Source: Kribbella solani
GTDB taxonomy: Bacteria; Actinomycetota; Actinomycetes; Propionibacteriales; Kribbellaceae
NCBI RefSeq assembly: GCF_014205295.1
Contig: NZ_JACHNF010000001.1
Coordinates: 3,968,001-4,032,000, forward strand
Direction of reading: 5' to 3'
Length of the DNA: 64,000 nt
How positions within the stretch are numbered: the first letter of the stretch is position 1; each line of letters opens with the position of its first letter. The notes beneath the pieces were generated by a model. It did not search any database, was not told the DNA's origin, and saw nothing but the letters and a program-made list of their open reading frames with translations. The translations under genes were made by a program, and so were the position numbers. This document shows, one piece after another, positions 1 to 64,000 of the stretch.

Positions 1-653
1 TGCCGGGAGAACGCACTGATCCGGAGAAACACCACCGCGGCGATCGCGACCACGGCGAAGATCAGCACCGGGATCGGTACCAGGCCGCCGAAGGTTCGCT
101 CGCCGAGCAGCGCGAACGACGTCGGCGCCTCGTTCGGCCCGTCGCCGTACGCGATCGCGACGCCTTGGCCACCGGACCAGATCCGGGCCAGACCTCTGGC
201 TATCTGTAAGCCTGCCAACGTCACGATGAAGGACTGGATCCCGATCATCGCGGTCGCGATGCCCTGCAGCGCACCGAAGACCAGGCCGATCAGGAGTACG
301 AGCACGACCGACGGCAGGAAGCCCCAGTCGTTCTCCACCATCAGGACCGCCGAACCGACCGCCGCGAGCCCGAGTACCGCGCCGACCGAGAGATCGATGC
401 CGCCGATCAGGATCACGAACGTCATCCCGACCGCGATGATGCCGATCTCGGACACCGCCCGGACCACGTTCGCCAGGTTGTCGGCGCTGATGAAGAGGAT
501 GTCGCCGTTCTTCCGCGGCGAGAAGATGATCGCCGCGATGAACACCGCGATCAGCCCGAACACGCTCTGGAACCGGAACAGCGTCGCGGCCACTCCGGCG
601 GACGACTGCCCGACCGGTGTCGCCGCCACGGCCTTGTCCTGTACGTCGGTCAC
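1..653 (-). CDS. Sugar ABC transporter permease, ribose/RbsC type (C-terminus beyond window)
   Basis: Inner-membrane permease of a ribose/galactose-type importer; only the N-terminal ~217 residues are in the window. It reads from a GTG start with N-terminus MTDVQDKAVAATPVGQSSAG and then alternates hydrophobic segments with the family pattern ISADNLANVVRAVSEIGIIA, GGIDLSVGAVLGL and GIQSFIVTLAGLQIARG, typical of the BPD_transp_2 (RbsC/XylH) family. The GTG overlaps the TGA of the upstream ATPase gene (GTGA at 650-653), so the two are translationally coupled. The substrate is not readable from the sequence; ribose, xylose or another monosaccharide are all possible. Confidence 0.9.
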   Translation of the reverse strand, partial: MTDVQDKAVAATPVGQSSAGVAATLFRFQSVFGLIAVFIAAIIFSPRKNGDILFISADNLANVVRAVSEIGIIAVGMTFVILIGGIDLSVGAVLGLAAVGSAVLMVENDWGFLPSVVLVLLIGLVFGALQGIATAMIGIQSFIVTLAGLQIARGLARIWSGGQGVAIAYGDGPNEAPTSFALLGERTFGGLVPIPVLIFAVVAIAAVVFLRISAFSR

Positions 654-2206
654 CGTACTCCTCCGACCTCGTCGTGAACTGTTCCTTGCCCCATCGCCGC
701 CGCCAGCAGGTCGCCTTCGCCGGAGTCCGCGGTACTGAACGACGCCACGTCCCGCCCGTCACGCAGTACCACCACGCGATCGCATACCCCGATCAGCTCG
801 GGTAGTTCGGAGGACGCGAGCAGTACGCCCATGCCCTGCGCGGCGAGCTCGCCCAGGAGCCGGTAGATCTCCGCCTTCGCGCCGATGTCGACGCCGCGCG
901 TCGGCTCGTCGAGCAGCAGCAGCTTCGGCTCGGTCAGCAGCATCCGCGCGAACACCACCTTCTGCTGGTTACCGCCGGACAACGTGCCGACCTCGTCCTG
1001 CAGCCGGCCGAACTTCAGCCGCAACCGGTCCGCCATCGACACGGTCGCGGCCCGCTCCATCCGCTTCGCGATCACGCCGAGCCGTCCGTACGCCGGCAGG
1101 CTCGAGACGACCGTGTTCGCCAGGATCGAGTGGAACAGGACCAGGCCGGAAGCGCGCCGGTCCTCCGGTACGAAACCGATGCCGTGGGCAAGGGCCTGGC
1201 GCGGCCGGTGGACCTGGATCGGCTTGCCCTGGAGCAGGATTCGACCGAGTCGCGGACCGCTGGGCGCGACCCCGTACAAGGTCTCGAGCAGTTCGGTACG
1301 GCCGGCGCCGAGCAGGCCGGCCAGGCCGACGATCTCGCCGGCGCGGACGGTCAGCGAGATGCCGTCCGGGTCGCGGCGGCCGGGGCGCGGGCGGCGCGGA
1401 CGGACGACCAGGTTCTCGACCCGGAGCAGTTCGTCGCCGGTCTGCGCGTCCGGGGTGGTGAACATGGTCTGTACCGGCCGGCCGACCATCGCCTCGACGA
1501 CTTCGGCCGTACTCAACTCGCGCGGGTCGAAGCTGGTGACGATCCGGCCGTTCCGGAGCACCGTGGCGCGGTCGGCGATCTGCGCGATCTCCTCCATCCG
1601 GTGCGAGATGTAGACGATGCCGACGCCGCTCTGCCGGAGCTCGCGGATCACGTCGAAGAGCCGCTCGACCTCGGCGGTGGTGAGTGCCGAGGTGGGTTCG
1701 TCCATGATCAGCACCCGCGCGTCCAGGGCGATCGCCTTCGCGATCGTGACCAGCTGCTGCTCGCCGACCCGGAGCTCGCCGACCGGGCGGCGCGGGTCGA
1801 GACTGACCCCGCTGCGGTCGAGCAGCTCGCGGGCGGAGCGTTCCATCCGGCGGCGGTCGACGGTCCGCAGCGGCGTACGCAACTCGCGCCCGAGGAAGAT
1901 GTTGTCCGCCACGGAGAGGCCGGGTACGAGGTCCAGCTCCTGGTGGATCATCGCGATGCCCGCGGACTGCGCGTCGGTCGGGCCGTTGAAGCGCACCGGC
2001 TCGCCGTTGATCGCGATCGTGCCGTCGTAGTCGGTGACGTCGCCGGACAGGATCTTCATCAGCGTCGACTTGCCGGCGCCGTTCTCGCCGAGCAGCGCGT
2101 GCACCTCACCGGCGCCGAGGACGAAGTCCACTTCCTGGCAGGCCTGCACGCCGCCGTACCGCTTCCCGATCCGGGTCATCCGGATCAGGTCAGCGTGTTC
2201 GGCCAT
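650..2206 (-). CDS. Sugar ABC transporter ATP-binding protein, dual ATPase (RbsA/MglA type)
   Basis: Tandem ATPase that powers a monosaccharide importer. The 518 residues carry two nucleotide-binding domains, as usual for the RbsA/MglA/XylG family. Domain 1 has Walker A GENGAGKS near residue 40 and Walker B VLIMDEPTSAL; domain 2 begins around residue 260, has a degenerate Walker A (GLLGAGRTE), signature LSGGNQQK and Walker B LLLLDEPTRGVD. A degenerate second Walker A is normal in this family. It is first in an operon with the coupled permease downstream. A regulator and periplasmic-type binding protein are not next to it here; they may lie beyond the window edge. Confidence 0.95.
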   Translation of the reverse strand: MAEHADLIRMTRIGKRYGGVQACQEVDFVLGAGEVHALLGENGAGKSTLMKILSGDVTDYDGTIAINGEPVRFNGPTDAQSAGIAMIHQELDLVPGLSVADNIFLGRELRTPLRTVDRRRMERSARELLDRSGVSLDPRRPVGELRVGEQQLVTIAKAIALDARVLIMDEPTSALTTAEVERLFDVIRELRQSGVGIVYISHRMEEIAQIADRATVLRNGRIVTSFDPRELSTAEVVEAMVGRPVQTMFTTPDAQTGDELLRVENLVVRPRRPRPGRRDPDGISLTVRAGEIVGLAGLLGAGRTELLETLYGVAPSGPRLGRILLQGKPIQVHRPRQALAHGIGFVPEDRRASGLVLFHSILANTVVSSLPAYGRLGVIAKRMERAATVSMADRLRLKFGRLQDEVGTLSGGNQQKVVFARMLLTEPKLLLLDEPTRGVDIGAKAEIYRLLGELAAQGMGVLLASSELPELIGVCDRVVVLRDGRDVASFSTADSGEGDLLAAAMGQGTVHDEVGGVR

Positions 2207-2226
2207 GACACCTCCGCGCCGGGGTC

Positions 2227-2249
2227 GGAAATCCGAGTAATCGATTTCC
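2227..2249. promoter_or_regulatory. Candidate operator, inverted repeat upstream of the sugar ABC genes
   Basis: GGAAATC (2227-2233) and GATTTCC (2243-2249) form a 7-bp inverted repeat separated by 9 bp, about 20 bp upstream of the ATPase start and in an AT-richer patch. Position and form suit a repressor site for the sugar importer; no regulator is assigned. Confidence 0.4.
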
Positions 2250-2323
2250 CGGACGCTAGACCGCGTCCCTCGGACGCGTCAAGCCCTCAGACACCCTCTG
2301 GCGGCGAACGGGCGGAACCGTGA

Positions 2324-2341
2324 CCCAGCTTCGTCGCTGGG
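2324..2341 (-). terminator. Short hairpin after the peptide-importer operon
   Basis: CCCAGC-TTCGTC-GCTGGG, a 6-bp perfect stem just downstream of the solute-binding protein stop (2380 on the minus strand). It has no T-tract, as is common in actinomycetes, so a terminator role is only likely. Confidence 0.4.
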
Positions 2342-2379
2342 ACGGTCCGCCCGGCACCCTTTCCACTACGATCGAATGG

Positions 2380-3894
2380 TCAGCTGACGGTCACCTTCGC
2401 GAAGAGTGGACGGCCGCTCGGTGGCATCACGAAGCCCTGGACGCGGCTGCGGATGGCCGAGTTCGAGGCCAGGTCCGCCGGGAAGATGCCGACCGCGTCG
2501 TCCCAGAGCAGTTGGCCGGCCTCCTGGTACAGCTTCGGCCGCGCGGCCTGGTCCACCGACGAGCGCGCGTCCAGGAGCAGCTTGTCGACGGCCGGGTTGC
2601 AGTAGCCGTTGCGCTTCGCGGCACACACGTACAGGCGGGCCAGCGTGTAGTCGGCGTCGCCGGTGCCGGTGACGTTGGTCTGGAGGTTCATGTCCCAGTT
2701 GAGCTTGCCGAAGTCCTCCAGCCACTGGGCGCGTTCCTTCTCCAGCGGTTTGACGGTGACGCCGATCTTGGCCCAGTCCGAGATCATCGCCTGCGCCAGC
2801 GCGCGGATGTTCGGCCCGCCTTCGAGCGGCCACTGCATCGACGTGGTGAACCCGTTCGGGTACCCGGCCGCGGCCAGCAACTGCTTCGCCTTCGCCGGGT
2901 CATAGCTGTACGGCGACAACTTCGGCGCCCCGATCACGCCCTGTGCGACCGGGGCCTGCGCCACCGTCGCCAGCTCGCCGAACAGGTCCTTCACCGTGCC
3001 TTCGAGGTTCAGCGCGTGCCACATCGCCTGTCGTACGCGCTTGTCGTTGAACGGTTTGCGGTTGGAGTTGAACCAGTCGAAGTAGTACGTCCAGCTCGGC
3101 GTCGTCGCGTAAGTGATCGAGTCACTGCCCTTGACCGATCCGACCTGGTCCGGCGGGATCTGCGTGAGTACGTCGACCTCACCGTTCTGCAGCGCGGTGA
3201 TCCGCCCGGACACCTCCGGGATGTTCACGAACTCCAGCTTGCCGAGCTTCGGCGCGCCGTCCCAGTACGTCGGGTTCGCGGCCAGCTCCAGCTTCTCGTC
3301 GGGCTTGAACGCGGACACCGTGAACGGCCCGGTCCCGATCGGCTTGGTGAAGAACCCGTCCGCGTTGACCTTGCCGGCCGGTCCGATGAACAGGAGCGTC
3401 AGGGAACTCAGCAACGTACCGAGTGGTTTGCTGGTCTTGACCGTGATGGTCCGGTCGTCGGTCGCGGCGAACGACGTCACGGTCGAGTACAGCGGTACCA
3501 GCGGGCCGTCGAGTTTCTGATGGCGCTGGTACGAAGCGACCACGTCCTTCGCGGTGAACGGCGTACCGTCGGAGAACTTCACGCCCGGGCGGAGTTCGAA
3601 CACCCAGGTGTTCGGATCGGGGTTCTCCCAGGACGTGGCCAGTACGGGCACGATCTTGCCGCCGTCGACACGGACCAGCGGTTCCATGATTTGCTGGATC
3701 GCGGTCTGTACCGCCTCCTCACCCGCGTACTTGTGGGTGTCCAGCGAGACCGGGAACATCGCCGGCGCGTACCGCAGGACCTGATCACCGCCGCCGCTGC
3801 TGCTCGGTTCACTGGCCGGTGAACACGCGGCCACTGTGACCACACTGGCCAGTGCGACGACGCCGAGCGCCGCCACGAATCGCTTCCTCAACAC
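2380..3894 (-). CDS. ABC transporter substrate-binding lipoprotein, peptide/nickel type (SBP_bac_5)
   Basis: Extracytoplasmic receptor for a peptide-type ABC importer, 504 residues. The start is GTG at 3894, preceded by GAGGAG at 7-bp spacing; the longer open frame upstream belongs to the enzyme gene in another frame. N-terminus LRKRFVAALGVVALASVVTVAAC is a lipoprotein signal with lipobox VAAC. The body matches family 5 binding proteins: GDQVLRYAPAMFPVSLDTHKY, ELRPGVKFSDGTPFTAKDVV, PIGTGPFTVSAFKPDEKLEL and the DKRVRQAMWHALN motif. It is the last gene of the IclR-dppBCDF-like operon, after two enzyme genes, an unusual position for the binding protein. Confidence 0.95.
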   Translation of the reverse strand: MLRKRFVAALGVVALASVVTVAACSPASEPSSSGGGDQVLRYAPAMFPVSLDTHKYAGEEAVQTAIQQIMEPLVRVDGGKIVPVLATSWENPDPNTWVFELRPGVKFSDGTPFTAKDVVASYQRHQKLDGPLVPLYSTVTSFAATDDRTITVKTSKPLGTLLSSLTLLFIGPAGKVNADGFFTKPIGTGPFTVSAFKPDEKLELAANPTYWDGAPKLGKLEFVNIPEVSGRITALQNGEVDVLTQIPPDQVGSVKGSDSITYATTPSWTYYFDWFNSNRKPFNDKRVRQAMWHALNLEGTVKDLFGELATVAQAPVAQGVIGAPKLSPYSYDPAKAKQLLAAAGYPNGFTTSMQWPLEGGPNIRALAQAMISDWAKIGVTVKPLEKERAQWLEDFGKLNWDMNLQTNVTGTGDADYTLARLYVCAAKRNGYCNPAVDKLLLDARSSVDQAARPKLYQEAGQLLWDDAVGIFPADLASNSAIRSRVQGFVMPPSGRPLFAKVTVS

Positions 3895-3905
3895 AGGGGT
3901 TCTCC

Positions 3906-4682
3906 TCAGGGGTGGTGCCGCGTGAACGAATAGGTGGCGACGACTGGGTAGTGGTCGGAGGGGGCGCGGCCGTCGTGGAAGAAGTCCACGACTTCGCTGG
4001 TACGGGCGGCGAGGGGGCCGCGGGCGAAGATCCAGTCGATCGCTTTGGGTGGTGAGGCGAGCGGTGACAACCGGGTTCCGATCGGACCGGTGGCAACCGT
4101 CGGCACGACCGGATGGGTCACCGGTGAGTGCCGGCCGAGCGCGGTGAAACTGTCCAGGAACCCGGCGTTGCCGAGCTCCCACTGCGGTGGGCCGATGTCG
4201 TTGATGTCGACGGTGAACAGGCAGGCGCCGTCGCCGGCCAGACGTTCGAGCGTCGCGCCGATCGCGCGGGCCTGGGCGATCCGGCGGTTGACGTGGTCGG
4301 CGCGTTCGTCGGCGTGCCCGGGCCAGGTGAGGTGCGCGGTGCTGAAGAGCAGTTCGCTGCCGTCGGGCGTGCGGAGGCGTACCCAGAACAGGCGGGCGTC
4401 CGGCGAGAGGATGCCGACGTCCTCGGCGCCGTGGTCGAGTTTGGTGAACAGATCGCGGCGCCACCAGAGGTTGCTCTGCGTCGCCCAACCGGCTTCACCG
4501 TCGATGCGGTCGTGCTCGGGAAGCACTTCGTCGAGGAGGTCACGGGTGACCGGGCGCAGCTCCTGTACGGCGAGCAGGTCCGGCGGGCGGATCGTGAACA
4601 GGCTCTCCAACGCGGCCCGGCGCTCGTCCAGGTAGAACTCCGACCAGAGGTTGTAGGTCATCGCCACGAAGGTGGAAGTCAT
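3906..4682 (-). CDS. Endonuclease/exonuclease/phosphatase family hydrolase
   Basis: Metal-dependent phosphoesterase of the EEP (DNase I/sphingomyelinase) fold, 258 residues, no signal peptide. Visible motifs are MTYNLW at the N-terminus, LLAVQELRPV (metal-binding Glu), FSTAHLTWPG, the VDINDIGPP strand and the C-terminal APSDHYPVVATYSF containing the conserved SDH pair. Substrate is unknown; members hydrolyse nucleic acids, phospholipids or inositol phosphates. Its ATG overlaps the stop of the preceding histidine phosphatase (ATGA), tying it into the peptide-importer operon, so a role in processing an imported phospho-compound is possible. Confidence 0.88.
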   Translation of the reverse strand: MTSTFVAMTYNLWSEFYLDERRAALESLFTIRPPDLLAVQELRPVTRDLLDEVLPEHDRIDGEAGWATQSNLWWRRDLFTKLDHGAEDVGILSPDARLFWVRLRTPDGSELLFSTAHLTWPGHADERADHVNRRIAQARAIGATLERLAGDGACLFTVDINDIGPPQWELGNAGFLDSFTALGRHSPVTHPVVPTVATGPIGTRLSPLASPPKAIDWIFARGPLAARTSEVVDFFHDGRAPSDHYPVVATYSFTRHHP

Positions 4683-5265
4683 CGATCCGTCCCGGTCGGC
4701 ACGTTGTACGAGGTCAGCCCGTCGAGGTGAAGCACGGTCAACGAGCAGTTGCAGGGCGGGTCAAGCGCCATCTCCCCACCCGCGGACAGCCGCAACGCGG
4801 AAGCCGCCGCAACCCGAATCGGTCCACCATGAGTAACAACCAACACACATTTGAAATCTGTGATATCCCGCGCTGCCTCCCACACTCGGGCGCGTAGCTG
4901 GCTGAAGGTTTCTCCGCCTCCTCTTGCGATGTCTTCGCCGCGGGCGAACGCGTCCACGACGTCGGGCTCCTCGGCGTACACGTCCGTGAACGTCCGCCCG
5001 CCCCACGACCCGACGTCGATCTCGCGCCAGCGCCGGTCGATGCGTACGTCGACGTGATCCCGGCTGTCCAAGTACGGCTGCAGCGTCTCGGTCACGCGTT
5101 GCAGATCACTCGCGACCACCGCATCGATCGCGTACGTACGCAAGTAGTCGGCAGCGTCCTTTGCCTGCTGGCGCCCGCGCGCGCTCAGGCCCGTACCCTG
5201 CTGACCCTGATAGCGATGCTCGGCGTTCCACAGCGACTCGCCGTGGCGGAGAAGGAGAAGTTCGG

Positions 5266-5269
<4 letters not shown>
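4679..5269 (-). CDS. Histidine phosphatase superfamily protein (phosphoglycerate-mutase-like)
   Basis: Cytoplasmic phosphatase of about 196 residues. The N-terminal LLLRHGESLWNAEHRYQGQQ is the RHG catalytic motif with the phosphate-accepting His; DLQRVTET, the WREIDVGSWGG segment and late VVTHGGPIRV supply the other conserved catalytic region. I place the start at ATG 5269, overlapping the upstream ATPase stop (ATGA), rather than the longer reading to 5305. Sits between an oligopeptide ATPase gene and an EEP-fold hydrolase gene, all overlapping by 4 bp, so it is co-translated with the transporter. The true substrate is not predictable. Confidence 0.9.
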
Positions 5270-6310
<1,041 letters not shown>

Positions 6311-6321
<11 letters not shown>

Positions 6322-7315
6322 GGAGGGCTCCTTCCGGGTGGTGGCAGGCGGCTTGGTGGGTGGCGGGGCGGGTGGGGAGGTGGGCCAGCTCGGGCTGAGT
6401 GGTGGTGCAGAGGGCGTCGGCGTACTGGCAGCGGGGGTTGAAGGAGCAGCCGGTTGGAAGAGCGAGCAGGTCGGGTGGAGCGCCTTGAATGGGAGTGAGG
6501 CGGTCGCGCGGACCGTCCAGGGCGGGGACCGACGCCATCAGCCCGGACGTGTACGGATGCGCGCTGTGTTCGTACACCTCACGCAACGGACCGGTCTCGA
6601 CGACGCGACCGGCGTACATCAGGACCACCCGATCGGCGACGTCGGCGACCACGCCGAGGTCATGCGTGATCAGCACCAGCGACATGCCCTCCTCGGCCTG
6701 CAGCCGGGTCAGCAGGTCCATGATCTGCGCCTGGACCGTGACGTCGAGGGCGGTCGTCGGCTCGTCCGCGATCAGCAGTTTCGGCGCCAGCGCGAGCGCC
6801 ATCGCGATCATCACCCGCTGCCGCATCCCGCCGGAGAACTGGTGCGGATAGTCGTCCAGCCGCTTCGACGCCGCTGGTATACCAACCCGTTTCATCAGCT
6901 CCAGCGCCTCCGCCCGGGCCTGCTTCCGGGACGCGCCGCGATGCCGGCGGAACATCTCGCCGATCTGCGTACCGACCCGGAACACCGGGTTCAGCGAGCT
7001 CAACGGGTCCTGGAATACCATCGCGATCTCCCGCCCGCGGAGGCTTTTCGCCGTCCCGGCGGCGAGCAGATCGCGCCCGTCGTACGAAACGCTGCCGCCC
7101 GTGACCCGGCCGGCCGGCTTCGGCACGATGCCCAGCAACGCCTGCGCGGTCACGCTCTTCCCGCTCCCGGACTCGCCGAGCAGCGCGACCGTCTCCCCGG
7201 CCGCGACGTCGAACGAGGCCCCGTCGACCGCGGTCACCACGCCACCGGAGGTCGCGAATTCGACCCGCAACTCCCGCACGCTCAGCAGCGGGTTCAGCAC
7301 GCCGTCACCCATCAC
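6311..7315 (-). CDS. Oligopeptide ABC transporter ATP-binding protein (OppD/DppD type)
   Basis: Second ATPase of the peptide importer, 334 residues. Motifs: Walker [11 protein letters not shown] near residue 50, [17 protein letters not shown], signature [15 protein letters not shown], Walker [16 protein letters not shown]-loop [12 protein letters not shown] and a C-terminal Cys-containing [14 protein letters not shown] oligo_HPY tail. Start is GTG 7315 (GTGA overlap with the permease stop) or the adjacent ATG 7312. The codons for VGIPA near residue 145 contain one of the dispersed TGGTATACCA palindromes. Confidence 0.94.
6875..6884. other. TGGTATACCA dispersed palindrome (first of ten exact copies)
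   Basis: Exact copies start at 6875, 14996, 29102, 29777, 35432, 39133, 39206, 41247, 46307 and 52540. Near copies: TGGTATACCG at 35277 and 55607, GGGTATACCG at 35116, TGGTATGCCA at 37396. All lie inside genes. Eight exact copies are GGT-ATA-CCA (Gly-Ile-Pro) despite ATA being rare in such a genome; the others are read as GTA-TAC and TGG-TAT-ACC. Function unknown. Confidence 0.85.
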
Positions 7316-8202
7316 AGGCTCCTCAACCGCGGGTCGTACCGGTCCCGGAGCGCGTCACCGAGCACGCCGAGCGAGATCACCAGGAACGCCAGCGCGATCC
7401 CCGGAACGGTCGAGATCCACCACGCGTCGGCGAGGTAGTTGCGGCCGTTCGCGATCGTCACGCCCCAGCTCGGCGTACTCGCCGGGGTGCCGAGGCCGAG
7501 AAAGCTCAGCGACGCCTCGGCGAGGATCACGTGCCCGATCTCGACCGTCGCGACCACCAGCACCGGCGCGACACAGGCCGGCAGGACGCACCGGGTGATC
7601 AGCCGCCAGGTGCCGGCGCCGAGGGTCCGGGACGCGTCGACGAACTCCCGCCGCCGGGTCGCCAGCGCCTGCCCGCGCGCTACCCGGGCGAAGGTCACCC
7701 AGTTCGCGACCGCGAGCACGATCACCACGTTCACCACCGAGGGACCGAGCAGCGCGGCGATGAAGATCGCCAGCAGGATCGAGGGAAACGCCAGCTGGAT
7801 GTCGGCGAGCCGCATCAGTACGCCGTCCAGCCAGCCGCCGAAGTACCCGGCGGCCAGTCCGATGGTGACGCCAATGGTTCCGGCGAGCAGCAGCGTCGCC
7901 AGCCCGACCGCGATCGAGATCCTTGCCCCCTGCAACATCTGGGCGAGCAGGTCCTGACCGACCTGGTCGGTGCCGAAGATCGCGAACGACCCGTCCGACA
8001 GCCGGCTGAACGGTGGTTTCAGCCGGTCGGCGGTCCGGGTGTCGACCGGGTTGTAGTGGACCAGCCACGGCCCGATCGCCGCGGCCACCACGTACCCGGC
8101 GATCACCGTGAACCCGAACCGGATTCGCGCCGACCCGGCCCGGTTACGCCGGCGCGCGGCCACCGGCGCCGGTACCGAAAGTTCGACAGTCACGTCAGTC
8201 AC
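7312..8202 (-). CDS. Peptide ABC transporter permease (DppC/OppC type)
   Basis: Second membrane subunit of the peptide importer, about 296 residues from GTG 8202 (MTDVTVELSVPAP). It has an N-terminal TM (FTVIAGYVVAAAIGPWLV), the OppC_N region ending FGTDQVGQDLLAQMLQGARIS, then the BPD_transp_1 core with the cytoplasmic EAA-type loop REFVDASRTLGAGTWRLITR. The start overlaps the end of the upstream permease gene by 8 bp and the stop overlaps the ATPase start, so it is embedded in a tightly coupled operon. Confidence 0.93.
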   Translation of the reverse strand: MTDVTVELSVPAPVAARRRNRAGSARIRFGFTVIAGYVVAAAIGPWLVHYNPVDTRTADRLKPPFSRLSDGSFAIFGTDQVGQDLLAQMLQGARISIAVGLATLLLAGTIGVTIGLAAGYFGGWLDGVLMRLADIQLAFPSILLAIFIAALLGPSVVNVVIVLAVANWVTFARVARGQALATRRREFVDASRTLGAGTWRLITRCVLPACVAPVLVVATVEIGHVILAEASLSFLGLGTPASTPSWGVTIANGRNYLADAWWISTVPGIALAFLVISLGVLGDALRDRYDPRLRSL

Positions 8203-9121
8203 CCGCCAGACGGACCCGCGGGTCCAGGAAGCCGTACAGAAGGTCAACGAGCAGGTTGATGCCGACGAAGATCGTTGCCACCAGCAAGATCGACGCCTGG
8301 ACCACGCCGTAGTCGCGGCGCCCGATCGAGTCGATCAGCAACCGGCCGACACCGGGCCAGGCGAACACCGTCTCCACGATCACGGTGCCGCCGAGCAGCG
8401 CACCGAGCTGCAGCCCGACCACGGTCACGATCGGGATCAGCGCGTTCCGCAACGCGTGCACGAGGATCACGATCCCCTCGCCGAGTCCCTTCGCCCGCGC
8501 GGTCTGCACGTACCCCTCGTGCACCACTTCGAGCAGGCCGCTCCGGGTCAGCCGGACCAGGATCGCCAGGAACGGCAGCGCGAGCGTGATCGTTGGCAGC
8601 ACCAAGTGTGACCAGGTACCGGAACCCGCGCTGGGCAAGACTTTCAGGCCGCGCGCGAACACCAGGATCAGCACGATCCCCAGCCAGAACGACGGCGTCG
8701 ACTGGCCCATCAGCGAGAACACCGAGATCGTCCGGTCGACCCAGGTGTGCGCCCGCAGCGCCGCGATCACGCCGAGCGGCAGACCGATCAGCAACGACAG
8801 CAGCAGCGCGGTCGACGCCAGCTGGATGGTGGCCGGAACCCGTTGCAGGACAAGGCTCATCGAGTCCGCGTTCAGCCGGAACGACTCGCCGAAGTCGAGG
8901 TGCACGACGTTCGCCAGGTACGTCGCGTACTGCTGGATCAGCGAGTGATCGAGCCCGAGCTGGGCGCGGAGCGCGGCGACCTGCGCCTGGTCCGCGTCCG
9001 GCCCGAGCATGATGTACGCCGGGTCGCCGGGCACCAGCCGCAGTACGACGAAGATGATCGTGACGGCGCCCCACAGCACGAACAGCGAGAAGAACAGCCG
9101 CCGGACAACGTACGCCCCCAT
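8195..9121 (-). CDS. Peptide ABC transporter permease (DppB/OppB type)
   Basis: First membrane subunit, 308 residues from ATG 9121 (MGAYVVRRLFFSLFVLWGAV). GDPAYIMLGPDADQAQVAALR is the extracytoplasmic region found after TM1 in DppB proteins; the EAA-type loop is near LLEVVHEGYVQTARAKGLGE. The ATG overlaps the TGA of the IclR gene. Gene order IclR-permease-permease-ATPase-ATPase follows the usual dpp arrangement except that the binding protein is at the far end. Confidence 0.93.
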   Translation of the reverse strand: MGAYVVRRLFFSLFVLWGAVTIIFVVLRLVPGDPAYIMLGPDADQAQVAALRAQLGLDHSLIQQYATYLANVVHLDFGESFRLNADSMSLVLQRVPATIQLASTALLLSLLIGLPLGVIAALRAHTWVDRTISVFSLMGQSTPSFWLGIVLILVFARGLKVLPSAGSGTWSHLVLPTITLALPFLAILVRLTRSGLLEVVHEGYVQTARAKGLGEGIVILVHALRNALIPIVTVVGLQLGALLGGTVIVETVFAWPGVGRLLIDSIGRRDYGVVQASILLVATIFVGINLLVDLLYGFLDPRVRLAGD

Positions 9122-9774
9122 CAGACGCCGCTCCGCAGTACCGAAACCACGCGCCGGAGCTCGTCGATCGAGCCGGGCTGGATCAGCTCCGCGCCGAGCG
9201 CGCCCGCGCAACTGCCGTCCCGCGCCCGCACCGGCACCGCGACCATCCGCGGCAACGACGCGACCGGCCGCGCGTTGTGCGCGAACCCGGACAGCCGAAT
9301 CCGCTGCAGGGTGTCGAGCAGATCCGGCGTACCGCTGACCTGATCGACCGGAAGAGCAGAAAGGTACGCGCGACCGAGCGCACTGCGATGCAGCGAAACC
9401 GCGTGCCCCGGCCGAATTACCGGGGCGCCCGCGCCGTCGGCAACCGCGGTGATCTGGAGGACCGTGCCGGTGCTCTTCGGTAGTGGTTTGGCGAGGACGA
9501 CCAGGCGGCCGAGGCGGTTGCCGAGGGCGGCGAGGGCGTGCTCGGAGCCGGGCCGGCGGTCGGTCGTCCGGCGCAGCGCGGACAGGCCGTCGCGCGCGGT
9601 GTAGCGGTGGTCGCCGACCCGGTCGGCCAGTCCGTGGGCGCAGAAGGTGGCCAGAATCCGGTGCACGGTGCTCTTGTGCAGACCCACCGTGACGGCCAGC
9701 TCGGTCACGCCGTACGCGCGGTCCTCGCGGTTCAGCTCAGCCAGGACGGTGAGCGCACGACTCAGCGACTGCAT
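9121..9774 (-). CDS. IclR-family transcriptional regulator
   Basis: DNA-binding regulator of 217 residues; start ATG 9774 is chosen because GGGAGG sits 6 bp upstream. N-terminal winged helix: LSRALTVLAELNRE, GVTELAVTVGLHKSTVHRILATFCAHG; C-terminal effector domain with RPGHAVSLHRSALGRAYLSAL and VAVPVRARDG. It is the first gene of the peptide-importer operon, so it probably senses the imported compound or its breakdown product and autoregulates. The effector domain is slightly shorter than typical ~250-residue members. Confidence 0.92.
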   Translation of the reverse strand: MQSLSRALTVLAELNREDRAYGVTELAVTVGLHKSTVHRILATFCAHGLADRVGDHRYTARDGLSALRRTTDRRPGSEHALAALGNRLGRLVVLAKPLPKSTGTVLQITAVADGAGAPVIRPGHAVSLHRSALGRAYLSALPVDQVSGTPDLLDTLQRIRLSGFAHNARPVASLPRMVAVPVRARDGSCAGALGAELIQPGSIDELRRVVSVLRSGV

Positions 9775-9805
9775 GGATGCCTCCCAGGGGAAAGGGGGAA
9801 CCACC

Positions 9806-9830
9806 GTGAACGTTAACGGTAGCGTTAATG
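9806..9830. promoter_or_regulatory. Operator-like palindrome, copy 1, with a degenerate neighbour
   Basis: GTGAACGTTAAC (9806-9817) is a near-palindrome centred on CG, the hallmark of LacI-family operators; GTAGCGTTAATG (9819-9830) beside it is a weaker match. It lies 32 bp upstream of the IclR start in a divergent intergenic region and is repeated exactly at 9909-9920. The LacI regulator at 11239-12324 is the obvious candidate binder; this is inference. Confidence 0.6.
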
Positions 9831-9908
9831 CACCGTAGAAGCGTGTTATTTACGTGTCAATAGACCAGCGTTGCTCAGGGCGAAACGACCCATTGACGGG
9901 CAATTCCC

Positions 9909-9920
9909 GTGAACGTTAAC
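9909..9920. promoter_or_regulatory. Operator-like palindrome, copy 2
   Basis: Exact second copy of GTGAACGTTAAC, 103 bp from copy 1 and 34 bp upstream of the GTG start at 9954. A spacing of about ten helical turns would let a LacI tetramer or two dimers bridge both sites. The first GTG of this sequence could be misread as a gene start, but it has no ribosome-binding site. Confidence 0.6.
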
Positions 9921-9953
9921 TTGACCGCACATCCACTTCCTGGGAGGCACTGC

Positions 9954-10898
9954 GTGACGACATCCGACGTGCGCGCCGCTCTGCTCGCCGCCGATCCGCG
10001 GCTGTCCAAGTTCTCGCCGCTGCCGCGCATCCTGGCGTTCGACGAGTTCGACAGCGGTACGCACGGCTGGACCGAGCTGCTCGGCAACTACAACGGTCGC
10101 GGCGACCTGAGCACGGTCGACGACCACATGCGCGACTTCCGGCCGCCGCAACTGTCGGCCTGCAACTTCTTCGACATCGGTACCCACGGCGCGCTCAGCG
10201 GCACGTACGCGCTCAAGCTCGCCACCCGCCCGTACAAGGGCCACACCGCGGTGGCGATCCGGCGGCTGACGATGAGCGGCCGCGGACTCGTCCAGCTGGA
10301 GACGTACTTCGCCTTCAAGTCCGAGGCAACGCTCGGCGGCGGCGCCGAACTGGACAACTTCGGCGACGTGCAGTGGGACGGCAACACCCATCCGTCCGAG
10401 GCGCAGTTCGGCGCGTTCACGGTCGCGACGGATCTCTGCGGCGACGGTGGGCTGCGGTACCACACGGTCGCGCGATACCAGAACACCGATCTGGACAACC
10501 ACTTCACCCGGCAGTGGATCGCGCCGACCGTACCCGAACCGACGCCGCGGGAGCACTTCGAAGGCAAGGTGAAACTGCCGTACGCGGCCGACTTCACCGC
10601 GCCGAACCCGGAGGACTGGCAGGCGTTCGGTGAGCCGCAGGAGCTCTGCTACAACGAGGTCCCGACCAAGGTGAACTGGCACTACCTGCGCTGGCTGATC
10701 GACACCGACAAGCGCAAGAACGTCGAGCTGCAGGTCAACGACCGGGTGATGGACATGCGCGACGTGCCGGTCCCGCCGTACGAGGAACGCTACGAGACGC
10801 TCGAGAACCTGTTGAACTTCTACTTCTCGGTCCGCACCCACAGCTCCGTACGCAACTTCCTCTTCCTCGACTCCGTCCTCATCTCGGTTGATTGGTAG
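9954..10898 (+). CDS. Uncharacterised protein of ~314 residues, LacI-linked
   Basis: I do not recognise a named function. The start is GTG 9954 with GGGAGG 6 bp upstream, giving N-terminus TTSDVRAALLAADPRLSKFS; an earlier in-frame GTG lies inside the operator. No signal peptide or membrane segment. The sequence is rich in aromatic and beta-type residues (ILAFDEFDSGTHGW, LVQLETYFAFKSEA, NFYFSVRTHSSVRNFLFLDS), suggesting a beta-sandwich like those of carbohydrate-binding or concanavalin-like folds; that is only a guess. It is followed after 4 bp by a second small beta-rich protein and then a LacI regulator, suggesting a catabolic accessory unit. Confidence 0.75.
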   Translation: MTTSDVRAALLAADPRLSKFSPLPRILAFDEFDSGTHGWTELLGNYNGRGDLSTVDDHMRDFRPPQLSACNFFDIGTHGALSGTYALKLATRPYKGHTAVAIRRLTMSGRGLVQLETYFAFKSEATLGGGAELDNFGDVQWDGNTHPSEAQFGAFTVATDLCGDGGLRYHTVARYQNTDLDNHFTRQWIAPTVPEPTPREHFEGKVKLPYAADFTAPNPEDWQAFGEPQELCYNEVPTKVNWHYLRWLIDTDKRKNVELQVNDRVMDMRDVPVPPYEERYETLENLLNFYFSVRTHSSVRNFLFLDSVLISVDW

Positions 10899-10902
10899 GC
10901 CC

Positions 10903-11220
10903 ATGCGACAGTCCCTGACGGCGGTCCTGGAACGCGACACCACGTTCGGCACCGGCTTCGCCACCGAGCCGTACGAGGTTGCCTGGGCGAGTGAGGCACG
11001 CTGGTTCGTGCAGCACGTCGGCGGTACCGGTACGGCCACGTACGTCACCCAGGTCTCCCCCGACGGCATCACCTGGTGTGACCTCGACGAGCTGGAGCAC
11101 GTCGCCGTACCGGGCAAACTGGTGAGCTGGCCGGCCACCGGGTTCGGCCACTGGCTGCGGCTGCGCGCTAAGGTCGAGGGCTCGGTCCAGGTCCGGATCC
11201 ACCTGGCCGTGAAGGCATAG
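10903..11220 (+). CDS. Uncharacterised small protein, 105 residues
   Basis: Begins at ATG 10903, four bases after the preceding stop, so it is probably co-translated. N-terminus is MRQSLTAVLERDTTFGTGFA; the rest is beta-rich with many Trp and Val (EVAWASEARWFVQHVGG, YVTQVSPDGITWCDLDELE, VQVRIHLAVKA). No signal peptide or membrane span. Conserved linkage with the upstream 314-residue protein and the downstream LacI gene is the main hint; a two-part binding or lyase-like assembly is possible but unproven. Confidence 0.7.
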   Translation: MRQSLTAVLERDTTFGTGFATEPYEVAWASEARWFVQHVGGTGTATYVTQVSPDGITWCDLDELEHVAVPGKLVSWPATGFGHWLRLRAKVEGSVQVRIHLAVKA

Positions 11221-11238
11221 AGAAAGTAGGCGGGGGCG

Positions 11239-12324
11239 ATGACTGAGGCACGGCGCGCGACGCTGCGGGACATCGCGTCCGCGCTCGGGCTGTCGGTGAA
11301 CACCGTGTCCCGCGCGCTCGGCGACAAGGACAGTGTCAGCGCGCGGACCCGGGCCGCCGTGCAGGCCGAGGCGGCCCGGATCGGGTACGTCCCGAACACG
11401 CTGGCCCGGTCGCTCGTCCTCGGCTCCGCGATGACGCTCGGGCTGGTCATCACCAACCCGTCCAACCCGTTCTACGCGCAGCTGATCAGCAGCATCGAGC
11501 TTCGGGTCCGCGCCCAGGGGTACTCGTTGCTGCTGCTCGTCACCGACGAGAGCGCGGAGAACGAGCAGCGCGCCACCGAGGCATTGCTGCGCTCCGCGGT
11601 CGACGGCGCGGTGGTCGTCCCGGTGCAGGCCGAGTGGGACCACTGGCGCCGCGTCCGCGACACCGGTATCCCGCTGGTGTTCGTCAACCGTGACGTACCC
11701 GAGCTCGACTGCGACATGGTCGGGGTCGACTACGAACGCGGATCGTACGAGGCGACCAGCCACCTGGTCGCGGGCGGCGCGCGCCGGCTGCTCCTGCTCG
11801 AAGAGGACCTGCCGATCACCACCACCGCGGACCGGATCAGCGGCTTCCGGCGCGCGATGACCGACGCCGGGCTGGACGTCTCCGACGACCTGATCCGTAC
11901 GGTCCCGACGCGGCGGTACGACTCGCTGGCACTGCCCTGGCAGCCGGAGGAGGCGTACCGGTTCGCGCAAACGCTCTTCACCGACGGGCATCCGGACGCG
12001 ATCGTGACCGGCAACGACTACTTCGCCCTCGGGTTGCTCCGGGTCCTCGCCGAACGCGGCCTGACCGTACCCGACGACGTCGCGATCACCGGCTACGGCG
12101 ACCACCCGTACGCGGCGTACCTGCAAACGCCCCTCACCACGGTCCGCCTCCCCGCGGCCGAGGTCGGCACCACCGCCGTCGACCTCCTCCTCCAACGCCT
12201 GAAGACCACCGTCGAGCGCCCCCGAAAGACCCTGATCCGGCCGGAGCTGGTGGTGCGTGCCTCAACGGGCGGACGCCCAACACTCACCAACCTCCAGGAC
12301 CAGCCGAGTGCGACGCTCAGCTGA
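11239..12324 (+). CDS. LacI-family transcriptional regulator
   Basis: Sugar-responsive repressor of 361 residues. The N-terminal helix-turn-helix TLRDIASALGLSVNTVSRALG with hinge helix YVPNTLARSLVLGSA is intact, followed by a periplasmic-binding-protein-like effector domain (LGLVITNPSNPFYAQLISSI, DAIVTGNDYFALGLLRVL, DVAITGYGDHPYAAYLQTPLTTV). It ends the three-gene unit starting at 9954 and likely binds the two GTGAACGTTAAC sites upstream, controlling its own operon and perhaps the divergent peptide importer. Confidence 0.94.
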   Translation: MTEARRATLRDIASALGLSVNTVSRALGDKDSVSARTRAAVQAEAARIGYVPNTLARSLVLGSAMTLGLVITNPSNPFYAQLISSIELRVRAQGYSLLLLVTDESAENEQRATEALLRSAVDGAVVVPVQAEWDHWRRVRDTGIPLVFVNRDVPELDCDMVGVDYERGSYEATSHLVAGGARRLLLLEEDLPITTTADRISGFRRAMTDAGLDVSDDLIRTVPTRRYDSLALPWQPEEAYRFAQTLFTDGHPDAIVTGNDYFALGLLRVLAERGLTVPDDVAITGYGDHPYAAYLQTPLTTVRLPAAEVGTTAVDLLLQRLKTTVERPRKTLIRPELVVRASTGGRPTLTNLQDQPSATLS

Positions 12325-12372
12325 GCGGGGACTCGGCAGCTGGCGAGTGGTTGGTGAGTGGCGCAGGTTCGC

Positions 12373-13518
12373 CTACTCCTCCAGCCAGGCGCGCACCGAC
12401 TCGTTGTGCTCCCCGAGGCGGGGTGGGGCCAGGTTGGTTTCGCGGGCGCCGGCGTGGGGGTTGTCGTCGAAGCGCAGCGGTGGGCCGGGGAGCTGGATCG
12501 TGCCGAGGGTCGGGTGCTCGACGTCGATCAACAGACCCTGGGAGCGCGTCTGCTCCCACTCGTACACCTGCTGGAAGTCGCGGACCTTCCCGGCCGGAAT
12601 CCCCTGCTCCGCAAGGCGTTCCAGCCACACGTCAGCCGGGTACGCCGCGAACGCGCTTTCGATCGCCGTGGTCAAGGCGTCGCGATGCGCGACCCGCTGC
12701 GAGTTGACGGCGAACCGTTCGTCGTCCGGGTCGAGTCCGACGATCGGGGCGAACAGGCGCCACAGTCCTTCGCTGCCGACCGCCACCTGCACGATGTCGT
12801 CCTGAGTGCGATACAGCCCGTACGGCGCGATCTGCGCGTGATGGTTGCCGACCCGCACCGGCAGCTCGTGCGCGACCGTCCACTTCGTCCCGTGGAACGC
12901 GTGCACGCCGACGACCGAGGCGAGCAGGCTGGTGCGTACGACGCGGCCCTTGCCCGTGATCGATCGCTCGTGCAGCGCGGCGAGGGCACCGTACGCGCCG
13001 TACATGCCGGCCAGCAGGTCCGCGATCGGGGCACCGACCTTCGTCGGTTCGGACTCGCCGGTGATGCTCATCAGACCGCCCTCGCCCTGCGCGATCTGGT
13101 CGTACCCGGCTCGGCCGCCGTCGGGACCGTCGTGGCCGAAGCCGGTGATCGAGAGGATCACCAGGCCGGGGTTGAGCTCGTGCAGCCGCTGCACCGAGAA
13201 GCCGAGCCGGTCGAGTACACCGGGGCGGAAGTTCTCGATCAGGAGGTCGGCCTTGCGGACCAGCTTGGTCAGGAACTCCTTGCCGTCGGCGGACTTGAGG
13301 TCGGCGGTGACGGACTCCTTGTTGCGGTTCGCGGACAGGTAGTAGGTGGACTCGCCGTCGACGAACGGTGGACCCCAGCCACGGCTGTCGTCACCGCCGT
13401 TCGGCGTCTCGACCTTGATCACGCGGGCGCCGAGGTCCCCGAACATCATCGCCGCGTGTGGCCCCGCCAGGGCACGGGTCAGGTCCACGACCACGATGTC
13501 GGAGAGAAGGTTCTGCAC
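12373..13518 (-). CDS. CaiB/BaiF family CoA transferase
   Basis: Class III CoA transferase, 381 residues, which moves CoA between carboxylic acids. The family N-terminus LSDIVVVDLTRALAGPHAAMMFGDLGARVIKVE is followed by NRNKESVTADLKSADGKEF, ENFRPGVLDRLGF and the AGYDQIAQGEGGLMSITGE region; D in the ADLLAGMYGAYGAL segment aligns with the catalytic aspartate of this family. The substrate acid is not inferable. It is convergent with the LacI gene and followed by an alpha/beta hydrolase gene in a separate frame. Confidence 0.93.
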   Translation of the reverse strand: MQNLLSDIVVVDLTRALAGPHAAMMFGDLGARVIKVETPNGGDDSRGWGPPFVDGESTYYLSANRNKESVTADLKSADGKEFLTKLVRKADLLIENFRPGVLDRLGFSVQRLHELNPGLVILSITGFGHDGPDGGRAGYDQIAQGEGGLMSITGESEPTKVGAPIADLLAGMYGAYGALAALHERSITGKGRVVRTSLLASVVGVHAFHGTKWTVAHELPVRVGNHHAQIAPYGLYRTQDDIVQVAVGSEGLWRLFAPIVGLDPDDERFAVNSQRVAHRDALTTAIESAFAAYPADVWLERLAEQGIPAGKVRDFQQVYEWEQTRSQGLLIDVEHPTLGTIQLPGPPLRFDDNPHAGARETNLAPPRLGEHNESVRAWLEE

Positions 13519-13564
13519 GGGTCGAGCGTAGGCGAGGACGGGCCGGCCGGCCGTGACGCGACTC

Positions 13565-14596
13565 TCAGCCGGACACCTTGCGGGCGAGGGACGCGAGACG
13601 ATGGGTCACGTCGCGGGGCCGTTCCTGCATCAGCATGTGGCCGGCGCCGGGGTAGATCCAGAGCCGGGCGGTGGGTAGTTCGGTGGCCAGCTGGTTGGCG
13701 TGGCGGGGCGGGAGCAGGCGGTCGCGGGTACCGTGCATGATCTCGACCGGGATCTCGTCCAGAGCCTTGAGGGCGTGACCTCGGTCGTGCTGGAGGATCG
13801 CCTCGAAGAACCCGCCGTACGAAGCGCCGGGCACGATCGCGAGATCCTCCAGGAACAACGCGACCTCAGCCGGATCAGCCTTCTTCCCGAACACGACCCG
13901 CCGCAACGCCGGCCCCTGCAACCGCGCGGCCGCCCGCCGGGCGGCGCCGGCCCGGCTCCCGATCCCGGCGCTACGACCGGAGCCACTCAGCCGCTCGCGC
14001 CGGGTGCCGGCCGCGCCGACGGCGGCGGCTTCAGCCGAGCGGGTGGTTTCGGTCAGGCGGGTGGTTCGGCGGTCGACTCGGGTGCCTACCAGGTTCATCA
14101 CGCGGGGGGCGATGCGGGCGGCGGCGGGGTCCAGGCGTTTGGGGAGGCCGAGGGCGCCTTCGGCGATGTGGCCGGAGGAGGTGCTGACCAGGGCAGCCGC
14201 GCGAATCCGGTCGCCGAACAGCTCCGGCCGCTGATCGGCCAGCGCCATCAACGTCATCCCGCCCATCGAGTGCCCGGCGTACACCACCGGTCCGTCGCCG
14301 ACGACCTCGTCCATAACCGTGACCAGGTCGTCAGCCAGTTGCTCGATCCGCATCGACCCGGCCGGCGCCGCTGCGGAGCGCCCGTGCCCGCGATGGTCGT
14401 ACGTGACCACCCGCACCCCGTCCGCCCCGAGGATCTCCGGCAACCGCTCGACCTGGTTGTGCCACGAACGCGTCGAGCAGGTCCACCCGTGCACAAGCAG
14501 CACCGTCACCGGCGCATCCGCCCGCCCACTGACCTCAACGTTCAGCCGCACCCCATCAGCCGTCGTAACCCCAGACCGCTCCAGCTGCATGGTCAC
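13565..14596 (-). CDS. Alpha/beta hydrolase with an Arg/Ala-rich cap region
   Basis: Serine hydrolase of 343 residues. LLVHGWTCSTRSWHNQVERL carries the oxyanion segment, YAGHSMGGMTLMAL the nucleophile elbow (Ser in GHSMG), and the C-terminal YPGAGHMLMQERP the catalytic His. Between roughly residues 155 and 235 lies a low-complexity Arg/Ala/Thr-rich stretch in place of a typical cap domain, which may be poorly folded or a divergent lid. The GTG start overlaps the stop of the upstream membrane-protein gene (GTGA at 14593-14596), so both are expressed together. Substrate unknown. Confidence 0.88.
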   Translation of the reverse strand: MTMQLERSGVTTADGVRLNVEVSGRADAPVTVLLVHGWTCSTRSWHNQVERLPEILGADGVRVVTYDHRGHGRSAAAPAGSMRIEQLADDLVTVMDEVVGDGPVVYAGHSMGGMTLMALADQRPELFGDRIRAAALVSTSSGHIAEGALGLPKRLDPAAARIAPRVMNLVGTRVDRRTTRLTETTRSAEAAAVGAAGTRRERLSGSGRSAGIGSRAGAARRAAARLQGPALRRVVFGKKADPAEVALFLEDLAIVPGASYGGFFEAILQHDRGHALKALDEIPVEIMHGTRDRLLPPRHANQLATELPTARLWIYPGAGHMLMQERPRDVTHRLASLARKVSG

Positions 14597-16434
14597 CTGG
14601 TCTCCCGTTCTGCCGGCGCTGTTCGTGTGTCTGTCGCCAGGTGGGCGGCTCGTAGTCGTCCGCCTCGGGCGCCGCGGCCGACCAGCCAGGCGATTCCGGC
14701 GACTTCAAGTAGTCCGACCACCGCGAGCAGCGCGTACCCGGCGTTCCACATCCATCGTGGCACGTCAGTACGTTCCTCGCGCCGCAGCACCTCCTGTTCG
14801 TTGATGAACGACACCGTCTGCCCATCCGACACCTGGACAGCCGGTTTCGCGATCGCTACGTCCTCCGGCGCGTACACCCAGGTCGCCACCAGATCGCGCT
14901 GCCCTTGGTGCAGCCGGATCATCGACTTCCACTTCCCGTACATCGGCAGCGCGTCCTTGGACCGGTAGGTGCCCTCGGCAACCTTCTCCATCGGGTGGTA
15001 TACCAAACCACCACCCTGCCAAGCCAGCGCCTCGAACCAGCGCGCCCCATCGGCCGCGTCGCTCGGCGTCAGCGCGATCGTCACGTACGCCGTCGGCTGC
15101 GCTCCGGTCACGACCGGCTCCAGCGACACGGTCCCGGACACGCCAGGATGCGCCGACCGCGGTACGCAGAAGAACACCGTCGCCGCGACCGCCACCAAAC
15201 CGATCGCGCCCAACTGATGCGTACGGCGAACCGCCACCGGCCGGATGTGTTTGATCCCGATCGGCCGCGCTTCTCCGGCCACTTCGGCGTACCGCGTCGC
15301 GAGCCAGGCACCGACCAGACCGGCACCGATTCCCGCGACGACGCCGTACCCGATCGCCGCCGGCAGCATCGACGACGGCCACGCGATCGGCATCCAGACC
15401 TGACTCCACGCGTACTCCGCGACCACGCCGACCGTCCCGATCAGGACCCCGGCGACCACGCCCAGCCGGAACCGATTCTTGTTGCCGAGGGCAAACGCCA
15501 CCACCTCGACCAGGATCGCCTCGACGATCAGCAACGGGAAGTGCCCGACGAGTTGGCCCAACGGCTCGGCCACCGCCCAGGCGATCGCGCCGCGGATCAC
15601 CAGGTACACGGCCAGCGCGCCGAACGTCGACCCCGGTCCGCGACGGGCACGCAGGATCGTGAACGCCATCGCGGCGCCGAAGACGATCAGGATCGGCTGC
15701 AGGATCAGCGGGAACTGCGGTACGCCGTAGTTGAACTCGGTGCTGAACAGGTCCCACGCGATCAGCAACGCCCCGACCGAAACGACCTCCTGCAACAGCC
15801 GGCGCTTGTTCGGCCAGACAGGACCTAACTGTTCGACCTCGGCGATTGCCAGCAGCCGGGCGAAGATCGAGAAGACCACGCCGCCGATCATCAGCAGGTG
15901 GGTCGGTCCCCAGAGCGTGACGTCCTCGCCGAACAACCGGTGCCAGACGTCGTCGAGCGGGAACCCGACCAGCGCGAACGTGCCGCAGACCGTCACCAGC
16001 GCGGCGCTGCACGGGATGCGCCAGCCTTTGGTGAGCCGGATCGTCCGGGCCGGGAGCGGCTTGCCGGCGAGTGCGATCGGCAGGACGCCGGACACGATCA
16101 CGCCCAGGATGCCGAAGAAGATCGGGTAGTGCGCCGGCGTCCCGAACGGACCGGTGTCGCGGCCGCGGGCGATGTGTACGGCGATGTCCCACCAGACGCC
16201 GAACGCGCAAGCGAGCAGCGAAACCGCGTGCAGGTACGGAGTGAGCGCGGCCCATCGGGGGACTCCGTCCAGTCTCCCGATGGTGTCCGCGAACCTGCCT
16301 ACCAGGGTGACGTGCCCGGTGCGTTCCCGCCACAACAGCACGGCTAGTGCGAGGTACAGCAGCGAGACCACGCCGGTGACGATCGCGATCTGGCCGAAGC
16401 TCGCCGTACCGGTGGTCGCCAGCGGGATCGCCAT
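14593..16434 (-). CDS. Large polytopic membrane protein with membrane histidines and an extracellular C-terminal domain
   Basis: Unrecognised 613-residue integral membrane protein. About twelve hydrophobic segments occupy residues 1-420, several with recurring His/Trp patterns (VSLLACAFGVWWDIAVHIARG, GTPAHYPIFFG, DDVWHRLFGE, LWGPTHLLMIGG) that could bind metal or heme. Residues about 430-570 form a beta-rich extracellular domain (VSGTVSLEPVVTG, MYGKWKSMIRLHQGQRDLVATWVY) reminiscent of FixH/YtkA-like domains, followed by a last TM. It is divergent from a MerR gene over a perfect palindrome, so MerR probably controls it. A metal or redox role is an inference from the histidines and the regulator class. 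Confidence 0.8.
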   Translation of the reverse strand: MAIPLATTGTASFGQIAIVTGVVSLLYLALAVLLWRERTGHVTLVGRFADTIGRLDGVPRWAALTPYLHAVSLLACAFGVWWDIAVHIARGRDTGPFGTPAHYPIFFGILGVIVSGVLPIALAGKPLPARTIRLTKGWRIPCSAALVTVCGTFALVGFPLDDVWHRLFGEDVTLWGPTHLLMIGGVVFSIFARLLAIAEVEQLGPVWPNKRRLLQEVVSVGALLIAWDLFSTEFNYGVPQFPLILQPILIVFGAAMAFTILRARRGPGSTFGALAVYLVIRGAIAWAVAEPLGQLVGHFPLLIVEAILVEVVAFALGNKNRFRLGVVAGVLIGTVGVVAEYAWSQVWMPIAWPSSMLPAAIGYGVVAGIGAGLVGAWLATRYAEVAGEARPIGIKHIRPVAVRRTHQLGAIGLVAVAATVFFCVPRSAHPGVSGTVSLEPVVTGAQPTAYVTIALTPSDAADGARWFEALAWQGGGLVYHPMEKVAEGTYRSKDALPMYGKWKSMIRLHQGQRDLVATWVYAPEDVAIAKPAVQVSDGQTVSFINEQEVLRREERTDVPRWMWNAGYALLAVVGLLEVAGIAWLVGRGARGGRLRAAHLATDTRTAPAERETR

Positions 16435-16463
16435 CGAGCCTCCTTGAATGCGCCATACATGAT

Positions 16464-16482
16464 GTTACATGCATTATGTAAC
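16464..16482. promoter_or_regulatory. MerR-type operator, perfect inverted repeat
   Basis: GTTACAT-GCATT-ATGTAAC (arms 16464-16470 and 16476-16482) in the 72-bp divergent region between the membrane-protein gene and the MerR gene. A 19-bp dyad of this size is typical of MerR proteins acting on promoters with long spacers. ATGTAAC-like half-sites recur upstream of the second membrane-protein gene at 19120-19140. Confidence 0.7.
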
Positions 16483-16506
16483 GAGGAGTCTGGAAGACTG
16501 TCAAGG

Positions 16507-17259
16507 GTGGAACACAAGCCGGACGAGGAGCTCACCGTCGACCAGCTCGCCGCCAAGGTGGGCATGACGGTCCGGAACGTACGGGCGTACGCCGGTCGCG
16601 GGCTGATCCCGCCGCCCCGGCTGGTCGGCCGCACCGGGTACTACGGGCAGGATCACGTGGCCCGGCTGACGCTGGTCCGCGAGCTGCTGGAGAAGGGCTA
16701 CACGCTGGCCGCGGTCGAGCGGATGCTGGGCGAACTGCCCGACGGCGCGCTCGCGCTGGGCGTGTTCGAGACACTGGTGAACCCCTGGACGCCGGCCGAG
16801 CCTGAGGTACTGGACGAACGCCAGCTGGCCGAGCGGGCCGGCGTACCGCACGACCCGGCGGTGATCGCGCGGCTGGTCGAGCTGGGAATCGCCGAGCGGA
16901 TCGACGCCGACCGGCTGCGGATCCCGAACCCGGACCTGCTCCGGACCGGCCTCGAGGTGATCAAGCTCGGCGTACCGCTGGACGCGATCCTGGAGATGCT
17001 CCCCCGGCTGTTCACGCAGGCGGACGCGGTCGCGAAGACGTACGTCGAACTGTTCCGCTCGACGGTCTGGCGCGACTTCACCAAGGCCGGGATGCCGGCC
17101 GACGGCTGGCCGGAGATCCAGCGCACGCTGGAGGGCATCATCCCGCTGGCCGGCCAGGCGCTGGTGGCCGCGTTCCGGGAGGCGATGGCGCGCGAGATCG
17201 AGCTGGTCGCGTACGAAGAGCTGGGCGTCGCGCCGGACGGGCTGCCCTCGACCGGCTAG
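16507..17259 (+). CDS. MerR-family transcriptional regulator
   Basis: Regulator of 250 residues. Start taken as GTG 16507 (GGAAGA 9 bp upstream) because earlier in-frame starts fall inside the operator. The N-terminal winged helix reads LTVDQLAAKVGMTVRNVRAYAGRGLIPPPRLVGRTGYYGQDHVARL; ERMLGELPDGALALGVFETL begins a long effector domain of about 170 residues rather than the short metal-binding loop of MerR/CueR, so an organic or redox signal is likelier than a simple metal ion. No Cys pair is seen. Flanked by two polytopic membrane-protein units, its probable targets. Confidence 0.9.
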   Translation: MEHKPDEELTVDQLAAKVGMTVRNVRAYAGRGLIPPPRLVGRTGYYGQDHVARLTLVRELLEKGYTLAAVERMLGELPDGALALGVFETLVNPWTPAEPEVLDERQLAERAGVPHDPAVIARLVELGIAERIDADRLRIPNPDLLRTGLEVIKLGVPLDAILEMLPRLFTQADAVAKTYVELFRSTVWRDFTKAGMPADGWPEIQRTLEGIIPLAGQALVAAFREAMAREIELVAYEELGVAPDGLPSTG

Positions 17260-17385
17260 GCACCGCCACTCGGGGTGGGTCAGGGGTTTCTGGGGTGGGA
17301 ACTAGGTAATCCTCCGCATGCGTGAACCGGCCGGGATGCGTCAGCGTGTACTTGTCAGAACGGGCCACGAAGCAGGAGGACGACG

Positions 17386-17490
17386 ATGCGACAGATCAGG
17401 ATCCGTCGGCGGCCCCGCACCGCCACCCGCCGGCTGCAGACCGAAACCCTTGACCTTCGGACACCGTCCGGTCGACGGCTGCCGTTCTGA
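17386..17490 (+). CDS. 34-residue basic peptide with strong ribosome-binding site
   Basis: ATG 17386 is preceded by GGAGGA at 5-bp spacing, one of the best ribosome-binding sites in the window. The product starts MRQIRIRRRPRTATRRLQTE and ends SGRRLPF; about a third is Arg and there is no membrane segment or Cys. Nothing is known of its function. It is 126 bp after the MerR stop, followed by a hairpin at 17528-17566, so it could be a separate small gene or a leader. Similar tiny Arg-rich ORFs are common in actinomycetes; expression is untested. Confidence 0.5.
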   Translation: MRQIRIRRRPRTATRRLQTETLDLRTPSGRRLPF

Positions 17491-17506
17491 GCTTCAGCCA
17501 ACAGGC

Positions 17507-17749
17507 TCACGGGGACGGGGTACGGGGCGAGGCCCGGCGGACCGCAGGGGTGTCTGCCGGGCCTCGAGCTTTGTCCGGATCGGGGCGCGTGACCCGGTCC
17601 GGCAGATCGCCGAGGTCGGCGTACTCGTCCTCGTCGTCGGGCAGGTTCGCCTCGTTCCGCCGCGCGATCCGGAGGAACGCGACGATCAGCGCGATCGGCC
17701 CCAGCACCATCGCGGCCTCCGGCACCCCACCCAGATGCAGCCCGATCAC
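17507..17749 (-). CDS. Small single-TM membrane protein with acidic tail
   Basis: Short protein whose core MVLGPIALIVAFLRIARRNEANLPD gives one TM segment followed by an acidic tail (DDEDEYADLGDLPDRVTRPD). Start is GTG 17749 or, giving a better membrane N-terminus, ATG 17710. It follows the 427-residue membrane-protein gene by 49 bp on the same strand and may be its small subunit. Its last ~20 codons overlap a strong hairpin, so the C-terminus past the acidic tail is low in information. Function unknown. Confidence 0.6.
   Translation of the reverse strand: MIGLHLGGVPEAAMVLGPIALIVAFLRIARRNEANLPDDEDEYADLGDLPDRVTRPDPDKARGPADTPAVRRASPRTPSP
17528..17566 (+). terminator. Perfect 11-bp stem-loop between convergent units
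   Basis: CGAGGCCCGGC (17528-17538) and GCCGGGCCTCG (17556-17566) pair perfectly around a 17-nt loop. It lies just after the 34-residue ORF on the plus strand and overlaps the 3-prime end of the small membrane-protein gene on the minus strand. No T-tract; likely terminates one or both transcripts. Confidence 0.6.
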
Positions 17750-17798
17750 GACCCGGCCCCGATCACTGCCCTGCTCATGACGCTGCTCATGACGCTCA

Positions 17799-19082
17799 TC
17801 ACGACGCCGTCACCAGCGCGATCCCGCCGGCCGTGAACGCGATCATCGCGGCCAGCATCGGGTACTGCGCCCGCCGCAACCGCCGGCGCCGGAACAGCCC
17901 GGCAGCGCGATCGTGCGCGGACACGACCCCAAGTACGTGTCCGAGCACGATCGCGCCGATCTGGACCCCCGCGATCACCCCCGTGGTCAGGAACGCGTAG
18001 TCGATCCGCGCCCCGCTCGTCCCGAACAGATCCCAGCCACGCCCGAACGGATCGGTCGCGAGCAGCCACCCCGCCTGCCCCTGGAACATCGCGAACGAGA
18101 AGTAGTGCGCGACGGCGTACCCGATCGCGATCGGCACCAGCGAGTGCGCGAACGCCTTCGGCAACCCCACCGCGCCGGCCAGGAACAGGCCGGTGACAAT
18201 CGCCACCGCCACGACCAGGCCGAGCGTGTACACGAGCAGGTGCTGCGCTTTGCCGAATTCGCCGGTCCGCTGCGTCCACACCGACCATCGGGAGATCCCG
18301 TCGAACGCGGTCGACCCGAGCAGCAGGCACAACAACCCGACGATCCCGGTCCGCCGCGGCATCGTGGCCAGCCCCGCGAGCGGATTGCGTACGCCGATCA
18401 CACCATCACTTCCGCGACCGAGCGGCGACAGTCGCGCCAGCACCTCGGCGTACACCTCGAAGCTGTCACCGATGCCGAACCAGGCCGGCCCGAAAACGAT
18501 GCCCGCGGCAACATTTATGATCGCGTACGCGGTGCCGGCGAGAGCGACGATGCGCGGATCGGAGCCCTCCGGGTACACCAGCTCCAGCCAGAGGAATGCC
18601 GCGAGACCGGCCACCGCCGGCCAGTACGCGATGCCGTCGGGCAGTCGCCGGTACGACGCACGCGGGATCAGCGCGGCGAGCGTACGCAACGGGTTGGCAA
18701 TGCGCCAGATCGGCCCGCAGAGCAGTGAGAGCGGGATGATGCCGACCCAGATCCATACGTACAGCCAGGTCGGCGCCGGGTTTCTGGACGGATCGGGATC
18801 ACCGAACCAGGCGGCGCCGAGCAGTACGCCGAGCGCCAGCACGCCCGCGACCTTCAGCGTGACGCGGGTCGCGGGGTGATCGACGACCTTCGTCAGCGCG
18901 CGCACCGGGCGGCCGGAGACGAGCTCGAACCTCGGCCGGGACCAGAACGCGCCGAGCGCGAAGAACGAGACCGCGACCGCGGCGCCGGCCGAGTACACGG
19001 CCAGCCAGGTCGGCACCGGCAGATCCCCGCGGCCGCCGATCCCGTGCAATGCCACCAGCTGGGGCAGCAGTTGGGGCAGCAC
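17799..19082 (-). CDS. Polytopic membrane protein, uncharacterised, 427 residues
   Basis: Integral membrane protein with about ten TM segments (for example WLAVYSAGAAVAVSFFALGAF, VAGVLALGVLLGAAWFG, LYVWIWVGIIPLSLLCGPIW, LLVYTLGLVVAVAIVTGLFLAG). Several Trp and a few His/Asp occur near membrane borders (IAYAVAHYFSFAMFQGQ region, GSDPRIVALAG), but there is no transporter signature I recognise. No signal peptide other than the first TM. It is the head of a two-gene unit with the small TM protein, and its upstream region shares the ATGTAAC half-site with the MerR operator at 16464, suggesting both large membrane proteins belong to one regulon. Confidence 0.8.
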   Translation of the reverse strand: MLPQLLPQLVALHGIGGRGDLPVPTWLAVYSAGAAVAVSFFALGAFWSRPRFELVSGRPVRALTKVVDHPATRVTLKVAGVLALGVLLGAAWFGDPDPSRNPAPTWLYVWIWVGIIPLSLLCGPIWRIANPLRTLAALIPRASYRRLPDGIAYWPAVAGLAAFLWLELVYPEGSDPRIVALAGTAYAIINVAAGIVFGPAWFGIGDSFEVYAEVLARLSPLGRGSDGVIGVRNPLAGLATMPRRTGIVGLLCLLLGSTAFDGISRWSVWTQRTGEFGKAQHLLVYTLGLVVAVAIVTGLFLAGAVGLPKAFAHSLVPIAIGYAVAHYFSFAMFQGQAGWLLATDPFGRGWDLFGTSGARIDYAFLTTGVIAGVQIGAIVLGHVLGVVSAHDRAAGLFRRRRLRRAQYPMLAAMIAFTAGGIALVTAS

Positions 19083-19119
19083 GGGTCCTCCGATCAGCCG
19101 GGGCTATCCGACCGATCGA

Positions 19120-19140
19120 ATGTAACACGCTCAATGTCAC
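19120..19140. promoter_or_regulatory. ATGTAAC/ATGTCAC half-sites upstream of the membrane-protein gene
   Basis: ATGTAAC (19120-19126) and ATGTCAC (19134-19140) are direct repeats with 14-bp period, 38 bp upstream of the 427-residue membrane-protein start and overlapping the end of the monooxygenase gene. The half-site equals the arm of the MerR palindrome at 16476-16482. Confidence 0.45.
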
Positions 19141-20591
19141 ATAGCGACAGTCTCGTACTGACCCGGGTCGAACCGCCTGGTCAGCTGCCGGAACCGGAAC
19201 GTGAACGACGGCCAGAGCGTGGTGTTGCGGCCCTGCGCGTCCAGGTACCAGCTCGTGCAGCCGCCGCGGGTCCAGATCGTGTTCCGCATCGAAGCGCGGA
19301 CGCCGTCGACGAAGGCGCGCTGGACGTCCCGCCGCACCTCGACCGCCTTGAGACCGTTCGCGTCCATCGTCTTCAGCGCGTCCACGATGTACGCGATCTG
19401 GGACTCGATCATGAACACCATCGAGCTGTGACCGAGGCCGGTGTTCGGGCCGATCAGCATGAAGAAGTTCGGGAAGCCGCTGATCGCCGTACCGAGATGG
19501 GCTTCCATCCCGTCGGACCACGCGTCCCGCAGCGAGACGCCGTCGCGACCGTGCACCAGGTCCATCACCGGCAGATCGGTGACCCGGAACCCGGTGCCGT
19601 AGATGATCGTGTCGACCTCGTGCTTCACGCCGTCAGTGGTGACGATCCCGGTCGGCGTCACCTCGGCGATCCCGTCGGTGACCACCTCGACGTTCGGCCG
19701 CGCGACGGCCGGGTAGTAGTCGTCGGACAGCAGCACGCGCTTGCAGCCGAGGGTGAAGTCCGGTGTCACCTTGGCGCGCAGCAACGGGTCGCGGACCTGC
19801 TGGGCGAGGTGCCGCTCGGCCACCTTCTGCGCCTGCTTCATGATCGCCGGCAACTTGGTGAACCCGAGCACCATCGACTCGCGGCCCCAGTAGATTCCGG
19901 CCCGAACCGCCTTCTGCGCCAGCGGAAACCTGCGGAACACGGACCGCTCCAGCGGCGTGATCTTGCGGTCCGGACGCGGCATCACCCAAGGGGGCGTGCG
20001 CTGGAACAGGTGCAGTTCCTCGACCTCAGGCTGGATCGCGGGTACGAACTGAATCGCCGACGCGCCGGTACCGATCACCGCCACCTTCCGGCCGGCCAGG
20101 TCGACGTCGTGATCCCACTCGGCCGAGTGGAAGACCGGACCCTCGAACGACTCGATTCCTGGCAGTTTCGGGTAGGCCGGTTCCGCGAGTGGACCCATGC
20201 CCGACACCAGTACGTCGGCCGTGAACTCGCCTTCGCCGGTCCGGATGCGCCACCGGTCACCGTCCCAGTCCGCCGACTCGACCGTACGGCCGAAGCGGAT
20301 GTGGTCGCGGACCCCGAACGCGTCGGTCACCTTGCGGAGGTAGTCCTCGATCTCGGGCTGCGGGGAGAAGGTCGACGACCAGTCCGGGTTGGGCGCGAAC
20401 GAGAACGAGTACAGGTGCGAGGGCACGTCGCAGCGGCAGCCCGGGTACGTGTTGTCGCGCCAGGTCCCACCCACGTCGCCGGCGCGCTCCAGGACGACGA
20501 AGTCCTCGAACCCGGCCTGCTTCAGCCGGACAGCCATCCCGATCCCGGCGAAACCGGTCCCGATCACCACGATCCGATGCTGCTCAACCAT
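19137..20591 (-). CDS. Flavin-containing monooxygenase, Baeyer-Villiger type
   Basis: NADPH/FAD-dependent monooxygenase of 484 residues that likely oxygenates ketones or similar compounds. FAD Rossmann motif VVIGTGFAGIGMA at residue 8, typical GGTWRDNTYPGCRCD, Baeyer-Villiger fingerprint FEGPVFHSAEWD (FxGxxxHxxxWD) near residue 150, and second Rossmann motif VAVIGTGASAIQFVP. Closest to the hydroxyacetophenone/cyclohexanone monooxygenase group. It is divergent from a TetR gene with an 8-bp inverted repeat between them, the classic arrangement for an inducible oxygenase. Confidence 0.94.
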   Translation of the reverse strand: MVEQHRIVVIGTGFAGIGMAVRLKQAGFEDFVVLERAGDVGGTWRDNTYPGCRCDVPSHLYSFSFAPNPDWSSTFSPQPEIEDYLRKVTDAFGVRDHIRFGRTVESADWDGDRWRIRTGEGEFTADVLVSGMGPLAEPAYPKLPGIESFEGPVFHSAEWDHDVDLAGRKVAVIGTGASAIQFVPAIQPEVEELHLFQRTPPWVMPRPDRKITPLERSVFRRFPLAQKAVRAGIYWGRESMVLGFTKLPAIMKQAQKVAERHLAQQVRDPLLRAKVTPDFTLGCKRVLLSDDYYPAVARPNVEVVTDGIAEVTPTGIVTTDGVKHEVDTIIYGTGFRVTDLPVMDLVHGRDGVSLRDAWSDGMEAHLGTAISGFPNFFMLIGPNTGLGHSSMVFMIESQIAYIVDALKTMDANGLKAVEVRRDVQRAFVDGVRASMRNTIWTRGGCTSWYLDAQGRNTTLWPSFTFRFRQLTRRFDPGQYETVAM

Positions 20592-20614
20592 GAGGTTCTC
20601 CAGCCCGTCAGCGG

Positions 20615-20648
20615 AACTTACTCCCAGTAAGTTACTCGGAGTCAGTTA
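20615..20648. promoter_or_regulatory. TetR operator: AACTTACT/AGTAAGTT palindrome plus second half-site pair
   Basis: AACTTACT-CCC-AGTAAGTT (20615-20633) is a perfect 8-bp dyad between the divergent monooxygenase and TetR genes. AAGTTACTCGGAGTCAGTT (20630-20648) overlaps it as a weaker dyad, so two dimers may bind side by side. It begins 24 bp from the monooxygenase start and ends 10 bp from the TetR start. Confidence 0.7.
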
Positions 20649-20658
20649 GACTGCGCAA

Positions 20659-21282
20659 GTGACCTCCACCACTCACGACCCGCCGAAACGCCGCCGCGAC
20701 CGGGCCGCCCGGGAACGCGAGATCCTCGAGGCCGCGGAGCAGATCTTCGGCCGACGCGGCTACCAGGCCACCTCGATGGACGAGGTCGCCGTCATGGGCG
20801 GCGTCTCGAAGCCGCTGATCTACCAGTACTACGGCTCCAAGGACGGCCTGTTCCTGGCCTGCCTGTCCCGCCTCCGCGGCCAGCTCCTGGAGGCCGTCGC
20901 CGACGCGGTGCTGGCCGCGCCGAATGCCGAGGACGCGCTGTACGCCGGGTTCCTGGCCTGGTTCCGCTTCCTCGACGACCACCCGAGCGCCTGGTCCGTC
21001 CTGGTCGACGAAGGCATGCTCGCCACCGGCCCCGCCGCCGAAGCCACCGACGAGGTCCGCGCGGCCTTCATCGAGCTGATCGCCACGATGGTCCGGATGA
21101 ACCTCCCGGCCGGCCGCGTCACCGACGACGAGATCCAGATCGTTGCCCAGAGCATCTCCGGCGCCACCGAACGCCTGGCCATCTGGCGGACCCGCACCCC
21201 GAACCCCCCCACCCCGGAAAAGGTCGCCCACACCCTCCAGAACCTCCTCTGGCAAGGCCTCCACACCCTCAAAACCACCTGA
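20659..21282 (+). CDS. TetR-family transcriptional regulator (controls the monooxygenase)
   Basis: Repressor of 207 residues. The HTH reads REREILEAAEQIFGRRGYQATSMDEVAVMGGVSKPLIYQYYGSKDGL, a strong TetR_N match; residues ~75-195 form the ligand-binding domain (LRGQLLEAVADAVLAAPNAEDALYAGFLAWF). Start is GTG 20659, 10 bp after the palindromic operator. Divergence from the Baeyer-Villiger monooxygenase implies autoregulation and control of that gene by its substrate. Confidence 0.93.
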   Translation: MTSTTHDPPKRRRDRAAREREILEAAEQIFGRRGYQATSMDEVAVMGGVSKPLIYQYYGSKDGLFLACLSRLRGQLLEAVADAVLAAPNAEDALYAGFLAWFRFLDDHPSAWSVLVDEGMLATGPAAEATDEVRAAFIELIATMVRMNLPAGRVTDDEIQIVAQSISGATERLAIWRTRTPNPPTPEKVAHTLQNLLWQGLHTLKTT

Positions 21283-21321
21283 CCCCCCGCCCCACCAGCC
21301 AGCCCGCACCCCGCCCGCACC

Positions 21322-21480
21322 CCTGGCCCGCTCCGCCGCACCCCCGCTCCGCCGCACCCCCGCTCCGCCGCACACCCGCTCCGCCGCGCCCCCCGCTCCG
21401 CCGCGCCCCCCGCTCCGCCGCTCCGCCGCGCCCCCGCGCCCCCGCTCCGCCGCGCCCCGCCTCGCCCCACCGCCCCGCCC
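21322..21480. repeat. C-rich low-complexity tract with CCGCTCCGCCGC units
   Basis: About 160 bp made of imperfect 16-bp-like units built on CCGCTCCGCCGCACCC, with almost no A or T on this strand. It is in the convergent gap (21283-21625) after the TetR stop; no gene is supported there. Likely arose by slippage; open frames crossing it are artefacts. Confidence 0.8.
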
Positions 21481-21535
21481 GCCCCGCCCGCCCCGCTCCG
21501 GCCCGGCGCGGCCCGACGCGCCCGGCGCGCCCGGC

Positions 21536-21600
21536 GCCATTTCAGTGGTTAACCAGTGAAATGGCCCGTTCACCCCCCGCATGCGGCAGGTGAACGGGCC
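21536..21600. terminator. Twin hairpins between convergent TetR and XRE-cupin genes
   Basis: Hairpin one: GCCATTTCAGTGGTT/AACCAGTGAAATGGC (21536-21565), continuous except for one mismatched pair. Hairpin two: GGCCCGTTCACC (21563-21574) with GGTGAACGGGCC (21589-21600), a 12-bp stem sharing 3 bp with the first. They sit between two convergent genes and probably act as a bidirectional terminator. Confidence 0.7.
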
Positions 21601-21625
21601 AACTGAGAGGTGAACCTCGAAGGTG

Positions 21626-22201
21626 TCAGGTGGTGCGGGGGGTGCGGGCGCGCATGATGAGGGCGGCGACGTAGTACGAGCAGGGTTTCGTGCTGGGGTT
21701 TGAGTACGCGTGCGGCAGGTCGGCGGCGAAGTAGACGGAGTCGCCGGCGGCAAGGTCGACGATCTGGTCGGCCAGGGTGAGCCGGAGCTCCCCCGACTCG
21801 ATCGCGACGAACTCGTGCGATCCCGGCGCGTACGCCGGAAACTCGCCGGCGTCACACCCGGCCGGCAGCGTGGTGCGAATCCACTCGAAGTTCACGCCGG
21901 GGACCACCGGGCTCAGGATCGTCCGGCGCCAGCCGCCGGGCTCGTCGACCGAGTCCTGCTCGGCCGCGCGGCGGATGATCACCCGGGACTGCTCGACTTC
22001 GGCCAGCAGTGCCGCCAGGCCGGCGCCGAGCCCGTCGGCGATCCGCGACAGCACCAGCACGGTGGGCACTTTCTGGCCGCGCTCGACCGACGACAGCATG
22101 CTCACGCTCACCTCGGCCGCCGCCGCGAGGTCGGTCAGCGTCATGCCCCGCGCGAGCCGCGACTCCTGGATGCGGTGACCCAGTTTCACAAGATCCAGCA
22201 T
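21626..22201 (-). CDS. XRE-family regulator with C-terminal cupin domain
   Basis: Regulator of 191 residues from ATG 22201 (MLDLVKLGHRIQESRLARGM). The HTH is LTDLAAAAEVSVSMLSSVERGQKVPTVLVLSRIADGLG; the C-terminal half is a cupin sensor (VNFEWIRTTLPAGCDAGEFPAYAPGSHEFVAIESGELRLTLADQIVDLAAGDSVYFAADLPHAYSNPSTKPC in family order: metal/ligand pocket, sugar-isomerase-like barrel). Such proteins (PuuR-like) sense small metabolites. It is divergent from an acetyltransferase gene over a palindromic operator, likely its own target. Confidence 0.92.
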   Translation of the reverse strand: MLDLVKLGHRIQESRLARGMTLTDLAAAAEVSVSMLSSVERGQKVPTVLVLSRIADGLGAGLAALLAEVEQSRVIIRRAAEQDSVDEPGGWRRTILSPVVPGVNFEWIRTTLPAGCDAGEFPAYAPGSHEFVAIESGELRLTLADQIVDLAAGDSVYFAADLPHAYSNPSTKPCSYYVAALIMRARTPRTT

Positions 22202-22237
22202 TTCGCTATAATAGCATCTGCTTTCACTATAGCGAAA
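22201..22237. promoter_or_regulatory. Divergent operator/promoter: TTTCxCTATAGCGAAA
   Basis: TTTCACTATAGCGAAA (22222-22237) is a 16-bp palindrome with one mismatch; a half-site TTTCGCTATA lies at 22201-22210. TATAAT at 22207-22212 is a consensus -10 for the acetyltransferase, overlapping the left half-site, so binding by the XRE-cupin protein would block transcription. The regulator start codon is at 22199-22201, adjoining the site. Confidence 0.65.
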
Positions 22238-22247
22238 GCGGGTTGCC

Positions 22248-22832
22248 GTGCCGCACACAGTTGCCGGAGACGCTGTCGTACTCGTCAGAGACGCCGTGGG
22301 CTCGCCCGGAGAGCTCAGCGCGATCGCCGCGATCATGTCCCACTACGTCCGGAACACGGTGGTGACCTTCATCGAGTCCCCACCGACGGTCAGCGACTGG
22401 GCCGAGCGGTACTGGGATCTCGCCGCGCGCGGACTGCCGTTCCTGGTCGCGGAGGCGGACGGCGACGTCGTCGGTTTCGCGTACGCCGCGCCCTGGCGAC
22501 CGAAGTCCGCCTACCGGCACACGGTCGAGAACTCGATCTATCTCTCCCCAGCCGCGACCGGGCTCGGTATCGGCACCGCTCTGCTGGAGCGGTTGATCGA
22601 GCGGTCGGCGGCGGCCGGCTGCCGGCAGCTGATCGCGGTGATCGTCGACGCCGGCGACCCCGCGTCGGCCAAACTGCACCGGCGGCACGGGTTCTCCGAC
22701 GCCGGGCGCCTGCACGCGGTCGGTTTCAAGCACGGGCGCTGGCTCGACACGATGCTCCTCCAACGATCCCTGCCCGAGGTCTGCGCTACCCAGCAAGCCG
22801 ACCGCTCCGACCGTGACGGAGCTCCGGCGTGA
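22248..22832 (+). CDS. GNAT-family N-acetyltransferase
   Basis: Acetyl-CoA-dependent acetyltransferase of 194 residues from GTG 22248. Typical elements: VVTFIESPPTVSDWAERY, FAYAAPWRPKSAYRHTVENSIYLSPAATGLGIGTALLERLIERS (acetyl-CoA loop GLGIGTA) and LHRRHGFSDAGRLHAVGFKHGRW, closest to phosphinothricin/methionine-sulfoximine-type acetyltransferases (PAT/MddA). With the -10 at 22207-22212 the leader is very short. Control by the divergent XRE-cupin protein is inferred from the operator. Confidence 0.9.
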   Translation: MPHTVAGDAVVLVRDAVGSPGELSAIAAIMSHYVRNTVVTFIESPPTVSDWAERYWDLAARGLPFLVAEADGDVVGFAYAAPWRPKSAYRHTVENSIYLSPAATGLGIGTALLERLIERSAAAGCRQLIAVIVDAGDPASAKLHRRHGFSDAGRLHAVGFKHGRWLDTMLLQRSLPEVCATQQADRSDRDGAPA

Positions 22833-22895
22833 GACAGGTCCGACCGTGAGAGGTCCGGCCGTGACAGAGGTGCGGCGTGATGCAGGCGGCTGAGG

Positions 22896-23535
22896 GTGCG
22901 CGGCCAGGTTCGGCGCGTAGCCTCCGCCGGGCGCTGTGGGGGCTTGTGCGTCACCGAGCTGATCAGCTGGGGCGTGTTGTACTACACCGTCCCGGCGACC
23001 CTACCGACGCTGGTCGCGCGGACCGGCTGGACCGTGATCGCGATCATGACGGGCTTCAGCTGTGGTTTGCTGGCCAGCGCGGCGGCCGCGATTCCGGTCG
23101 GGCTCACCCTCGTCGGCGGGCTCGCAAGCACCGTCTTCGCCCCACTCTCGGGCCTGCTCGCGGCCGAACTCGGCTGGCGCGTCACCTATCTCGTACTAGC
23201 TGCCTTCCTGCTCGCCACGACGGGCCCGATCCACTTGATCTGCCTCAACCTGCCACGGGTTGCGCAGACCGGTCGAGTTCGTCACGACCACCACACCAGG
23301 CAGGTACGAACCTCCCGCGCGTTCTGGCTTCTCACGACGGCCCTCGCCCCGGAAGCGAGACGTCATCATCCTGGCTGCCGGCGCCGTCAGCCTGGCCGTG
23401 CTCGCGCTCACCCCGGGGATCGTCGGGCCGTTGGCGGTGGTCGCGCTTCTCACCGGCGGCGTCTCCGGTGCCTTCACGCTCGTACAGGCGTCGGCGGTCT
23501 CGGACCGCTGGGGAACCCCTGAGAGCCGACCCTGA
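22896..23535 (+). pseudogene. MFS transporter remnant, internally deleted and frameshifted
   Basis: Frame from 22896 encodes MFS-like segments (CVTELISWGVLYYTVPATLPTL; GFSCGLLASAAAAIPVG joined directly to GGLASTVFAPLSGLLAAELGWRVTYLVLAAF; PIHLICLNLP) and then runs into nonsense near 23340; the frame continuing from about 23320 to 23535 reads RRPSPRKRDVIILAAGAVSLAVLALTPGIVG and GGVSGAFTLVQASAVSDRWG, a later MFS region. Middle helices are missing and about half of the usual ~400 residues remain. Two short ORFs here should therefore not be annotated as separate proteins. Confidence 0.75.
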
Positions 23536-23615
23536 GTTCAGGCTGACGGATGTCATGGGTGGGTGATGACGGTCGATCCAGGTGCCCGGCGGCCGGCCGC
23601 GACAAGCTTCTCGGT

Positions 23616-24536
23616 ATGACGACAACGACTGCGGTCACCCTCCGGGGCGTGACCAAGAAGTACGCGGACGTGCAGGCCGTCGCCGGGGTGGATCTGACTA
23701 TCCGGGCCGGCGAGGTGGTCGCGCTGCTGGGGCCCAACGGGGCGGGTAAATCGACCACCATCGAGATGCTGCTCGGGCTGGTGAAACCCGACCAGGGCAG
23801 CGTCCAGGTGTACGCCGGGACGCCCACCGACGCGATCACCGCCGGCCAGGTCGGCGTGATGCTGCAGAGCGGCGGGATCATCGAGGACGCCAAGGTCGGC
23901 GAGCTGCTGAACCTGGTCGCGGGGCTGCACAAGGACCCGATGCCGGTCCAGGAGGCGCTCGAGCGGGCCGGGATCGCGGACCTGACCAAGCGGACCATGA
24001 AGGGCCTGTCCGGCGGTCAGAAGCAGCGGGTCCGGTTCGCGATGGCGATCATCCCGCAGCCGGACCTGATCGTCCTGGACGAGCCGACGACCGGGATGGA
24101 CGTCGAGTCCCGCCGCGACTTCTGGGCCTCGATGCACGCCGAGACCGCGCGCGGCCGGACGGTCCTGTTCGCCACCCATTACCTGGAGGAGGCGGACTCG
24201 TACGCCGACCGGGTGGTGCTGATGCGCAACGGCAAGATCGTTGCCGACGGCACCGCCGCGCAGATCAAGGCGAGCGTGTCCGGCCGGACCATCCGGGCCA
24301 CCATCCCCGGCGCCGATCTGGCCGCGCTGGCGTCGCTGCCGGGCGTACGCAACGTGGAGACCCGCGGTGAGGTCGTGCTGCTGAAGTGCGCGGACTCGGA
24401 CAGCACCCTGCGGCACCTGCTGGAGAACACTCCGGCCCATGACATCGAAGTGACGTCCGCCGACCTCGAGGACGCCGTCCTCGCGCTGTCGGACCAGGAC
24501 CGCGCCCAAGACACCGCACAGGAGACCCTGGCATGA
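23616..24536 (+). CDS. ABC-2 exporter ATP-binding protein
   Basis: ATPase of a drug/lipid-type exporter, 306 residues from ATG 23616. Walker A GPNGAGKST near residue 42, Q-loop VMLQSGGIIED, signature LSGGQKQRVRFAMAI, Walker B LIVLDEPTTGMDVES and H-loop FATHYLEEADSYADR. The C-terminal domain (VLLKCADSDSTLRHLLENTP) is the DUF4162-type extension found in ABC-2 ATPases. The stop overlaps the permease start (ATGA). The neighbouring two-component genes probably control it or are its output. Confidence 0.94.
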   Translation: MTTTTAVTLRGVTKKYADVQAVAGVDLTIRAGEVVALLGPNGAGKSTTIEMLLGLVKPDQGSVQVYAGTPTDAITAGQVGVMLQSGGIIEDAKVGELLNLVAGLHKDPMPVQEALERAGIADLTKRTMKGLSGGQKQRVRFAMAIIPQPDLIVLDEPTTGMDVESRRDFWASMHAETARGRTVLFATHYLEEADSYADRVVLMRNGKIVADGTAAQIKASVSGRTIRATIPGADLAALASLPGVRNVETRGEVVLLKCADSDSTLRHLLENTPAHDIEVTSADLEDAVLALSDQDRAQDTAQETLA

Positions 24537-25267
24537 ACCGCGACTACCTGATCTTCGACATCCGCCGGACGCTGCGGAACCGCCGGGTGATGATCTTCTC
24601 GATCCTGATGCCGGTCGTCCTGTTCCTGATCTTCGGCCTGACCATCCCGAAGGACGCCAGCGAAGGAAACATCTCGGCGATCGCGTACGTGATGGTCAGC
24701 ATGGCGATGTTCGGCTCGATGTCGGCCGCGATGAGCAGCGGCGGCGTGATCGCGGCCGAGCGCGACGGCGGCTGGAACCGTACGCTCCGGCTGACCCCGC
24801 TGAAGCCGCAGGCGTACGTGGTGAACAAGGTGATCCTGTCGCTGCTGCTGGCCGTACCGCCGCTCGTCGTGGTGTTCCTGATCGGCATGACCGTCGGCCA
24901 CGTACACCTGAGCGCCGGCCAATGGCTGACGGTCGCACTGGTCTCCTGGCTCGGCGCGCTGCCGTTCGCCGCGCTCGGCCTGGTCATCGGGTACATCGCC
25001 AAGCCGGACAGCGTGCAGCCGATCACCGGTCTGAGCACGATGCTGATCGCCGCGTTCGGCGGGCTGTGGCTGCCGGTCAGCCAGATGCCGACGGCGATGA
25101 AGTACGTCGCCGAGCTGACGCCCGCGTACTGGACCGGTCAGACCTCGCGGAGCGCGCTGACCCAGAGCGGCGTCGACACGCACGCGCTGCTGGTGGTGAT
25201 CGGCTGGACCGTCGTCCTCGGCGCGATCGGGCTCCGCCGGTTCCGCGCCGACACCGCCCGCGCCTGA
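24533..25267 (+). CDS. ABC-2 type exporter permease
   Basis: Six-helix membrane subunit of 244 residues, beginning MNRDYLIFDIRRTLRNRRVM. Hydrophobic segments IFSILMPVVLFLIFGLTI, YVMVSMAMFGSMSAAMSSGGVIA, VILSLLLAVPPLVVVFLIGM, FAALGLVIGYIAKPDSVQPI, STMLIAAFGGLWLPVSQMP and a terminal TM match ABC2_membrane. The ATG lies in the ATPase stop (ATGA, 24533-24536), so the two subunits are made together. Substrate unknown; antibiotic or lipid export is common for this class linked to DesK-type kinases. Confidence 0.93.
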   Translation: MNRDYLIFDIRRTLRNRRVMIFSILMPVVLFLIFGLTIPKDASEGNISAIAYVMVSMAMFGSMSAAMSSGGVIAAERDGGWNRTLRLTPLKPQAYVVNKVILSLLLAVPPLVVVFLIGMTVGHVHLSAGQWLTVALVSWLGALPFAALGLVIGYIAKPDSVQPITGLSTMLIAAFGGLWLPVSQMPTAMKYVAELTPAYWTGQTSRSALTQSGVDTHALLVVIGWTVVLGAIGLRRFRADTARA

Positions 25268-25322
25268 CCCGTACCCCCTGCTTGCCCACCAACCGAGCGC
25301 GATCATCGACCGAGGGCATACC

Positions 25323-26483
25323 GTGACGACCGTGAAGACGACACCAACCGCGCCCGACGGCACGGCCGAGCGGGTCGGCATGGTCGCCGGGCCCGGCCGG
25401 TGGGCGTGGCTGGCGGCGGGGATCTGGTTGTTCTACCTGTCGCAGCCGCTGCAGAGCGTGGCCGAGAAGCGGAGCGGCGTCGTCCAGGTGGTCGGTTTCC
25501 TGACCATCATCCTGTTCGCGGCAAGCTATCTCGCGTTCTTCGGCGTACTCCGGCGGAGCGCGCAGGCGGGGACCTTGCCCCGGTGGCAGCGGTTCGGCTA
25601 CCTGGCGCTGATGCTCGTGCTGTGTCTGCTGATGATCCCCACCGCCGGGCAGACCGGGCTGACCGGGCTGGTGTACATCTCGGCGGTCGGGATGATGTTG
25701 CTGGAGATGCCCGCCTCGATCATCTTCGTCCTGGCGCTGCTGGCCGGCGCCGAGATCTCGATGCGGGTGGTCCCGGGCTGGACCGACGACGGCAGCTACG
25801 GGTTCGCGATCTTCCTCGGCGCGCTCGCGGTGTTCGGCATGCGGCGGGCGATCCAGCGCAGCATCGAACTGAACGCGGCCCGGCAGGACATGGCCGAGCT
25901 GGCCGTACAGGAGGAGCGGAACCGGTTCGCGCGGGACCTGCACGACATCCTCGGTCACTCGCTGACCGTGATCACGGTCAAGGCGGAGCTGGCCGGGAAG
26001 CTGATCGAGGCGAATCCGGGGCGAGCGGCCGCCGAGGTCGCGGACGTGGAGAGCCTGGCGCGGGCGGCACTGGCCGATGTACGGGCCGCGGTCGCCGGGT
26101 ACCGGGAGCTGAGTTTGGCGGGTGAACTGGTGTCCGCCAGGGCGGCGCTGCAGGCGGCCGCGATCAAGGCGGACCTGCCCACGACGGTGGACGAGGTGCC
26201 TGAGGAGAACCGCGAACTGTTCGCGTGGGTGGTACGGGAAGGCGTCACGAACGTCGTCCGGCACTCGGGGGCGAAACGCTGCACGATCCGGATCGCGGCG
26301 GCGCAGATCGAAGTACTTGACGACGGCTTGGGTCCGACGCCCGGAGGGGGCGCGTCGGGCCACGGCCTGATCGGGTTGCGCGAACGCGCCGACGCCGCGG
26401 ACGCCAGCCTCCAGGTCGGTCAGAATGCCGGCGGCGGGTTCCGGCTGGCGGTCAAAGCAAGGGCTGTGAGGATGGAACCGTGA
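25323..26483 (+). CDS. Sensor histidine kinase (HisKA_3, DesK/NarX-like)
   Basis: Membrane kinase of 386 residues. About six TM segments cover residues 20-170 (WLAAGIWLFYLSQPL, FLTIILFAASYLAFFGVL, FGYLALMLVLCLLMIP). The dimerisation helix RNRFARDLHDILGHSLTVITVK contains the phospho-accepting His near residue 206, and the ATPase domain has REGVTNVVRHS, VLDDGLG and GHGLIGLRER boxes. There is no large sensor domain, so signal detection is within the membrane, as in DesK. Its stop overlaps the response regulator start (GTGA). Confidence 0.94.
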   Translation: MTTVKTTPTAPDGTAERVGMVAGPGRWAWLAAGIWLFYLSQPLQSVAEKRSGVVQVVGFLTIILFAASYLAFFGVLRRSAQAGTLPRWQRFGYLALMLVLCLLMIPTAGQTGLTGLVYISAVGMMLLEMPASIIFVLALLAGAEISMRVVPGWTDDGSYGFAIFLGALAVFGMRRAIQRSIELNAARQDMAELAVQEERNRFARDLHDILGHSLTVITVKAELAGKLIEANPGRAAAEVADVESLARAALADVRAAVAGYRELSLAGELVSARAALQAAAIKADLPTTVDEVPEENRELFAWVVREGVTNVVRHSGAKRCTIRIAAAQIEVLDDGLGPTPGGGASGHGLIGLRERADAADASLQVGQNAGGGFRLAVKARAVRMEP

Positions 26484-27088
26484 GTATTCGACTGCTGATC
26501 GCCGACGACCAGGCCCTCGTCCGGGGCGCGCTGGCCGCGTTGCTGGATCTCGAGCCCGATCTCGAGGTGGTGGCCGAGGTCGGCCGGGGCGACGAGGTGA
26601 TCGACGCCGCGAAGAACTCGACGCCGGACGTCGCGCTACTGGACGTGGAAATGCCCGGGCTGGACGGGATCGAGGCCGCGGCGGCGCTGCGGACCGCCGT
26701 ACCCGGGGTGCGGGTGCTGATGGTGACGACGTTCGGCCGGCCCGGGTACCTGCGGCGCGCGATGGAGGCCGGGGCGGCCGGGTTCGTGGTGAAGGACACG
26801 CCCGCGACGCAGCTCGCGGACGCGGTCCGGCGCGTACACCAGGGTCTCCGGGTGGTCGATCCGTCGCTCGCCGCGGAGACCTTGGTCGCCGGTACGAGTC
26901 CGCTCACCGGCCGCGAGTCCGATGTACTACGGGCGGCCCGGGTCGGCGGTACCGTCGCCGACATCGCCAAGGAACTGCATCTGTCCGAAGGCACCGTACG
27001 CAACCATCTTTCCGCCGCGATCGGCAAGACCGGCGCCCGGACCCGCGCCGAGGCCGCCCGGATTGCCCTCGACAACGGCTGGTTGTAG
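26480..27088 (+). CDS. NarL/FixJ-family response regulator
   Basis: Cytoplasmic regulator of 202 residues. Receiver domain: acidic pair in LLIADDQALVRGAL, phospho-acceptor Asp55 in VALLDVEMPG, conserved Thr in LMVTTFGRPGY and Lys in FVVKDTPA. LuxR-type HTH at the C-terminus: LTGRESDVLRAARVGGTVADIAKELHLSEGTVRNHLSAAIGKTG. It starts at GTG 26480 inside the kinase stop, so the pair is co-translated, and it likely controls the ABC-2 exporter just upstream. Confidence 0.94.
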   Translation: MSIRLLIADDQALVRGALAALLDLEPDLEVVAEVGRGDEVIDAAKNSTPDVALLDVEMPGLDGIEAAAALRTAVPGVRVLMVTTFGRPGYLRRAMEAGAAGFVVKDTPATQLADAVRRVHQGLRVVDPSLAAETLVAGTSPLTGRESDVLRAARVGGTVADIAKELHLSEGTVRNHLSAAIGKTGARTRAEAARIALDNGWL

Positions 27089-27128
27089 CCCGTCCGTAGG
27101 CCTAGTGTTGGTCTCGGGGGAGGCTGTG

Positions 27129-28262
27129 ATGACGATCGAGCAGTTCAGTGTCCGGGGACGGCTGGCGGACACGGGTGAGGGGATCACCGGGGACGAGTTG
27201 CAGCTCGCGGCGCGGAACCACGGGATGCCGCTGGAAGGTTTGCGGTACGACGTGACGCCGCCGGGCCTGCACTATGTACTGGTCCATTACGACATCCCGG
27301 CAACCAACGCGGCCGACTGGCTGCTGGAAGTCGGCGGGTGCGTGGAGCAGCCGTTGTCGTTCGGGCTGACCGAGTTGCGAGCGATGGCCCGGCGTACGGT
27401 CCGCGTCACGCTGGAATGCGCCGGGAACGGGCGCGCCACGTTGCAACCGCGGCCGATCAGTCAGCCGTGGTTGTCGGAAGCGGTCGGTACGGCCGAGTGG
27501 ACCGGGGTGTTGCTGGCGGATCTGCTGCGGTTGGCCGGGGTCAGTGAGGACGCGGTCGACGTGGTGTTCACCGGAGCGGACCACGGGGTGGAGCGCGGCG
27601 TCGAGCAGGACTACCAGCGCGGACTTTCGGTGCCGGAGGCAATCGAATCCGGCGCGATCGTCGCGTGGGAGATGAACGGCGAGCCGCTGCCACCACAACA
27701 CGGGTATCCGTTGCGGCTGGTGCTGCCGGGGTGGTACGGGATGGCGAGCGTGAAGTGGTTGCGGTCGATCTCGGTGATCGACCATGAGTTCGAGGGGTTT
27801 CAGAACGCGGTCGCGTACCGGTTCCGTACCTCGGCTGACGAGCCGGGGGTGGCGGTGACGCGGATCGAGCCGCGGGCGTTGCTGGTCCCGCCCGGCTTTC
27901 CGGACTTCATGAGCCGGCATCGCTTTGTTGCCGCTGGCACCGTTCCGCTGTTCGGGCGGGCCTGGTCCGGCTGGGCGCCGATCGAGCGCGTCGAGGTGAG
28001 TACCGACGCCGGCGTGAACTGGCACGAAGCCACGTTGGACGCCGCCGTCGGTGCTGGTTCAGGTGCCGGTTTGGGTGCTGAGGGCAACGATGACTTCGCG
28101 TGGCGGGCGTTCGCGTACGATTGGGAGGCGACGCCCGGCGAGCACGTGCTCACCGTCCGCGCGTACGACACCAGCGGCCGCGAGCAACCGATCGAAGCCG
28201 AGTGGAACCGCGGCGGCTTCGCGAACAACACCGCCCAGCGCATCACCGTCCTGGTCACCTGA
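27129..28262 (+). CDS. Sulfite-oxidase-like molybdopterin-dependent oxidoreductase
   Basis: Protein of 377 residues with ATG 27129 after GGGGGAGG; longer readings overlap the response regulator and are not supported. It has the Oxidored_molyb domain (LHYVLVHYDIPATNAADWLLEVGGCVE, LECAGNGRATL with the molybdenum-ligand Cys, GVERGVEQDYQRGLSVPEA, PLPPQHGYPLRLVLPGWYGMASVKWLRSI) followed by the Mo-co dimerisation domain (FRTSADEPGVAVTRIEPRALLVPP, WSGWAPIERVEVSTDAGVNW). No Tat signal, so it appears cytoplasmic, as in YedY-unlike plant-type sulfite oxidase relatives. Physiological substrate unknown. Confidence 0.93.
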   Translation: MTIEQFSVRGRLADTGEGITGDELQLAARNHGMPLEGLRYDVTPPGLHYVLVHYDIPATNAADWLLEVGGCVEQPLSFGLTELRAMARRTVRVTLECAGNGRATLQPRPISQPWLSEAVGTAEWTGVLLADLLRLAGVSEDAVDVVFTGADHGVERGVEQDYQRGLSVPEAIESGAIVAWEMNGEPLPPQHGYPLRLVLPGWYGMASVKWLRSISVIDHEFEGFQNAVAYRFRTSADEPGVAVTRIEPRALLVPPGFPDFMSRHRFVAAGTVPLFGRAWSGWAPIERVEVSTDAGVNWHEATLDAAVGAGSGAGLGAEGNDDFAWRAFAYDWEATPGEHVLTVRAYDTSGREQPIEAEWNRGGFANNTAQRITVLVT

Positions 28263-28361
28263 AACCCGCGTGTCGTTGAACGTTTCGGCCGTGTCCGCGT
28301 CACATCCTGGGTACGTACACGGTTCTCACTTCTTCGTAGCAGCCCAGCTTGGAGTGGCTCG

Positions 28362-28541
28362 GTGAACGACAACCATCTACACGCGCGCATCTTCCGTACG
28401 TCGGACCAGTGGTACGCCGACGTCGACGACGAGCTGGACCCGCAGCCGGACAACCCGCTCTGGTACGGCTCGTACACCACCCAGCCGGCCGCGCTGGAAG
28501 CAGCCTGCACCCACCTGGCCGCGCTCCAAGCTGCTTCCTGA
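28362..28541 (+). CDS. 59-residue acidic protein, uncharacterised
   Basis: Begins at GTG 28362 with GGAG 7 bp upstream. The sequence (MNDNHLHARIFRTSDQWYAD, then DVDDELDPQPDNPLWYGSY and a C-terminal Ala/Leu helix ending ALQAAS) is acidic and lacks Cys and TM segments. Codon use matches neighbouring genes (G/C third positions), which supports coding. It ends 5 bp before the stop of the convergent multicopper oxidase gene. No family is recognised. Confidence 0.6.
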   Translation: MNDNHLHARIFRTSDQWYADVDDELDPQPDNPLWYGSYTTQPAALEAACTHLAALQAAS

Positions 28542-28546
28542 GCGTC

Positions 28547-30106
28547 CTACTCCGGCTTGTTGCCCGAGTCGCCGCCCACTCGGTACGGGGTGGTGATGCC
28601 CTCGTACATCAGGTGGGTCATCAGGCCCTGAGAGGCGTGCGGGAGGTTGTGGCAGTGGTCCATCCAGAGGCCTGGATTGTCCGCCACGAAGGCGATCTCG
28701 TAGGTCTCCTTGTTGCCCACCTCAAGGGTGTCGGTCCACCAGGGCGAACCGGTCGCGCGGGCGCCGTTGCGGGACAGGACCACCGCGTGGTGACCGTGCA
28801 GGTGCATCGGGTGCGCCTGGCCGCTGGTGTTGGAGATCGTCATCCGGACCACGTCACCTTCGGCGACCATGAACATCGGTACGTCCGGGAACTTGTGACC
28901 GTTGATCGTCCACCACAACCCTGGTACGCCGTCCAGGAAACCGGGGCGGCGGCCGATCCGGTACTGGAAGTCGCGGTTCGCCTGGCCGGGGTCGAAACCG
29001 ATCGGCGCGGGCGTTCCGTAGGTGAGCAGGTCTACCGTTTCTGCCGACAGGTTGGCCGTCGGCGGGTTGGTTCCGGCCGGACCGATCGCGAGCGACAGCG
29101 TTGGTATACCAGCGATCAGCCGCATTCCGCCGGCAGGCACGACCGCCTCCAGATCGACGCGACCACCGGCAGGCAGTGCGTACGCGGCGGTTGTCGCCGT
29201 CGGCCCGTGGACATCCCGTCCGTCAACCGCGACCACCTTGTACGACGTGCCGAGCAGGCCCACGCGCAGGATCGCATTGTCGGTGTTGATCACCCGTACG
29301 CGCGCGGCCGTACCCGCTGGGACATCCGCCTGCCAGGCGCCCGTACGCCCGTTGATCGTGCGCTTTCCGTCGTACGTGTGGATGGCCGCGACCACTTCAC
29401 CTGGTACGGCTGGGGCGATCACGATCGGTCCGAAGAGGCCGCCCTTCACCTCGTCGCTCGAAACCTGGTGCGAGTGGTACCAGTACGTGCCCGCCTGCTC
29501 CGCCTTGAAGCGGTAGACGTGCTTTCCACCCACCGGTACCGCATCCTGGGTCACGCCGGCGACACCGTCTTCGGCGTTCGGTACGTCGATCCCGTGCCAG
29601 TGCAGCGTCGCGCCGTCCTTCACCGACTCGTTCACGAACGTCACCTGGATGAGATCGCCGACCCGCGCCCGGATGGTCGGGCCGGGTGAGGTTCCGTTGA
29701 CCGTGTAGCCGTCGATCGTCTCGCCCGATGCCAGTTGGAACGTCTGTTTTCTGGCTGTCAGGGTGACGTTGACATTTGGTATACCAGTCTTCGGGCCGGT
29801 CAGGTCGGCGACGCTCGTACCACTCATACCGGCCATTCCAGCCATGTCGTGATCGTGTCCGGGTGCGGCCGGTCCGCCGCCGTAGTCGGCGTACCCCATT
29901 TCTGCTGGGTTGTACTCCCCGGGGACGAGACTGGTCGCCCAGAGGTACCCCAGCGGCACAAGCACCGCCAGGGCCACCCCCACCGCAACCAGCCAACCCC
30001 AACGACGCTTCTTCGGCTCGGGCGGCTGCTTTGGTTCGGCCGGCTGCGGATCGGCCCGCTCCGGGTCGGTCTGCTCCGGCTCGGGCGGTTGCTTCGGTTC
30101 TGTCAC
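28547..30106 (-). CDS. Membrane-anchored multicopper oxidase
   Basis: Three-domain-like cupredoxin oxidase of 519 residues, probably oxidising metals or phenolics outside the membrane. A charged Pro/Glu N-terminus (about 30 residues) precedes one TM (WGWLVAVGVALAVLVPLGYLW), then a Met/His-rich linker GHDHDMAGMAGMSGTS. Copper motifs are complete: HWHG, WYHSHQ, HPMHLHGHH and HCHNLPHASQGLMTHLMY. The N-in anchor instead of a cleaved Tat signal is unusual for this family. Two TGGTATACCA sites fall in GIP codons. Followed after 5 bp by a small membrane protein gene. Confidence 0.94.
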   Translation of the reverse strand: MTEPKQPPEPEQTDPERADPQPAEPKQPPEPKKRRWGWLVAVGVALAVLVPLGYLWATSLVPGEYNPAEMGYADYGGGPAAPGHDHDMAGMAGMSGTSVADLTGPKTGIPNVNVTLTARKQTFQLASGETIDGYTVNGTSPGPTIRARVGDLIQVTFVNESVKDGATLHWHGIDVPNAEDGVAGVTQDAVPVGGKHVYRFKAEQAGTYWYHSHQVSSDEVKGGLFGPIVIAPAVPGEVVAAIHTYDGKRTINGRTGAWQADVPAGTAARVRVINTDNAILRVGLLGTSYKVVAVDGRDVHGPTATTAAYALPAGGRVDLEAVVPAGGMRLIAGIPTLSLAIGPAGTNPPTANLSAETVDLLTYGTPAPIGFDPGQANRDFQYRIGRRPGFLDGVPGLWWTINGHKFPDVPMFMVAEGDVVRMTISNTSGQAHPMHLHGHHAVVLSRNGARATGSPWWTDTLEVGNKETYEIAFVADNPGLWMDHCHNLPHASQGLMTHLMYEGITTPYRVGGDSGNKPE

Positions 30107-30111
30107 TGGGG

Positions 30112-30525
30112 TCAGCCGGTGGTTACGTGTTGCTTCGGTGTGCCGGCGCGCTGCGCGGCGGTGCTTGCCACGGCGGCGATCGCCAGTCCGTTCAGACCGT
30201 GCAGGATTCCCAGCGCGGGTACGCCGAACGCCACCACAGCAAGCAGGAACTGCAGAACCACCAGGCCGACGACAATGCCAGCCAGCACGCGACCACGTGG
30301 TACGTCGGTCAGGAACGACACGATCAGGAACACCAGCGCGAGCAAACCGATCACCATGCCCGCGATGCTGTGGTACCGCTCGCCGAAGTTGCTGTAGTCG
30401 GCGCCGATCGTGGCACCGTCACCGGCGTCCTTCGAGATGGTGAAGCCGGACAGGGCGATCGACGCGATCTGCAACGCGACCGCAACCGCGATCAGCAGCC
30501 CGGTCACCCGGTAGACGCTTCTCAT
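30112..30525 (-). CDS. Small four-TM membrane protein
   Basis: Protein of 137 residues beginning MRSVYRVTGLLIAVAVALQI. Four hydrophobic segments (residues ~8-28, 53-73, 80-100, 103-120) and a short extracellular loop (SKDAGDGATIGADYSNFGER). No cofactor motif except a single His in ERYHSIAG and one in LGILHGL, placed like heme ligands in small membrane cytochromes, but two His are weak evidence. The ATG overlaps the upstream DUF1707 stop and the gene ends 5 bp from the multicopper oxidase start, so it may be its membrane partner. Confidence 0.8.
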   Translation of the reverse strand: MRSVYRVTGLLIAVAVALQIASIALSGFTISKDAGDGATIGADYSNFGERYHSIAGMVIGLLALVFLIVSFLTDVPRGRVLAGIVVGLVVLQFLLAVVAFGVPALGILHGLNGLAIAAVASTAAQRAGTPKQHVTTG

Positions 30526-31055
30526 GCCCGCCGCTCCATCCGCCGCTTCCGCGCCACGAACACAGCCGCCACAATCAACACAATCGGCAGAACCGGCGGA
30601 TGCCCGCCCCCCACCACACACCCAACCGAAACCAGCACCCCAAGCACCCCAAGCGCAATCAGCACCGGCAACGGCACCCGCCCAAAGAACCCCCGCCGAC
30701 CCCACGGCGGCCCACCAGGCCCACCCGGTCCGCCGCTCGGTCCGGTTGCGCCGGCCGCGTTCTCCGGAGCCGTCCACGGCGGCTTGCGCCAGCCCCACGG
30801 GCCCGCCCAGCCCTCGCCGCCCGCATCGGCAGCGGCGCCTTCGCCGGCAGCAGGTGCCTGGTGGGCGCCCGGCAGGTCGACGAACAGGTTGTTCAGGTCT
30901 TCGGCGGTGCGAGCGCGGAGTGCCTGCTCGACCCGCTCCGAGTGTTCGTCCGCGCTCAGCCGGCCGGCTTGGTAGTGCTCGCCCAGACGCTTGACCGCGT
31001 CCTCACGCTCTGTGTCGCCGATGCGAATCGATCCGCCCGGCCTCTCCTCGGTCAT
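30522..31055 (-). CDS. DUF1707 (SHOCT-like) membrane protein
   Basis: Protein of 177 residues from ATG 31055, with GAGGAG 5 bp upstream. Residues ~8-60 match DUF1707: SIRIGDTEREDAVKRLGEHYQAGRLSADEHSERVEQALRARTAEDL. A Pro/Gly-rich linker follows ([16 protein letters not shown]) and two C-terminal TM segments (VLIALGVLGVLVSVGCVVGG; VLPIVLIVAAVFVARKR). DUF1707 proteins are actinobacterial, of unknown role, often in cell-envelope contexts. Head gene of the three-gene unit with the small membrane protein and multicopper oxidase. Another DUF1707 gene is at 60582. Confidence 0.88.
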   Translation of the reverse strand: MTEERPGGSIRIGDTEREDAVKRLGEHYQAGRLSADEHSERVEQALRARTAEDLNNLFVDLPGAHQAPAAGEGAAADAGGEGWAGPWGWRKPPWTAPENAAGATGPSGGPGGPGGPPWGRRGFFGRVPLPVLIALGVLGVLVSVGCVVGGGHPPVLPIVLIVAAVFVARKRRMERRA

Positions 31056-31230
31056 GATTCTCCTCGGTGCTCGTACTTCTCCGATGGCACCAAGGTTGTC
31101 GTCCAGCACCCCTGTCTCGCGTCGCCCCACCGGCTGCACCTGCACTACCCCCGGCGGCGCACCCCACCCCCGTCGGCGCACTCCCCCGTACTCCCCTGGG
31201 CGTACGCGCCCCCAGGGCAAACCCCGACCC

Positions 31231-31292
31231 CACTGTGAGAAAGCCACCGCGCACATCCCGGCGCCGAAAACGAGCGGTGGCTTCTCAAAGTG
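31231..31292 (-). terminator. Long stem-loop downstream of the alpha-galactoside importer operon
   Basis: CACTGTGAGAAAGCCACCGC (31231-31250) and its near-complement GCGGTGGCTTCTCAAAGTG (31274-31292), mismatched or bulged at two places, around a 23-nt loop. It follows the binding-protein stop at 31322. The rest of the 31056-31321 gap shows no gene. Confidence 0.6.
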
Positions 31293-31321
31293 GGAGTCAG
31301 GGCGGTGGACGCGTACGGGGG

Positions 31322-32680
31322 TCAGGCGTTCGCGGCGAGGATCTTGTTGACGTCGGCGTTGGCCTTCGCGAGGGAGCTGGGGTCCGCCTCGAAGGTCATC
31401 ACCGACTCCATCGCCGGTGTCATCACCGCGCTGACGTCCGCGGCGTTCGGGTTCGCCGGGTACGGGAACACGTCACCGTCCTCGACCGGCTCGAGGAACG
31501 GCGTGACATCCCACCCGCTCTTCGCGAACGCGGCCCGCGCCAGCGGCATACTCGCCGCCACCGCCGGGAACACCACTCCGGCCCTGGCGACGATGTCCTG
31601 AGCGGTCTGCGAACCAAGGAACTTCACCCACGCCCACGACGCGTCGCGACGGGTCGTCCCGGCCCAGATCGTGTCCGCGAGTCCGTTCATCATCGACATC
31701 CGCTTCCCGATCGGCCCGACCGGTAACCGCGCGAGCTTCGTCTTCACCTGCTTCAACTGACCGTACGTTCCGAGCATCCACGACCCGTTCGGCGTCATCG
31801 CGTACTTCCCGGCGCCGAACGCCGTCGTGACATCCACCCCGGACTTCGCCTGCGCGTACGTGGGCATCAGGCCTTTCGTGATCAGCCCTCGCCACCAGCC
31901 GATCGTGTCGGTGAACTTCGGGTCGGCGTAGAAGAACTTCGTACCCCATGGTTCACCCTCGGAGTACTTCCACCCGTTGCTCGCCGCGTACCAGCTCCAG
32001 GTGGTCTGCCCGTCGCCGCCGCCGGCGTCGGCGTACCCGAGCCCGAAGACCTTCACGTTGTGCGGATCGAACCCCGGCTGGTCGCCGCGCCGCCCTTTCG
32101 AGTCCACCGTCAGCCGGCGGATGATCTGCTCGAAACTGCCGCCGTCCCGCGGGTTCCAGGTCATCGAGTTGAGCTGCTCGGTACTGATCCCGGCCGCCTC
32201 GGCGAACGCGCTGTTGTAGAAGTAGACCTCGGTATCCCAATCCTTCGGCAGTCCGTACCGGTTGCCGTCGGCACCTATCCAGCGATCGGCAAGACCCTGC
32301 TGATAGATGCCCAGGTCAACATTGTCGCGTTTGACGTACTCGTCGATCGGCAGCACCTGCCCCTTGTCCGCGAACAGCGGGTACTTCGACGAGTGCCCGG
32401 TGAACACGTCCGGCGCGGTGTTCGAGATGAACCCGGTGACGAGCTTCGACCAGTAGTCACCCCAGCCGTACTGCTCGATCTTCACCGAGTACTTCGGGTT
32501 CTGCTGGTGGAACACCTTGGCGCATTCGGTATACATCGGCAACTGCGCCGAATCCCACAGCCAGTAGATGATTTCGCCGTCGCCGCGGGCCGCCGCGCCA
32601 TTGTTGCAGGCGGCAACAGCCGGTACGGCGAGCGCGCCGAGTCCTGCCTTCAGCAAGGTCCTTCGTGAGAGGTTCATCAT
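31322..32680 (-). CDS. Sugar ABC transporter substrate-binding lipoprotein, Tat-type
   Basis: Extracellular receptor of about 452 residues. N-terminus MMNLSRRTLLKAGLGALAVP holds a twin-arginine motif (SRRTLLK) and ends in lipobox AVAAC. The mature part matches family 1 sugar-binding proteins (IIYWLWDSAQLPMYTECAKVF, DVFTGHSSKYPLFADKGQVL, GRYAMT-like AGKYAMTPNGSWMLG). ATG 32680 overlaps the permease stop (ATGA) so it is last in the alpha-galactosidase/importer operon, which points to alpha-galactosides such as melibiose or raffinose as ligands. Confidence 0.94.
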   Translation of the reverse strand: MMNLSRRTLLKAGLGALAVPAVAACNNGAAARGDGEIIYWLWDSAQLPMYTECAKVFHQQNPKYSVKIEQYGWGDYWSKLVTGFISNTAPDVFTGHSSKYPLFADKGQVLPIDEYVKRDNVDLGIYQQGLADRWIGADGNRYGLPKDWDTEVYFYNSAFAEAAGISTEQLNSMTWNPRDGGSFEQIIRRLTVDSKGRRGDQPGFDPHNVKVFGLGYADAGGGDGQTTWSWYAASNGWKYSEGEPWGTKFFYADPKFTDTIGWWRGLITKGLMPTYAQAKSGVDVTTAFGAGKYAMTPNGSWMLGTYGQLKQVKTKLARLPVGPIGKRMSMMNGLADTIWAGTTRRDASWAWVKFLGSQTAQDIVARAGVVFPAVAASMPLARAAFAKSGWDVTPFLEPVEDGDVFPYPANPNAADVSAVMTPAMESVMTFEADPSSLAKANADVNKILAANA

Positions 32681-33558
32681 TTGATCCCGGAGAAGCCGAT
32701 GGAGTTGGTGATCCGTTTCGCGAACGCGAGGAACAGGATGATCATCGGCAGCGCCGCGATCAGCGTCGCCGCCATCAGCCCGGCCCAGTCCGGACCGCCC
32801 TGCGGGGTCTGCGACCGGAACACGCCGAGCGCGACGGTCAGTACCCGGACGTTCTCCTGCTGGCCGACCAGCAACGGCCAGAAGTAGTCGTTCCACGAGT
32901 TGATGTAGGTGAGGATCCCCAGCGTCGCGATCGGCGCGGCGCTCATCGGGATCACCAGCCGGAAGAAGATCAGCCGGTGCCCGGCGCCGTCGATCATCGC
33001 CGCTTCCTCCAGTTCCCGGTTGATGCCGAGGAAGAACTGGCGCAGGAAGAAGATCGCGAACGGCGTCATGAAGGCACCCGGCAGGATGATGCCGGCGAAA
33101 CTGTTCAGCAGGCCGAGGTTCTTGATCAGGACGAAGTTCGGCAGCGTGGTGAAGATCGGCGGCACCATCAGCGCGGCCAGGAACAGCGCGAACACCTTGT
33201 CCCGGCCGGGCCAGCGCAGTCGCGCGAACGCGTACGCCGCCATCGCGCTGAAGAACACCTGGCATACCGTCGTGACGGTTGCCACGATCAACGAGTTGCG
33301 CAGGTACAGCCAGAAGTTGACCGCCGCGCCGGAGCCGCCCTGAGCCTGCGCTTCCTCGATCGTCGCCAGCCCGAGTACACGTTTGAACGCGCCGAGCGTG
33401 CTCTCGACCGGTAGTAGCGAACTCGGATGACCGGGCAGCTGGGTGTTGTCGGAGAAGGCGGTCCGCAACATCCAGTAGAACGGGAACAGCGTGACGATCA
33501 GCAGGATGGCGAGAAGTACCCACGCGACCGTACGCCCGACACTCACCTGGCGCCTCAT
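32677..33558 (-). CDS. Carbohydrate ABC transporter permease (MalG/LacG type)
   Basis: Second membrane subunit, 293 residues. First TM VAWVLLAILLIVTLFPFYWML, extracellular loop NTQLPGHPSSLLPVE, five further TMs and the cytoplasmic EAA motif (EEAAMIDGAGHRLIFFRLVIP) that contacts the ATPase. No ATPase gene is present in this operon, so a shared MsiK-type ATPase encoded elsewhere is expected. Overlaps its neighbours by 4 bp on both sides. Confidence 0.93.
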   Translation of the reverse strand: MRRQVSVGRTVAWVLLAILLIVTLFPFYWMLRTAFSDNTQLPGHPSSLLPVESTLGAFKRVLGLATIEEAQAQGGSGAAVNFWLYLRNSLIVATVTTVCQVFFSAMAAYAFARLRWPGRDKVFALFLAALMVPPIFTTLPNFVLIKNLGLLNSFAGIILPGAFMTPFAIFFLRQFFLGINRELEEAAMIDGAGHRLIFFRLVIPMSAAPIATLGILTYINSWNDYFWPLLVGQQENVRVLTVALGVFRSQTPQGGPDWAGLMAATLIAALPMIILFLAFAKRITNSIGFSGIK

Positions 33559-34496
33559 CCGAGATCACTCTCCCGCGCCCGCAGCAGCTTCAGCTGGATC
33601 AGCGAAACCACGGCGAGGATGACGAAGAGTACGAGCGCCATCGCCGACGCGTACCCGAAGTCGAACCGGGTGAACGCGCGCTCGTAGATGTAGTAGTAGA
33701 TCACTCTGGTCGCGTTGATCGGACCGCCCTGCGTGGTCACGGCGACCGTGTCGAAGATCTGGAACGACCCGATCATGGTGACCACCAGGACCATCACCAG
33801 CACCGGTCGCAGCAGCGGCAGCGTGATCCGCCAGAACGTCTTCCATTCGGTCGATCCGTCCACCTCGGCGGCTTCGTAGACGTACGACGGAATGGTCTGC
33901 AGGCCCGCGAAGACGAGCAGGGCCGTGTACCCCATGTGCCGCCAGACGTTGATCCCGGCGACGGTCGGGATCGCCCAGTGCGAGTCGCCGAAGAACGCGA
34001 CCGGGTCGATCCCGATCCAGCCGAGGGCCTGGTTCACGATGCCGACCTGGAAGTCGAGCATCCAGTACCAGACCAGCGCGACCACGACGTTCGCGACCAG
34101 GTACGGCGCCAGGATCACCGCGCGGACGGTGATCGACTTGGTCAGCCGGTACATCACCATCGCGATCCCGACCGCGAGTACGGTCTGGACGCCGATGTTG
34201 ATCACCACGTACTCGACCGTGACGGCGAGCGCGTTCCAGAAGAAGCTGTCCTGGAGCATCCGCTCGTAGTTGGCCAGGCCGTTGAACTTCGGGGCCGAGA
34301 GCAGGCTGTACTCGGTGAAGCTCAGGTACGCGCCGCGCAGGGTCGGCCAGATGTAGAAGACGACGAACCCGAGGGTGGCCGGGGCGAGGAAGATGATGGC
34401 GACCTTCAGGTCTCCCAGGCTGCGCCGCTTCCCCGGCGGTGCGGCCTGTTTCCCGTGACTTCGGTCGGTGTCGGGTGGTGCGTTGGTGGTGGTCAC
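33555..34496 (-). CDS. Carbohydrate ABC transporter permease (MalF/LacF type)
   Basis: First membrane subunit, 313 residues. Start is GTG 34496 with AAGGAG 6 bp upstream; the open frame to 34613 is upstream non-coding. Six TMs beginning VAIIFLAPATLGFVVFYIWP and the EAA loop YEAAEVDGSTEWKTFWRITLPLL are clear. It follows the alpha-galactosidase gene after a 71-bp gap containing short tandem repeats. Confidence 0.93.
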   Translation of the reverse strand: MTTTNAPPDTDRSHGKQAAPPGKRRSLGDLKVAIIFLAPATLGFVVFYIWPTLRGAYLSFTEYSLLSAPKFNGLANYERMLQDSFFWNALAVTVEYVVINIGVQTVLAVGIAMVMYRLTKSITVRAVILAPYLVANVVVALVWYWMLDFQVGIVNQALGWIGIDPVAFFGDSHWAIPTVAGINVWRHMGYTALLVFAGLQTIPSYVYEAAEVDGSTEWKTFWRITLPLLRPVLVMVLVVTMIGSFQIFDTVAVTTQGGPINATRVIYYYIYERAFTRFDFGYASAMALVLFVILAVVSLIQLKLLRARESDLG

Positions 34497-34510
34497 GGGG
34501 ATCTCCTTCT

Positions 34511-34556
34511 CTGTCCGGCACTGTCTCTGTCCGGCACTGTCCGGCACTTTCCGGCG
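34511..34556. repeat. Tandem CTGTCCGGCACTGT-type repeats between alpha-galactosidase and permease genes
   Basis: TGTCCGGCAC occurs at 34512-34521, 34528-34537 and 34539-34548, then TTTCCGGC at 34549-34556. It lies in the 71-bp intergenic gap before the permease ribosome-binding site. It could be an internal control site or simple slippage. Confidence 0.6.
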
Positions 34557-34567
34557 ATCGGGCGGGC

Positions 34568-36703
34568 TTACCCGATCGCTGTTACGTCCAGCAAGATCGC
34601 GTTCTCGGGCCATTGCGCGGGGACCAGGACGCCGACCGAGGCGAGGGCGGCACCGGTCAGCTCAACGCTTCCACCGTCGGCCGACCAGGCGGCGGACCGT
34701 GCGGCCGGGCCGGGTGTCGTGACCATCTTGATGCTGTACGTCTGCTGCGGGTCGAGCCCCGGCAGCCGTACCCGGCCGACCGCCGACGTCACCGACTGCC
34801 GTACCTGGACGACACCGAACACGGCCCGGGAGCCGTCTTGCGCCACGACGCCGTGTACGAGTACGTCGTCGGGGCCGCGGTCCGCGCGGACGACCTGGCC
34901 GGTGTGCAGCAGCGGGCGCAGCTCCTTGTGCAGGGCGACCCAGCCCTTGAGTTCGGCCCGTTCCTCAGGCGTCGCCGAGGCGATGTCCCATTCGATGCCG
35001 AAGTGACCGAACAGCGCGGTGATCGCACGGAAGGACAACGTCTGCGTACGCCCGGTGGTGTGCGCCCGCGGCGGGCCGACGTGGCAGCCGATCAACTCCG
35101 GCGGGAGCAGCAACTGGGTATACCGCTGGATGGTCTGCCGTTCGAGCGCGTCGTTGCTGTCACTGCCCCAGACCCGGTCCGTGCGCTCCAGAATGCCGAG
35201 GTCGACTCTCGCGCCACCGGACGAGCACGACTCGATCTCCAGGCCCGGATGCCGGCGCTTCAACTCGTCGATCAGTTGGTATACCGCTCGTGTTTGCGCG
35301 TGGACGCCGGCCTGGCCCGTGTGCTGGTTGCCGCCGTCAACGAAATCACGGTTGTGATCCCACTTCAGGTACGCGATGTCGTACTCGGTCAGCAGGCTGT
35401 CGAGCCGCTCGAGGATGTACTCGTAGGCTTCTGGTATACCAAGATTCAGGCCCTGCTGATGCCGCGCGGTCGGCGGCATCCGGTTGCCGGTGGCAAGAAT
35501 CCAGTCCGGGTGCGCGCGGGCCAGATCTGAGTCCGGGTTCACCATCTCCGGCTCGACCCACAGGCCGAACTGCAGCCCGCGACTCTTCACGTGATCGACC
35601 AGCGGATGCAGACCCTTCGGCCAGATCCCTTCGTCGACGTACCAGTCACCGAGCCCCGCGTGATCGTCCCGCCGGCCGCGGAACCAGCCGTCGTCCAGCA
35701 CGAACCGCTCCGCGCCGACCTCGGCGGCCGCGTCCGCGAGCGCCTTCAGCTTGTCCAGGTCGAGGTCGAAGTACACGGCCTCCCAGGTGTTCAGTACGAC
35801 CGGACGCTCGGTACGCGGATGGTTCGGCCGGGACCGCAGGTACTCGTGGAACCGCCGCGAAACCTGGTCAAGGCCGATCCCGTACGAGCCGTAGATCCAC
35901 GGAGTCGCGTACGTGCCGCCCGGGGCAATACGAACTTCTCCCGGCAGCAACAGTTCGCCGCCGCCGATCACCCCGTACCCACTCATCCCGCGCTCGGCGT
36001 ACGACCGGTGGTTGCCGCTCCAGGCCGTGTGTACGCCCCAGATCTCACCGCTCCGGAAGCCGAACCCCTCGGTGCCGGCCAGCAAGAGCAACGTCGCGTC
36101 GGCACCGGTCCGGCCGCGGCGATTGTCGCGAACATGCGCGCCCTGAGTGAACGCATGCCGCTGCGGATGCCGCTCACCGATATGCCGACCAGTCAGATCA
36201 AGCAACTCGGTCGCCTCAGTCGGCACCGGCAACGCGAGGTACAGCCCATCCAACGTGTACGTAGTCGAGCCCGTGTTGGTCAGCTCCGCCTTCATCTTCA
36301 CAAGCCCCGCCCCAGTGACCTCAACCACCAGCCCCAACCCCAGCCCAGCCACCCCATCCACACCCTCAACCCGCACCCCACTACCGCCCCGCACCCCGTC
36401 GCCGGTCTGCGTGACGCCGGTGAGCTCGAAGCTCGCCGAGAAGTCCTGGCCGTCGCGGTGACCGTTCAGCCCCGGCAGGCCGAACCACCCCGCGGAGTAC
36501 TCGGGCACGATCGCGATCGGGCGGTTGTCGTCCAGCCCGTTCCCGTCCTGCACCACGCCGGCACCGCGGCGCAGCTCCAGCAGTGCGTCCGCGCTCAGTT
36601 CGCCAAGATCCGCACCCCAGTGCAGTACGGCCGGAAGCCCCGGACCGGAGCAGTCCAGCACCAGTCCGACCCCACCACCCCGAAGCTGCAGAATGTTCGA
36701 CAC
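34568..36703 (-). CDS. Alpha-galactosidase, GH36
   Basis: Cytoplasmic glycoside hydrolase of 711 residues that releases terminal alpha-galactose. N-terminal beta-sandwich (residues 1-290), then a catalytic barrel with family motifs FVLDDGWFRGRRDD, GLWVEPEMVNPDSDL, nucleophile Asp in YLKWDHNRD and acid/base region ESCSSGGARVDLG, followed by a C-terminal beta domain. No signal peptide, so the sugars are imported first by the transporter encoded downstream. It opens the operon behind a promoter and dyad at 36743-36788. Contains an exact TGGTATACCA (35432) and two near matches. Confidence 0.94.
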   Translation of the reverse strand: MSNILQLRGGGVGLVLDCSGPGLPAVLHWGADLGELSADALLELRRGAGVVQDGNGLDDNRPIAIVPEYSAGWFGLPGLNGHRDGQDFSASFELTGVTQTGDGVRGGSGVRVEGVDGVAGLGLGLVVEVTGAGLVKMKAELTNTGSTTYTLDGLYLALPVPTEATELLDLTGRHIGERHPQRHAFTQGAHVRDNRRGRTGADATLLLLAGTEGFGFRSGEIWGVHTAWSGNHRSYAERGMSGYGVIGGGELLLPGEVRIAPGGTYATPWIYGSYGIGLDQVSRRFHEYLRSRPNHPRTERPVVLNTWEAVYFDLDLDKLKALADAAAEVGAERFVLDDGWFRGRRDDHAGLGDWYVDEGIWPKGLHPLVDHVKSRGLQFGLWVEPEMVNPDSDLARAHPDWILATGNRMPPTARHQQGLNLGIPEAYEYILERLDSLLTEYDIAYLKWDHNRDFVDGGNQHTGQAGVHAQTRAVYQLIDELKRRHPGLEIESCSSGGARVDLGILERTDRVWGSDSNDALERQTIQRYTQLLLPPELIGCHVGPPRAHTTGRTQTLSFRAITALFGHFGIEWDIASATPEERAELKGWVALHKELRPLLHTGQVVRADRGPDDVLVHGVVAQDGSRAVFGVVQVRQSVTSAVGRVRLPGLDPQQTYSIKMVTTPGPAARSAAWSADGGSVELTGAALASVGVLVPAQWPENAILLDVTAIG

Positions 36704-36742
36704 TGTTGATTCACTCCGCTTTCTGATTGATTTCAGGACGGA

Positions 36743-36788
36743 ACTATTTCCCGCCCCAGCCCCGTTGTCAATGCTTCACACCGTGAAG
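36743..36788 (-). promoter_or_regulatory. Promoter and dyad operator of the alpha-galactosidase operon
   Basis: On the minus strand TTGACA (36771-36766) is followed after 17 bp by AATAGT (36748-36743), a good sigma-A-type pair. Immediately upstream is CTTCAC-ACC-GTGAAG (36774-36788), a perfect 6-bp dyad suited to an activator or repressor. The 36789-37000 stretch has degenerate repeats but no gene. Confidence 0.65.
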
Positions 36789-36999
36789 TAAATACGGCAG
36801 CACCAAGTTCAGCCGTACAACGACAGACCCAAGACCACCCGTCAACCATCAGCCCGACGCCACCCGTCGACCACCGAGCCATGCCCACCCATTGACCGTC
36901 GAGCCAAGCTCAACCGCCAACTGTCGCGCTGGGCCCAGCGGCTGACCCCGCGGGCAAGGTCAACGAATCGGGTCAGCACGCGACCCCAGCGCACGACCT

Positions 37000-37064
37000 C
37001 AGCGGATGAGGTCAGCGGATGAGGTCAGCGGATGAGGTCAGCGGATGAGGTCAGCGGGTGAGGT
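37000..37064. repeat. Five tandem copies of a 13-bp unit (CAGCGGATGAGGT)
   Basis: Units start at 37000, 37013, 37026, 37039 and 37052, the last with one change (CAGCGGGTGAGGT). The repeat runs through the stop codon (37051-37053) of the nucleotidyltransferase gene, so the tail of that gene has been duplicated outward. Confidence 0.85.
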
Positions 37065-37962
37065 TGCGGCTGCGGACCGAGCGGAGCCAGTCATCGACTC
37101 GGGCGACGTCCGGAGTCGCGGGCAGGAGCGTGTGCCGCAGCGCGTCGTCGAGCTCGCCGTGCAGCCGCAGCCGCCAGCGCTCCACCTCGTCCCACGGCAG
37201 CTCACCCCGCCTGATCTGCAACAGCCGCTCCCGGTACCGTCCGGCATCAACCACAACATTTGCTTCAAGCAACAACCCACGAGCCGCGATCAGCAGCCGA
37301 ATCAGATGCATGACGTGCTTCCACTTCGGCGCCCCGTCCCGCCGGAAGTCCGTCTCGAGCTTCTTGAACTGGCTCAGCACATAACCGGAGTACGTTTGGT
37401 ATGCCAACTGAGATAGGAAGGACCGGCGCAGACCGACCAGCTCCTCGCCCAACGGGGTTTGCTGCACGACGAGCGGCGAGTACAGAACCTCCAGCAGGTT
37501 CGGGTTCGACTTCAGCGCGAGCTCGCAGAACCGCTCGACCTCCCAGGAGAACCACTCCGGCTCCGGTCCGTCGACATGCGCCGGCGGTTTCACCAGCGAC
37601 CAGTACGCCTCGGTCGGCGCCACGTACACCCCGCGGGTATCGGTGTCCGACTGATCGGTATCCAGCCCGAACGCCCGCGACCCAACCACCGCCGCGTAGA
37701 TCGTGTGCTCCCGCACCAGCCGATCCCCATCCGGCCGAACAAGCCCGATCGCCTCGTCCTGGTACGCCGTCCGCAAACTGAACTGATCCCGCCGAGCAAT
37801 CGCCTCGCGCCCATCCACCAGCCGAACCACGTACCGCCCATCAGCAGTCACCGCAGCCACCCGCCCCGTCGCACCCCGCTGCGCGATCCCACCCTGACCG
37901 TCAGCCACAGCACCCCGAAGCACCACCTGCGCACCCACCGCCAACCGCAGCCCCTGAACCAT
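37051..37962 (-). CDS. Nucleotidyltransferase-fold protein (DNA polymerase beta superfamily type)
   Basis: Predicted nucleotidyltransferase, about 303 residues from ATG 37962 (MVQGLRLAVGAQVVLRGAVA). N-terminal ~60 residues form a small beta domain; the catalytic motif AAVVGSRAFGLDTDQSDTDTRGVYVAP has the GS and Asp-x-Asp pair. The rest is helical (WFSWEVERFCELALKSNPNLLEVLYSP, FKKLETDFRRDGAPKWKHVMHLIRLLIAARGLL). Homologues annotated as RNA-repair/DNA-polymerase-beta-like proteins are uncharacterised. The longer ORF to 38133 is only tandem repeat translated and is excluded. Divergent from an ArsR-type regulator. Confidence 0.8.
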   Translation of the reverse strand: MVQGLRLAVGAQVVLRGAVADGQGGIAQRGATGRVAAVTADGRYVVRLVDGREAIARRDQFSLRTAYQDEAIGLVRPDGDRLVREHTIYAAVVGSRAFGLDTDQSDTDTRGVYVAPTEAYWSLVKPPAHVDGPEPEWFSWEVERFCELALKSNPNLLEVLYSPLVVQQTPLGEELVGLRRSFLSQLAYQTYSGYVLSQFKKLETDFRRDGAPKWKHVMHLIRLLIAARGLLLEANVVVDAGRYRERLLQIRRGELPWDEVERWRLRLHGELDDALRHTLLPATPDVARVDDWLRSVRSRNLTR

Positions 37963-38045
37963 CACCCACCCATGCTGCCCGACCCCCACCCCCCAATCCA
38001 TCACCACCGCACCGCACCGCACCGCACCGCACCACCGCACCACCG

Positions 38046-38101
38046 CCCCTCGCCCCTCGCCCCTCGCCCCTCGCCCCTCGCCCCTCGCCCCTCGCCCCTC
38101 G
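38046..38101. repeat. Eight tandem copies of CCCCTCG, with a CACCG run beside it
   Basis: Units begin every 7 bp from 38046 to 38095. Just before it, ACCGC repeats run from about 38006 to 38036. Both lie between the nucleotidyltransferase start and the ArsR-type operator. They are translated artefactually as (EGRGARG)n in a long minus-strand frame. Copy number may vary between strains. Confidence 0.85.
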
Positions 38102-38113
38102 GCGAGCGTGCTC

Positions 38114-38133
38114 TTGACAAATTTTTCTGTCAA
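38114..38133. promoter_or_regulatory. Dyad TTGACA-N8-TGTCAA upstream of the ArsR-type gene
   Basis: TTGACA (38114-38119) and TGTCAA (38128-38133) flank an AT-rich spacer (AATTTTTC), an obvious contrast to the surrounding GC-rich repeats. It ends 14 bp before the regulator ATG. It can serve as operator for that regulator and also as a -35 element on either strand. Confidence 0.55.
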
Positions 38134-38147
38134 TTGGAGATTGGGGT

Positions 38148-38729
38148 ATGCGTTTCGTCGAGGACTCCGAGCAGGTGCGGTTGGCGTTGTCGCCGATCCG
38201 GCGGCGGTTGCTGGAGCTGTTGCGGGAGCCGGCGTCGGCCACGCAGCTTGCGGCCGCGCTCGACCTGCCTCGGCAGCGGGTGAACTACCACTTGCGTGAG
38301 CTGGAGAAGGCAGGGCTGATCGAGCTGGTCGAGGAGCGTCGGCGTCGCGGCCTCACCGAGCGGATCCTGCGCGCGACGGCCGCGACGCTGGTGGTCGATC
38401 CGCTCGTCGTCGACCCGCTGCTCGGCCGGGCGTTCACCGAAATCCAGGACCAGTACGCGGCCGAGCACCTGGTCGGGGTCGCCGCCGCGACCGTGCGGGA
38501 TGTGGCGCGTATGCAAAGCACAGCGGAGGCGGACGGCAAACGTCTGCTGACGTTCACGCTCGAAACCGAAGTGCGGTTCGCGGAACCAGGCGACGTACAC
38601 CGCTTCACCAATGCACTGACAGAGGCGGTTCGCCAGGTGGTCGAGGAGTTCGACACCGCAGCCGGTCGCCCGTACCGACTGATCGCAGGCGGCCACCCAG
38701 CACCGCGTCGTACCGAAGGAGAATCATGA
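38148..38729 (+). CDS. ArsR-type winged-helix transcriptional regulator
   Basis: Regulator of 193 residues. The N-terminal winged helix is LSPIRRRLLELLREPASATQLAAALDLPRQRVNYHLRELEKAGLIELVEERRRRGLTERILRA. No metal-binding Cys motif (such as ELCVCDL) is present; residues 85-190 form a separate domain, so it senses something other than arsenite-type metals. The ATG of the next gene (SRPBCC) overlaps its stop, a common pairing of ArsR with AHSA1 domain proteins. Confidence 0.9.
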   Translation: MRFVEDSEQVRLALSPIRRRLLELLREPASATQLAAALDLPRQRVNYHLRELEKAGLIELVEERRRRGLTERILRATAATLVVDPLVVDPLLGRAFTEIQDQYAAEHLVGVAAATVRDVARMQSTAEADGKRLLTFTLETEVRFAEPGDVHRFTNALTEAVRQVVEEFDTAAGRPYRLIAGGHPAPRRTEGES

Positions 38730-39397
38730 CGTCGAAGATCGTGGTCACCGTCGCCGCTCCGGTGGATGTGGTGTGGGATGCCCTGCGGGACAAGGAGAAG
38801 ATCCGGCACTGGCATGGCTGGGAGTACGAGGGTGCCGAGGGCGGGCTGGACGAGGAGATCGACCAGATCTACTTCACCCACGTGGTCGAGGACGGTACGA
38901 CGCTGCGGCTCGGGAACGGTGACGTGTTCGCGGTCGAGCCGGTCGAGGGCGGTGCGCGGATCACGCTGACTCGGGCACCGCTGGGCGCGGACCCCGACTG
39001 GGACGCGTACTACGACGACGTCACCGAAGGCTGGATCACCTTCCTCCATCAACTGCGCTTCGCAGTCGAACGGCACCCGGACGAGCCACGGCACACGCTC
39101 TTCTATTCCGGCACCGCGCCGATCGCCGGACTTGGTATACCAAAACAGCCAGCCGGCACAGCGTACGAGCTTGAGCTCTTCAGGCAAGAGCTCAAGGGCG
39201 AGGTTTGGTATACCACCGACCACCAGACCGGCCTGACAGTAGATGCCTGGGGCAACGGTCTGTTGATCGTCAGCCACATCCCACCCGGCGAGCAGAAGCC
39301 GGACGGCGCCTCGATGGCGATCCTCTCCATCTACGGCGACATCGACCGCGACGACCTCGACGCCCGCTGGCAGTCCGGCTGGGCTCAGCTCGGCTAG
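38726..39397 (+). CDS. SRPBCC (AHSA1/START-like) domain protein
   Basis: Protein of 223 residues with the hydrophobic-ligand-binding SRPBCC fold: KIVVTVAAPVDVVWDALRDKEKIRHWHGWEYEGAEG at the N-terminus, then LGNGDVFAVEPVEGGARITLTRAPLG and DVTEGWITFLHQLRFAVERHPD. Pairs with the overlapping ArsR-type gene (ATGA at 38726-38729). Residues 120-220 are an extra C-terminal domain of unknown role. Two TGGTATACCA sites occur within 74 bp of each other here (39133 and 39206), in two different reading frames. Confidence 0.88.
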   Translation: MTSKIVVTVAAPVDVVWDALRDKEKIRHWHGWEYEGAEGGLDEEIDQIYFTHVVEDGTTLRLGNGDVFAVEPVEGGARITLTRAPLGADPDWDAYYDDVTEGWITFLHQLRFAVERHPDEPRHTLFYSGTAPIAGLGIPKQPAGTAYELELFRQELKGEVWYTTDHQTGLTVDAWGNGLLIVSHIPPGEQKPDGASMAILSIYGDIDRDDLDARWQSGWAQLG

Positions 39398-39449
39398 AAC
39401 ACCGACCGCCGCACCCACGACAGGTGGGTACGGCGGCCGGTGTGGTTGG

Positions 39450-41756
39450 TCAGCTCAGGTTCAGGCCCGTGTCGTCGATGACGAACGAGGTCTGCAGCGA
39501 GACGTCCTCGCTACCGGAGAAGCTGATCGTCACGGTCTGACCCGCGAACGACGACAAGTTGAACGACTTGAGCGAGTAGCCGCTCGCCTTGTTCAGGTTC
39601 GAGTACGTCGCCAGCGTGGTCGAGCCCGCCTTCACGGTGAGCTTGTCGTACTGCGTGGTCGTGGTGGTTTCCGCGGAGTCGACGTGCAGGTAGAACGACA
39701 GCGTCGCCGAGCACCCGGCCGGGATCGTCACCGACTGGCTCAGGTTGTCGGTGTGCGTCTGGCCGTACCCGTCCAGCCACGCCTTCCAGGTACCGCCGTG
39801 CGCCGGCTGGGAGGCGTCGTTGTCGACCACTCCGGTGGAAGCGGTCCATGGTGCTGCCGTACCGGTCTCGAAGCCGGGGTTGCCGAGCTTCTGGCCGGAG
39901 CAGGTGCTGCCACCACCGCTGACGGTGATTGTGAACGACGTGCTGCCAGACCCGCCCGCACTTGCGGTCGCCGTCGCCGTGACATTGAACGTACCGCCGG
40001 CGGTCGGCGTACCCGACACGGTGCCAGTGGACGAACCGATGGTGACACCAGCCGGCAGACCGGTCGCGGCCCACGTGTACGGCGACGTGCCACCGGATGC
40101 AGTCAGCGTGAAGGGCGAGAGCGCCGTACCAACCGAACCAGTCTTGTTGCCCGGGTTGGTGACGGTAACACCGCCTGACGTGGAGCACGTCGGGTCACCG
40201 GACTGAGCCGGCACGCTAACCGCGTCCCATGCGGCCTTCACGGTGTTGAACTCAGTGCAGCTACCCGGGTACAGGTTCTTCGCAGCAGTCAGTGTCCAGG
40301 TCCGGTACTTCAGGTACGAGCTGCTGCTGGTCTTCATCAGCATCGCGTTGTACATGATCCGGATCGCCTTCTGGATCCCCAGACCGGTAACGGTCGAGCT
40401 GTTGCACGTCGGGCTCGCCGGGTTCCCGTTGCTGCCCTGGGACAGCAGGTAGAACCAGTGGTTACCCGGACCGGCGGCCGCGTGTACTTCCGTACCCGGA
40501 ATCGAGCTGGAGTAGCAGTTCGGGTCACCAAGCGCCGATGGGTTGTACATGTTCCGGATCGGCCCACTGCCGACCAGGTTGATCTCCTCGCCGACCAGGA
40601 AGTCCGGAGTGTCGTACGGTGCCGGCTGGTTGCTGTACCACTCGGTAGCCGCGCCGAACGTGTCAGCAACGAACTCCTGCGTACCGCTACCGGAGATACC
40701 GCCCGGAGTGTGGTCGTCGATGCCATGGCCCATCTCATGCGCCACCACGTCGATCGAGCCGATCCACTGGTTGGCACTGTTGTGACCGATCTGCACCTGT
40801 GAACCGTCGTAGTACGCGTTCTCGTCGTTCAGCCCGACCCGGATCGGCCAAGCACCGCCGCTGCCGTCCATGCCGTTGCGGCCGAGCCAATCGGTCAGCA
40901 TGTGCTTCTCGGTCTGCGCGGAGTACAACGCGTCGACACAGCCGGTCTCGCGGTTGGTGGCGTCGCCGTTGCCCCAGTTGTCATCCGGTCCGCTGAACGT
41001 GGTGTTGTTCGCCGCGTCCTGACAGGACAGGTTGGTGGTGTTCGGGTCCTTCATCGAGTACGTGCTGCCGGACTGCGTTGTGTCCAGGTGCACCGGATTC
41101 GGCCCGCTGTACGCCGCTGTGCCGTTGCCGGCCATCACATGCTCTTTGGTACCAAGCACCTTGCCGCTCTGCGCATCCACGTACACGGAGAGGCTCGACG
41201 GCTCCTTGCCCTTGTTGCCACTCACCCGGGTCTGCCAGGCAAGCTTTGGTATACCATTCAGCGCGTACACCGCGAGCGTTGGTGTAGTAGCTGAACTGAC
41301 CTTCGTGAGCTGCTTGTTCGCGGTCTTCCCCGCGGACGCGGCGGTCACCTTCGCAGTGGTCGACAGGTCGGGTACGGCGGTGGTCTGGGCGACCGACGTG
41401 TACTTGACCGCACCCTTCTCGTCAGTCACGACGACGAAGTCACCACCGACTACCGGAAGACCCTTGTACGAACGCTCGTACGGGACGTACTGCAGCCCGG
41501 ACTGCTCCGAGATCACCGGTTTCGCGGTGAACTTGTCCTCCTTCGAAGCATGCAATGCACTGGGCCGGCCGGCCACCAACGACGACGCGGAGTCCACCGC
41601 GTACGCCTTGGACTGAGCCTGCGACGGCCGCGGCGGCGGTGCCGCGCTCGGTGCGGCCCCGGCCGCTGAAGCCCCGAGCCCGGCGAGTGCCATCGCCGCG
41701 AGGCTGGTGACCCCGAGCACGACGGCAGGTTTGCGGGAACGCTGAAACAAGACCAT
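39450..41756 (-). CDS. Secreted M4 (thermolysin-family) metalloprotease
   Basis: Zinc endopeptidase precursor of 768 residues. Signal peptide (RKPAVVLGVTSLAAMALAGL), FTP/PepSY propeptide to about residue 215, catalytic domain with VVAHEMGHGIDDH (HExxH zinc ligands) and the downstream glutamate ligand in TQEFVADTFGAATEW. After residue ~525 are an Ig-like putative domain (GTALSPFTLTASGGTSPYTW) and a C-terminal jelly-roll-like domain (KLGNPGFETG...). AAGGGA precedes ATG 41756. GIP codons near residue 170 carry a TGGTATACCA site. Confidence 0.95.
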   Translation of the reverse strand: MVLFQRSRKPAVVLGVTSLAAMALAGLGASAAGAAPSAAPPPRPSQAQSKAYAVDSASSLVAGRPSALHASKEDKFTAKPVISEQSGLQYVPYERSYKGLPVVGGDFVVVTDEKGAVKYTSVAQTTAVPDLSTTAKVTAASAGKTANKQLTKVSSATTPTLAVYALNGIPKLAWQTRVSGNKGKEPSSLSVYVDAQSGKVLGTKEHVMAGNGTAAYSGPNPVHLDTTQSGSTYSMKDPNTTNLSCQDAANNTTFSGPDDNWGNGDATNRETGCVDALYSAQTEKHMLTDWLGRNGMDGSGGAWPIRVGLNDENAYYDGSQVQIGHNSANQWIGSIDVVAHEMGHGIDDHTPGGISGSGTQEFVADTFGAATEWYSNQPAPYDTPDFLVGEEINLVGSGPIRNMYNPSALGDPNCYSSSIPGTEVHAAAGPGNHWFYLLSQGSNGNPASPTCNSSTVTGLGIQKAIRIMYNAMLMKTSSSSYLKYRTWTLTAAKNLYPGSCTEFNTVKAAWDAVSVPAQSGDPTCSTSGGVTVTNPGNKTGSVGTALSPFTLTASGGTSPYTWAATGLPAGVTIGSSTGTVSGTPTAGGTFNVTATATASAGGSGSTSFTITVSGGGSTCSGQKLGNPGFETGTAAPWTASTGVVDNDASQPAHGGTWKAWLDGYGQTHTDNLSQSVTIPAGCSATLSFYLHVDSAETTTTTQYDKLTVKAGSTTLATYSNLNKASGYSLKSFNLSSFAGQTVTISFSGSEDVSLQTSFVIDDTGLNLS

Positions 41757-42183
41757 TGGTGTGGTCCCTTCGCGAGTACGGACGGACCGCGCCGTGCGGG
41801 GTCCGACCGGGTGCTTGGGCGGGTTGCGCCTCGCCGGACTGCAGACGGTGCACCACGCCGTCTGGAACCTCCGGCCTACTCACCGGTTCCACCGCGGAAA
41901 GCCCCCACTTTCCATCCATCCCCGATGAATCGCGCGGCGCGACACTACGACCCCACCCGCACCCGAACAAGACGCGATCGTGCCGCTGACACCACCATGA
42001 CAACTGACCGCGTTGTCACCACCACTAACAGCTAACAAACCCACCCCCACCCTGAGATAAATCACAATCCCCCACCACCCCTTGCCACCCACCCGAACCC
42101 CACGCCATGCGCCCCGCCCTAGCCACACGCGGTACGCCCCGCCCGCGCCTCGCCCCACCTGCTCCCGAACGGACATCCGCGGC

Positions 42184-42257
42184 GTGGTTCTCCACTCGTG
42201 TTGTGGGTTCACCACCCGCATACCAGTGCAGAACCCACCACATCAGTGGATAACCAC
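42184..42257. repeat. Nested palindrome, copy 1 of 2
   Basis: Outer arms GTGGTTCTCCACT (42184-42196) and AGTGGATAACCAC (42245-42257) pair with one mismatch. Inner arms TGTTGTGGGTTC (42199-42210) and GAACCCACCACA (42231-42242) also have one. The same architecture and much of the sequence recur at 61241-61315. Located in the 847-bp non-coding interval 41757-42603, where no gene is supported. Confidence 0.75.
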
Positions 42258-42325
42258 AGATGTGGTGGGGCCGCCCGCCGCCCTCGCACTCGGGTGAGGT
42301 GGACGACCGGGGTACCCGGCGGGTC

Positions 42326-42450
42326 GCGGAGGGTTGGCGTGGGGTGCGGGTTGCGTGGGTGCGTGTGTAGCGGGGGTGTTGCGGAGGGTTGGCGTGGGGT
42401 GCGGGTTGCGTGGGTGCGTGTGTAGCGGGGGTGTTGCGGAGGGTTGGGGC
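42326..42450. repeat. 55-bp tandem repeat, 2.2 copies
   Basis: GCGGAGGGTTGGCGTGGGGT begins at 42326 and again at 42381, and its first half at 42436, giving a period of 55 bp. Copies are near-identical, so the duplication is recent. It is purine-rich on this strand; the minus-strand translation (NTPATHAPTQPAPHANP) is an artefact. Confidence 0.85.
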
Positions 42451-42603
42451 GGAGGGTTCGGGTTGCGAGGTTGGGGATCTGCTGGTGGTCTGGTGCGGGT
42501 GTGGATGGCAGAATCGCGCAGACGGGTTGGACGCCGGCGGGGGTGCGACGCCTCGGCGACGGCGGGACGGAACTCGATCAGGACGACGCCGGCTGGGGTG
42601 TGA

Positions 42604-44808
42604 GTGGAAACCGAATTCGTGCTGTCGCTCGGTGAGCAGCGCTGGCAGTTGCCGACCGAGGCGGACACGTTCACCATCGGCCGTGCCTCGAACGCCGACG
42701 TACGCCTCCAGGCAGACGACCAGATCTCCCGCATCCACGCCCGCCTCACCCGCGACGGCGCCACCTGGACCCTGCACGACGAGTCCCGCAACGGCACCGG
42801 CCTGAACGGCCGCCGCCTCACCGCCCCCACCCGCCTGACCACGGGCGACCGAATCCACATCGGCCGCAGCGTCATCACCTTCACCCACACCACCTCAACC
42901 ACCCCACCAGCCCCGCCGGCGCCCATCCCCTCAACCACCCCACCAGCCCCGTCGGCGCCCGTCCCCTCAACCACCCCGCCCACCCCGCCGTCGCCTATCC
43001 CCACAACCACTCCACCAAGCAGCCCGCTGGGCGCCCTCGATTCCGCCCCCGCAGATACCCCGCCGAGAACCCCCGACTCCTCCCCCGCGGACGTCCCACC
43101 AAGCACCCCCGAACCGGCTCTCGGCGAACAGCTTCCCGACCAGTTCGGTCAGGCTGGAGACCCCGAACCCCCCGTCGGCACAGGCACCCCCGCCTCACCC
43201 GGCGCATCCAGCACGGCGGGTACATCTGGCGCGGTTGGCAACTCGCTCGGTGCGGTTGGTACGCCTGCTGGGACACCCGCGGCGAGTTCTGACGGTTCTG
43301 CGAACTCTTCAGCATCCGAAGCCCCGGCGGCTGAACCTTCCGATGAGGCAGTCGCGCCTTCTGCCCCGTACAAGCCATCGCCACCCCACGAGTCGCCAGC
43401 CGGGCACGAGCCGCCGGCCGCGTACGAAGGTTCTGCCGCATACGAGTCAGCTGCCGCGTACGAAGATCCTGCTGGGCATGAGTCACCCGCTGCGTACAAG
43501 GGTCCTGCCGCGCATGAGTCGCCCGCTGCGTACGAAGGTCCTGCCGGGTATGCGGGTTCTGCGTACGAGGCCGAGCAGGTCGCGAGTGACGGGCGGATGG
43601 GGGCCGCGGGGCTGGTTCCTGGCTTTGACGCACCTGGTGCCGGGGCTGATGTACCCGGTGCCGAGGTTGGGCGGCGGTTGTCGGGCGCGGATGCGCCCGG
43701 AGACAGCGGCCTTCGCGGACGCGCGGAAGTACGCGGAGATGCAAGCGCTCGCGGGGATGTCGGTACTCCGCCGGACGCGGGTCGGTTTGCGGACGGGGCT
43801 CGTGTCGGTGCGCCTGCGGGCGGTGGGGCTCGTGGGTCGGCTAACAGCCGCATCATCGAGCCGGCGGGTGTGGGGGACCGCGGGGATGACGTGGTGGGGG
43901 ATGTGCGGTTGGTTCGGGTGCTGGCGGTGGCCGGTGCGATTGTGGGGGTTGGGTTGATTGTGAACCTGATCATCACGTTCGGGTCGGGTGGGCCTGGGGG
44001 TGTGTTGCGGTGGTTGGTGCCGCCAGGGATCGCGTTGGTGGTGGGGATGGTGCTGGCGCTGCTCGACGCGGCGGCGCCGGTCTCGTCGGTGGCGCGCGGG
44101 GTTCCGGGTGCGGCGGGAGAAACAAGCAGCGAGGGCGACGTAGGCGTCCGAGGTGCGACCGACCACGGTGCCGGCGTTCGCGGTGTGGGCGACGGTGCCA
44201 GCGGTCAAAGCGCTGGCAGTCGCGGTGCGGGCGACGAGGGCGCCGACGGTCAACGTGCGGGCGGTCGCGGTGTGGGTGGCGGTGACGGCGGTCCCGGTGT
44301 TGTTGGGCGTGGTGCGGGTGGTCGGGGGGTGGGGCGGTTTGAGGTTTCGGTATTGGTGGCTGTGGGGGTGGTGCTGGCGGGGGTTGGTGTAGGTGGGTTC
44401 GCGTTGAGTGCAGGTGTCGAGTACGTCGCCGGCTACATGAGTGGCAATGAGTCTGGCGAGGATCGGCTGGTGAAGCCGGTTTCGCGGACCTCTTCGGGTA
44501 TCACGGTCACGGTCGAGAACGTCACGTACACGAGTCATTTCACCCGGGTCGAGGTGCGGCTGAAGAATGCGGCCAAGCAGGCGGTGACGATTCCGATCGA
44601 CGGTACGGCGCTGACCGCGGCCGGTGGTGCGGGGCTGCGTGCCGACAGTGGGCGGAGCAGTTGGCCGGGGAAGGTCGCGGCGAGTGGTACGGAGCACGGC
44701 ACGATCACGTTCAAGGGCAAACTGCCCGACAGCGCGACGTCAGCCGTACTGACGTTCAAGTCCGGCAGCACCACCTTCTCCGTACCGGGTATCGCAGTCA
44801 CCAACTAA
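42604..44808 (+). CDS. FHA-domain membrane protein with Pro/Ala-rich repeats
   Basis: Protein of 734 residues from GTG 42604. Residues ~2-95 are an FHA phosphothreonine-binding domain (FTIGRASNADVRLQADDQISRIHARLTRDGATWTLHDESRNGTGLNG, with the conserved GR, S/R-x-H and NG positions). Then comes a long Pro/Thr/Ala-rich region (95-430) with degenerate repeats of the type AYEGPAAYESPAGHE, two TM segments (VRVLAVAGAIVGVGLIVNLIITF; PPGIALVVGMVLALLDAA), a Gly-rich link, a TM near residue 590 and an extracellular DUF4352-like domain (ITVTVENVTYTSHFTRVEVRLKN). It may couple Ser/Thr-kinase signals to the envelope. Confidence 0.85.
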   Translation: METEFVLSLGEQRWQLPTEADTFTIGRASNADVRLQADDQISRIHARLTRDGATWTLHDESRNGTGLNGRRLTAPTRLTTGDRIHIGRSVITFTHTTSTTPPAPPAPIPSTTPPAPSAPVPSTTPPTPPSPIPTTTPPSSPLGALDSAPADTPPRTPDSSPADVPPSTPEPALGEQLPDQFGQAGDPEPPVGTGTPASPGASSTAGTSGAVGNSLGAVGTPAGTPAASSDGSANSSASEAPAAEPSDEAVAPSAPYKPSPPHESPAGHEPPAAYEGSAAYESAAAYEDPAGHESPAAYKGPAAHESPAAYEGPAGYAGSAYEAEQVASDGRMGAAGLVPGFDAPGAGADVPGAEVGRRLSGADAPGDSGLRGRAEVRGDASARGDVGTPPDAGRFADGARVGAPAGGGARGSANSRIIEPAGVGDRGDDVVGDVRLVRVLAVAGAIVGVGLIVNLIITFGSGGPGGVLRWLVPPGIALVVGMVLALLDAAAPVSSVARGVPGAAGETSSEGDVGVRGATDHGAGVRGVGDGASGQSAGSRGAGDEGADGQRAGGRGVGGGDGGPGVVGRGAGGRGVGRFEVSVLVAVGVVLAGVGVGGFALSAGVEYVAGYMSGNESGEDRLVKPVSRTSSGITVTVENVTYTSHFTRVEVRLKNAAKQAVTIPIDGTALTAAGGAGLRADSGRSSWPGKVAASGTEHGTITFKGKLPDSATSAVLTFKSGSTTFSVPGIAVTN

Positions 44809-44873
44809 TCACCACCAAGCAGCAGCCGTCACCAGCTGATCACTAGTTGAGGGCCGCGCCCGGCGCGGAGCGG

Positions 44874-45452
44874 TTAGTTGTCGGTTTGGAGGCGGCCGTG
44901 GATGTGCCAGTCGTGCCAGCCGTCGGTGTGTTTGATTGCTTGCCGTAGCGTGCCTTCCAGGCGGTAGCCGGAGCGTTCCGCTACCCGGCAGGATGCGGCG
45001 TTCGCGATGGAGTGTGAGACGTTCAGCCGGTTGAAGCCGATGACGTGGAAAGCCCAATCGGACAAGGCGTTCACCGACCGCGTGGCGACCGAGCGTCCGC
45101 GTGCGGCGGGGGTGACCCAGTACGAGACCGAGGCTGAGCCTTCCGCGAGTGAGATGCCGCGCAGGCCGACCTGGGCGAGTGGCTGGTCGTCCGCGTCGGC
45201 GACTGCCCAGCTCGCGGCGGTTTCGGCGTCCCAGCCGTCGGCCCACTGGCCTACCCATTCGGTGGCTTCGTCGAGGGTGTCGAGGCGGCGTACGTGCCAG
45301 CGCTGGATGTCCGCGCAGCCGAACGCGGTCCGTACCGCGGCGGCGTCACCGCGGCGCCACGACCGGAGGACGAGACCGTCGGCGGCCAGTCGCGGCTGGG
45401 CGGCGTCGCGCAGCGTTCCCGGTGGGAGGGCCGGTTCCACGAGCAAAGGCAT
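44874..45452 (-). CDS. GNAT acetyltransferase, RimJ/RimL type
   Basis: Acetyltransferase of 192 residues, starting [20 protein letters not shown]. Motifs [64 protein letters not shown] (acetyl-CoA-binding loop) and [20 protein letters not shown] are standard for Acetyltransf_3. It probably acetylates an N-terminal amine of a protein or a small molecule. It points away from the MarR gene, with the 9-bp repeat array between them. Confidence 0.92.
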
Positions 45453-45503
45453 CCCGTGATGCTAGTGCGGATCGATATACATCGAAATTTGATATAGCTC
45501 TCC

Positions 45504-45645
45504 GGACCGGGCGGACCGGGCGGACCGGGCGGACCGGGCGGACCGGGCGGACCGGGCGGACCGGGCGGACCGGGCGGACCGGGCGGACCGGGCGGACCGG
45601 GCGGACCGGGCGGACCGGGCGGACCGGGCGGACCGGGCGGACCGG
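45504..45645. repeat. 15 perfect tandem copies of GGACCGGGC plus a partial copy
   Basis: Units of exactly 9 bp from 45504 to 45638, followed by GGACCGG. The last copy lies 10 bp before the MarR ATG and runs into its ribosome-binding site. Identical copies imply recent slippage, so repeat number should vary. Being a multiple of 3 it is translated without stops in all frames, giving false GRT or ARS repeat ORFs. Confidence 0.95.
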
Positions 45646-45654
45646 AGGTGGAGG

Positions 45655-46089
45655 ATGGGCGAGTTGGACGTCGATCGATTGACGACGGTGATCGAGGACT
45701 TCAACACGATCTTCATTCGGCTGCCGGCGGTGCGCCGGCTCAACTTCTCCGCGTTGTCGGTGTTACACACCCTCGATCGCAACGGCCCGCTCCGGTTGAC
45801 GGATCTGCTGGCGACCGAGCAGCTCAAGCAGCCCGCACTGACCAGCCTGATCGCGAAGCTGGAGCAGGACGGTCTGCTCGAGCGCCGAGCCGACCCAACC
45901 GACGGGCGCGCCAGCCTCATTTCACTGACCGCCGCCGGCGCCGAGATCGTCAACTCCCGGCACGCCCACCGCGTCAGCAAACTCGCTCACCTCGTCGACC
46001 AGCTCACCCCGGACGAGCGCGCCGTACTCGCCAGCTCCGTCGACGTACTCCACAGACTGACTGAAATCTCCCGAGAGGACGCAGAGTGA
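45655..46089 (+). CDS. MarR-family transcriptional regulator
   Basis: Regulator of 144 residues. ATG 45655 follows GGAGGTGGAGG. The winged helix is [49 protein letters not shown], with DNA-contacting [10 protein letters not shown] wing. Co-translated with the epoxide hydrolase gene by a GTGA overlap (46086-46089), suggesting it represses that gene in response to an aromatic or reactive substrate. The 9-bp repeat array occupies its promoter region. Confidence 0.93.
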
Positions 46090-47273
46090 TCCCGACCCCG
46101 ATCCACGTTCCCGACGAGGTCCTGGACGACCTGCGCCGCCGGCTGCGCGCCACCAAATGGCAGCTCGACGCCGGCAACGAGGACGGCTTCTACGGCGTAC
46201 CGCGGTCCCGCCTGCAACCACTGGTCGAGTACTGGGCCGACGGGTACGACTGGCGCGCCACCGAGCGTGCGATGAACGTGTACGCCAACTATCGCGTCGA
46301 TGTCAGTGGTATACCAGTGCACTTCCTGCATCGCCCCGGCGTCGGCCCGCGCCCGATTCCGCTGATCCTGAGTCACGGCTGGCCGTGGACGTTCTGGCAC
46401 TGGTCGAAGGTGATCGACCGGCTCGCGGACCCGGCGGCGTACGGCGGTGATCCGGCCGACGCGTTCGACGTGATCGTGCCGTCGCTGCCAGGGTTCGGTT
46501 TCTCGACCCCGACCCGGCCGGACATGAACTTCTGGAAGATCGCCGACGTCTGGCACGAGTTGATGACCGACGTCCTCGGCCACCAGAAGTACGCGGCGGC
46601 CGGTTGCGATGTCGGTGCGCTGGTGACTGGGCAACTGGCACACAAGTACGCCGGCGAGCTGTACGGAATCCACATCGGATCGGCGCTGAAGCTGTCGTTC
46701 TTCAACGGCGACCGCGGTTGGGACCTGAGCGGCGGCCGGCCGATCCCGCCCGAGCTACCGACGGATCTGCGCGAAGGCCTGGTCGCGTTCGAGCGCCGCT
46801 TCGCCGGCCACCTCGCCGCGCACGTGCTGCACCCAGGCACCCTCGGGTACGGCCTGGCCGATTCCCCCGTCGGCATGCTCGCGTGGATCATGGAGCGCTG
46901 GCTGAGCTGGTCGGAAGGCGAGCCGTTCAGTGACGACGACCTGCTCACGCACGCGACGATCTACTGGGCCGGCAACGGGATCGACACCTCGATCCGTACG
47001 TACGCGAACAACAACCGCTACCCGTGGACACCGTCACACGACCGCAAACCGGTGATCGAGGCCCCGACCGGAATCACCTTCGTCGGCTACGAGAACCCGC
47101 CTGGCGTGCGTACGCCGGAGGAACGCGTGCAGAACTTCCTCGGCGGCGATCGCGCCGAGTGGTACAACCACGTGAATGTCAACGCCCACCCGCGCGGCGG
47201 CCACTTCATCCCGTGGGAGGTTCCGAACGAGTGGACCGAGGATCTGCGGCGTACGTTCCGTGGGCGGCGCTGA
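46086..47273 (+). CDS. Epoxide hydrolase, EHN-type
   Basis: Soluble hydrolase of 395 residues. N-terminal EHN domain (IHVPDEVLDDLRRRLRATKW, YGVPRSRLQPLVEYWADGYDWRATE), oxyanion LILSHGWPWTFWHWSKVID, nucleophile Asp in the AAGCDVGALVTGQ elbow and C-terminal His in HPRGGHFIPWEVP. Opens xenobiotic or terpene epoxides. GTG start overlaps the MarR stop. Its GIP codons at 46307 carry a TGGTATACCA site. Confidence 0.93.
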   Translation: MIPTPIHVPDEVLDDLRRRLRATKWQLDAGNEDGFYGVPRSRLQPLVEYWADGYDWRATERAMNVYANYRVDVSGIPVHFLHRPGVGPRPIPLILSHGWPWTFWHWSKVIDRLADPAAYGGDPADAFDVIVPSLPGFGFSTPTRPDMNFWKIADVWHELMTDVLGHQKYAAAGCDVGALVTGQLAHKYAGELYGIHIGSALKLSFFNGDRGWDLSGGRPIPPELPTDLREGLVAFERRFAGHLAAHVLHPGTLGYGLADSPVGMLAWIMERWLSWSEGEPFSDDDLLTHATIYWAGNGIDTSIRTYANNNRYPWTPSHDRKPVIEAPTGITFVGYENPPGVRTPEERVQNFLGGDRAEWYNHVNVNAHPRGGHFIPWEVPNEWTEDLRRTFRGRR

Positions 47274-47369
47274 GGGCGTACCAAGGACAGGTAGTGGTCC
47301 TCGGCTAGGTGGATTGGTGCGGTGCCTGGCGGTGCGGTCCCGCGTGAGCTCTTGCCGGGCGCGCTACCA

Positions 47370-48200
47370 CTACCCGTTGTTCGGTACGCGGCGGAGGTAG
47401 GCGGCGGTCTGCTGGTCGGCCGGAAGGTAGGTTTCGATCGCGATCTCGTCGAGGGTGATGTCGAACGCGGTACCGAACGTGGTGACGGTGGTGAGAAACG
47501 TCAGCTCGGCACCCCGATGACGAATCCGAATCGGCAACGCAATCTCAGCCGGGTCGGGCACCCCCAGGTTCACCGCGTCCGCGCCGGATGCGGGACGGTC
47601 GGGTTCCGTCGTGTCGAAGGGGCTGTTGGCAACCAGTTCGTCGTGGAGGTGGTGTAGCTCGGGGTCGCCGCTTACGGCTGCCTGGTGAGCGAGTCTCGGC
47701 AGTAGGTAGGCGCGTACCTGCGCGAGGTTGCTGATTCGCGAAGCCAGTCCCCCGTCCGGGTGCAGGCCGAGGCGCATCAGGTTGATTGGTGCCTTGCGCA
47801 ACTTCGGGTCGAGACTGTCCAGAAACCGATTGAACGGATCGTTGGCCAGCAGCAGATTCCAGCGCCGATCGACGGCCAGCGCCGGGTACGGCGAATGCGC
47901 TTGGAGGACCTGTTCCAGCGCGGCCCGGACCCCTGACATGTCCGGGTCGTCGAGCGGGGTCTGCCGGAAGACCGGCGCATGCCCGGCGGCGACGAGCAGC
48001 CGATTGCGTTCCCGGAGCGGTACGGCGAGGTGCTCCGCTAGGTGCAGCACCATCGCGGCGCTCGGCGTCGTACGCCCCGTCTCCACGAAGCTCACGTGGC
48101 GCGACGACACCTCCGCCCGGATCGCAAGCTCAAGCTGACTCAACTTCCGCCGCCGCCGCCACTCCCGAAGCAACCCACCAACCGACCCATCACTCACCAC
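47370..48200 (-). CDS. XRE-family regulator with MmyB-like ligand-binding domain
   Basis: Transcription factor of 276 residues. The HTH reads LLREWRRRRKLSQLELAIRAEVSSRHVSFVETGRTTPSAAMVLHLAEHL; the rest matches the MmyB/PAS-like fatty-acid-binding domain (PYPALAVDRRWNLLLANDPFNRFLDSLD, RISNLAQVRAYLLPRLAHQAAVSGDPELHHLHDEL). Related proteins bind fatty acids. It is convergent with the epoxide hydrolase gene; no target is obvious. Confidence 0.92.
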   Translation of the reverse strand: MVSDGSVGGLLREWRRRRKLSQLELAIRAEVSSRHVSFVETGRTTPSAAMVLHLAEHLAVPLRERNRLLVAAGHAPVFRQTPLDDPDMSGVRAALEQVLQAHSPYPALAVDRRWNLLLANDPFNRFLDSLDPKLRKAPINLMRLGLHPDGGLASRISNLAQVRAYLLPRLAHQAAVSGDPELHHLHDELVANSPFDTTEPDRPASGADAVNLGVPDPAEIALPIRIRHRGAELTFLTTVTTFGTAFDITLDEIAIETYLPADQQTAAYLRRVPNNG

Positions 48201-48460
48201 TCACCACCACCCAAGATCCACTCGCCAACCGACCCCACTGCTCACCACCCCCACCCACAAACAACTCACCACCCGACCCGACCACACACCACCCCCGCCC
48301 CACAAGCAATTCGCCAACCGACCCGGCCGTACCGCCGCGCTCACGACCAACTCGCCAACCGGCCCGACCGCTCACCACTCACCACGCATCGCCATCCCAG
48401 AGCAACTCGCCGACCAGCGGCTCCTCACCGCCGCCACCCTGCGGAGCGGCTCGCCGGCAC
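48201..48460. other. Non-coding interval with degenerate CTCGCCAACCGACC repeats
   Basis: 260 bp of A/C-rich sequence on the plus strand with repeating CTCACCAC and CTCGCCAACCG words (about 48222, 48310, 48350 and 48403). No ribosome-binding site or conserved frame is seen; reading frames across it are repeat artefacts. Confidence 0.7.
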
Positions 48461-49279
48461 TCATTCGGTGCTTGAGTATCGGGGGTGGCGTTCGCCGCGG
48501 ACGAGGTAGCGGCGGATTTGTTCCGCGATTGTGTCGGGGGCATTCTCGTCCGGGGCGTTGTGGTCGAGGCCGGGCAGGATCGTGTAGTCCGCGTCGGGCA
48601 GGAGTCCGGCCAGCCGTGGGAGTACGCCGGTCAGGTACGTGGGCGACTTCGCCCCGCCGAGCAGCAGGGTCCGCGACGCGATCGCGGCGTACCGGCTGCC
48701 GTCCGAGTCCAGCCGCACGATCTCGCCGAGCTCGGCCGGGGTGAGCGGCATCATCTCCCGGGCCTCGTGGCTGCCCGGTCCGCGCAGCATCAGCCAGGAG
48801 ATTGCCCACAGCAACGGCCGGGTCTTGAACGGCAGCAGCCCGGTCTCGCGCAGGAACGTCGTCATCGCCGCGACCTGCCGCCCGTCCTCGACCTGCCGGT
48901 TGAATTCGGGCATCCAGCTCGCGCCGAACGATCCGTCCAGGCTCACGCCCGGCTCGTACACGATCAGCCCGTCCACCGGCTGCCGCAACCCGGCGTGCAG
49001 CGCGACCAACCCACCGTAACTGTGCCCGAACAGCACCCGCGAACCGGTGTGTTCCAGCACCGCGAGCACATCGTCGGCGTCACTCTCCACGGTGTACGCC
49101 GGGTCGCGGCCCGCGCTTTCCCCACGCCCGCGCCGCTCGATCACATGAACCTCATGCGCCCCTGAAAGCGCCCGTGCCAACCGCCCGTAGTGATGCGCTC
49201 GCCGATTGTTCCCCGGCACCACGACCATCCCCGGCCCGGACCCGATCGTCTCGACCGCGACCCCACCCACACGCGCCAT
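48461..49279 (-). CDS. Alpha/beta hydrolase
   Basis: Hydrolase of 272 residues from ATG 49279 (MARVGGVAVETIGSGPGMVV). GNNRRAHHYGRLARALSGA replaces the usual HG oxyanion motif; nucleophile elbow FGHSYGGLVALHAG (Ser in GHSYG) and catalytic His near LPGLDHNAPDENAPD are present. Substrate unknown. Located just downstream of an MFS gene on the same strand (22 bp), so the two may be co-expressed. Confidence 0.88.
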   Translation of the reverse strand: MARVGGVAVETIGSGPGMVVVPGNNRRAHHYGRLARALSGAHEVHVIERRGRGESAGRDPAYTVESDADDVLAVLEHTGSRVLFGHSYGGLVALHAGLRQPVDGLIVYEPGVSLDGSFGASWMPEFNRQVEDGRQVAAMTTFLRETGLLPFKTRPLLWAISWLMLRGPGSHEAREMMPLTPAELGEIVRLDSDGSRYAAIASRTLLLGGAKSPTYLTGVLPRLAGLLPDADYTILPGLDHNAPDENAPDTIAEQIRRYLVRGERHPRYSSTE

Positions 49280-49301
49280 CCCGGCACCTCCCTCGTCAGC
49301 C

Positions 49302-50795
49302 CTACTCTCCCCAACGCCGCTGACATGCCGCTGCCTTCCCGCTGACATGAATCGCGATCAGAACGATCGCCAGCACAGCGGTGACCGTCGCGGCCAGGAG
49401 AGCGGCAACGACGAGACCACGGGTGTACGCGGCGAAGGCCGCGTCGAGAAGGCCGATCGCGTTGCCGCCGGCAGCGACCGCGCCGGTGACCGACTCGAGA
49501 GCGGCGGGAGGTACGCCGTCACCCATCGTGTTGCGATAGACGGTACTGGCGATGGTGCCGAGCGTCGCGATCCCGACGGCCGCACCGAGCATCGTCGCGG
49601 TTTCGGAGATTCCGGATGCGGCGCCGGCGCGGTCGGGTGGAGCACTGGTGAGTACGAGCGAGTTGGCGATCGTAGCGGTCAGCCCGACGCCGTACGTGAG
49701 GACGACGTACCCGGCCAGGAAGACCCAGAGGCCCGTTCGCGAGTCGAGCGTGACGATCACCACGAAGCCGGCGGTCGCGGCGAGCATTCCGGTGATCAGC
49801 AAGGCGGCCGACGTGAACCGTTCCGCGAGCGCGGCAGCGGAGGCGGTACCAACGAACGAGCCCACCAACGTTGGCAACGCCCACAATGCGGAGTCGAGCG
49901 GCGTGAGGCCATGCACGTTCTGCATAAAGGGAAACGCGAGTACGCCCAGCCCTGCCGTCACGAGCGCGACGACCGTGTTCGTCGCGACCGCCGTGGAGAA
50001 GCCAGGGCTGCGGAACAGACTGAGGTCGATCAGCGGATGCGATGCCCGGACCTGCCGGATGCCGAAGACCGTCCCGGCCGCGATCCCGGCACCGGCCCCG
50101 GCGATCGCGGCGGGAGTGAGACCGTCTCGCGGGATCTGGGTCGCGGCGAAGACCAGACCGAGGATCGCAACCAGCGATGTCCCGGCACCGACCAGATCGA
50201 AGCGAACCGGCTCCGCACTCTTCCGCTCGTCGATCAGGAACGGCGCCACGATGAGCAGTACGAGCATGACCGGAACATTGATCAGGAACACCGCTCCCCA
50301 CCAGAAATGGTTGAGCAGTACCCCGCCGACGATCGGGCCCGCGACCGCGCCGCCGGTGAAGGCGGCGGTCCACGCGCCGACCGCCATGCGACGCTGACGT
50401 TCCACGTCGAACATGCCCCTGATCAGCGACAACGTCGACGGCGCGAGCGTGGCACCGCCGATCGCCATCAGCGCGCGGGCGAGGATCAGCAGCTCCGGGT
50501 TTGGCGCGTACGCGACCAGAACCGAGACACCGCCGAATACTGCCGCGCCGATCAGCAACAACCGCTTGCGGCCGATCCGGTCGCCGAGGCTGCCCACGGT
50601 CATCAGCAGGCCGGCCATCACGAAGTGGTAGATGTCCATGGCCCACAGCCACTGCTCGGAGGTCGGATGGAGCGCTGCCGAGATCGCGGGTCCGGCGACG
50701 AAGAGCAGTGACGCGTCCATCGAGGTCAGCAGCGCCGGGCAGAGCAGCACCAGCAAACCGCACCAGGTGCGTACGTGGTTCCGATCGGGTCGCAT
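49302..50795 (-). CDS. MFS multidrug transporter, DHA2 type
   Basis: Drug/proton antiporter of 497 residues with ATG 50795. About 14 TM segments: LLVLLCPALLTSMDASLLFVAG (TM1), signature GSLGDRIGRKRLLLIGAAVFG, ARALMAIGGATLAPSTLSLI, motif C TGGAVAGPIVGGVLL. This places it with EmrB/QacA-like exporters. Its start is separated from a divergent TetR gene by an 11-bp inverted repeat, so expression is likely drug-inducible. Confidence 0.93.
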   Translation of the reverse strand: MRPDRNHVRTWCGLLVLLCPALLTSMDASLLFVAGPAISAALHPTSEQWLWAMDIYHFVMAGLLMTVGSLGDRIGRKRLLLIGAAVFGGVSVLVAYAPNPELLILARALMAIGGATLAPSTLSLIRGMFDVERQRRMAVGAWTAAFTGGAVAGPIVGGVLLNHFWWGAVFLINVPVMLVLLIVAPFLIDERKSAEPVRFDLVGAGTSLVAILGLVFAATQIPRDGLTPAAIAGAGAGIAAGTVFGIRQVRASHPLIDLSLFRSPGFSTAVATNTVVALVTAGLGVLAFPFMQNVHGLTPLDSALWALPTLVGSFVGTASAAALAERFTSAALLITGMLAATAGFVVIVTLDSRTGLWVFLAGYVVLTYGVGLTATIANSLVLTSAPPDRAGAASGISETATMLGAAVGIATLGTIASTVYRNTMGDGVPPAALESVTGAVAAGGNAIGLLDAAFAAYTRGLVVAALLAATVTAVLAIVLIAIHVSGKAAACQRRWGE

Positions 50796-50807
50796 GGTCG
50801 CGATCGT

Positions 50808-50845
50808 ACGTACGTACAGATTTGATTGGCAATATGTACGTACGT
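50808..50845. promoter_or_regulatory. TetR operator: ACGTACGTACA-N16-TGTACGTACGT
   Basis: Arms 50808-50818 and 50835-50845 are a perfect 11-bp inverted repeat between the MFS gene (start 50795) and the TetR gene (start 50868). Each arm is itself rich in self-complementary GTACGTAC, which may let it bind two dimers. Confidence 0.75.
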
Positions 50846-50867
50846 CCAAATTGGTATCGTGCTGGGT

Positions 50868-51428
50868 ATGGGACAACGGGAAGACCTGATGGCGGGGGCG
50901 CGGACGTGTCTGGTCGAGAAGGGGTACCACCGGACCACGGCGCGGGATATCGCGACCGCGTCCGGCGCGCATCTGGCGTCGATCGGATACCACTACGGGT
51001 CGAAGGACGGCCTGATGAGCGCGGCCGTGCTGGAAGCGCAGGGCGAGTGGGGCGACGCGGTTGACGCGGCGGTGCTGGCGGCGGGGAAGGTGAGTCCGTC
51101 GCGGCGGCTGCAGGTCTGTATCGATGAGCTGATCAAGGCGATGGACGGGCAGCGGGCGGTGCTGATCGCGAGCGTGCAGGCGTACGCGCAGGCTGCTTTC
51201 GCAGCGGAGATCCGGTCGATGATCGCTGCTGCGACCGCGGGTGCGCGGAGGGACCTGGCCGCGATGGTGCTCGGGCGACCGGTTGAGGAGATCGACGACG
51301 CCACCGCGCAAGGGCTGGGCGGCGTCGTCCATTCGATCATCGTCGGCCTGTCGATGCAGGCCCTGCTCGACCCGGACTCCCTGCCGACCGGCGGGCAGGT
51401 GACCGACGCCCTCCGCGTCCTCGGGTAG
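50868..51428 (+). CDS. TetR-family transcriptional regulator (controls the MFS exporter)
   Basis: Repressor of 186 residues from ATG 50868; frames starting earlier fall in the operator. HTH: REDLMAGARTCLVEKGYHRTTARDIATASGAHLASIGYHYGSKDGLM. The ligand-binding domain continues to residue 186 (VLIASVQAYAQAAFAAEIRSMI). It is divergent from the DHA2 exporter, the textbook arrangement for an efflux-pump repressor. Confidence 0.93.
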   Translation: MGQREDLMAGARTCLVEKGYHRTTARDIATASGAHLASIGYHYGSKDGLMSAAVLEAQGEWGDAVDAAVLAAGKVSPSRRLQVCIDELIKAMDGQRAVLIASVQAYAQAAFAAEIRSMIAAATAGARRDLAAMVLGRPVEEIDDATAQGLGGVVHSIIVGLSMQALLDPDSLPTGGQVTDALRVLG

Positions 51429-51524
51429 GCCGGACGTGCAGCACTCACCAACCTCGCGTACGGCCGGGCATCGAGCCTCGAGTGAGCGCGGCACCCGCCG
51501 ACCGGCGCGAGTTCGTGAGTGGCA

Positions 51525-51590
51525 CAGGTCCGCGACCCGGCCAGCCGGCGTGGGTGGTGCAGGTCCGCGACCCCGTCAGCCGGCGTGGGT
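51525..51590. repeat. Two copies of a 31-bp direct repeat
   Basis: CAGGTCCGCGACCC followed by AGCCGGCGTGGGT occurs at 51525-51555 and 51560-51590 with a few differences in the middle. It lies in the convergent gap 51429-51608 between TetR and MFS genes, where no gene is seen. Confidence 0.7.
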
Positions 51591-51608
51591 TGGGTGCGGG
51601 TTTCGCGG

Positions 51609-52851
51609 TTAGTTGGTGGTGTCCAGGCGGGTGTCGATCGTGGTGATCGGCTCGCCTTGGCCGTGGGCGCGGAAGGTGGCGCCGATCAGGCCGGATGCGG
51701 CGGTGACGATGACCATCAGCACGACCAGCGTGCTGAAGCCGCCGTGCAGCAGCGTCGGGACGAAGACCAGGACGATCGCGGAGACGATCCGCGCCGCGCC
51801 GAAACTCAACCCGGTCGCCGTGCCGCGGAGCGTTGTCGGGAAGTTCTCCTGCGTCCACAGCTTGTAATGCGCCTCGCCCGCCAGCACGTTCGCGAACCCG
51901 TACAGCACGAAGACGCCGACCAGCGTTCCGGCCGTGACCGGCAGTACCAACAGACTCAGCCAAGCGACCACCTGCAACACGGCACCCATCGTGAAGATCG
52001 GCCCGTCGCGCCCGCGTGTCCATCACGAACATCATCACCGCGACCGTGATCACGATGATCGGAACCGCGATCAGCGACGCCAGCAGCGCCCGATCCGGAG
52101 CCAGTCCGCCGACGGTCTCCAGCGCGTACAAACCGAAGGAGCCATAGAAGTTCGTCCCGATGGTCAGCAGACCGTAGAACGCGATCATGGCCACGGTCGT
52201 ACGCAGCAAGGCCGGACTGAACAGGTCCTGTACGCGGGTCCGGCGCCCGCTGGACTGTTGCCAGCTGACCGATTCGCGCATCCGGCGGCGGAGCGCCCAC
52301 GTGACGATCGCCAGCAGCAGGAACTGCCCGAAGATCAACCTCGGCATCAAGTCGCCGTACTTCGTGGTCAGCAGGACCAGCACGATCACCACCAGCGGCC
52401 CGAGCCCCCACAAGAACCCGGTGAACGTTACGAACTTGCCCCGCTGCGCGGCCGGCGAGCTCTCGCCGACCAGCGCGAGCGCGGTGGGTACGTCGGCGCC
52501 GATCGCCAGCCCGACCACGATCACGCCGATGAAGAGCATTGGTATACCAGACGCAAACACCAACCACAGCAGGCCGAAAGCGTAGAGCAGCAGGTCGGCC
52601 GCGTACACCTTCTTCCGTCCGTACCGGTCCCCGATCCGTCCACCGACGATCGCGCCGATGCCGATACACACGGTCAGCGCGGCGGACAGGAAGCCGAGCT
52701 GCCAGGACGTCAATCCGAACTGCGATTCCCAGCGGCTGAGGCTCGCGGACACGCCGACGATCGTTCCGGCATCGAGGTACGACGCCATGCCCGCGAGCGC
52801 CGCCAGCCGCCATGGGCTGACGGCGGTGATCTCGGACTTGATCGCGGTCAC
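51609..52851 (-). pseudogene. MFS transporter with a single frameshift
   Basis: First frame (from ATG 52851) encodes about 280 residues of a 12-TM sugar-porter-like MFS protein: MASYLDAGTIVGVSASLSRWESQFGLT, GGRIGDRYGRKKVYAADLLLY, GVIVVGLAIGADVPTALALVGE, ending near VMMFVMDTR. The remaining helices are in the next frame (GAVLQVVAWLSLLVLPVTAG, FVLYGFANVLAGEAHYKLW, RGTATGLSFGAARIVSAIVLVF, to TTIDTRLDTTN). The join is at about 52011-52014, in a run of Gs on the minus strand; one missing G explains it. A true mutation or a sequencing error are both possible. Confidence 0.8.
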
Positions 52852-54137
52852 TGGATGGCCTTCCAGGCAACGGTTTGAGCGGCCAGGAGCTCGGACAGGT
52901 TGCCTAGCGCAAGGTTGTAGTCGGCAACATGGAGCCCGAGCGCCGAGGTCGACGCGCTAGCAGGAAGGATGTTGGCACCGCCATCGATCTGCAGCCAACT
53001 GGCATTCGCGGTACGCCGGCACTGCCCGGTGAGCGTCGACGCATAATGCGCGAATCCGGTGCTGAAGCTGGTCAGGTCGTAGCCGAGCAACTCCAGCCAG
53101 AGGTGGCCGTTCGGGTTCAGAATGTTGCCTTGAACAAGCGTCCTGGTCGGCATGTAAGTGTTCAGCGAAGTCACTGCACCAGGATCCGCACCAGCCACGA
53201 GCGCCGCCGGATTGACGCACGCGATCTGATGGTTCGGGTCGTTGCTCCAGGCAAGACTTCCGCTGCCAGGTGCAGTGCCTTCCGCCTGCTGGTACGAGGA
53301 GTACGCCACAACGCACCCGACCGGCACCGACGTACCACGTTGGCAGAGTGGCAGATGCTGGAAGGTCGATCCTGGGTCAGCTCCCCCGCCGGCGACGCCT
53401 CCGGTCGGTACCGTCACCGCGCCGCCCAGCAGCACGGCACTCACCAGTTGCCGGGTCACCTCCGGGTTGCCGTCGATCGACGCCTGGATCATCCGCTCCA
53501 GCGCGACGCTGCCCTGCGAATGACCGAGCAGGATCACGCCGCGACGCTTGCCCGTCGCCGGGTCGAGGTTGTCGTGGTTCCAGTAGTAGTTCCAGGCCTG
53601 TTGAACATCGGCGAATCCTTCACCCAGGTACGGGTCGGCGCCGGTCAGCACGCCGACCGCAAGATCCGGCAGCGTCGCCTGGCGGTACAGCGGCGCGAAC
53701 ATCCGGCATCCGCTGGTGAACCGGGCGGCCTGGGTGAGCATCACCGCGGCCTCTTCCGGGCGAGCGACCGGCGGGTTCGAACCCAGGTTCAGCAAGGGAT
53801 TCGCGAGCAGGTCGACGGTCGGGTACACGTAGAAGCAGTCGACCGGCGGATCGGCCTGCGCCGTGAACCGTTCGACACCGGCCGGCGCACCGCCGACCAC
53901 ATTCGTCGTGTCCAGCGTGACGAGACTTCCGTCTGGGTACCGAGCGGTTCCGGCGGACTCGACCGGGTTGCCGTTCGCGTCCTGGTTGCACGGGTTCGCC
54001 GGCATCCCCGGCCGGCACAACCACACCGGTGTGACCAGCGGATCGGCCGCGGCAGTCGATGCGCCGACGACGGCTTGTGCTGGCACGAGCGCGACGCTGG
54101 CCGCGCAGGCAATCAACCTTCTCCGGAACGACGTCAT
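52848..54137 (-). CDS. Secreted DUF3089 alpha/beta hydrolase
   Basis: Exported lipase/esterase-like enzyme of 429 residues. Signal peptide MTSFRRRLIACAASVALVPA with AxA cleavage region (TAAADP). DUF3089 core: AQADPPVDCFYVYPTVDL, ARFTSGCRMFAPLYRQATL, and the nucleophile elbow VILLGHSQGSVALERMI (Ser in GHSQG). A paired-Cys N-terminus (LCRPGMPANPCNQD) suggests a disulfide. Its stop overlaps the start of the frameshifted MFS gene (ATGA), so these formed one operon. Confidence 0.88.
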   Translation of the reverse strand: MTSFRRRLIACAASVALVPAQAVVGASTAAADPLVTPVWLCRPGMPANPCNQDANGNPVESAGTARYPDGSLVTLDTTNVVGGAPAGVERFTAQADPPVDCFYVYPTVDLLANPLLNLGSNPPVARPEEAAVMLTQAARFTSGCRMFAPLYRQATLPDLAVGVLTGADPYLGEGFADVQQAWNYYWNHDNLDPATGKRRGVILLGHSQGSVALERMIQASIDGNPEVTRQLVSAVLLGGAVTVPTGGVAGGGADPGSTFQHLPLCQRGTSVPVGCVVAYSSYQQAEGTAPGSGSLAWSNDPNHQIACVNPAALVAGADPGAVTSLNTYMPTRTLVQGNILNPNGHLWLELLGYDLTSFSTGFAHYASTLTGQCRRTANASWLQIDGGANILPASASTSALGLHVADYNLALGNLSELLAAQTVAWKAIQ

Positions 54138-54167
54138 GGCTCAACTCCTGTCGAGTATGCGAACGGA

Positions 54168-56642
54168 TCAGATCTCGGCGTCGAAGCGCCCGGCCGGATG
54201 GCGGGTGGTGCGGCCCGATCGGCTCACGAGCTCGACGGGGAGCGGCGAATCCACCTCGACCCGCTGCCCGGTGACGGCGACCGAGATCACGCCGTACGGG
54301 GTCGGCGCGGCGCCCTTCGCGTGGGTCAGGTGACCGAGCCGAGGCGCGACGCGGACCGTGGTGAAGCCAGGTTCGGCCGGGCTGATGCCGAGGGTGTAGC
54401 GGACCAGGTCACGGGTGGGCGTCGCCGACCAGCCGTGACAGTACGAGCCGCCTTCCCAGCATTCGCGAAAGGCAGTCGGAGCGTCCTTGAGCAGCGCGAT
54501 CCAGTCCAGGCACAGCGGCGCGATCTCGTCTGCGGCACCGAGCAGGGCAAGCGCGTCGTGGACGACGTACCGGAAGAACGGCTGGGCGCCGACCACGAGG
54601 CGTTTGGTATCCCATTCCGGGTCGGGGCGCGCGGAGACCGGCTGACCGTCGACCGGACCGCGGGCGTCGCCGCCGTGGTCGGCCAGCGGGCTGTCGGTGA
54701 ACATCGCGTCGCGGTCGAGCAGCAGGCGGCGGACATCGTCTTTCCGCTCCGCCGGAACCAGATCGCCGCAGATCGCCGCGGCCGCGACGTGCTCGCTGAC
54801 CGACGAGCCGATCCGCCCGGCGACGAGATTGTCGCGGTACGCGCGTCGGTCCGCGTCCCAGAAAGCTTCGAAACCTGTTCGCAGCCGATCGTGGAAAGTA
54901 CGCGCCCACTCTGCGCGGCCGGTGTCTCCGAGCCAGTCCGACATTTCGGCGAAGTCCAGTAGGCCGCGCGCTACCAGTGCGTTCAGGGCCGCGCTCGCGC
55001 CTCGTACCTGAACTGGCGACCAGTCGATCAGGACCCAGCCTGGTACGTTGCTGATCACCTCGCGCTCGTCGACGTACGGTTCGAACCAGCGCAGGATGCC
55101 CTCCGCCGTACCGAGGAGGCTCGCGACGAGAGCGCGGTCGCCGGTGTGCGTGTACAGGTTGTGCACCGAACGGATCCAGTGCAGTGACCAGTCCGGGATG
55201 GTCGGGATGTTCGGGGTCGCGAAGTCGCCGGCCACCACCATCGGCAGCAGGCCGTCCACCCGGGGTTGAGCGAGCAGCCGCGGGTTCCAGCGCGCCAAAC
55301 TCCAGTCCTGGTTGGCGATCAGGTCGACTGACTGGTGTACGACGGCATCGCCCGTCCAGGCGCGCTGCTCCCGCGTTGGGCAATCGACGTACGCGTCGTG
55401 TGCGGTGAGATCGACGGTACGAAGACCGATGCGGTAGATCTCGTCGAGGCGCTCGTCGCTGGAGCTGAACGGGGGGACGGGTACGCGCGGGCGCAACTGC
55501 TCCTTCAGCTGGATCTCCGTGATTTCGGTGCCTTCAGCAACTACAAGCACCAGGTACCGACCGCCGACCGAGTCGGTCGAGTTGTAGCGATCGTTCGATC
55601 CGCGGATGGTATACCGAAACACCGGGCTGCTGTCGAGCGCCGCAACCGTTGGCACTTCCAGCAAGGCACCGTCGATCACGGAGCCTTCCGGCGCCACGAC
55701 CTCCAGGTCGATCCGCCCACTGACCACCATTCCGAAGTCCGCCACCACCAAGCGATTCCTGCCATGGTCGATCGGCGTGGAGTCCAACGCGGTACGCAAG
55801 TTGGTGCGCGGGTCATCCTCAGCGGACTGGGTGCAGGGGTGACTCGAGAGGATGGTTGCGGTGCGGGTCTCGCCGTCCAGGTGCGGGATCGGCCGGGCGC
55901 TCAGTACGCCCCACGGCTCGGTCGGCGGACGAGTCGCTCCGCTCGCGCCGACGATCGAATGCTCAGCCAGGACAGTTGCCTGCAGCCACTGACTGTCATC
56001 GAACCCGGCCTCGGTCCACGCCGGATCGAGCAGCCGCGCGTCGAGCACCTCGGGTAGCTGAGTGACCAGAACGCCCATCGGCTCGCCCGGCTGCCAAGCA
56101 TCACCCGGCTGGTAGCGCCAGCTCTCGTCCGACCCGATGACCTCGTCATCCAGCGCCAGCTCGGCGACCAGTCCGCCACCACCCATCGTGAAGCTCGGCG
56201 GTGACGGCTCCCACCACGGGACCGGATGCCCGTAGAAGCGTGCCAGTACTGCGATCACGTTGCGCCCTTGCTGGAGTGCGGGCAGTACGTCGTACGCGTC
56301 GTACGACAACTGGCGGGGGCCGTGGCGTACCGGGCCGGTGCCGATCTCCTGCCCGTTGAGGTACAGGAGGTAGCGCGCGTCCGCGCTGATCCGCAGCGCG
56401 GCGGCATCCGGCAGCGTTGCCAGGTCGAACGTCTTACGGAACAGCACCCGCCGATCGAACCGCGACCGATCAAGCGCCCCGTACGGCTGCGCCGCCGTCG
56501 GCCCACCCAACGCCGTCTCCCCCGCCCAAACCCACTGCCCAACCCACCGCGCCCGCCCGGTCCGGTCGCCCAGCCCATTCCAGTCGCCCTGCCCGGTCCA
56601 CTGCCCAGCCGGGTGCCCGTCTGCTGGCTCCGTCGACCCCAT
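54168..56642 (-). CDS. GH78-like alpha-L-rhamnosidase family glycoside hydrolase
   Basis: Cytoplasmic enzyme of about 824 residues; no signal peptide. N-terminal beta domains include FRKTFDLATLPDAAALRISADARYLLYLNGQEIGTGPVRHGPRQLSYDAYDV; the six-hairpin barrel carries DCPTREQRAWTGDA near residue 440, diagnostic for GH78, and WCHGWSATP-like SYCHGWSATPTRDLVRYTLG near the C-terminus. Start ATG 56642 rather than GTG 56651 because AGGAGG is 11 bp upstream. It lies next to a divergent TetR gene with a 28-bp palindrome. Substrate may be a rhamnoside, but some relatives act on other sugars. Confidence 0.9.
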   Translation of the reverse strand: MGSTEPADGHPAGQWTGQGDWNGLGDRTGRARWVGQWVWAGETALGGPTAAQPYGALDRSRFDRRVLFRKTFDLATLPDAAALRISADARYLLYLNGQEIGTGPVRHGPRQLSYDAYDVLPALQQGRNVIAVLARFYGHPVPWWEPSPPSFTMGGGGLVAELALDDEVIGSDESWRYQPGDAWQPGEPMGVLVTQLPEVLDARLLDPAWTEAGFDDSQWLQATVLAEHSIVGASGATRPPTEPWGVLSARPIPHLDGETRTATILSSHPCTQSAEDDPRTNLRTALDSTPIDHGRNRLVVADFGMVVSGRIDLEVVAPEGSVIDGALLEVPTVAALDSSPVFRYTIRGSNDRYNSTDSVGGRYLVLVVAEGTEITEIQLKEQLRPRVPVPPFSSSDERLDEIYRIGLRTVDLTAHDAYVDCPTREQRAWTGDAVVHQSVDLIANQDWSLARWNPRLLAQPRVDGLLPMVVAGDFATPNIPTIPDWSLHWIRSVHNLYTHTGDRALVASLLGTAEGILRWFEPYVDEREVISNVPGWVLIDWSPVQVRGASAALNALVARGLLDFAEMSDWLGDTGRAEWARTFHDRLRTGFEAFWDADRRAYRDNLVAGRIGSSVSEHVAAAAICGDLVPAERKDDVRRLLLDRDAMFTDSPLADHGGDARGPVDGQPVSARPDPEWDTKRLVVGAQPFFRYVVHDALALLGAADEIAPLCLDWIALLKDAPTAFRECWEGGSYCHGWSATPTRDLVRYTLGISPAEPGFTTVRVAPRLGHLTHAKGAAPTPYGVISVAVTGQRVEVDSPLPVELVSRSGRTTRHPAGRFDAEI

Positions 56643-56672
56643 CCGCCTCACATCCTCCTGCTCGGTGGACAG

Positions 56673-56700
56673 GAATTCTACTTACCACTAGGTAGAATTC
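56673..56700. promoter_or_regulatory. 28-bp palindromic operator (GAATTCTAC...GTAGAATTC)
   Basis: GAATTCTAC (56673-56681) and GTAGAATTC (56692-56700) are a perfect 9-bp dyad, extended to near palindromy by the central bases (CTTACCACTAGG). It sits 25 bp before the TetR ATG and 31 bp from the GH78 start. Two EcoRI-like GAATTC words mark the outer ends. Confidence 0.75.
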
Positions 56701-56724
56701 AAGAGGATGCGATAGGAAGGATCC

Positions 56725-57342
56725 ATGGCAACCAACCGCGCCGGCCGCAAAGTACAACCCCGGGGCGAGTCCCGGCGCGAGGAGCTGCTGAAGGCGGCCG
56801 CCACGCTGTTCGCCGAGCGCGGGTACGCGAGCACCAGCATCAGCGACGTCGCGTCCGCCGTCGGCGTCACCCAGCAGGCGCTGCTGTACTACTTCGGCAA
56901 CAAGGCCGGCCTGCTCCACGCGGTGATCGACCAGCGCGACGGCATCAGCCTCGAGTTCGCCCGCGAGCTGGCCGAGCTCGGCGGGGTGGCGGCGCTCGAA
57001 CAGCTCCCCCGGTACGCCCATCGCAATGTCGCCGACCCGGACCTGGCCCGCCTCTTCACCGTCCTGGTCACCGAAAACCTGCAGCCCGGCGACGTCGCCC
57101 ACGACCATTTCGTCACCCGCTACCGCAACCTACGGGCCCTGATCGAACAAATGATCACCACCGGCCAGCAAACCGGCGACTTCTCCGCCGCCGTCGACCC
57201 ACGACTGAAAGCCACCGAAATCCTCGCCTTCATCGAAGGCCTGAACACCCAATGGCTCCTCGACCCAGCCTCGGTAGACCTGGTCGCCACCACCGAAAAC
57301 TTCGTCACCGACCTGATCCAAACCCTCACCAAACCAGCCTGA
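56725..57342 (+). CDS. TetR-family transcriptional regulator (near GH78 gene)
   Basis: Regulator of 205 residues. ATG 56725 follows AGGAAGG. HTH: RREELLKAAATLFAERGYASTSISDVASAVGVTQQALLYYFGNKAGLLHAVI. The C-terminal domain matches TetR_C families (LARLFTVLVTENLQPGDVAHDHFVTRYRNLRALIEQMITTGQQTGDFS). Divergent from the rhamnosidase-like gene over a strong palindrome, so it probably represses that gene in the absence of sugar. Confidence 0.93.
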   Translation: MATNRAGRKVQPRGESRREELLKAAATLFAERGYASTSISDVASAVGVTQQALLYYFGNKAGLLHAVIDQRDGISLEFARELAELGGVAALEQLPRYAHRNVADPDLARLFTVLVTENLQPGDVAHDHFVTRYRNLRALIEQMITTGQQTGDFSAAVDPRLKATEILAFIEGLNTQWLLDPASVDLVATTENFVTDLIQTLTKPA

Positions 57343-57370
57343 CCCACGGGCGCGGTTACCCAACCGCCCC

Positions 57371-57403
57371 CAGACAGCAAAACGCGCGGGCCAGCCGAGG
57401 CCT
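57371..57403. repeat. Direct repeat of the ssrA terminator tail, copy 1
   Basis: CAGACAGCAAAACGCGC (57371-57387) is identical to 60055-60071; similarity continues to 27 of 33 positions. Read on the minus strand it forms a hairpin followed by GCGCGTTTTGCTGTCTG, which ends the XRE transcript. Copy 2 is the far side of the ssrA terminator. May be an attachment-site remnant or two similar terminators. The rest of 57343-57562 has no gene. Confidence 0.6.
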
Positions 57404-57562
57404 GCTGGCCGTGCCTCCTATCGCCGGCCTCTACTGCTGGTTCGGTGCAGCAACCTGCGATGACATGGGAAACGACAGGACACACACGCTTCGGTCGACC
57501 AGTCGTGGGCCGATACCGCATTCCGATGCCGACACCCGACTGGCGGGAGGACTGGCCACAGG

Positions 57563-58426
57563 TCAAGAAGTAGGGAGCTGGTACTGGCCGAGCGTGCGGG
57601 TGAGAAGTGCGCGTGCTTCGCCGCCGTAGACGGCGGCGTTGGCTAGGTGTCCGAAGGAACGTTCGTACGCTCCGATCTCGCCGGCTTGGCTGACGTTGAG
57701 CACCGCGGTGAATAGCTCGACGAGGACCAGTTTGTCGTCGTAGAGATAGAAGCCGTGAATTGGTGCGACGGCGAGCGGAGCGCCGAATGGAATAACCCCG
57801 ACACGGATCGTCGGCAGAGTCGTCATCGAGATGAGGTGACCGATCTGGCCGGTCATGACGTCCGGCGGACAGACTTGATATCTGAGTACAGCCTCGGTCA
57901 TGACGAAGTGGAACTTCTTGTCGCCGCGGTGCAGAATTCGCTGGCGGTCCATACGGGCGGCGATCGCCTCGTCGAGCTCGGCTTCGCTCTTCGGAACTCC
58001 ACGTTCGGACTCGTCGGGGTCGCCTTCCGCGAAGCGGTACCGGGCGTACTCCGCCGTCTGTAGTAGCCCCGGGACGAAGCACGGCTCGAAGTTGCGGGTC
58101 ACGGTGGTACTGGCTTCGATGTCGGCGATCGACTTCTGCCGAGACGGTAACCCGGTCCTGAACATCCGGCGGAACTCGACGTACTGCTGCTCGAGCGAGC
58201 GAAGCGAAGCGGTCAGTTCAGGCACGACTTCGTCGCGATCGCAGATCCGTGCCCAGGCTGTCAGATCGGCGTCGGACGGTGTCTGCCGGCCAGCCTCGAT
58301 CTTGGACACCTTCGACGGTCCCCAGCCAGCCGCGCCGGCAAGATCCCGGCCGGTGAGTTGGGCATCCAGCCTCATCTCCCGAAGGCGATTGCCGAGCGAC
58401 TCTCGCGCTCGCTGGAAGCTGGACAC
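57563..58426 (-). CDS. XRE regulator with DUF5753 domain (WhiJ-like)
   Basis: DNA-binding protein of about 287 residues. Start GTG 58426 (or 58432) gives SSFQRARESLGNRLREMRLD. HTH: LTGRDLAGAAGWGPSKVSKIEAGRQTPSDADLTAWARIC. DUF5753: YVEFRRMFRTGLPSRQKSIADIEASTTVTRNFEPCFVPGLLQTAEYARY, LRYQVCPPDVMTGQIGHLISMTTLPTIRVGVIPFGA and HGFYLYDDKLVLVELF. This two-domain type occurs in Streptomyces WhiJ-like loci that control development, always with a small partner gene, as here (59003). Confidence 0.9.
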   Translation of the reverse strand: MSSFQRARESLGNRLREMRLDAQLTGRDLAGAAGWGPSKVSKIEAGRQTPSDADLTAWARICDRDEVVPELTASLRSLEQQYVEFRRMFRTGLPSRQKSIADIEASTTVTRNFEPCFVPGLLQTAEYARYRFAEGDPDESERGVPKSEAELDEAIAARMDRQRILHRGDKKFHFVMTEAVLRYQVCPPDVMTGQIGHLISMTTLPTIRVGVIPFGAPLAVAPIHGFYLYDDKLVLVELFTAVLNVSQAGEIGAYERSFGHLANAAVYGGEARALLTRTLGQYQLPTS

Positions 58427-58436
58427 CCACACCCGC

Positions 58437-59006
58437 TTACTTGTTGATCTGGTTCTTGCGAAGGAACTCGTCGTCAAACTGGTTGAGGTACGCGGCTCGC
58501 GGTACAGCGAACCGACGTGCGAGGTCACGGTAGCGCGCGTGCTCGACGACAACGGCGGGGTCCTGCACGACATCGGCGCCGAGCAACACGTCCTGATCGT
58601 CGAAGCGCAGAATTCCCATCGTGCTGGAGTCGAGAAGCCAGTAGTCGTACGTCGGCAGGCCGAGTTCGTCGGCGCGTTCGCGCGACAGGTACCGGATGTC
58701 CTCGCCGGCCGCGGTATTGAGCCTTGAAAGGTTCAGGCCAAATCGGGTGTAGTCCGACCAGGGCTCTGTGATCACCCGGACTCGCTCGATCCGCATGCCT
58801 TCGAGGGTCCGGCGGAGGACGAGGCCCATCCAGTCCTCCATCCACGCGCCGTCATCGGGTTCGCCGGCGAGGAACTTCTGAACGTGCTCGGCCTCGCCCT
58901 GGTCGGCGTAGTTGTCTCGCACCTCCAGCCGGTATGCCGTGTGCTCGTAACTGCGAGCGAACCGTATGAATTCAGGACCAACGGCAGCGAAGCTCGATTC
59001 GCTCAC
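58437..59006 (-). CDS. DUF6879 family protein
   Basis: Protein of 189 residues of unknown biochemical role, regularly linked to XRE-DUF5753 genes. Characteristic elements are FRSYEHTAYRLEVRD-like RFARSYEHTAYRLEVRDNYA, the REDEGEAEHVQKFLAG start, RIERVRVITEPWSDYTRFGL, EDIRYLSRERADELGLPTYDYWLLDSSTM and a C-terminal HARYRDLARRFAVP helix. GTG 59006 overlaps the small gene stop (GTGA). Downstream XRE gene begins within about 10 bp, so the three are one transcript. Confidence 0.88.
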   Translation of the reverse strand: MSESSFAAVGPEFIRFARSYEHTAYRLEVRDNYADQGEAEHVQKFLAGEPDDGAWMEDWMGLVLRRTLEGMRIERVRVITEPWSDYTRFGLNLSRLNTAAGEDIRYLSRERADELGLPTYDYWLLDSSTMGILRFDDQDVLLGADVVQDPAVVVEHARYRDLARRFAVPRAAYLNQFDDEFLRKNQINK

Positions 59007-59245
59007 GCCGTCGTGCCGGTGTGATGCGCGACGATCAGGTCGGCAAGGGCCTTGGTGATGATGACCGCGTCCTCACCCTCCGGAAAGTTGACCAGCTGAC
59101 CGCGGGCGTCCGCGCTCGTGAGCTTGTAGCCCTGCACGATGAACCGATCGCCGTCCTCGGTCGCATAGTACGACGGGCATCCGTCCTTCCCGCTGTTGCC
59201 GTCGGTAGCGAGGTGCTGGAGGTGTTCGGGCTGCTTGTGATCCAT
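59003..59245 (-). CDS. Small acidic partner protein, 80 residues
   Basis: Begins at ATG 59245 with AGGAG 8 bp upstream; the longer frame to 59320 lacks a start signal. Sequence MDHKQPEHLQHLATDGNSGK, then SYYATEDGDRFIVQGYKLT, ARGQLVNFPEGEDAVIITKA. It is analogous in size and position to the DUF397 partner of WhiJ-like regulators but lacks its SSYSGGxxxCVEV signature. Likely an antagonist or co-factor of the XRE protein; this is inference from synteny. Confidence 0.75.
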   Translation of the reverse strand: MDHKQPEHLQHLATDGNSGKDGCPSYYATEDGDRFIVQGYKLTSADARGQLVNFPEGEDAVIITKALADLIVAHHTGTTA

Positions 59246-59538
59246 GAGTCGTTCTCCTGGCTGATTCTGATCGAGAGGGGATCTGCGTTGCTCACCCAGA
59301 GTGCGGACAGGACTACGCAAGAGTCAATGGATTCGCGAGAAATCTCAAGCAACTTTCTTCTACTGTCGGTGATTGCCTCCTAGCGTTGTGCTCACTCGGT
59401 CAGGGCGGTGGGCGAGCCAGTCGAGGCGCCGCAGGCTATGCGTGGCTCCCCCTGCCCTGTCGCCCTGGCCGTTCCAAGTCGGCGGTCCCTTCGAATGAGC
59501 GTTTCGAGGGACCGCCCCGCAGAGACGGAGGACGGGGC

Positions 59539-59700
59539 ATGGAACAGGAAGCGCAGGGGACGCGGCCGTGGCCGGTGCTGCGGTCGGCGCAAGAAATCGA
59601 GTGCGACGGCTGGAATCCGTCGACCGGCCGGTCCTGTGTGCTGGGCTATCACCGGGGCTGCCATCGCGATGCCGACGGCGTCGAGTGGCTGGACAGGTAG
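59539..59700 (+). CDS. 53-residue Cys/His protein, uncharacterised
   Basis: ATG 59539 has GGAGG at 7-bp spacing. N-terminus MEQEAQGTRPWPVLRSAQEI, then ECDGWNPSTGRSCVLGYHRG and CHRDADGVEWLDR. Cys and His positions (C-x11-C-x4-H-x2-C-H) could bind zinc. No family known to me. It overlaps a minus-strand frame (59392-59796) that lacks coding features. Followed 3 bp later by another Cys-rich ORF, so they likely form a small operon in the region between the XRE cassette and ssrA. Confidence 0.6.
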   Translation: MEQEAQGTRPWPVLRSAQEIECDGWNPSTGRSCVLGYHRGCHRDADGVEWLDR

Positions 59701-59703
59701 CCC

Positions 59704-59901
59704 GTGGAGGTCCGGATCGGCCGGCATCGTCCCGGCGCGAACGTGGCGCCCGCCTTCATCCAGTACCGGAGCAGAACCGATCGGCACTGCGAGCACGGCT
59801 GCGGCCGCGGCATCGCGAAGGGCGACACCTACCGGCAGGTGAAGAGCAACGGGCAGCGGATCTGCCTGCCCTGCTGGGCCGAGTCCTGGCCCCGGACGTA
59901 G
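59704..59901 (+). CDS. 65-residue zinc-ribbon-like protein
   Basis: GTG 59704 immediately follows the previous ORF. Sequence includes TDRHCEHGCGRGIAKGDTYR and NGQRICLPCW, giving C-x3-C and C-x2-C pairs about 18 residues apart, the spacing of a zinc ribbon or treble-clef knuckle. This resembles short actinophage or mobile-element proteins. No ribosome-binding site of its own, so it is probably translationally coupled. Confidence rests on the knuckle pattern. Confidence 0.6.
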   Translation: MEVRIGRHRPGANVAPAFIQYRSRTDRHCEHGCGRGIAKGDTYRQVKSNGQRICLPCWAESWPRT

Positions 59902-60054
59902 AGCGACGGAGCGTGTGGGTCGATCCCTGCATCCGCACGCGTTCGCTCACCAACTCTCCCGAAGCAGTAGCTGACGATGGACGTGAACTTTGGACGGGCG
60001 TGGCGTGCGCGGCGGTACTCAACCGCGGCGGCGCACGGCGATCGTTCATGGCCT

Positions 60055-60087
60055 CAGACAGCAAAACGCGCAGGTCAGACGGGGCTG
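60055..60087. repeat. Direct repeat of the ssrA terminator tail, copy 2
   Basis: CAGACAGCAAAACGCGC at 60055-60071, exact match to 57371-57387, 2.68 kb away. It spans the outer end of the ssrA terminator hairpin. The 59902-60054 stretch shows no gene. Confidence 0.6.
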
Positions 60088-60100
60088 ACCTGCGCGTTTT
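60063..60100 (-). terminator. Perfect 16-bp terminator of ssrA
   Basis: AAAACGCGCAGGTCAG (60063-60078) and CTGACCTGCGCGTTTT (60085-60100) pair fully around a 6-nt loop. With a T-run at the 3-prime side on the minus strand it is a strong intrinsic terminator 8 nt after the mature tmRNA end. Confidence 0.9.
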
Positions 60101-60107
60101 CAAGGGG

Positions 60108-60482
60108 TGGAGGTGGCGGGAATCGAACCCGCGTCCTTCGGCGTTGCTTCAAGGCTTCTCCGGGCGCAGTCTGAATGGCGCTTTTCTCAGCCCCAGCGTT
60201 TGTACAGACATCTCGCTGACAGGCTCAGTCACTGTAAATGTCCCGAACTAACCCCGTGACCGGGCTAGCACAGCAAGCTCTCTGAATGAGGCCAGGAACC
60301 GGGGCGAGAGCATCCCCGGGCTGACCACCTCTTTAAGTGCTCAGGCCGTCAGGCGGCGAGAGCGAGGTCAGTGCGCTTTGTATTGGCACTTATTGGTTTC
60401 CAGGGATCGTTTACGAGATAACCCTGGATCCTCGGCCCGCTTCCCTTGGAACATACGTCCAAAGTCGAAACCGTTCACCCCC
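60108..60482 (-). ncRNA. ssrA: Transfer-messenger RNA (ssrA)
   Basis: Rescues stalled ribosomes by trans-translation. Acceptor stem GGGGGTG (5-prime end 60482) pairs with CACCTCC ending at 60109, with A 60108 as discriminator; T-arm GCGGGTTCGATTCCCGC. The tag frame runs 60387-60349: resume codon GCC then ANTKRTDLALAA and stop, a typical actinomycete tag ending LALAA. The 3-prime CCA is not encoded (CCC follows), so it must be added. SmpB is encoded 0.9 kb upstream. Confidence 0.96.
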
Positions 60483-60581
60483 TGTTGAGTTTTCAAACTC
60501 CCACCGGCCCCGGAGGGTTGGTGGAAGGTCCACAGTACCAAGTCCAACCGGCGAACCGCATCCCACATTCCCGCGGCGGGC

Positions 60582-61142
60582 CTACTTGATCAGGCGCAGC
60601 GTGAACGGGTACCGGAACTTGCCGCTGGCCGCGGTGGCGAGGCCGCCGATGCCGGTGAGCATGAACCAGAGGATGCCGAGGATCGGGAACAGGAACCCGG
60701 TGAACCCGTGGGTGAAACCGGAGATGACGCCGAGCAGCGCGAACGCGCCGGTCGCGGTGAGCTGGAAGTTCAGCGCCTCGACCGCGTGTTTGCGTACGGC
60801 CGGGTTCTTCTGGCCGGCGGTGGCGACGACGAGGGCCGGGCCGACGAAGAACGTCGGGTACCCGAGCCAGTGCGCGATCGTGCCCATGCCGCGGCCGTCA
60901 CCCTGGTACTGCTGCAACGGCGCGGGCCGGGTGAACGCGGCCGGGGCGAAGGTCGGTACCGGGCGCGCGACCAGGCCGTCGAACGTGCTGTTCAGCTCGG
61001 CGCGGGTGCGGGCGTTGAGGGCCTTGTCCAGCCGGAGGTCGAACTCCGTGTGGTCGAGGCGGCCGTCGGCGTACATCTCTTTGAGGATCTCGACGGCCCG
61101 ATCCCGCTGCGCCGAGGTCACCAGCAACTCTGAAGTGGACAT
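60582..61142 (-). CDS. DUF1707/DUF4870 membrane protein
   Basis: Protein of 186 residues from ATG 61142 (MSTSELLVTSAQRDRAVEIL). Residues 8-58 are DUF1707: RDRAVEILKEMYADGRLDHTEFDLRLDKALNARTRAELNSTFDGL. Residues ~95-185 are a DUF4870-like membrane region with three hydrophobic segments (YPTFFVGPALVVATAG, TATGAFALLGVISGFTHGF, FLFPILGILWFMLTGIGG). Function unknown. Located between smpB and ssrA, separated from smpB by 196 bp with a nested palindrome. Confidence 0.88.
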   Translation of the reverse strand: MSTSELLVTSAQRDRAVEILKEMYADGRLDHTEFDLRLDKALNARTRAELNSTFDGLVARPVPTFAPAAFTRPAPLQQYQGDGRGMGTIAHWLGYPTFFVGPALVVATAGQKNPAVRKHAVEALNFQLTATGAFALLGVISGFTHGFTGFLFPILGILWFMLTGIGGLATAASGKFRYPFTLRLIK

Positions 61143-61240
61143 ACCTCTACTGTGCGCGCCCCAGCCCGCCCACCCCATCCGGTTCAGCCCGGACCAGCCC
61201 CTGACCCGACCCCAACCCCGCCACGGGCACCGTCCCGGCG

Positions 61241-61315
61241 GGGTTCTCCACCGTTGTTGTGGGTTCTCCACCCGCACAAGAGTGGAGAACCCACAACACA
61301 AGTGGATATCCCACT
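61241..61315. repeat. Nested palindrome, copy 2 of 2
   Basis: Inner arms GTTGTGGGTTCTCCAC (61256-61271) and GTGGAGAACCCACAAC (61282-61297) are a perfect 16-bp stem with a 10-nt loop (CCGCACAAGA). Outer arms GGTTCTCCAC (61242-61251) and GTGGATATCC (61302-61311) pair at 8 of 10 positions. Closely similar to 42184-42257. Lies between the DUF1707 start and the smpB stop. Confidence 0.8.
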
Positions 61316-61338
61316 GCGGGAGAGACGGTTATCGGCTG

Positions 61339-61812
61339 TCAGTGGCGGTTTCGGTCGGAGAGGGCTCGTTGGGCTTCTCGGTTGGCTTGGCGTTCGGCCA
61401 GGGCGTGGCGTTTGTCGTAGTCCTTCTTGCCGCGGCCGGTGGCCAGTTCGACCTTGGCGTAGCCGTCCTTGAAGTACAGGGACAGCGGGATCAGCGAGAC
61501 ACCCTGCGCCTCGACTGCGCGGATGAGTTTCTGCACCTCGTCCTTGTGCAGCAGCAGCTTCCGGGTACGCCGTGGCTCGTGGTTGGTCCAGGTCCCGTGT
61601 TTGTACTCGGGGATGTGCATGCCCTGCAGCCAGAGCTCGTTCCCGCGGACCGCAGCGAACGCGTCGACGAGGGAGGCCCGGCCTTGCCGCAGGGACTTGA
61701 CCTCGGTCCCGGTCAGCACCAGCCCGGCCTCCACCACGTCCTCGATGTGGTAGTCGTGTCGCGCCTTACGGTTCTGCGCGATCGGCTTGTCCCGGCCGGT
61801 CTGTTTCACCAT
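61339..61812 (-). CDS. smpB: SsrA-binding protein SmpB
   Basis: RNA-binding cofactor that delivers tmRNA to stalled ribosomes; 157 residues. Conserved blocks: [112 protein letters not shown] and the disordered C-terminal tail ALSDRNRH. Minus strand, following the M23 peptidase gene and preceding ssrA, an arrangement typical of actinobacteria (ftsEX-peptidase-smpB-ssrA). Confidence 0.98.
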
Positions 61813-61834
61813 CCGACCAGTATCGCAGGTAGCC

Positions 61835-61999
61835 AGCGGTCGTCGCCTCCATTTCCTTCAGCACCAGCGGCGTCCAGGTGGGTGCATCGCAAGGCGGAAG
61901 GCGAGCCTCGATGCGGTGTTCATCGTGGCTCGCCTTCCAACGCGGCGAGGTGCCCGCCTGGGCGTCGCTGGTGCGAAGGAAATGGAGGCGGCGACCGCT
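61835..61999. repeat. 165-bp near-perfect hairpin between M23 gene and smpB
   Basis: Left arm begins AGCGGTCGTCGCCTCCATTT (61835) and right arm, read in reverse complement from 61999, begins AGCGGTCGCCGCCTCCATTT. The arms match almost fully for ~52 bp, have a small internal loop near TCGC, then pair again over GGAAGGCGAGCC and CGATG, closing on a 7-nt loop CGGTGTT (61914-61920). All six simple substitutions are C-to-T on the plus strand, leaving G-U pairs in a plus-strand RNA. It abuts the M23 stop codon. Confidence 0.9.
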
Positions 62000-63441
62000 T
62001 AGAGCCACCCCATCGGATTAACGACGTTGCCGTCCTTGTAGACCATGAAGTGGAGGTGGCAGCCGGTCGAGTAGCCGGTGGTGCCGGACCAGGCGATGAT
62101 TTCGCCCTTGCGTACGCGCTCGCCGACCCGGGCCTTGTACTTGGACAGGTGGTTGTACACCGTGGTGATCGACGACCCGCTCATCACGCCGTGTGAAATG
62201 AACAACCGGTTCCCGTAACCGCCGTTGAAGTACTTGTCGGTCACGACCCCGTCGGCCGCGGCACGGACCGGCGTACCGCAGGGTGCGCGGAAGTCGGTGC
62301 CGTCGTGCAGCTTCCAGTAGTGCAGTACGGGGTGGAAGCGCATCCCGTACGGCGACGTGATGTAACTGCTGACCGGATACCCCAGCCGCCCGCCACCGTT
62401 CGACACCGGGTCCGGGACGTGCCGCGGCGGCCGGTTCTCCTTGCGCGCCTTCTCGGCCTCGGCCTTCTGGGCAGCCGCCTTCCGACGCGCCGCGGCCGCC
62501 TTCTCCGCCTTCGCGCGGGCGGCCAGCATCGCCTCGACCCGGCCCCGCTCCCGCAGCAGTGAGTTGTACTGCGCGAGCTCGCTGTTCTTCTCCTTCTCGG
62601 CCGCCTTGTACGCGACCAGCTTCACCTTCGCCACCGTCGCCGCCTCGGCCTTGTCGGCCGCGACCTGCTTGGTCAGCTCGGTGACCTTGCGTACCGTCGC
62701 CGCCGAGGCCGCCCGCGCGGCCGCGGCGTCCTTCTCCGCGGCGGCGACCTTGACCCGCCTGCTGGCGAGCTGCGCCTGGGCGTTGTTCAGGTTCGTGATC
62801 GCGTTGCTCTGGATGCCGAACACGTTCCGCTGGACCTGCATACCGGTGGCGATGTCGGCCGGCGCGGCGCCGCGGAGCGCGATCGACAACCCGACCAGCG
62901 TGTTCTGCTGCTGGTACGCCGAGCGGACCGCGCGACCGGCGACCGCGCGCTTCTCGGCGATCTGCTTCTCACCGGCCTCGACGTCGGCGATCGCGGTCTT
63001 CAGCGCCGCCTCGGCGGCCGCGAGCTTGCCCGCGGCAACGGCATCGGCGGCCTTCGCGGCGGCCAGCTGACCCTGCGCGGCGGCATACCGGGCCTGGACG
63101 GCCTGGTACTTCGTCTCGGCCTGGTTGTACGCGGCAACGGATTTGCCGAGCTGGTCGGACGCGTCGTCGAGATCAGCCTTCTGCTGGTTGATCTTCGAGT
63201 CGAGTTGCTTCTTCTTGGCGGCTGGATCCGGCGGTTTCGCTTCCGCGAACGGCGCGGACGGAACCGCCGCCAGAACTCCGGCGGACAGGGACAGGACAAG
63301 GCAGCAGGCGGCAACCACCGTTGGCCGGCCCTGCGGTCGCAAACGTGATCGCGGGTACGGCGCGGCGGGGGTACCGGTGCTGTCGTCTCGCTGGATGCGC
63401 TCCCGCTCAGGCGGGTTCGCACCGGGGAAGTGCGGGACCAC
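61999..63441 (-). CDS. Secreted M23 peptidase with coiled-coil (EnvC/RipA-like wall hydrolase)
   Basis: Cell-wall endopeptidase or hydrolase activator of 480 residues starting at GTG 63441. Signal/TM segment VVAACCLVLSLSAGVLAAVP, then long coiled coil (AKKKQLDSKINQQKADLDDASDQL; ASRRVKVAAAEKDAAAARA; KAEKAAAARRKAAAQKAEAEKARKE) and a C-terminal LytM domain: MRFHPVLHYWKLHDGTDFRAPCGTPVRAAADGVV, NRLFISHGVMSG and the HLHF motif (GCHLHFMVYKDG) with zinc ligands. Downstream of ftsX, so it is probably the partner activated by the FtsEX complex at division. Confidence 0.93.
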   Translation of the reverse strand: MVPHFPGANPPERERIQRDDSTGTPAAPYPRSRLRPQGRPTVVAACCLVLSLSAGVLAAVPSAPFAEAKPPDPAAKKKQLDSKINQQKADLDDASDQLGKSVAAYNQAETKYQAVQARYAAAQGQLAAAKAADAVAAGKLAAAEAALKTAIADVEAGEKQIAEKRAVAGRAVRSAYQQQNTLVGLSIALRGAAPADIATGMQVQRNVFGIQSNAITNLNNAQAQLASRRVKVAAAEKDAAAARAASAATVRKVTELTKQVAADKAEAATVAKVKLVAYKAAEKEKNSELAQYNSLLRERGRVEAMLAARAKAEKAAAARRKAAAQKAEAEKARKENRPPRHVPDPVSNGGGRLGYPVSSYITSPYGMRFHPVLHYWKLHDGTDFRAPCGTPVRAAADGVVTDKYFNGGYGNRLFISHGVMSGSSITTVYNHLSKYKARVGERVRKGEIIAWSGTTGYSTGCHLHFMVYKDGNVVNPMGWL

Positions 63442-63477
63442 AGGTCGACCCCTTGCTGTGGATGAAATTGTGCGGTG

Positions 63478-63510
63478 CAGGAGTCACGGCTGGTGCTGCT
63501 GTGACTCCTG
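63478..63510 (-). terminator. Hairpin between ftsX and the M23 gene
   Basis: CAGGAGTCAC (63478-63487) and GTGACTCCTG (63501-63510) form a 10-bp perfect stem with a 13-nt loop. Located after the ftsX stop, it may terminate or attenuate ftsEX transcription before the M23 gene. Confidence 0.6.
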
Positions 63511-63534
63511 ATACTGCACGATAGGTCACCCGGG

Positions 63535-64000
63535 TCAGACTTTGAGGTATTTCCGCGTTGTCAGGAATGTCGGGATCACGGCCAGGATCAGGCCGGCCAC
63601 GACCATGATCAGGGTGGCGCGGAAGGTTTCGGTGGCGCCCACCCACTGCCAGACCCGGAAGGTTTCCTGGGCCCGCTGCATGACCACGAAGTACACGCCG
63701 ACCCAGAGGGTCGCGCAGGCAAAGATCGCGCCCACCAAGGCGGCCAGCACCGCCTCCAGCAGGAACGGCAGCTGGATGTAGAAGTTCGAGGCGCCCACCA
63801 GGCGCATGATGCCTATCTCCCGTCTCCGGGCGTACGCCGCCAGCCGGATCGTGTTGGAGATCTGCATCAGCGCCGCGACCAGCAACAGACCGGCCGCTAT
63901 CAGCGCGCCGACTTGCAAGCCGTTGAGTGCCTTGAACAACGGATCCAGGTACTGCCGGAGGTCCTGGACGGTATCCACCCCGGGCAGTCCGGCGACCGCA
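63535..64000 (-). CDS. ftsX: Cell division protein FtsX (C-terminal part)
   Basis: Membrane subunit of the FtsEX divisome complex; only the last ~154 residues lie in the window. Segments: ALIAAGLLLVAALMQISNTIRLAAYARRREIGIMRLVGASNFYIQLPFLLEAVLAALVGAIFACATLWVGVYFVV (in order, TM, REIGIMRLVGAS motif diagnostic of FtsX/MacB-type permeases, TM) and final TM ATLIMVVAGLILAVIPTFLTTRKYLKV. The N-terminus and FtsE are beyond the window. It acts with the downstream M23 protein. Confidence 0.96.
   Translation of the reverse strand, partial: AVAGLPGVDTVQDLRQYLDPLFKALNGLQVGALIAAGLLLVAALMQISNTIRLAAYARRREIGIMRLVGASNFYIQLPFLLEAVLAALVGAIFACATLWVGVYFVVMQRAQETFRVWQWVGATETFRATLIMVVAGLILAVIPTFLTTRKYLKV

Follow-up and report, generated by a model that had tools for sequence, protein, structure and literature searches.

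The long hairpin that lies between smpB and an M23 peptidase-family gene in Kribbella solani is one copy of a dispersed repeat, i.e., a non-autonomous, MITE-like mobile palindrome that forms a new family, and not the single-locus feature described in an earlier note on this DNA. Two properties of this family are unusual: its terminal arms are free in sequence but self-complementary, and its copies show a near-absolute polarity relative to replication. The interest of the family lies in this polarity and in its missing engine, while the smpB-adjacent copy is probably incidental.

Within the window (i.e., the whole stretch of 64,000 nucleotides that was analysed and along which all positions are counted), this copy and its surroundings comprise the following parts:

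61835 to 61999, plus strand: whole palindromic element of 165 nt, of which the plus strand is the G.U-proficient strand (from folding and family relatives)
61835 to 61913, plus strand: left arm
61914 to 61920, plus strand: loop of 7 nt
61921 to 61999, plus strand: right arm
61835 to 61859, plus strand: outer left arm, varying in sequence among copies and complementary to 61975–61999
61975 to 61999, plus strand: outer right arm, partner of 61835–61859
61861 to 61973, plus strand: conserved core, scoring 116.6 bits on the plus and 63 bits on the minus strand with covariance model R1
61883 to 61884, plus strand: 5′ half of a tandem U.G/G.U wobble, with partner 61951–61952, conserved in the family
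61833 to 61836, plus strand: left junction CCAG, likely a decayed copy of the CTAG target (assigned from the family target)
61998 to 62002, plus strand: right junction CTTAG, which overlaps 61999–62001, the complement of the M23 stop codon, and is likewise assigned from the family target
61339 to 61812, minus strand: flanking gene smpB, with its gene start at 61812
61999 to 63441, minus strand: flanking M23 peptidase-family gene, the complement of its stop codon being 61999–62001

Folded as RNA, the plus strand of the element formed one hairpin of 72 pairs with a 7-nt loop (–148.2 kcal/mol, z-score of –17.3), a stability matched by none of 200 shuffles, while the minus strand reached –124.5 kcal/mol; with DNA parameters the corresponding values were –85.6 and –75.0 kcal/mol. 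The extent and loop that the earlier note had given were thereby confirmed, as was the placement between the M23 stop codon (the complement of which is met by the right end of the hairpin) and smpB. The one-sidedness of the mismatches held as well, in that all six wobble pairs (i.e., 61843–61991, 61870–61965, 61873–61962, 61879–61956, 61883–61952, and 61884–61951) read as G.T or T.G, i.e., as G.U in RNA, on the plus strand, and the other unpaired positions of the hairpin are small internal loops and bulges rather than simple mismatches.

Such a very stable fold beside two conserved genes could speak for a locally functional RNA or an attenuator of the M23-smpB transcript, an explanation that we nevertheless consider very improbable. 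The mRNA of both genes would carry the opposite strand, i.e., the one with A.C mismatches, and neither strand showed a U-run terminator at the hairpin by the criterion of a GC stem followed by a U-run. Moreover, the hairpin is missing from most sister gaps, and the other copies of the family adjoin unrelated genes. No promoter was found at the hairpin, and no Rfam family scored above its gathering threshold at the elements, where only sub-threshold matches to miRNA hairpins were obtained. It is likely that this copy serves no dedicated purpose for either smpB or the M23 gene. Elsewhere around smpB, an Rfam match to tmRNA (ssrA) was found near the gene (about 60320–60482 of the window, minus strand, 60.1 bits; the match is cut by the end of locus L001), and a second inverted repeat of 31 nt with 84% complementarity (61241–61312) lies between smpB and the next gene; the latter holds direct repeats of GTGGGTTCTCCAC and by eye appears unrelated to the hairpin family.

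Related palindromes were indeed present elsewhere in the window genome (G000) when they were sought as the earlier note had proposed, and each of them folds into a long hairpin that shares the core but not the outer arms. The genome holds at least 23 copies, this number being found with covariance model R1, built from 18 diverse cores, and in each of the 23 one strand scored clearly above the other. Matches to the model were present in all 38 Kribbella genomes searched, where full copies measure approximately 161–165 nt, are palindromic over nearly their whole length, and are non-coding. Clear relatives with the same core were also located on plasmids of Streptomyces, Embleya, and Streptantibioticus, while neither viral contigs nor phage records yielded a match. 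No published description of the family was found in the open-access literature, which is weak evidence of absence.

That these copies arose by insertion is apparent from their empty sites. The smpB-M23 gap measures only 26–27 nt and is hairpin-free in 24 sister genomes, so that the conserved neighbourhood claimed in the earlier note holds for the genes but not for the hairpin. The same gap contains a full element in G035, an internally deleted remnant in G005, and a 40-nt stub in G026. A tree of smpB plus the M23 gene separates the carrier G000 widely from the carriers G035/G005, and relatives with an empty site lie in between; the site was either hit repeatedly or received an old insertion that was often lost. 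For several other copies, the joined flanks match contiguously in many Kribbella genomes, the clearest empty-site junctions being CCT^AGGATGG and CCT^A(C/G)AG. Similarly, an occupied Streptomyces site reads CGCG-CTAG-TGCTG...CAGCA-CTAG-GCGC, i.e., a 165-nt stretch with CTAG at both bounds, and its empty counterpart in a related Streptomyces plasmid reads CGCG-CTAG-GCGC. Of 64 Kribbella copies, 28 had CTAG at an end, whereas none of 62 control positions did. Insertion is thus precise at CTAG or TA, with a duplicated target of 2 or 4 bp (both fit, as the ends read AG..CT), and is mostly intergenic, often against a stop codon. Since the target copies at the window site have decayed to CCAG on the left and CTTAG on the right, the target assignment there is drawn from the family. 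The idea that the arms derive from the target was rejected at this site, as the empty gaps contain neither arm. CTAG itself is strongly depleted in the window (18 occurrences versus 79 expected from dinucleotide shuffles). In addition, the copies at the 4.73-Mb locus of the window genome are common to G020, G007, and G015, and a CTAG site (L004) in G019 received a second insertion, from another subfamily, in the same orientation.

IS5/IS427-type elements use targets of the CTAG/TA type. Both target and size of the family match those of classic MITEs (PMC2229807), and the copies could thus be ordinary MITEs, moved in double-stranded form by a DDE transposase with a CTAG/TA target (IS5/IS427-like, or an IS630-like enzyme since lost), of which those with the hairpin on the lagging-strand template were later cut or deleted by an SbcCD-type activity. 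We regard this as unlikely, albeit as the main alternative. It is hard to reconcile a transposase that binds ends sequence-specifically with the terminal arms of the family. Across 41 distinct copies (i.e., with outer arms differing at more than 5 of 20 positions), these outer arms were 94% Watson-Crick paired, versus 33% when partners were shuffled; boundary calling over-extends some copies of the family, and the arm statistics derive only from the 64 copies that measure 160–172 nt.

Arm pairing is moreover kept in place. Among the 39 pairs of the core, 21 showed changes on both sides, which was above 500 of 500 shuffles and all slid controls (in an alignment fitted to the model, into which a few copies are entered on both strands). 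When copies at the same site were compared across species, 43 double Watson-Crick changes were counted, 15 of them transversion pairs, in 13 comparisons from approximately eight loci that are not all independent. However, template switching in quasipalindromes is reported to generate compensatory changes of several bases at once (PMC8794818) and, in Escherichia coli, to be induced more readily on the leading strand (PMC6357072). Since template-switch correction can keep pairing just as selection can, covariation alone is no proof of a functional RNA.

The wobble pairs point in the same direction throughout the family. On the plus strand of the element, the outer arms contained 26 G.T versus 4 A.C pairs, and orthologous copies displayed 21 changes from Watson-Crick to G.T versus 2 to A.C. 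At the tandem U.G/G.U, one pair was a wobble in all 18 model sequences and the second in 15 of them. This asymmetry fits a requirement for folding of the element's plus strand, and of the selection for a plus-strand RNA suggested in the earlier note, it is the favouring of one strand for folding that stands (G.T far exceeding A.C family-wide, together with the compensatory changes). The second suggestion made there, i.e., strand-specific cytosine deamination of an extruded cruciform that would have created the G.T mismatches after insertion, agrees with all six simple mismatches reading G.T on the plus strand, but at most of these positions the wobble is shared by many, or even all, copies from other species, and Watson-Crick double changes in the outer arms far exceed mismatches. 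Because the asymmetry is inherited and family-wide, local deamination is removed as its main cause; it is refuted for the conserved pairs, a refutation that does not extend to private mismatches such as 61843–61991, and as an overall explanation we deem it extremely improbable.

With the origin taken as dnaA and the terminus as the opposite point (some chromosome lengths being rounded), the plus, G.U-proficient strand was on the leading-strand template in 168 of 173 copies (97%) from 12 genomes, among the matches listed. The corresponding binomial p-value is approximately 1e-43, although species have some insertions in common, so that their counts are not wholly independent. A perfect palindrome is directionless, yet nearly all of these near-palindromes share a fork-relative direction. 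Per genome, the same orientation was observed for 23 of 23 copies in G000 and, among the matches listed, for 25 of 25 in G029. Flanking genes, scored in three genomes, were tandem against the element in 24 cases, tandem with it in 8, divergent in 18, and convergent in 7. Since they point both ways, gene direction alone is no explanation of the polarity but a weaker correlate. Strand composition near copies displayed no strong skew. On the plasmids, the strand positions of copies look mixed; the polarity count covers chromosomal copies, for which an origin could be placed.

Polarity of this kind could in principle be left behind by the later loss of conventionally inserted MITEs, as both strands differ by approximately 10 kcal/mol as DNA, and the foldable strands of integron attC sites likewise lie mostly on the leading-strand template (PMC8946536). 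Nevertheless, the copies in G029 with identical model scores, which are probably recent, all obey the orientation, which speaks against loss after insertion and leans towards an insertion bias without proving it.

Enzymes that might move such hairpins were sought within the scope of Y1/RAYT, IS630 DDE_3, and reverse transcriptase. A Y1 HUH transposase (PF01797, Y1_Tnp) was detected in 1 of 38 Kribbella genomes, which was not G000. The IS630 DDE_3 transposase was present in 2 of 7 genomes and absent from G000 and four other many-copy genomes, which counts against an IS630-like mover of conventional MITEs and led us to reject an IS630-mobilised, RUP-like repeat. No recurrent or shared mobility gene was found beside copies, and loci encoding IS630, Y1, or reverse transcriptase had no element copies nearby, except for one core-pattern match in L311. 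Neither arms outside elements nor a partner transposon with matching ends gave an informative hit in 1.58 Mb of DNA from the analysed loci; the element termini themselves vary.

Reverse transcriptase (PF00078, RVT_1) was encoded in 7 of 38 genomes. SINE-like retrotransposition, in which a plus-strand hairpin RNA would be copied into cDNA by reverse transcriptase and joined to the exposed lagging-strand template, would account for the plus-strand G.U pairs and for the minus (cDNA) strand being on the lagging-strand template, and the conserved tandem U.G/G.U suits an RNA. We still hold it to be improbable, given that 31 of 38 genomes lack RVT_1, among them the many-copy genomes G000, G029, G031, and G010, and that no promoter was found at the hairpin. 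A derivative of a retroelement or group II intron was likewise rejected, as the window genome has no reverse transcriptase.

Since Y1, IS630 DDE_3, and reverse transcriptase genes were not found in the window genome, we favour a folded single strand that moves or survives at the fork, served by an enzyme in trans. More specifically, and with modest confidence, we consider the family a non-autonomous palindrome that inserts at CTAG/TA and of which the mobile or selected form would be the folded G.U-proficient single strand; this form, and its recognition through core and shape and not through arm sequence, are what we infer within that explanation. The folded strand would move or survive at the fork in a replication-coupled manner, with arm pairing upheld by the requirement for shape and, in all likelihood, by the correction of palindromes already in place through template switching, while the mobilising enzyme would act in trans. 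More tentatively, and we would not count on it, the family may represent a class of actinobacterial mobile hairpins not described before, which would be replication-coupled as a folded single strand, be recognised by shape with arms left free, and use an enzyme other than Y1, IS630, or reverse transcriptase.

Several known systems share part of these features. ERIC, Correia/NEMIS, RUP, and YPAL (PMC2229807, PMC10969869) are similarly mostly intergenic inverted repeats of 100–200 bp for which no protein is needed, with long-stem transcripts and, in several of them, TA-type termini with target duplication. In contrast, the Kribbella element is palindromic over its full length, GC-rich, and near-absolute in its replication orientation, and its terminal arms are unconserved in sequence yet complementary; for RUP, moreover, the proposed mover is the IS630 transposase that is absent from the window genome. 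IS200/IS605 and REP elements also involve hairpins, with single-strand, replication-linked mobility shown for the former and proposed for the latter (PMC3116915, PMC6006769), and REPs resemble the Kribbella family in that their sequence is species-specific and their shape shared. However, REP hairpins are short compared to an element of approximately 165 nt with a CTAG/TA target, and Y1 elements such as IS200/IS605 act on the lagging-strand template (PMC6006769), opposite to the foldable strand here. Assignment to REP/REPIN-RAYT or IS200/IS605 was rejected on this leading-template position of the foldable strand and on the absence of Y1 from 37 of 38 genomes. Integron attC sites (PMC8946536) share recognition by a folded strand and its structural imperfections instead of by arm sequence, as well as the leading-template bias of the foldable strand in chromosomal integrons, but the Kribbella copies are dispersed singly, without cassettes, and use another target. 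Quasipalindrome evolution by template switching (PMC8794818, PMC6357072) resembles the multibase compensatory changes and double transversions seen in Kribbella copies, but it is a mutation process and no mobile family, and leaves insertion and orientation unexplained.

With its strand asymmetry, the family is a natural system of many copies in which replication-coupled insertion can be told apart from the instability of hairpins on the lagging strand, and orthologous long hairpins with in-place arm co-evolution offer a direct test of template-switch maintenance versus selection. Once identified, the mobiliser would either be a transposition engine of a new kind or reveal how an engine already known copes with termini of any sequence.

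Outside Kribbella, the Streptomyces copies (L371, L372, and other plasmid loci) keep the core GGTGCATCGCAAGGCGGAG / CAACGCGGCGAGGTGCC with a different apical loop, and one large linear Streptomyces plasmid has up to nine element places. The public name Streptomyces sp. SID13031 (L147) looks wrong, as the record has a 680,661-nt contig as in the Kribbella genome G027. A small number of further genera within the order also gave weak model matches, among which genome G042, from another family, contained eight (best 6.7e-9), which suggests a diverged branch of the repeat in that family.
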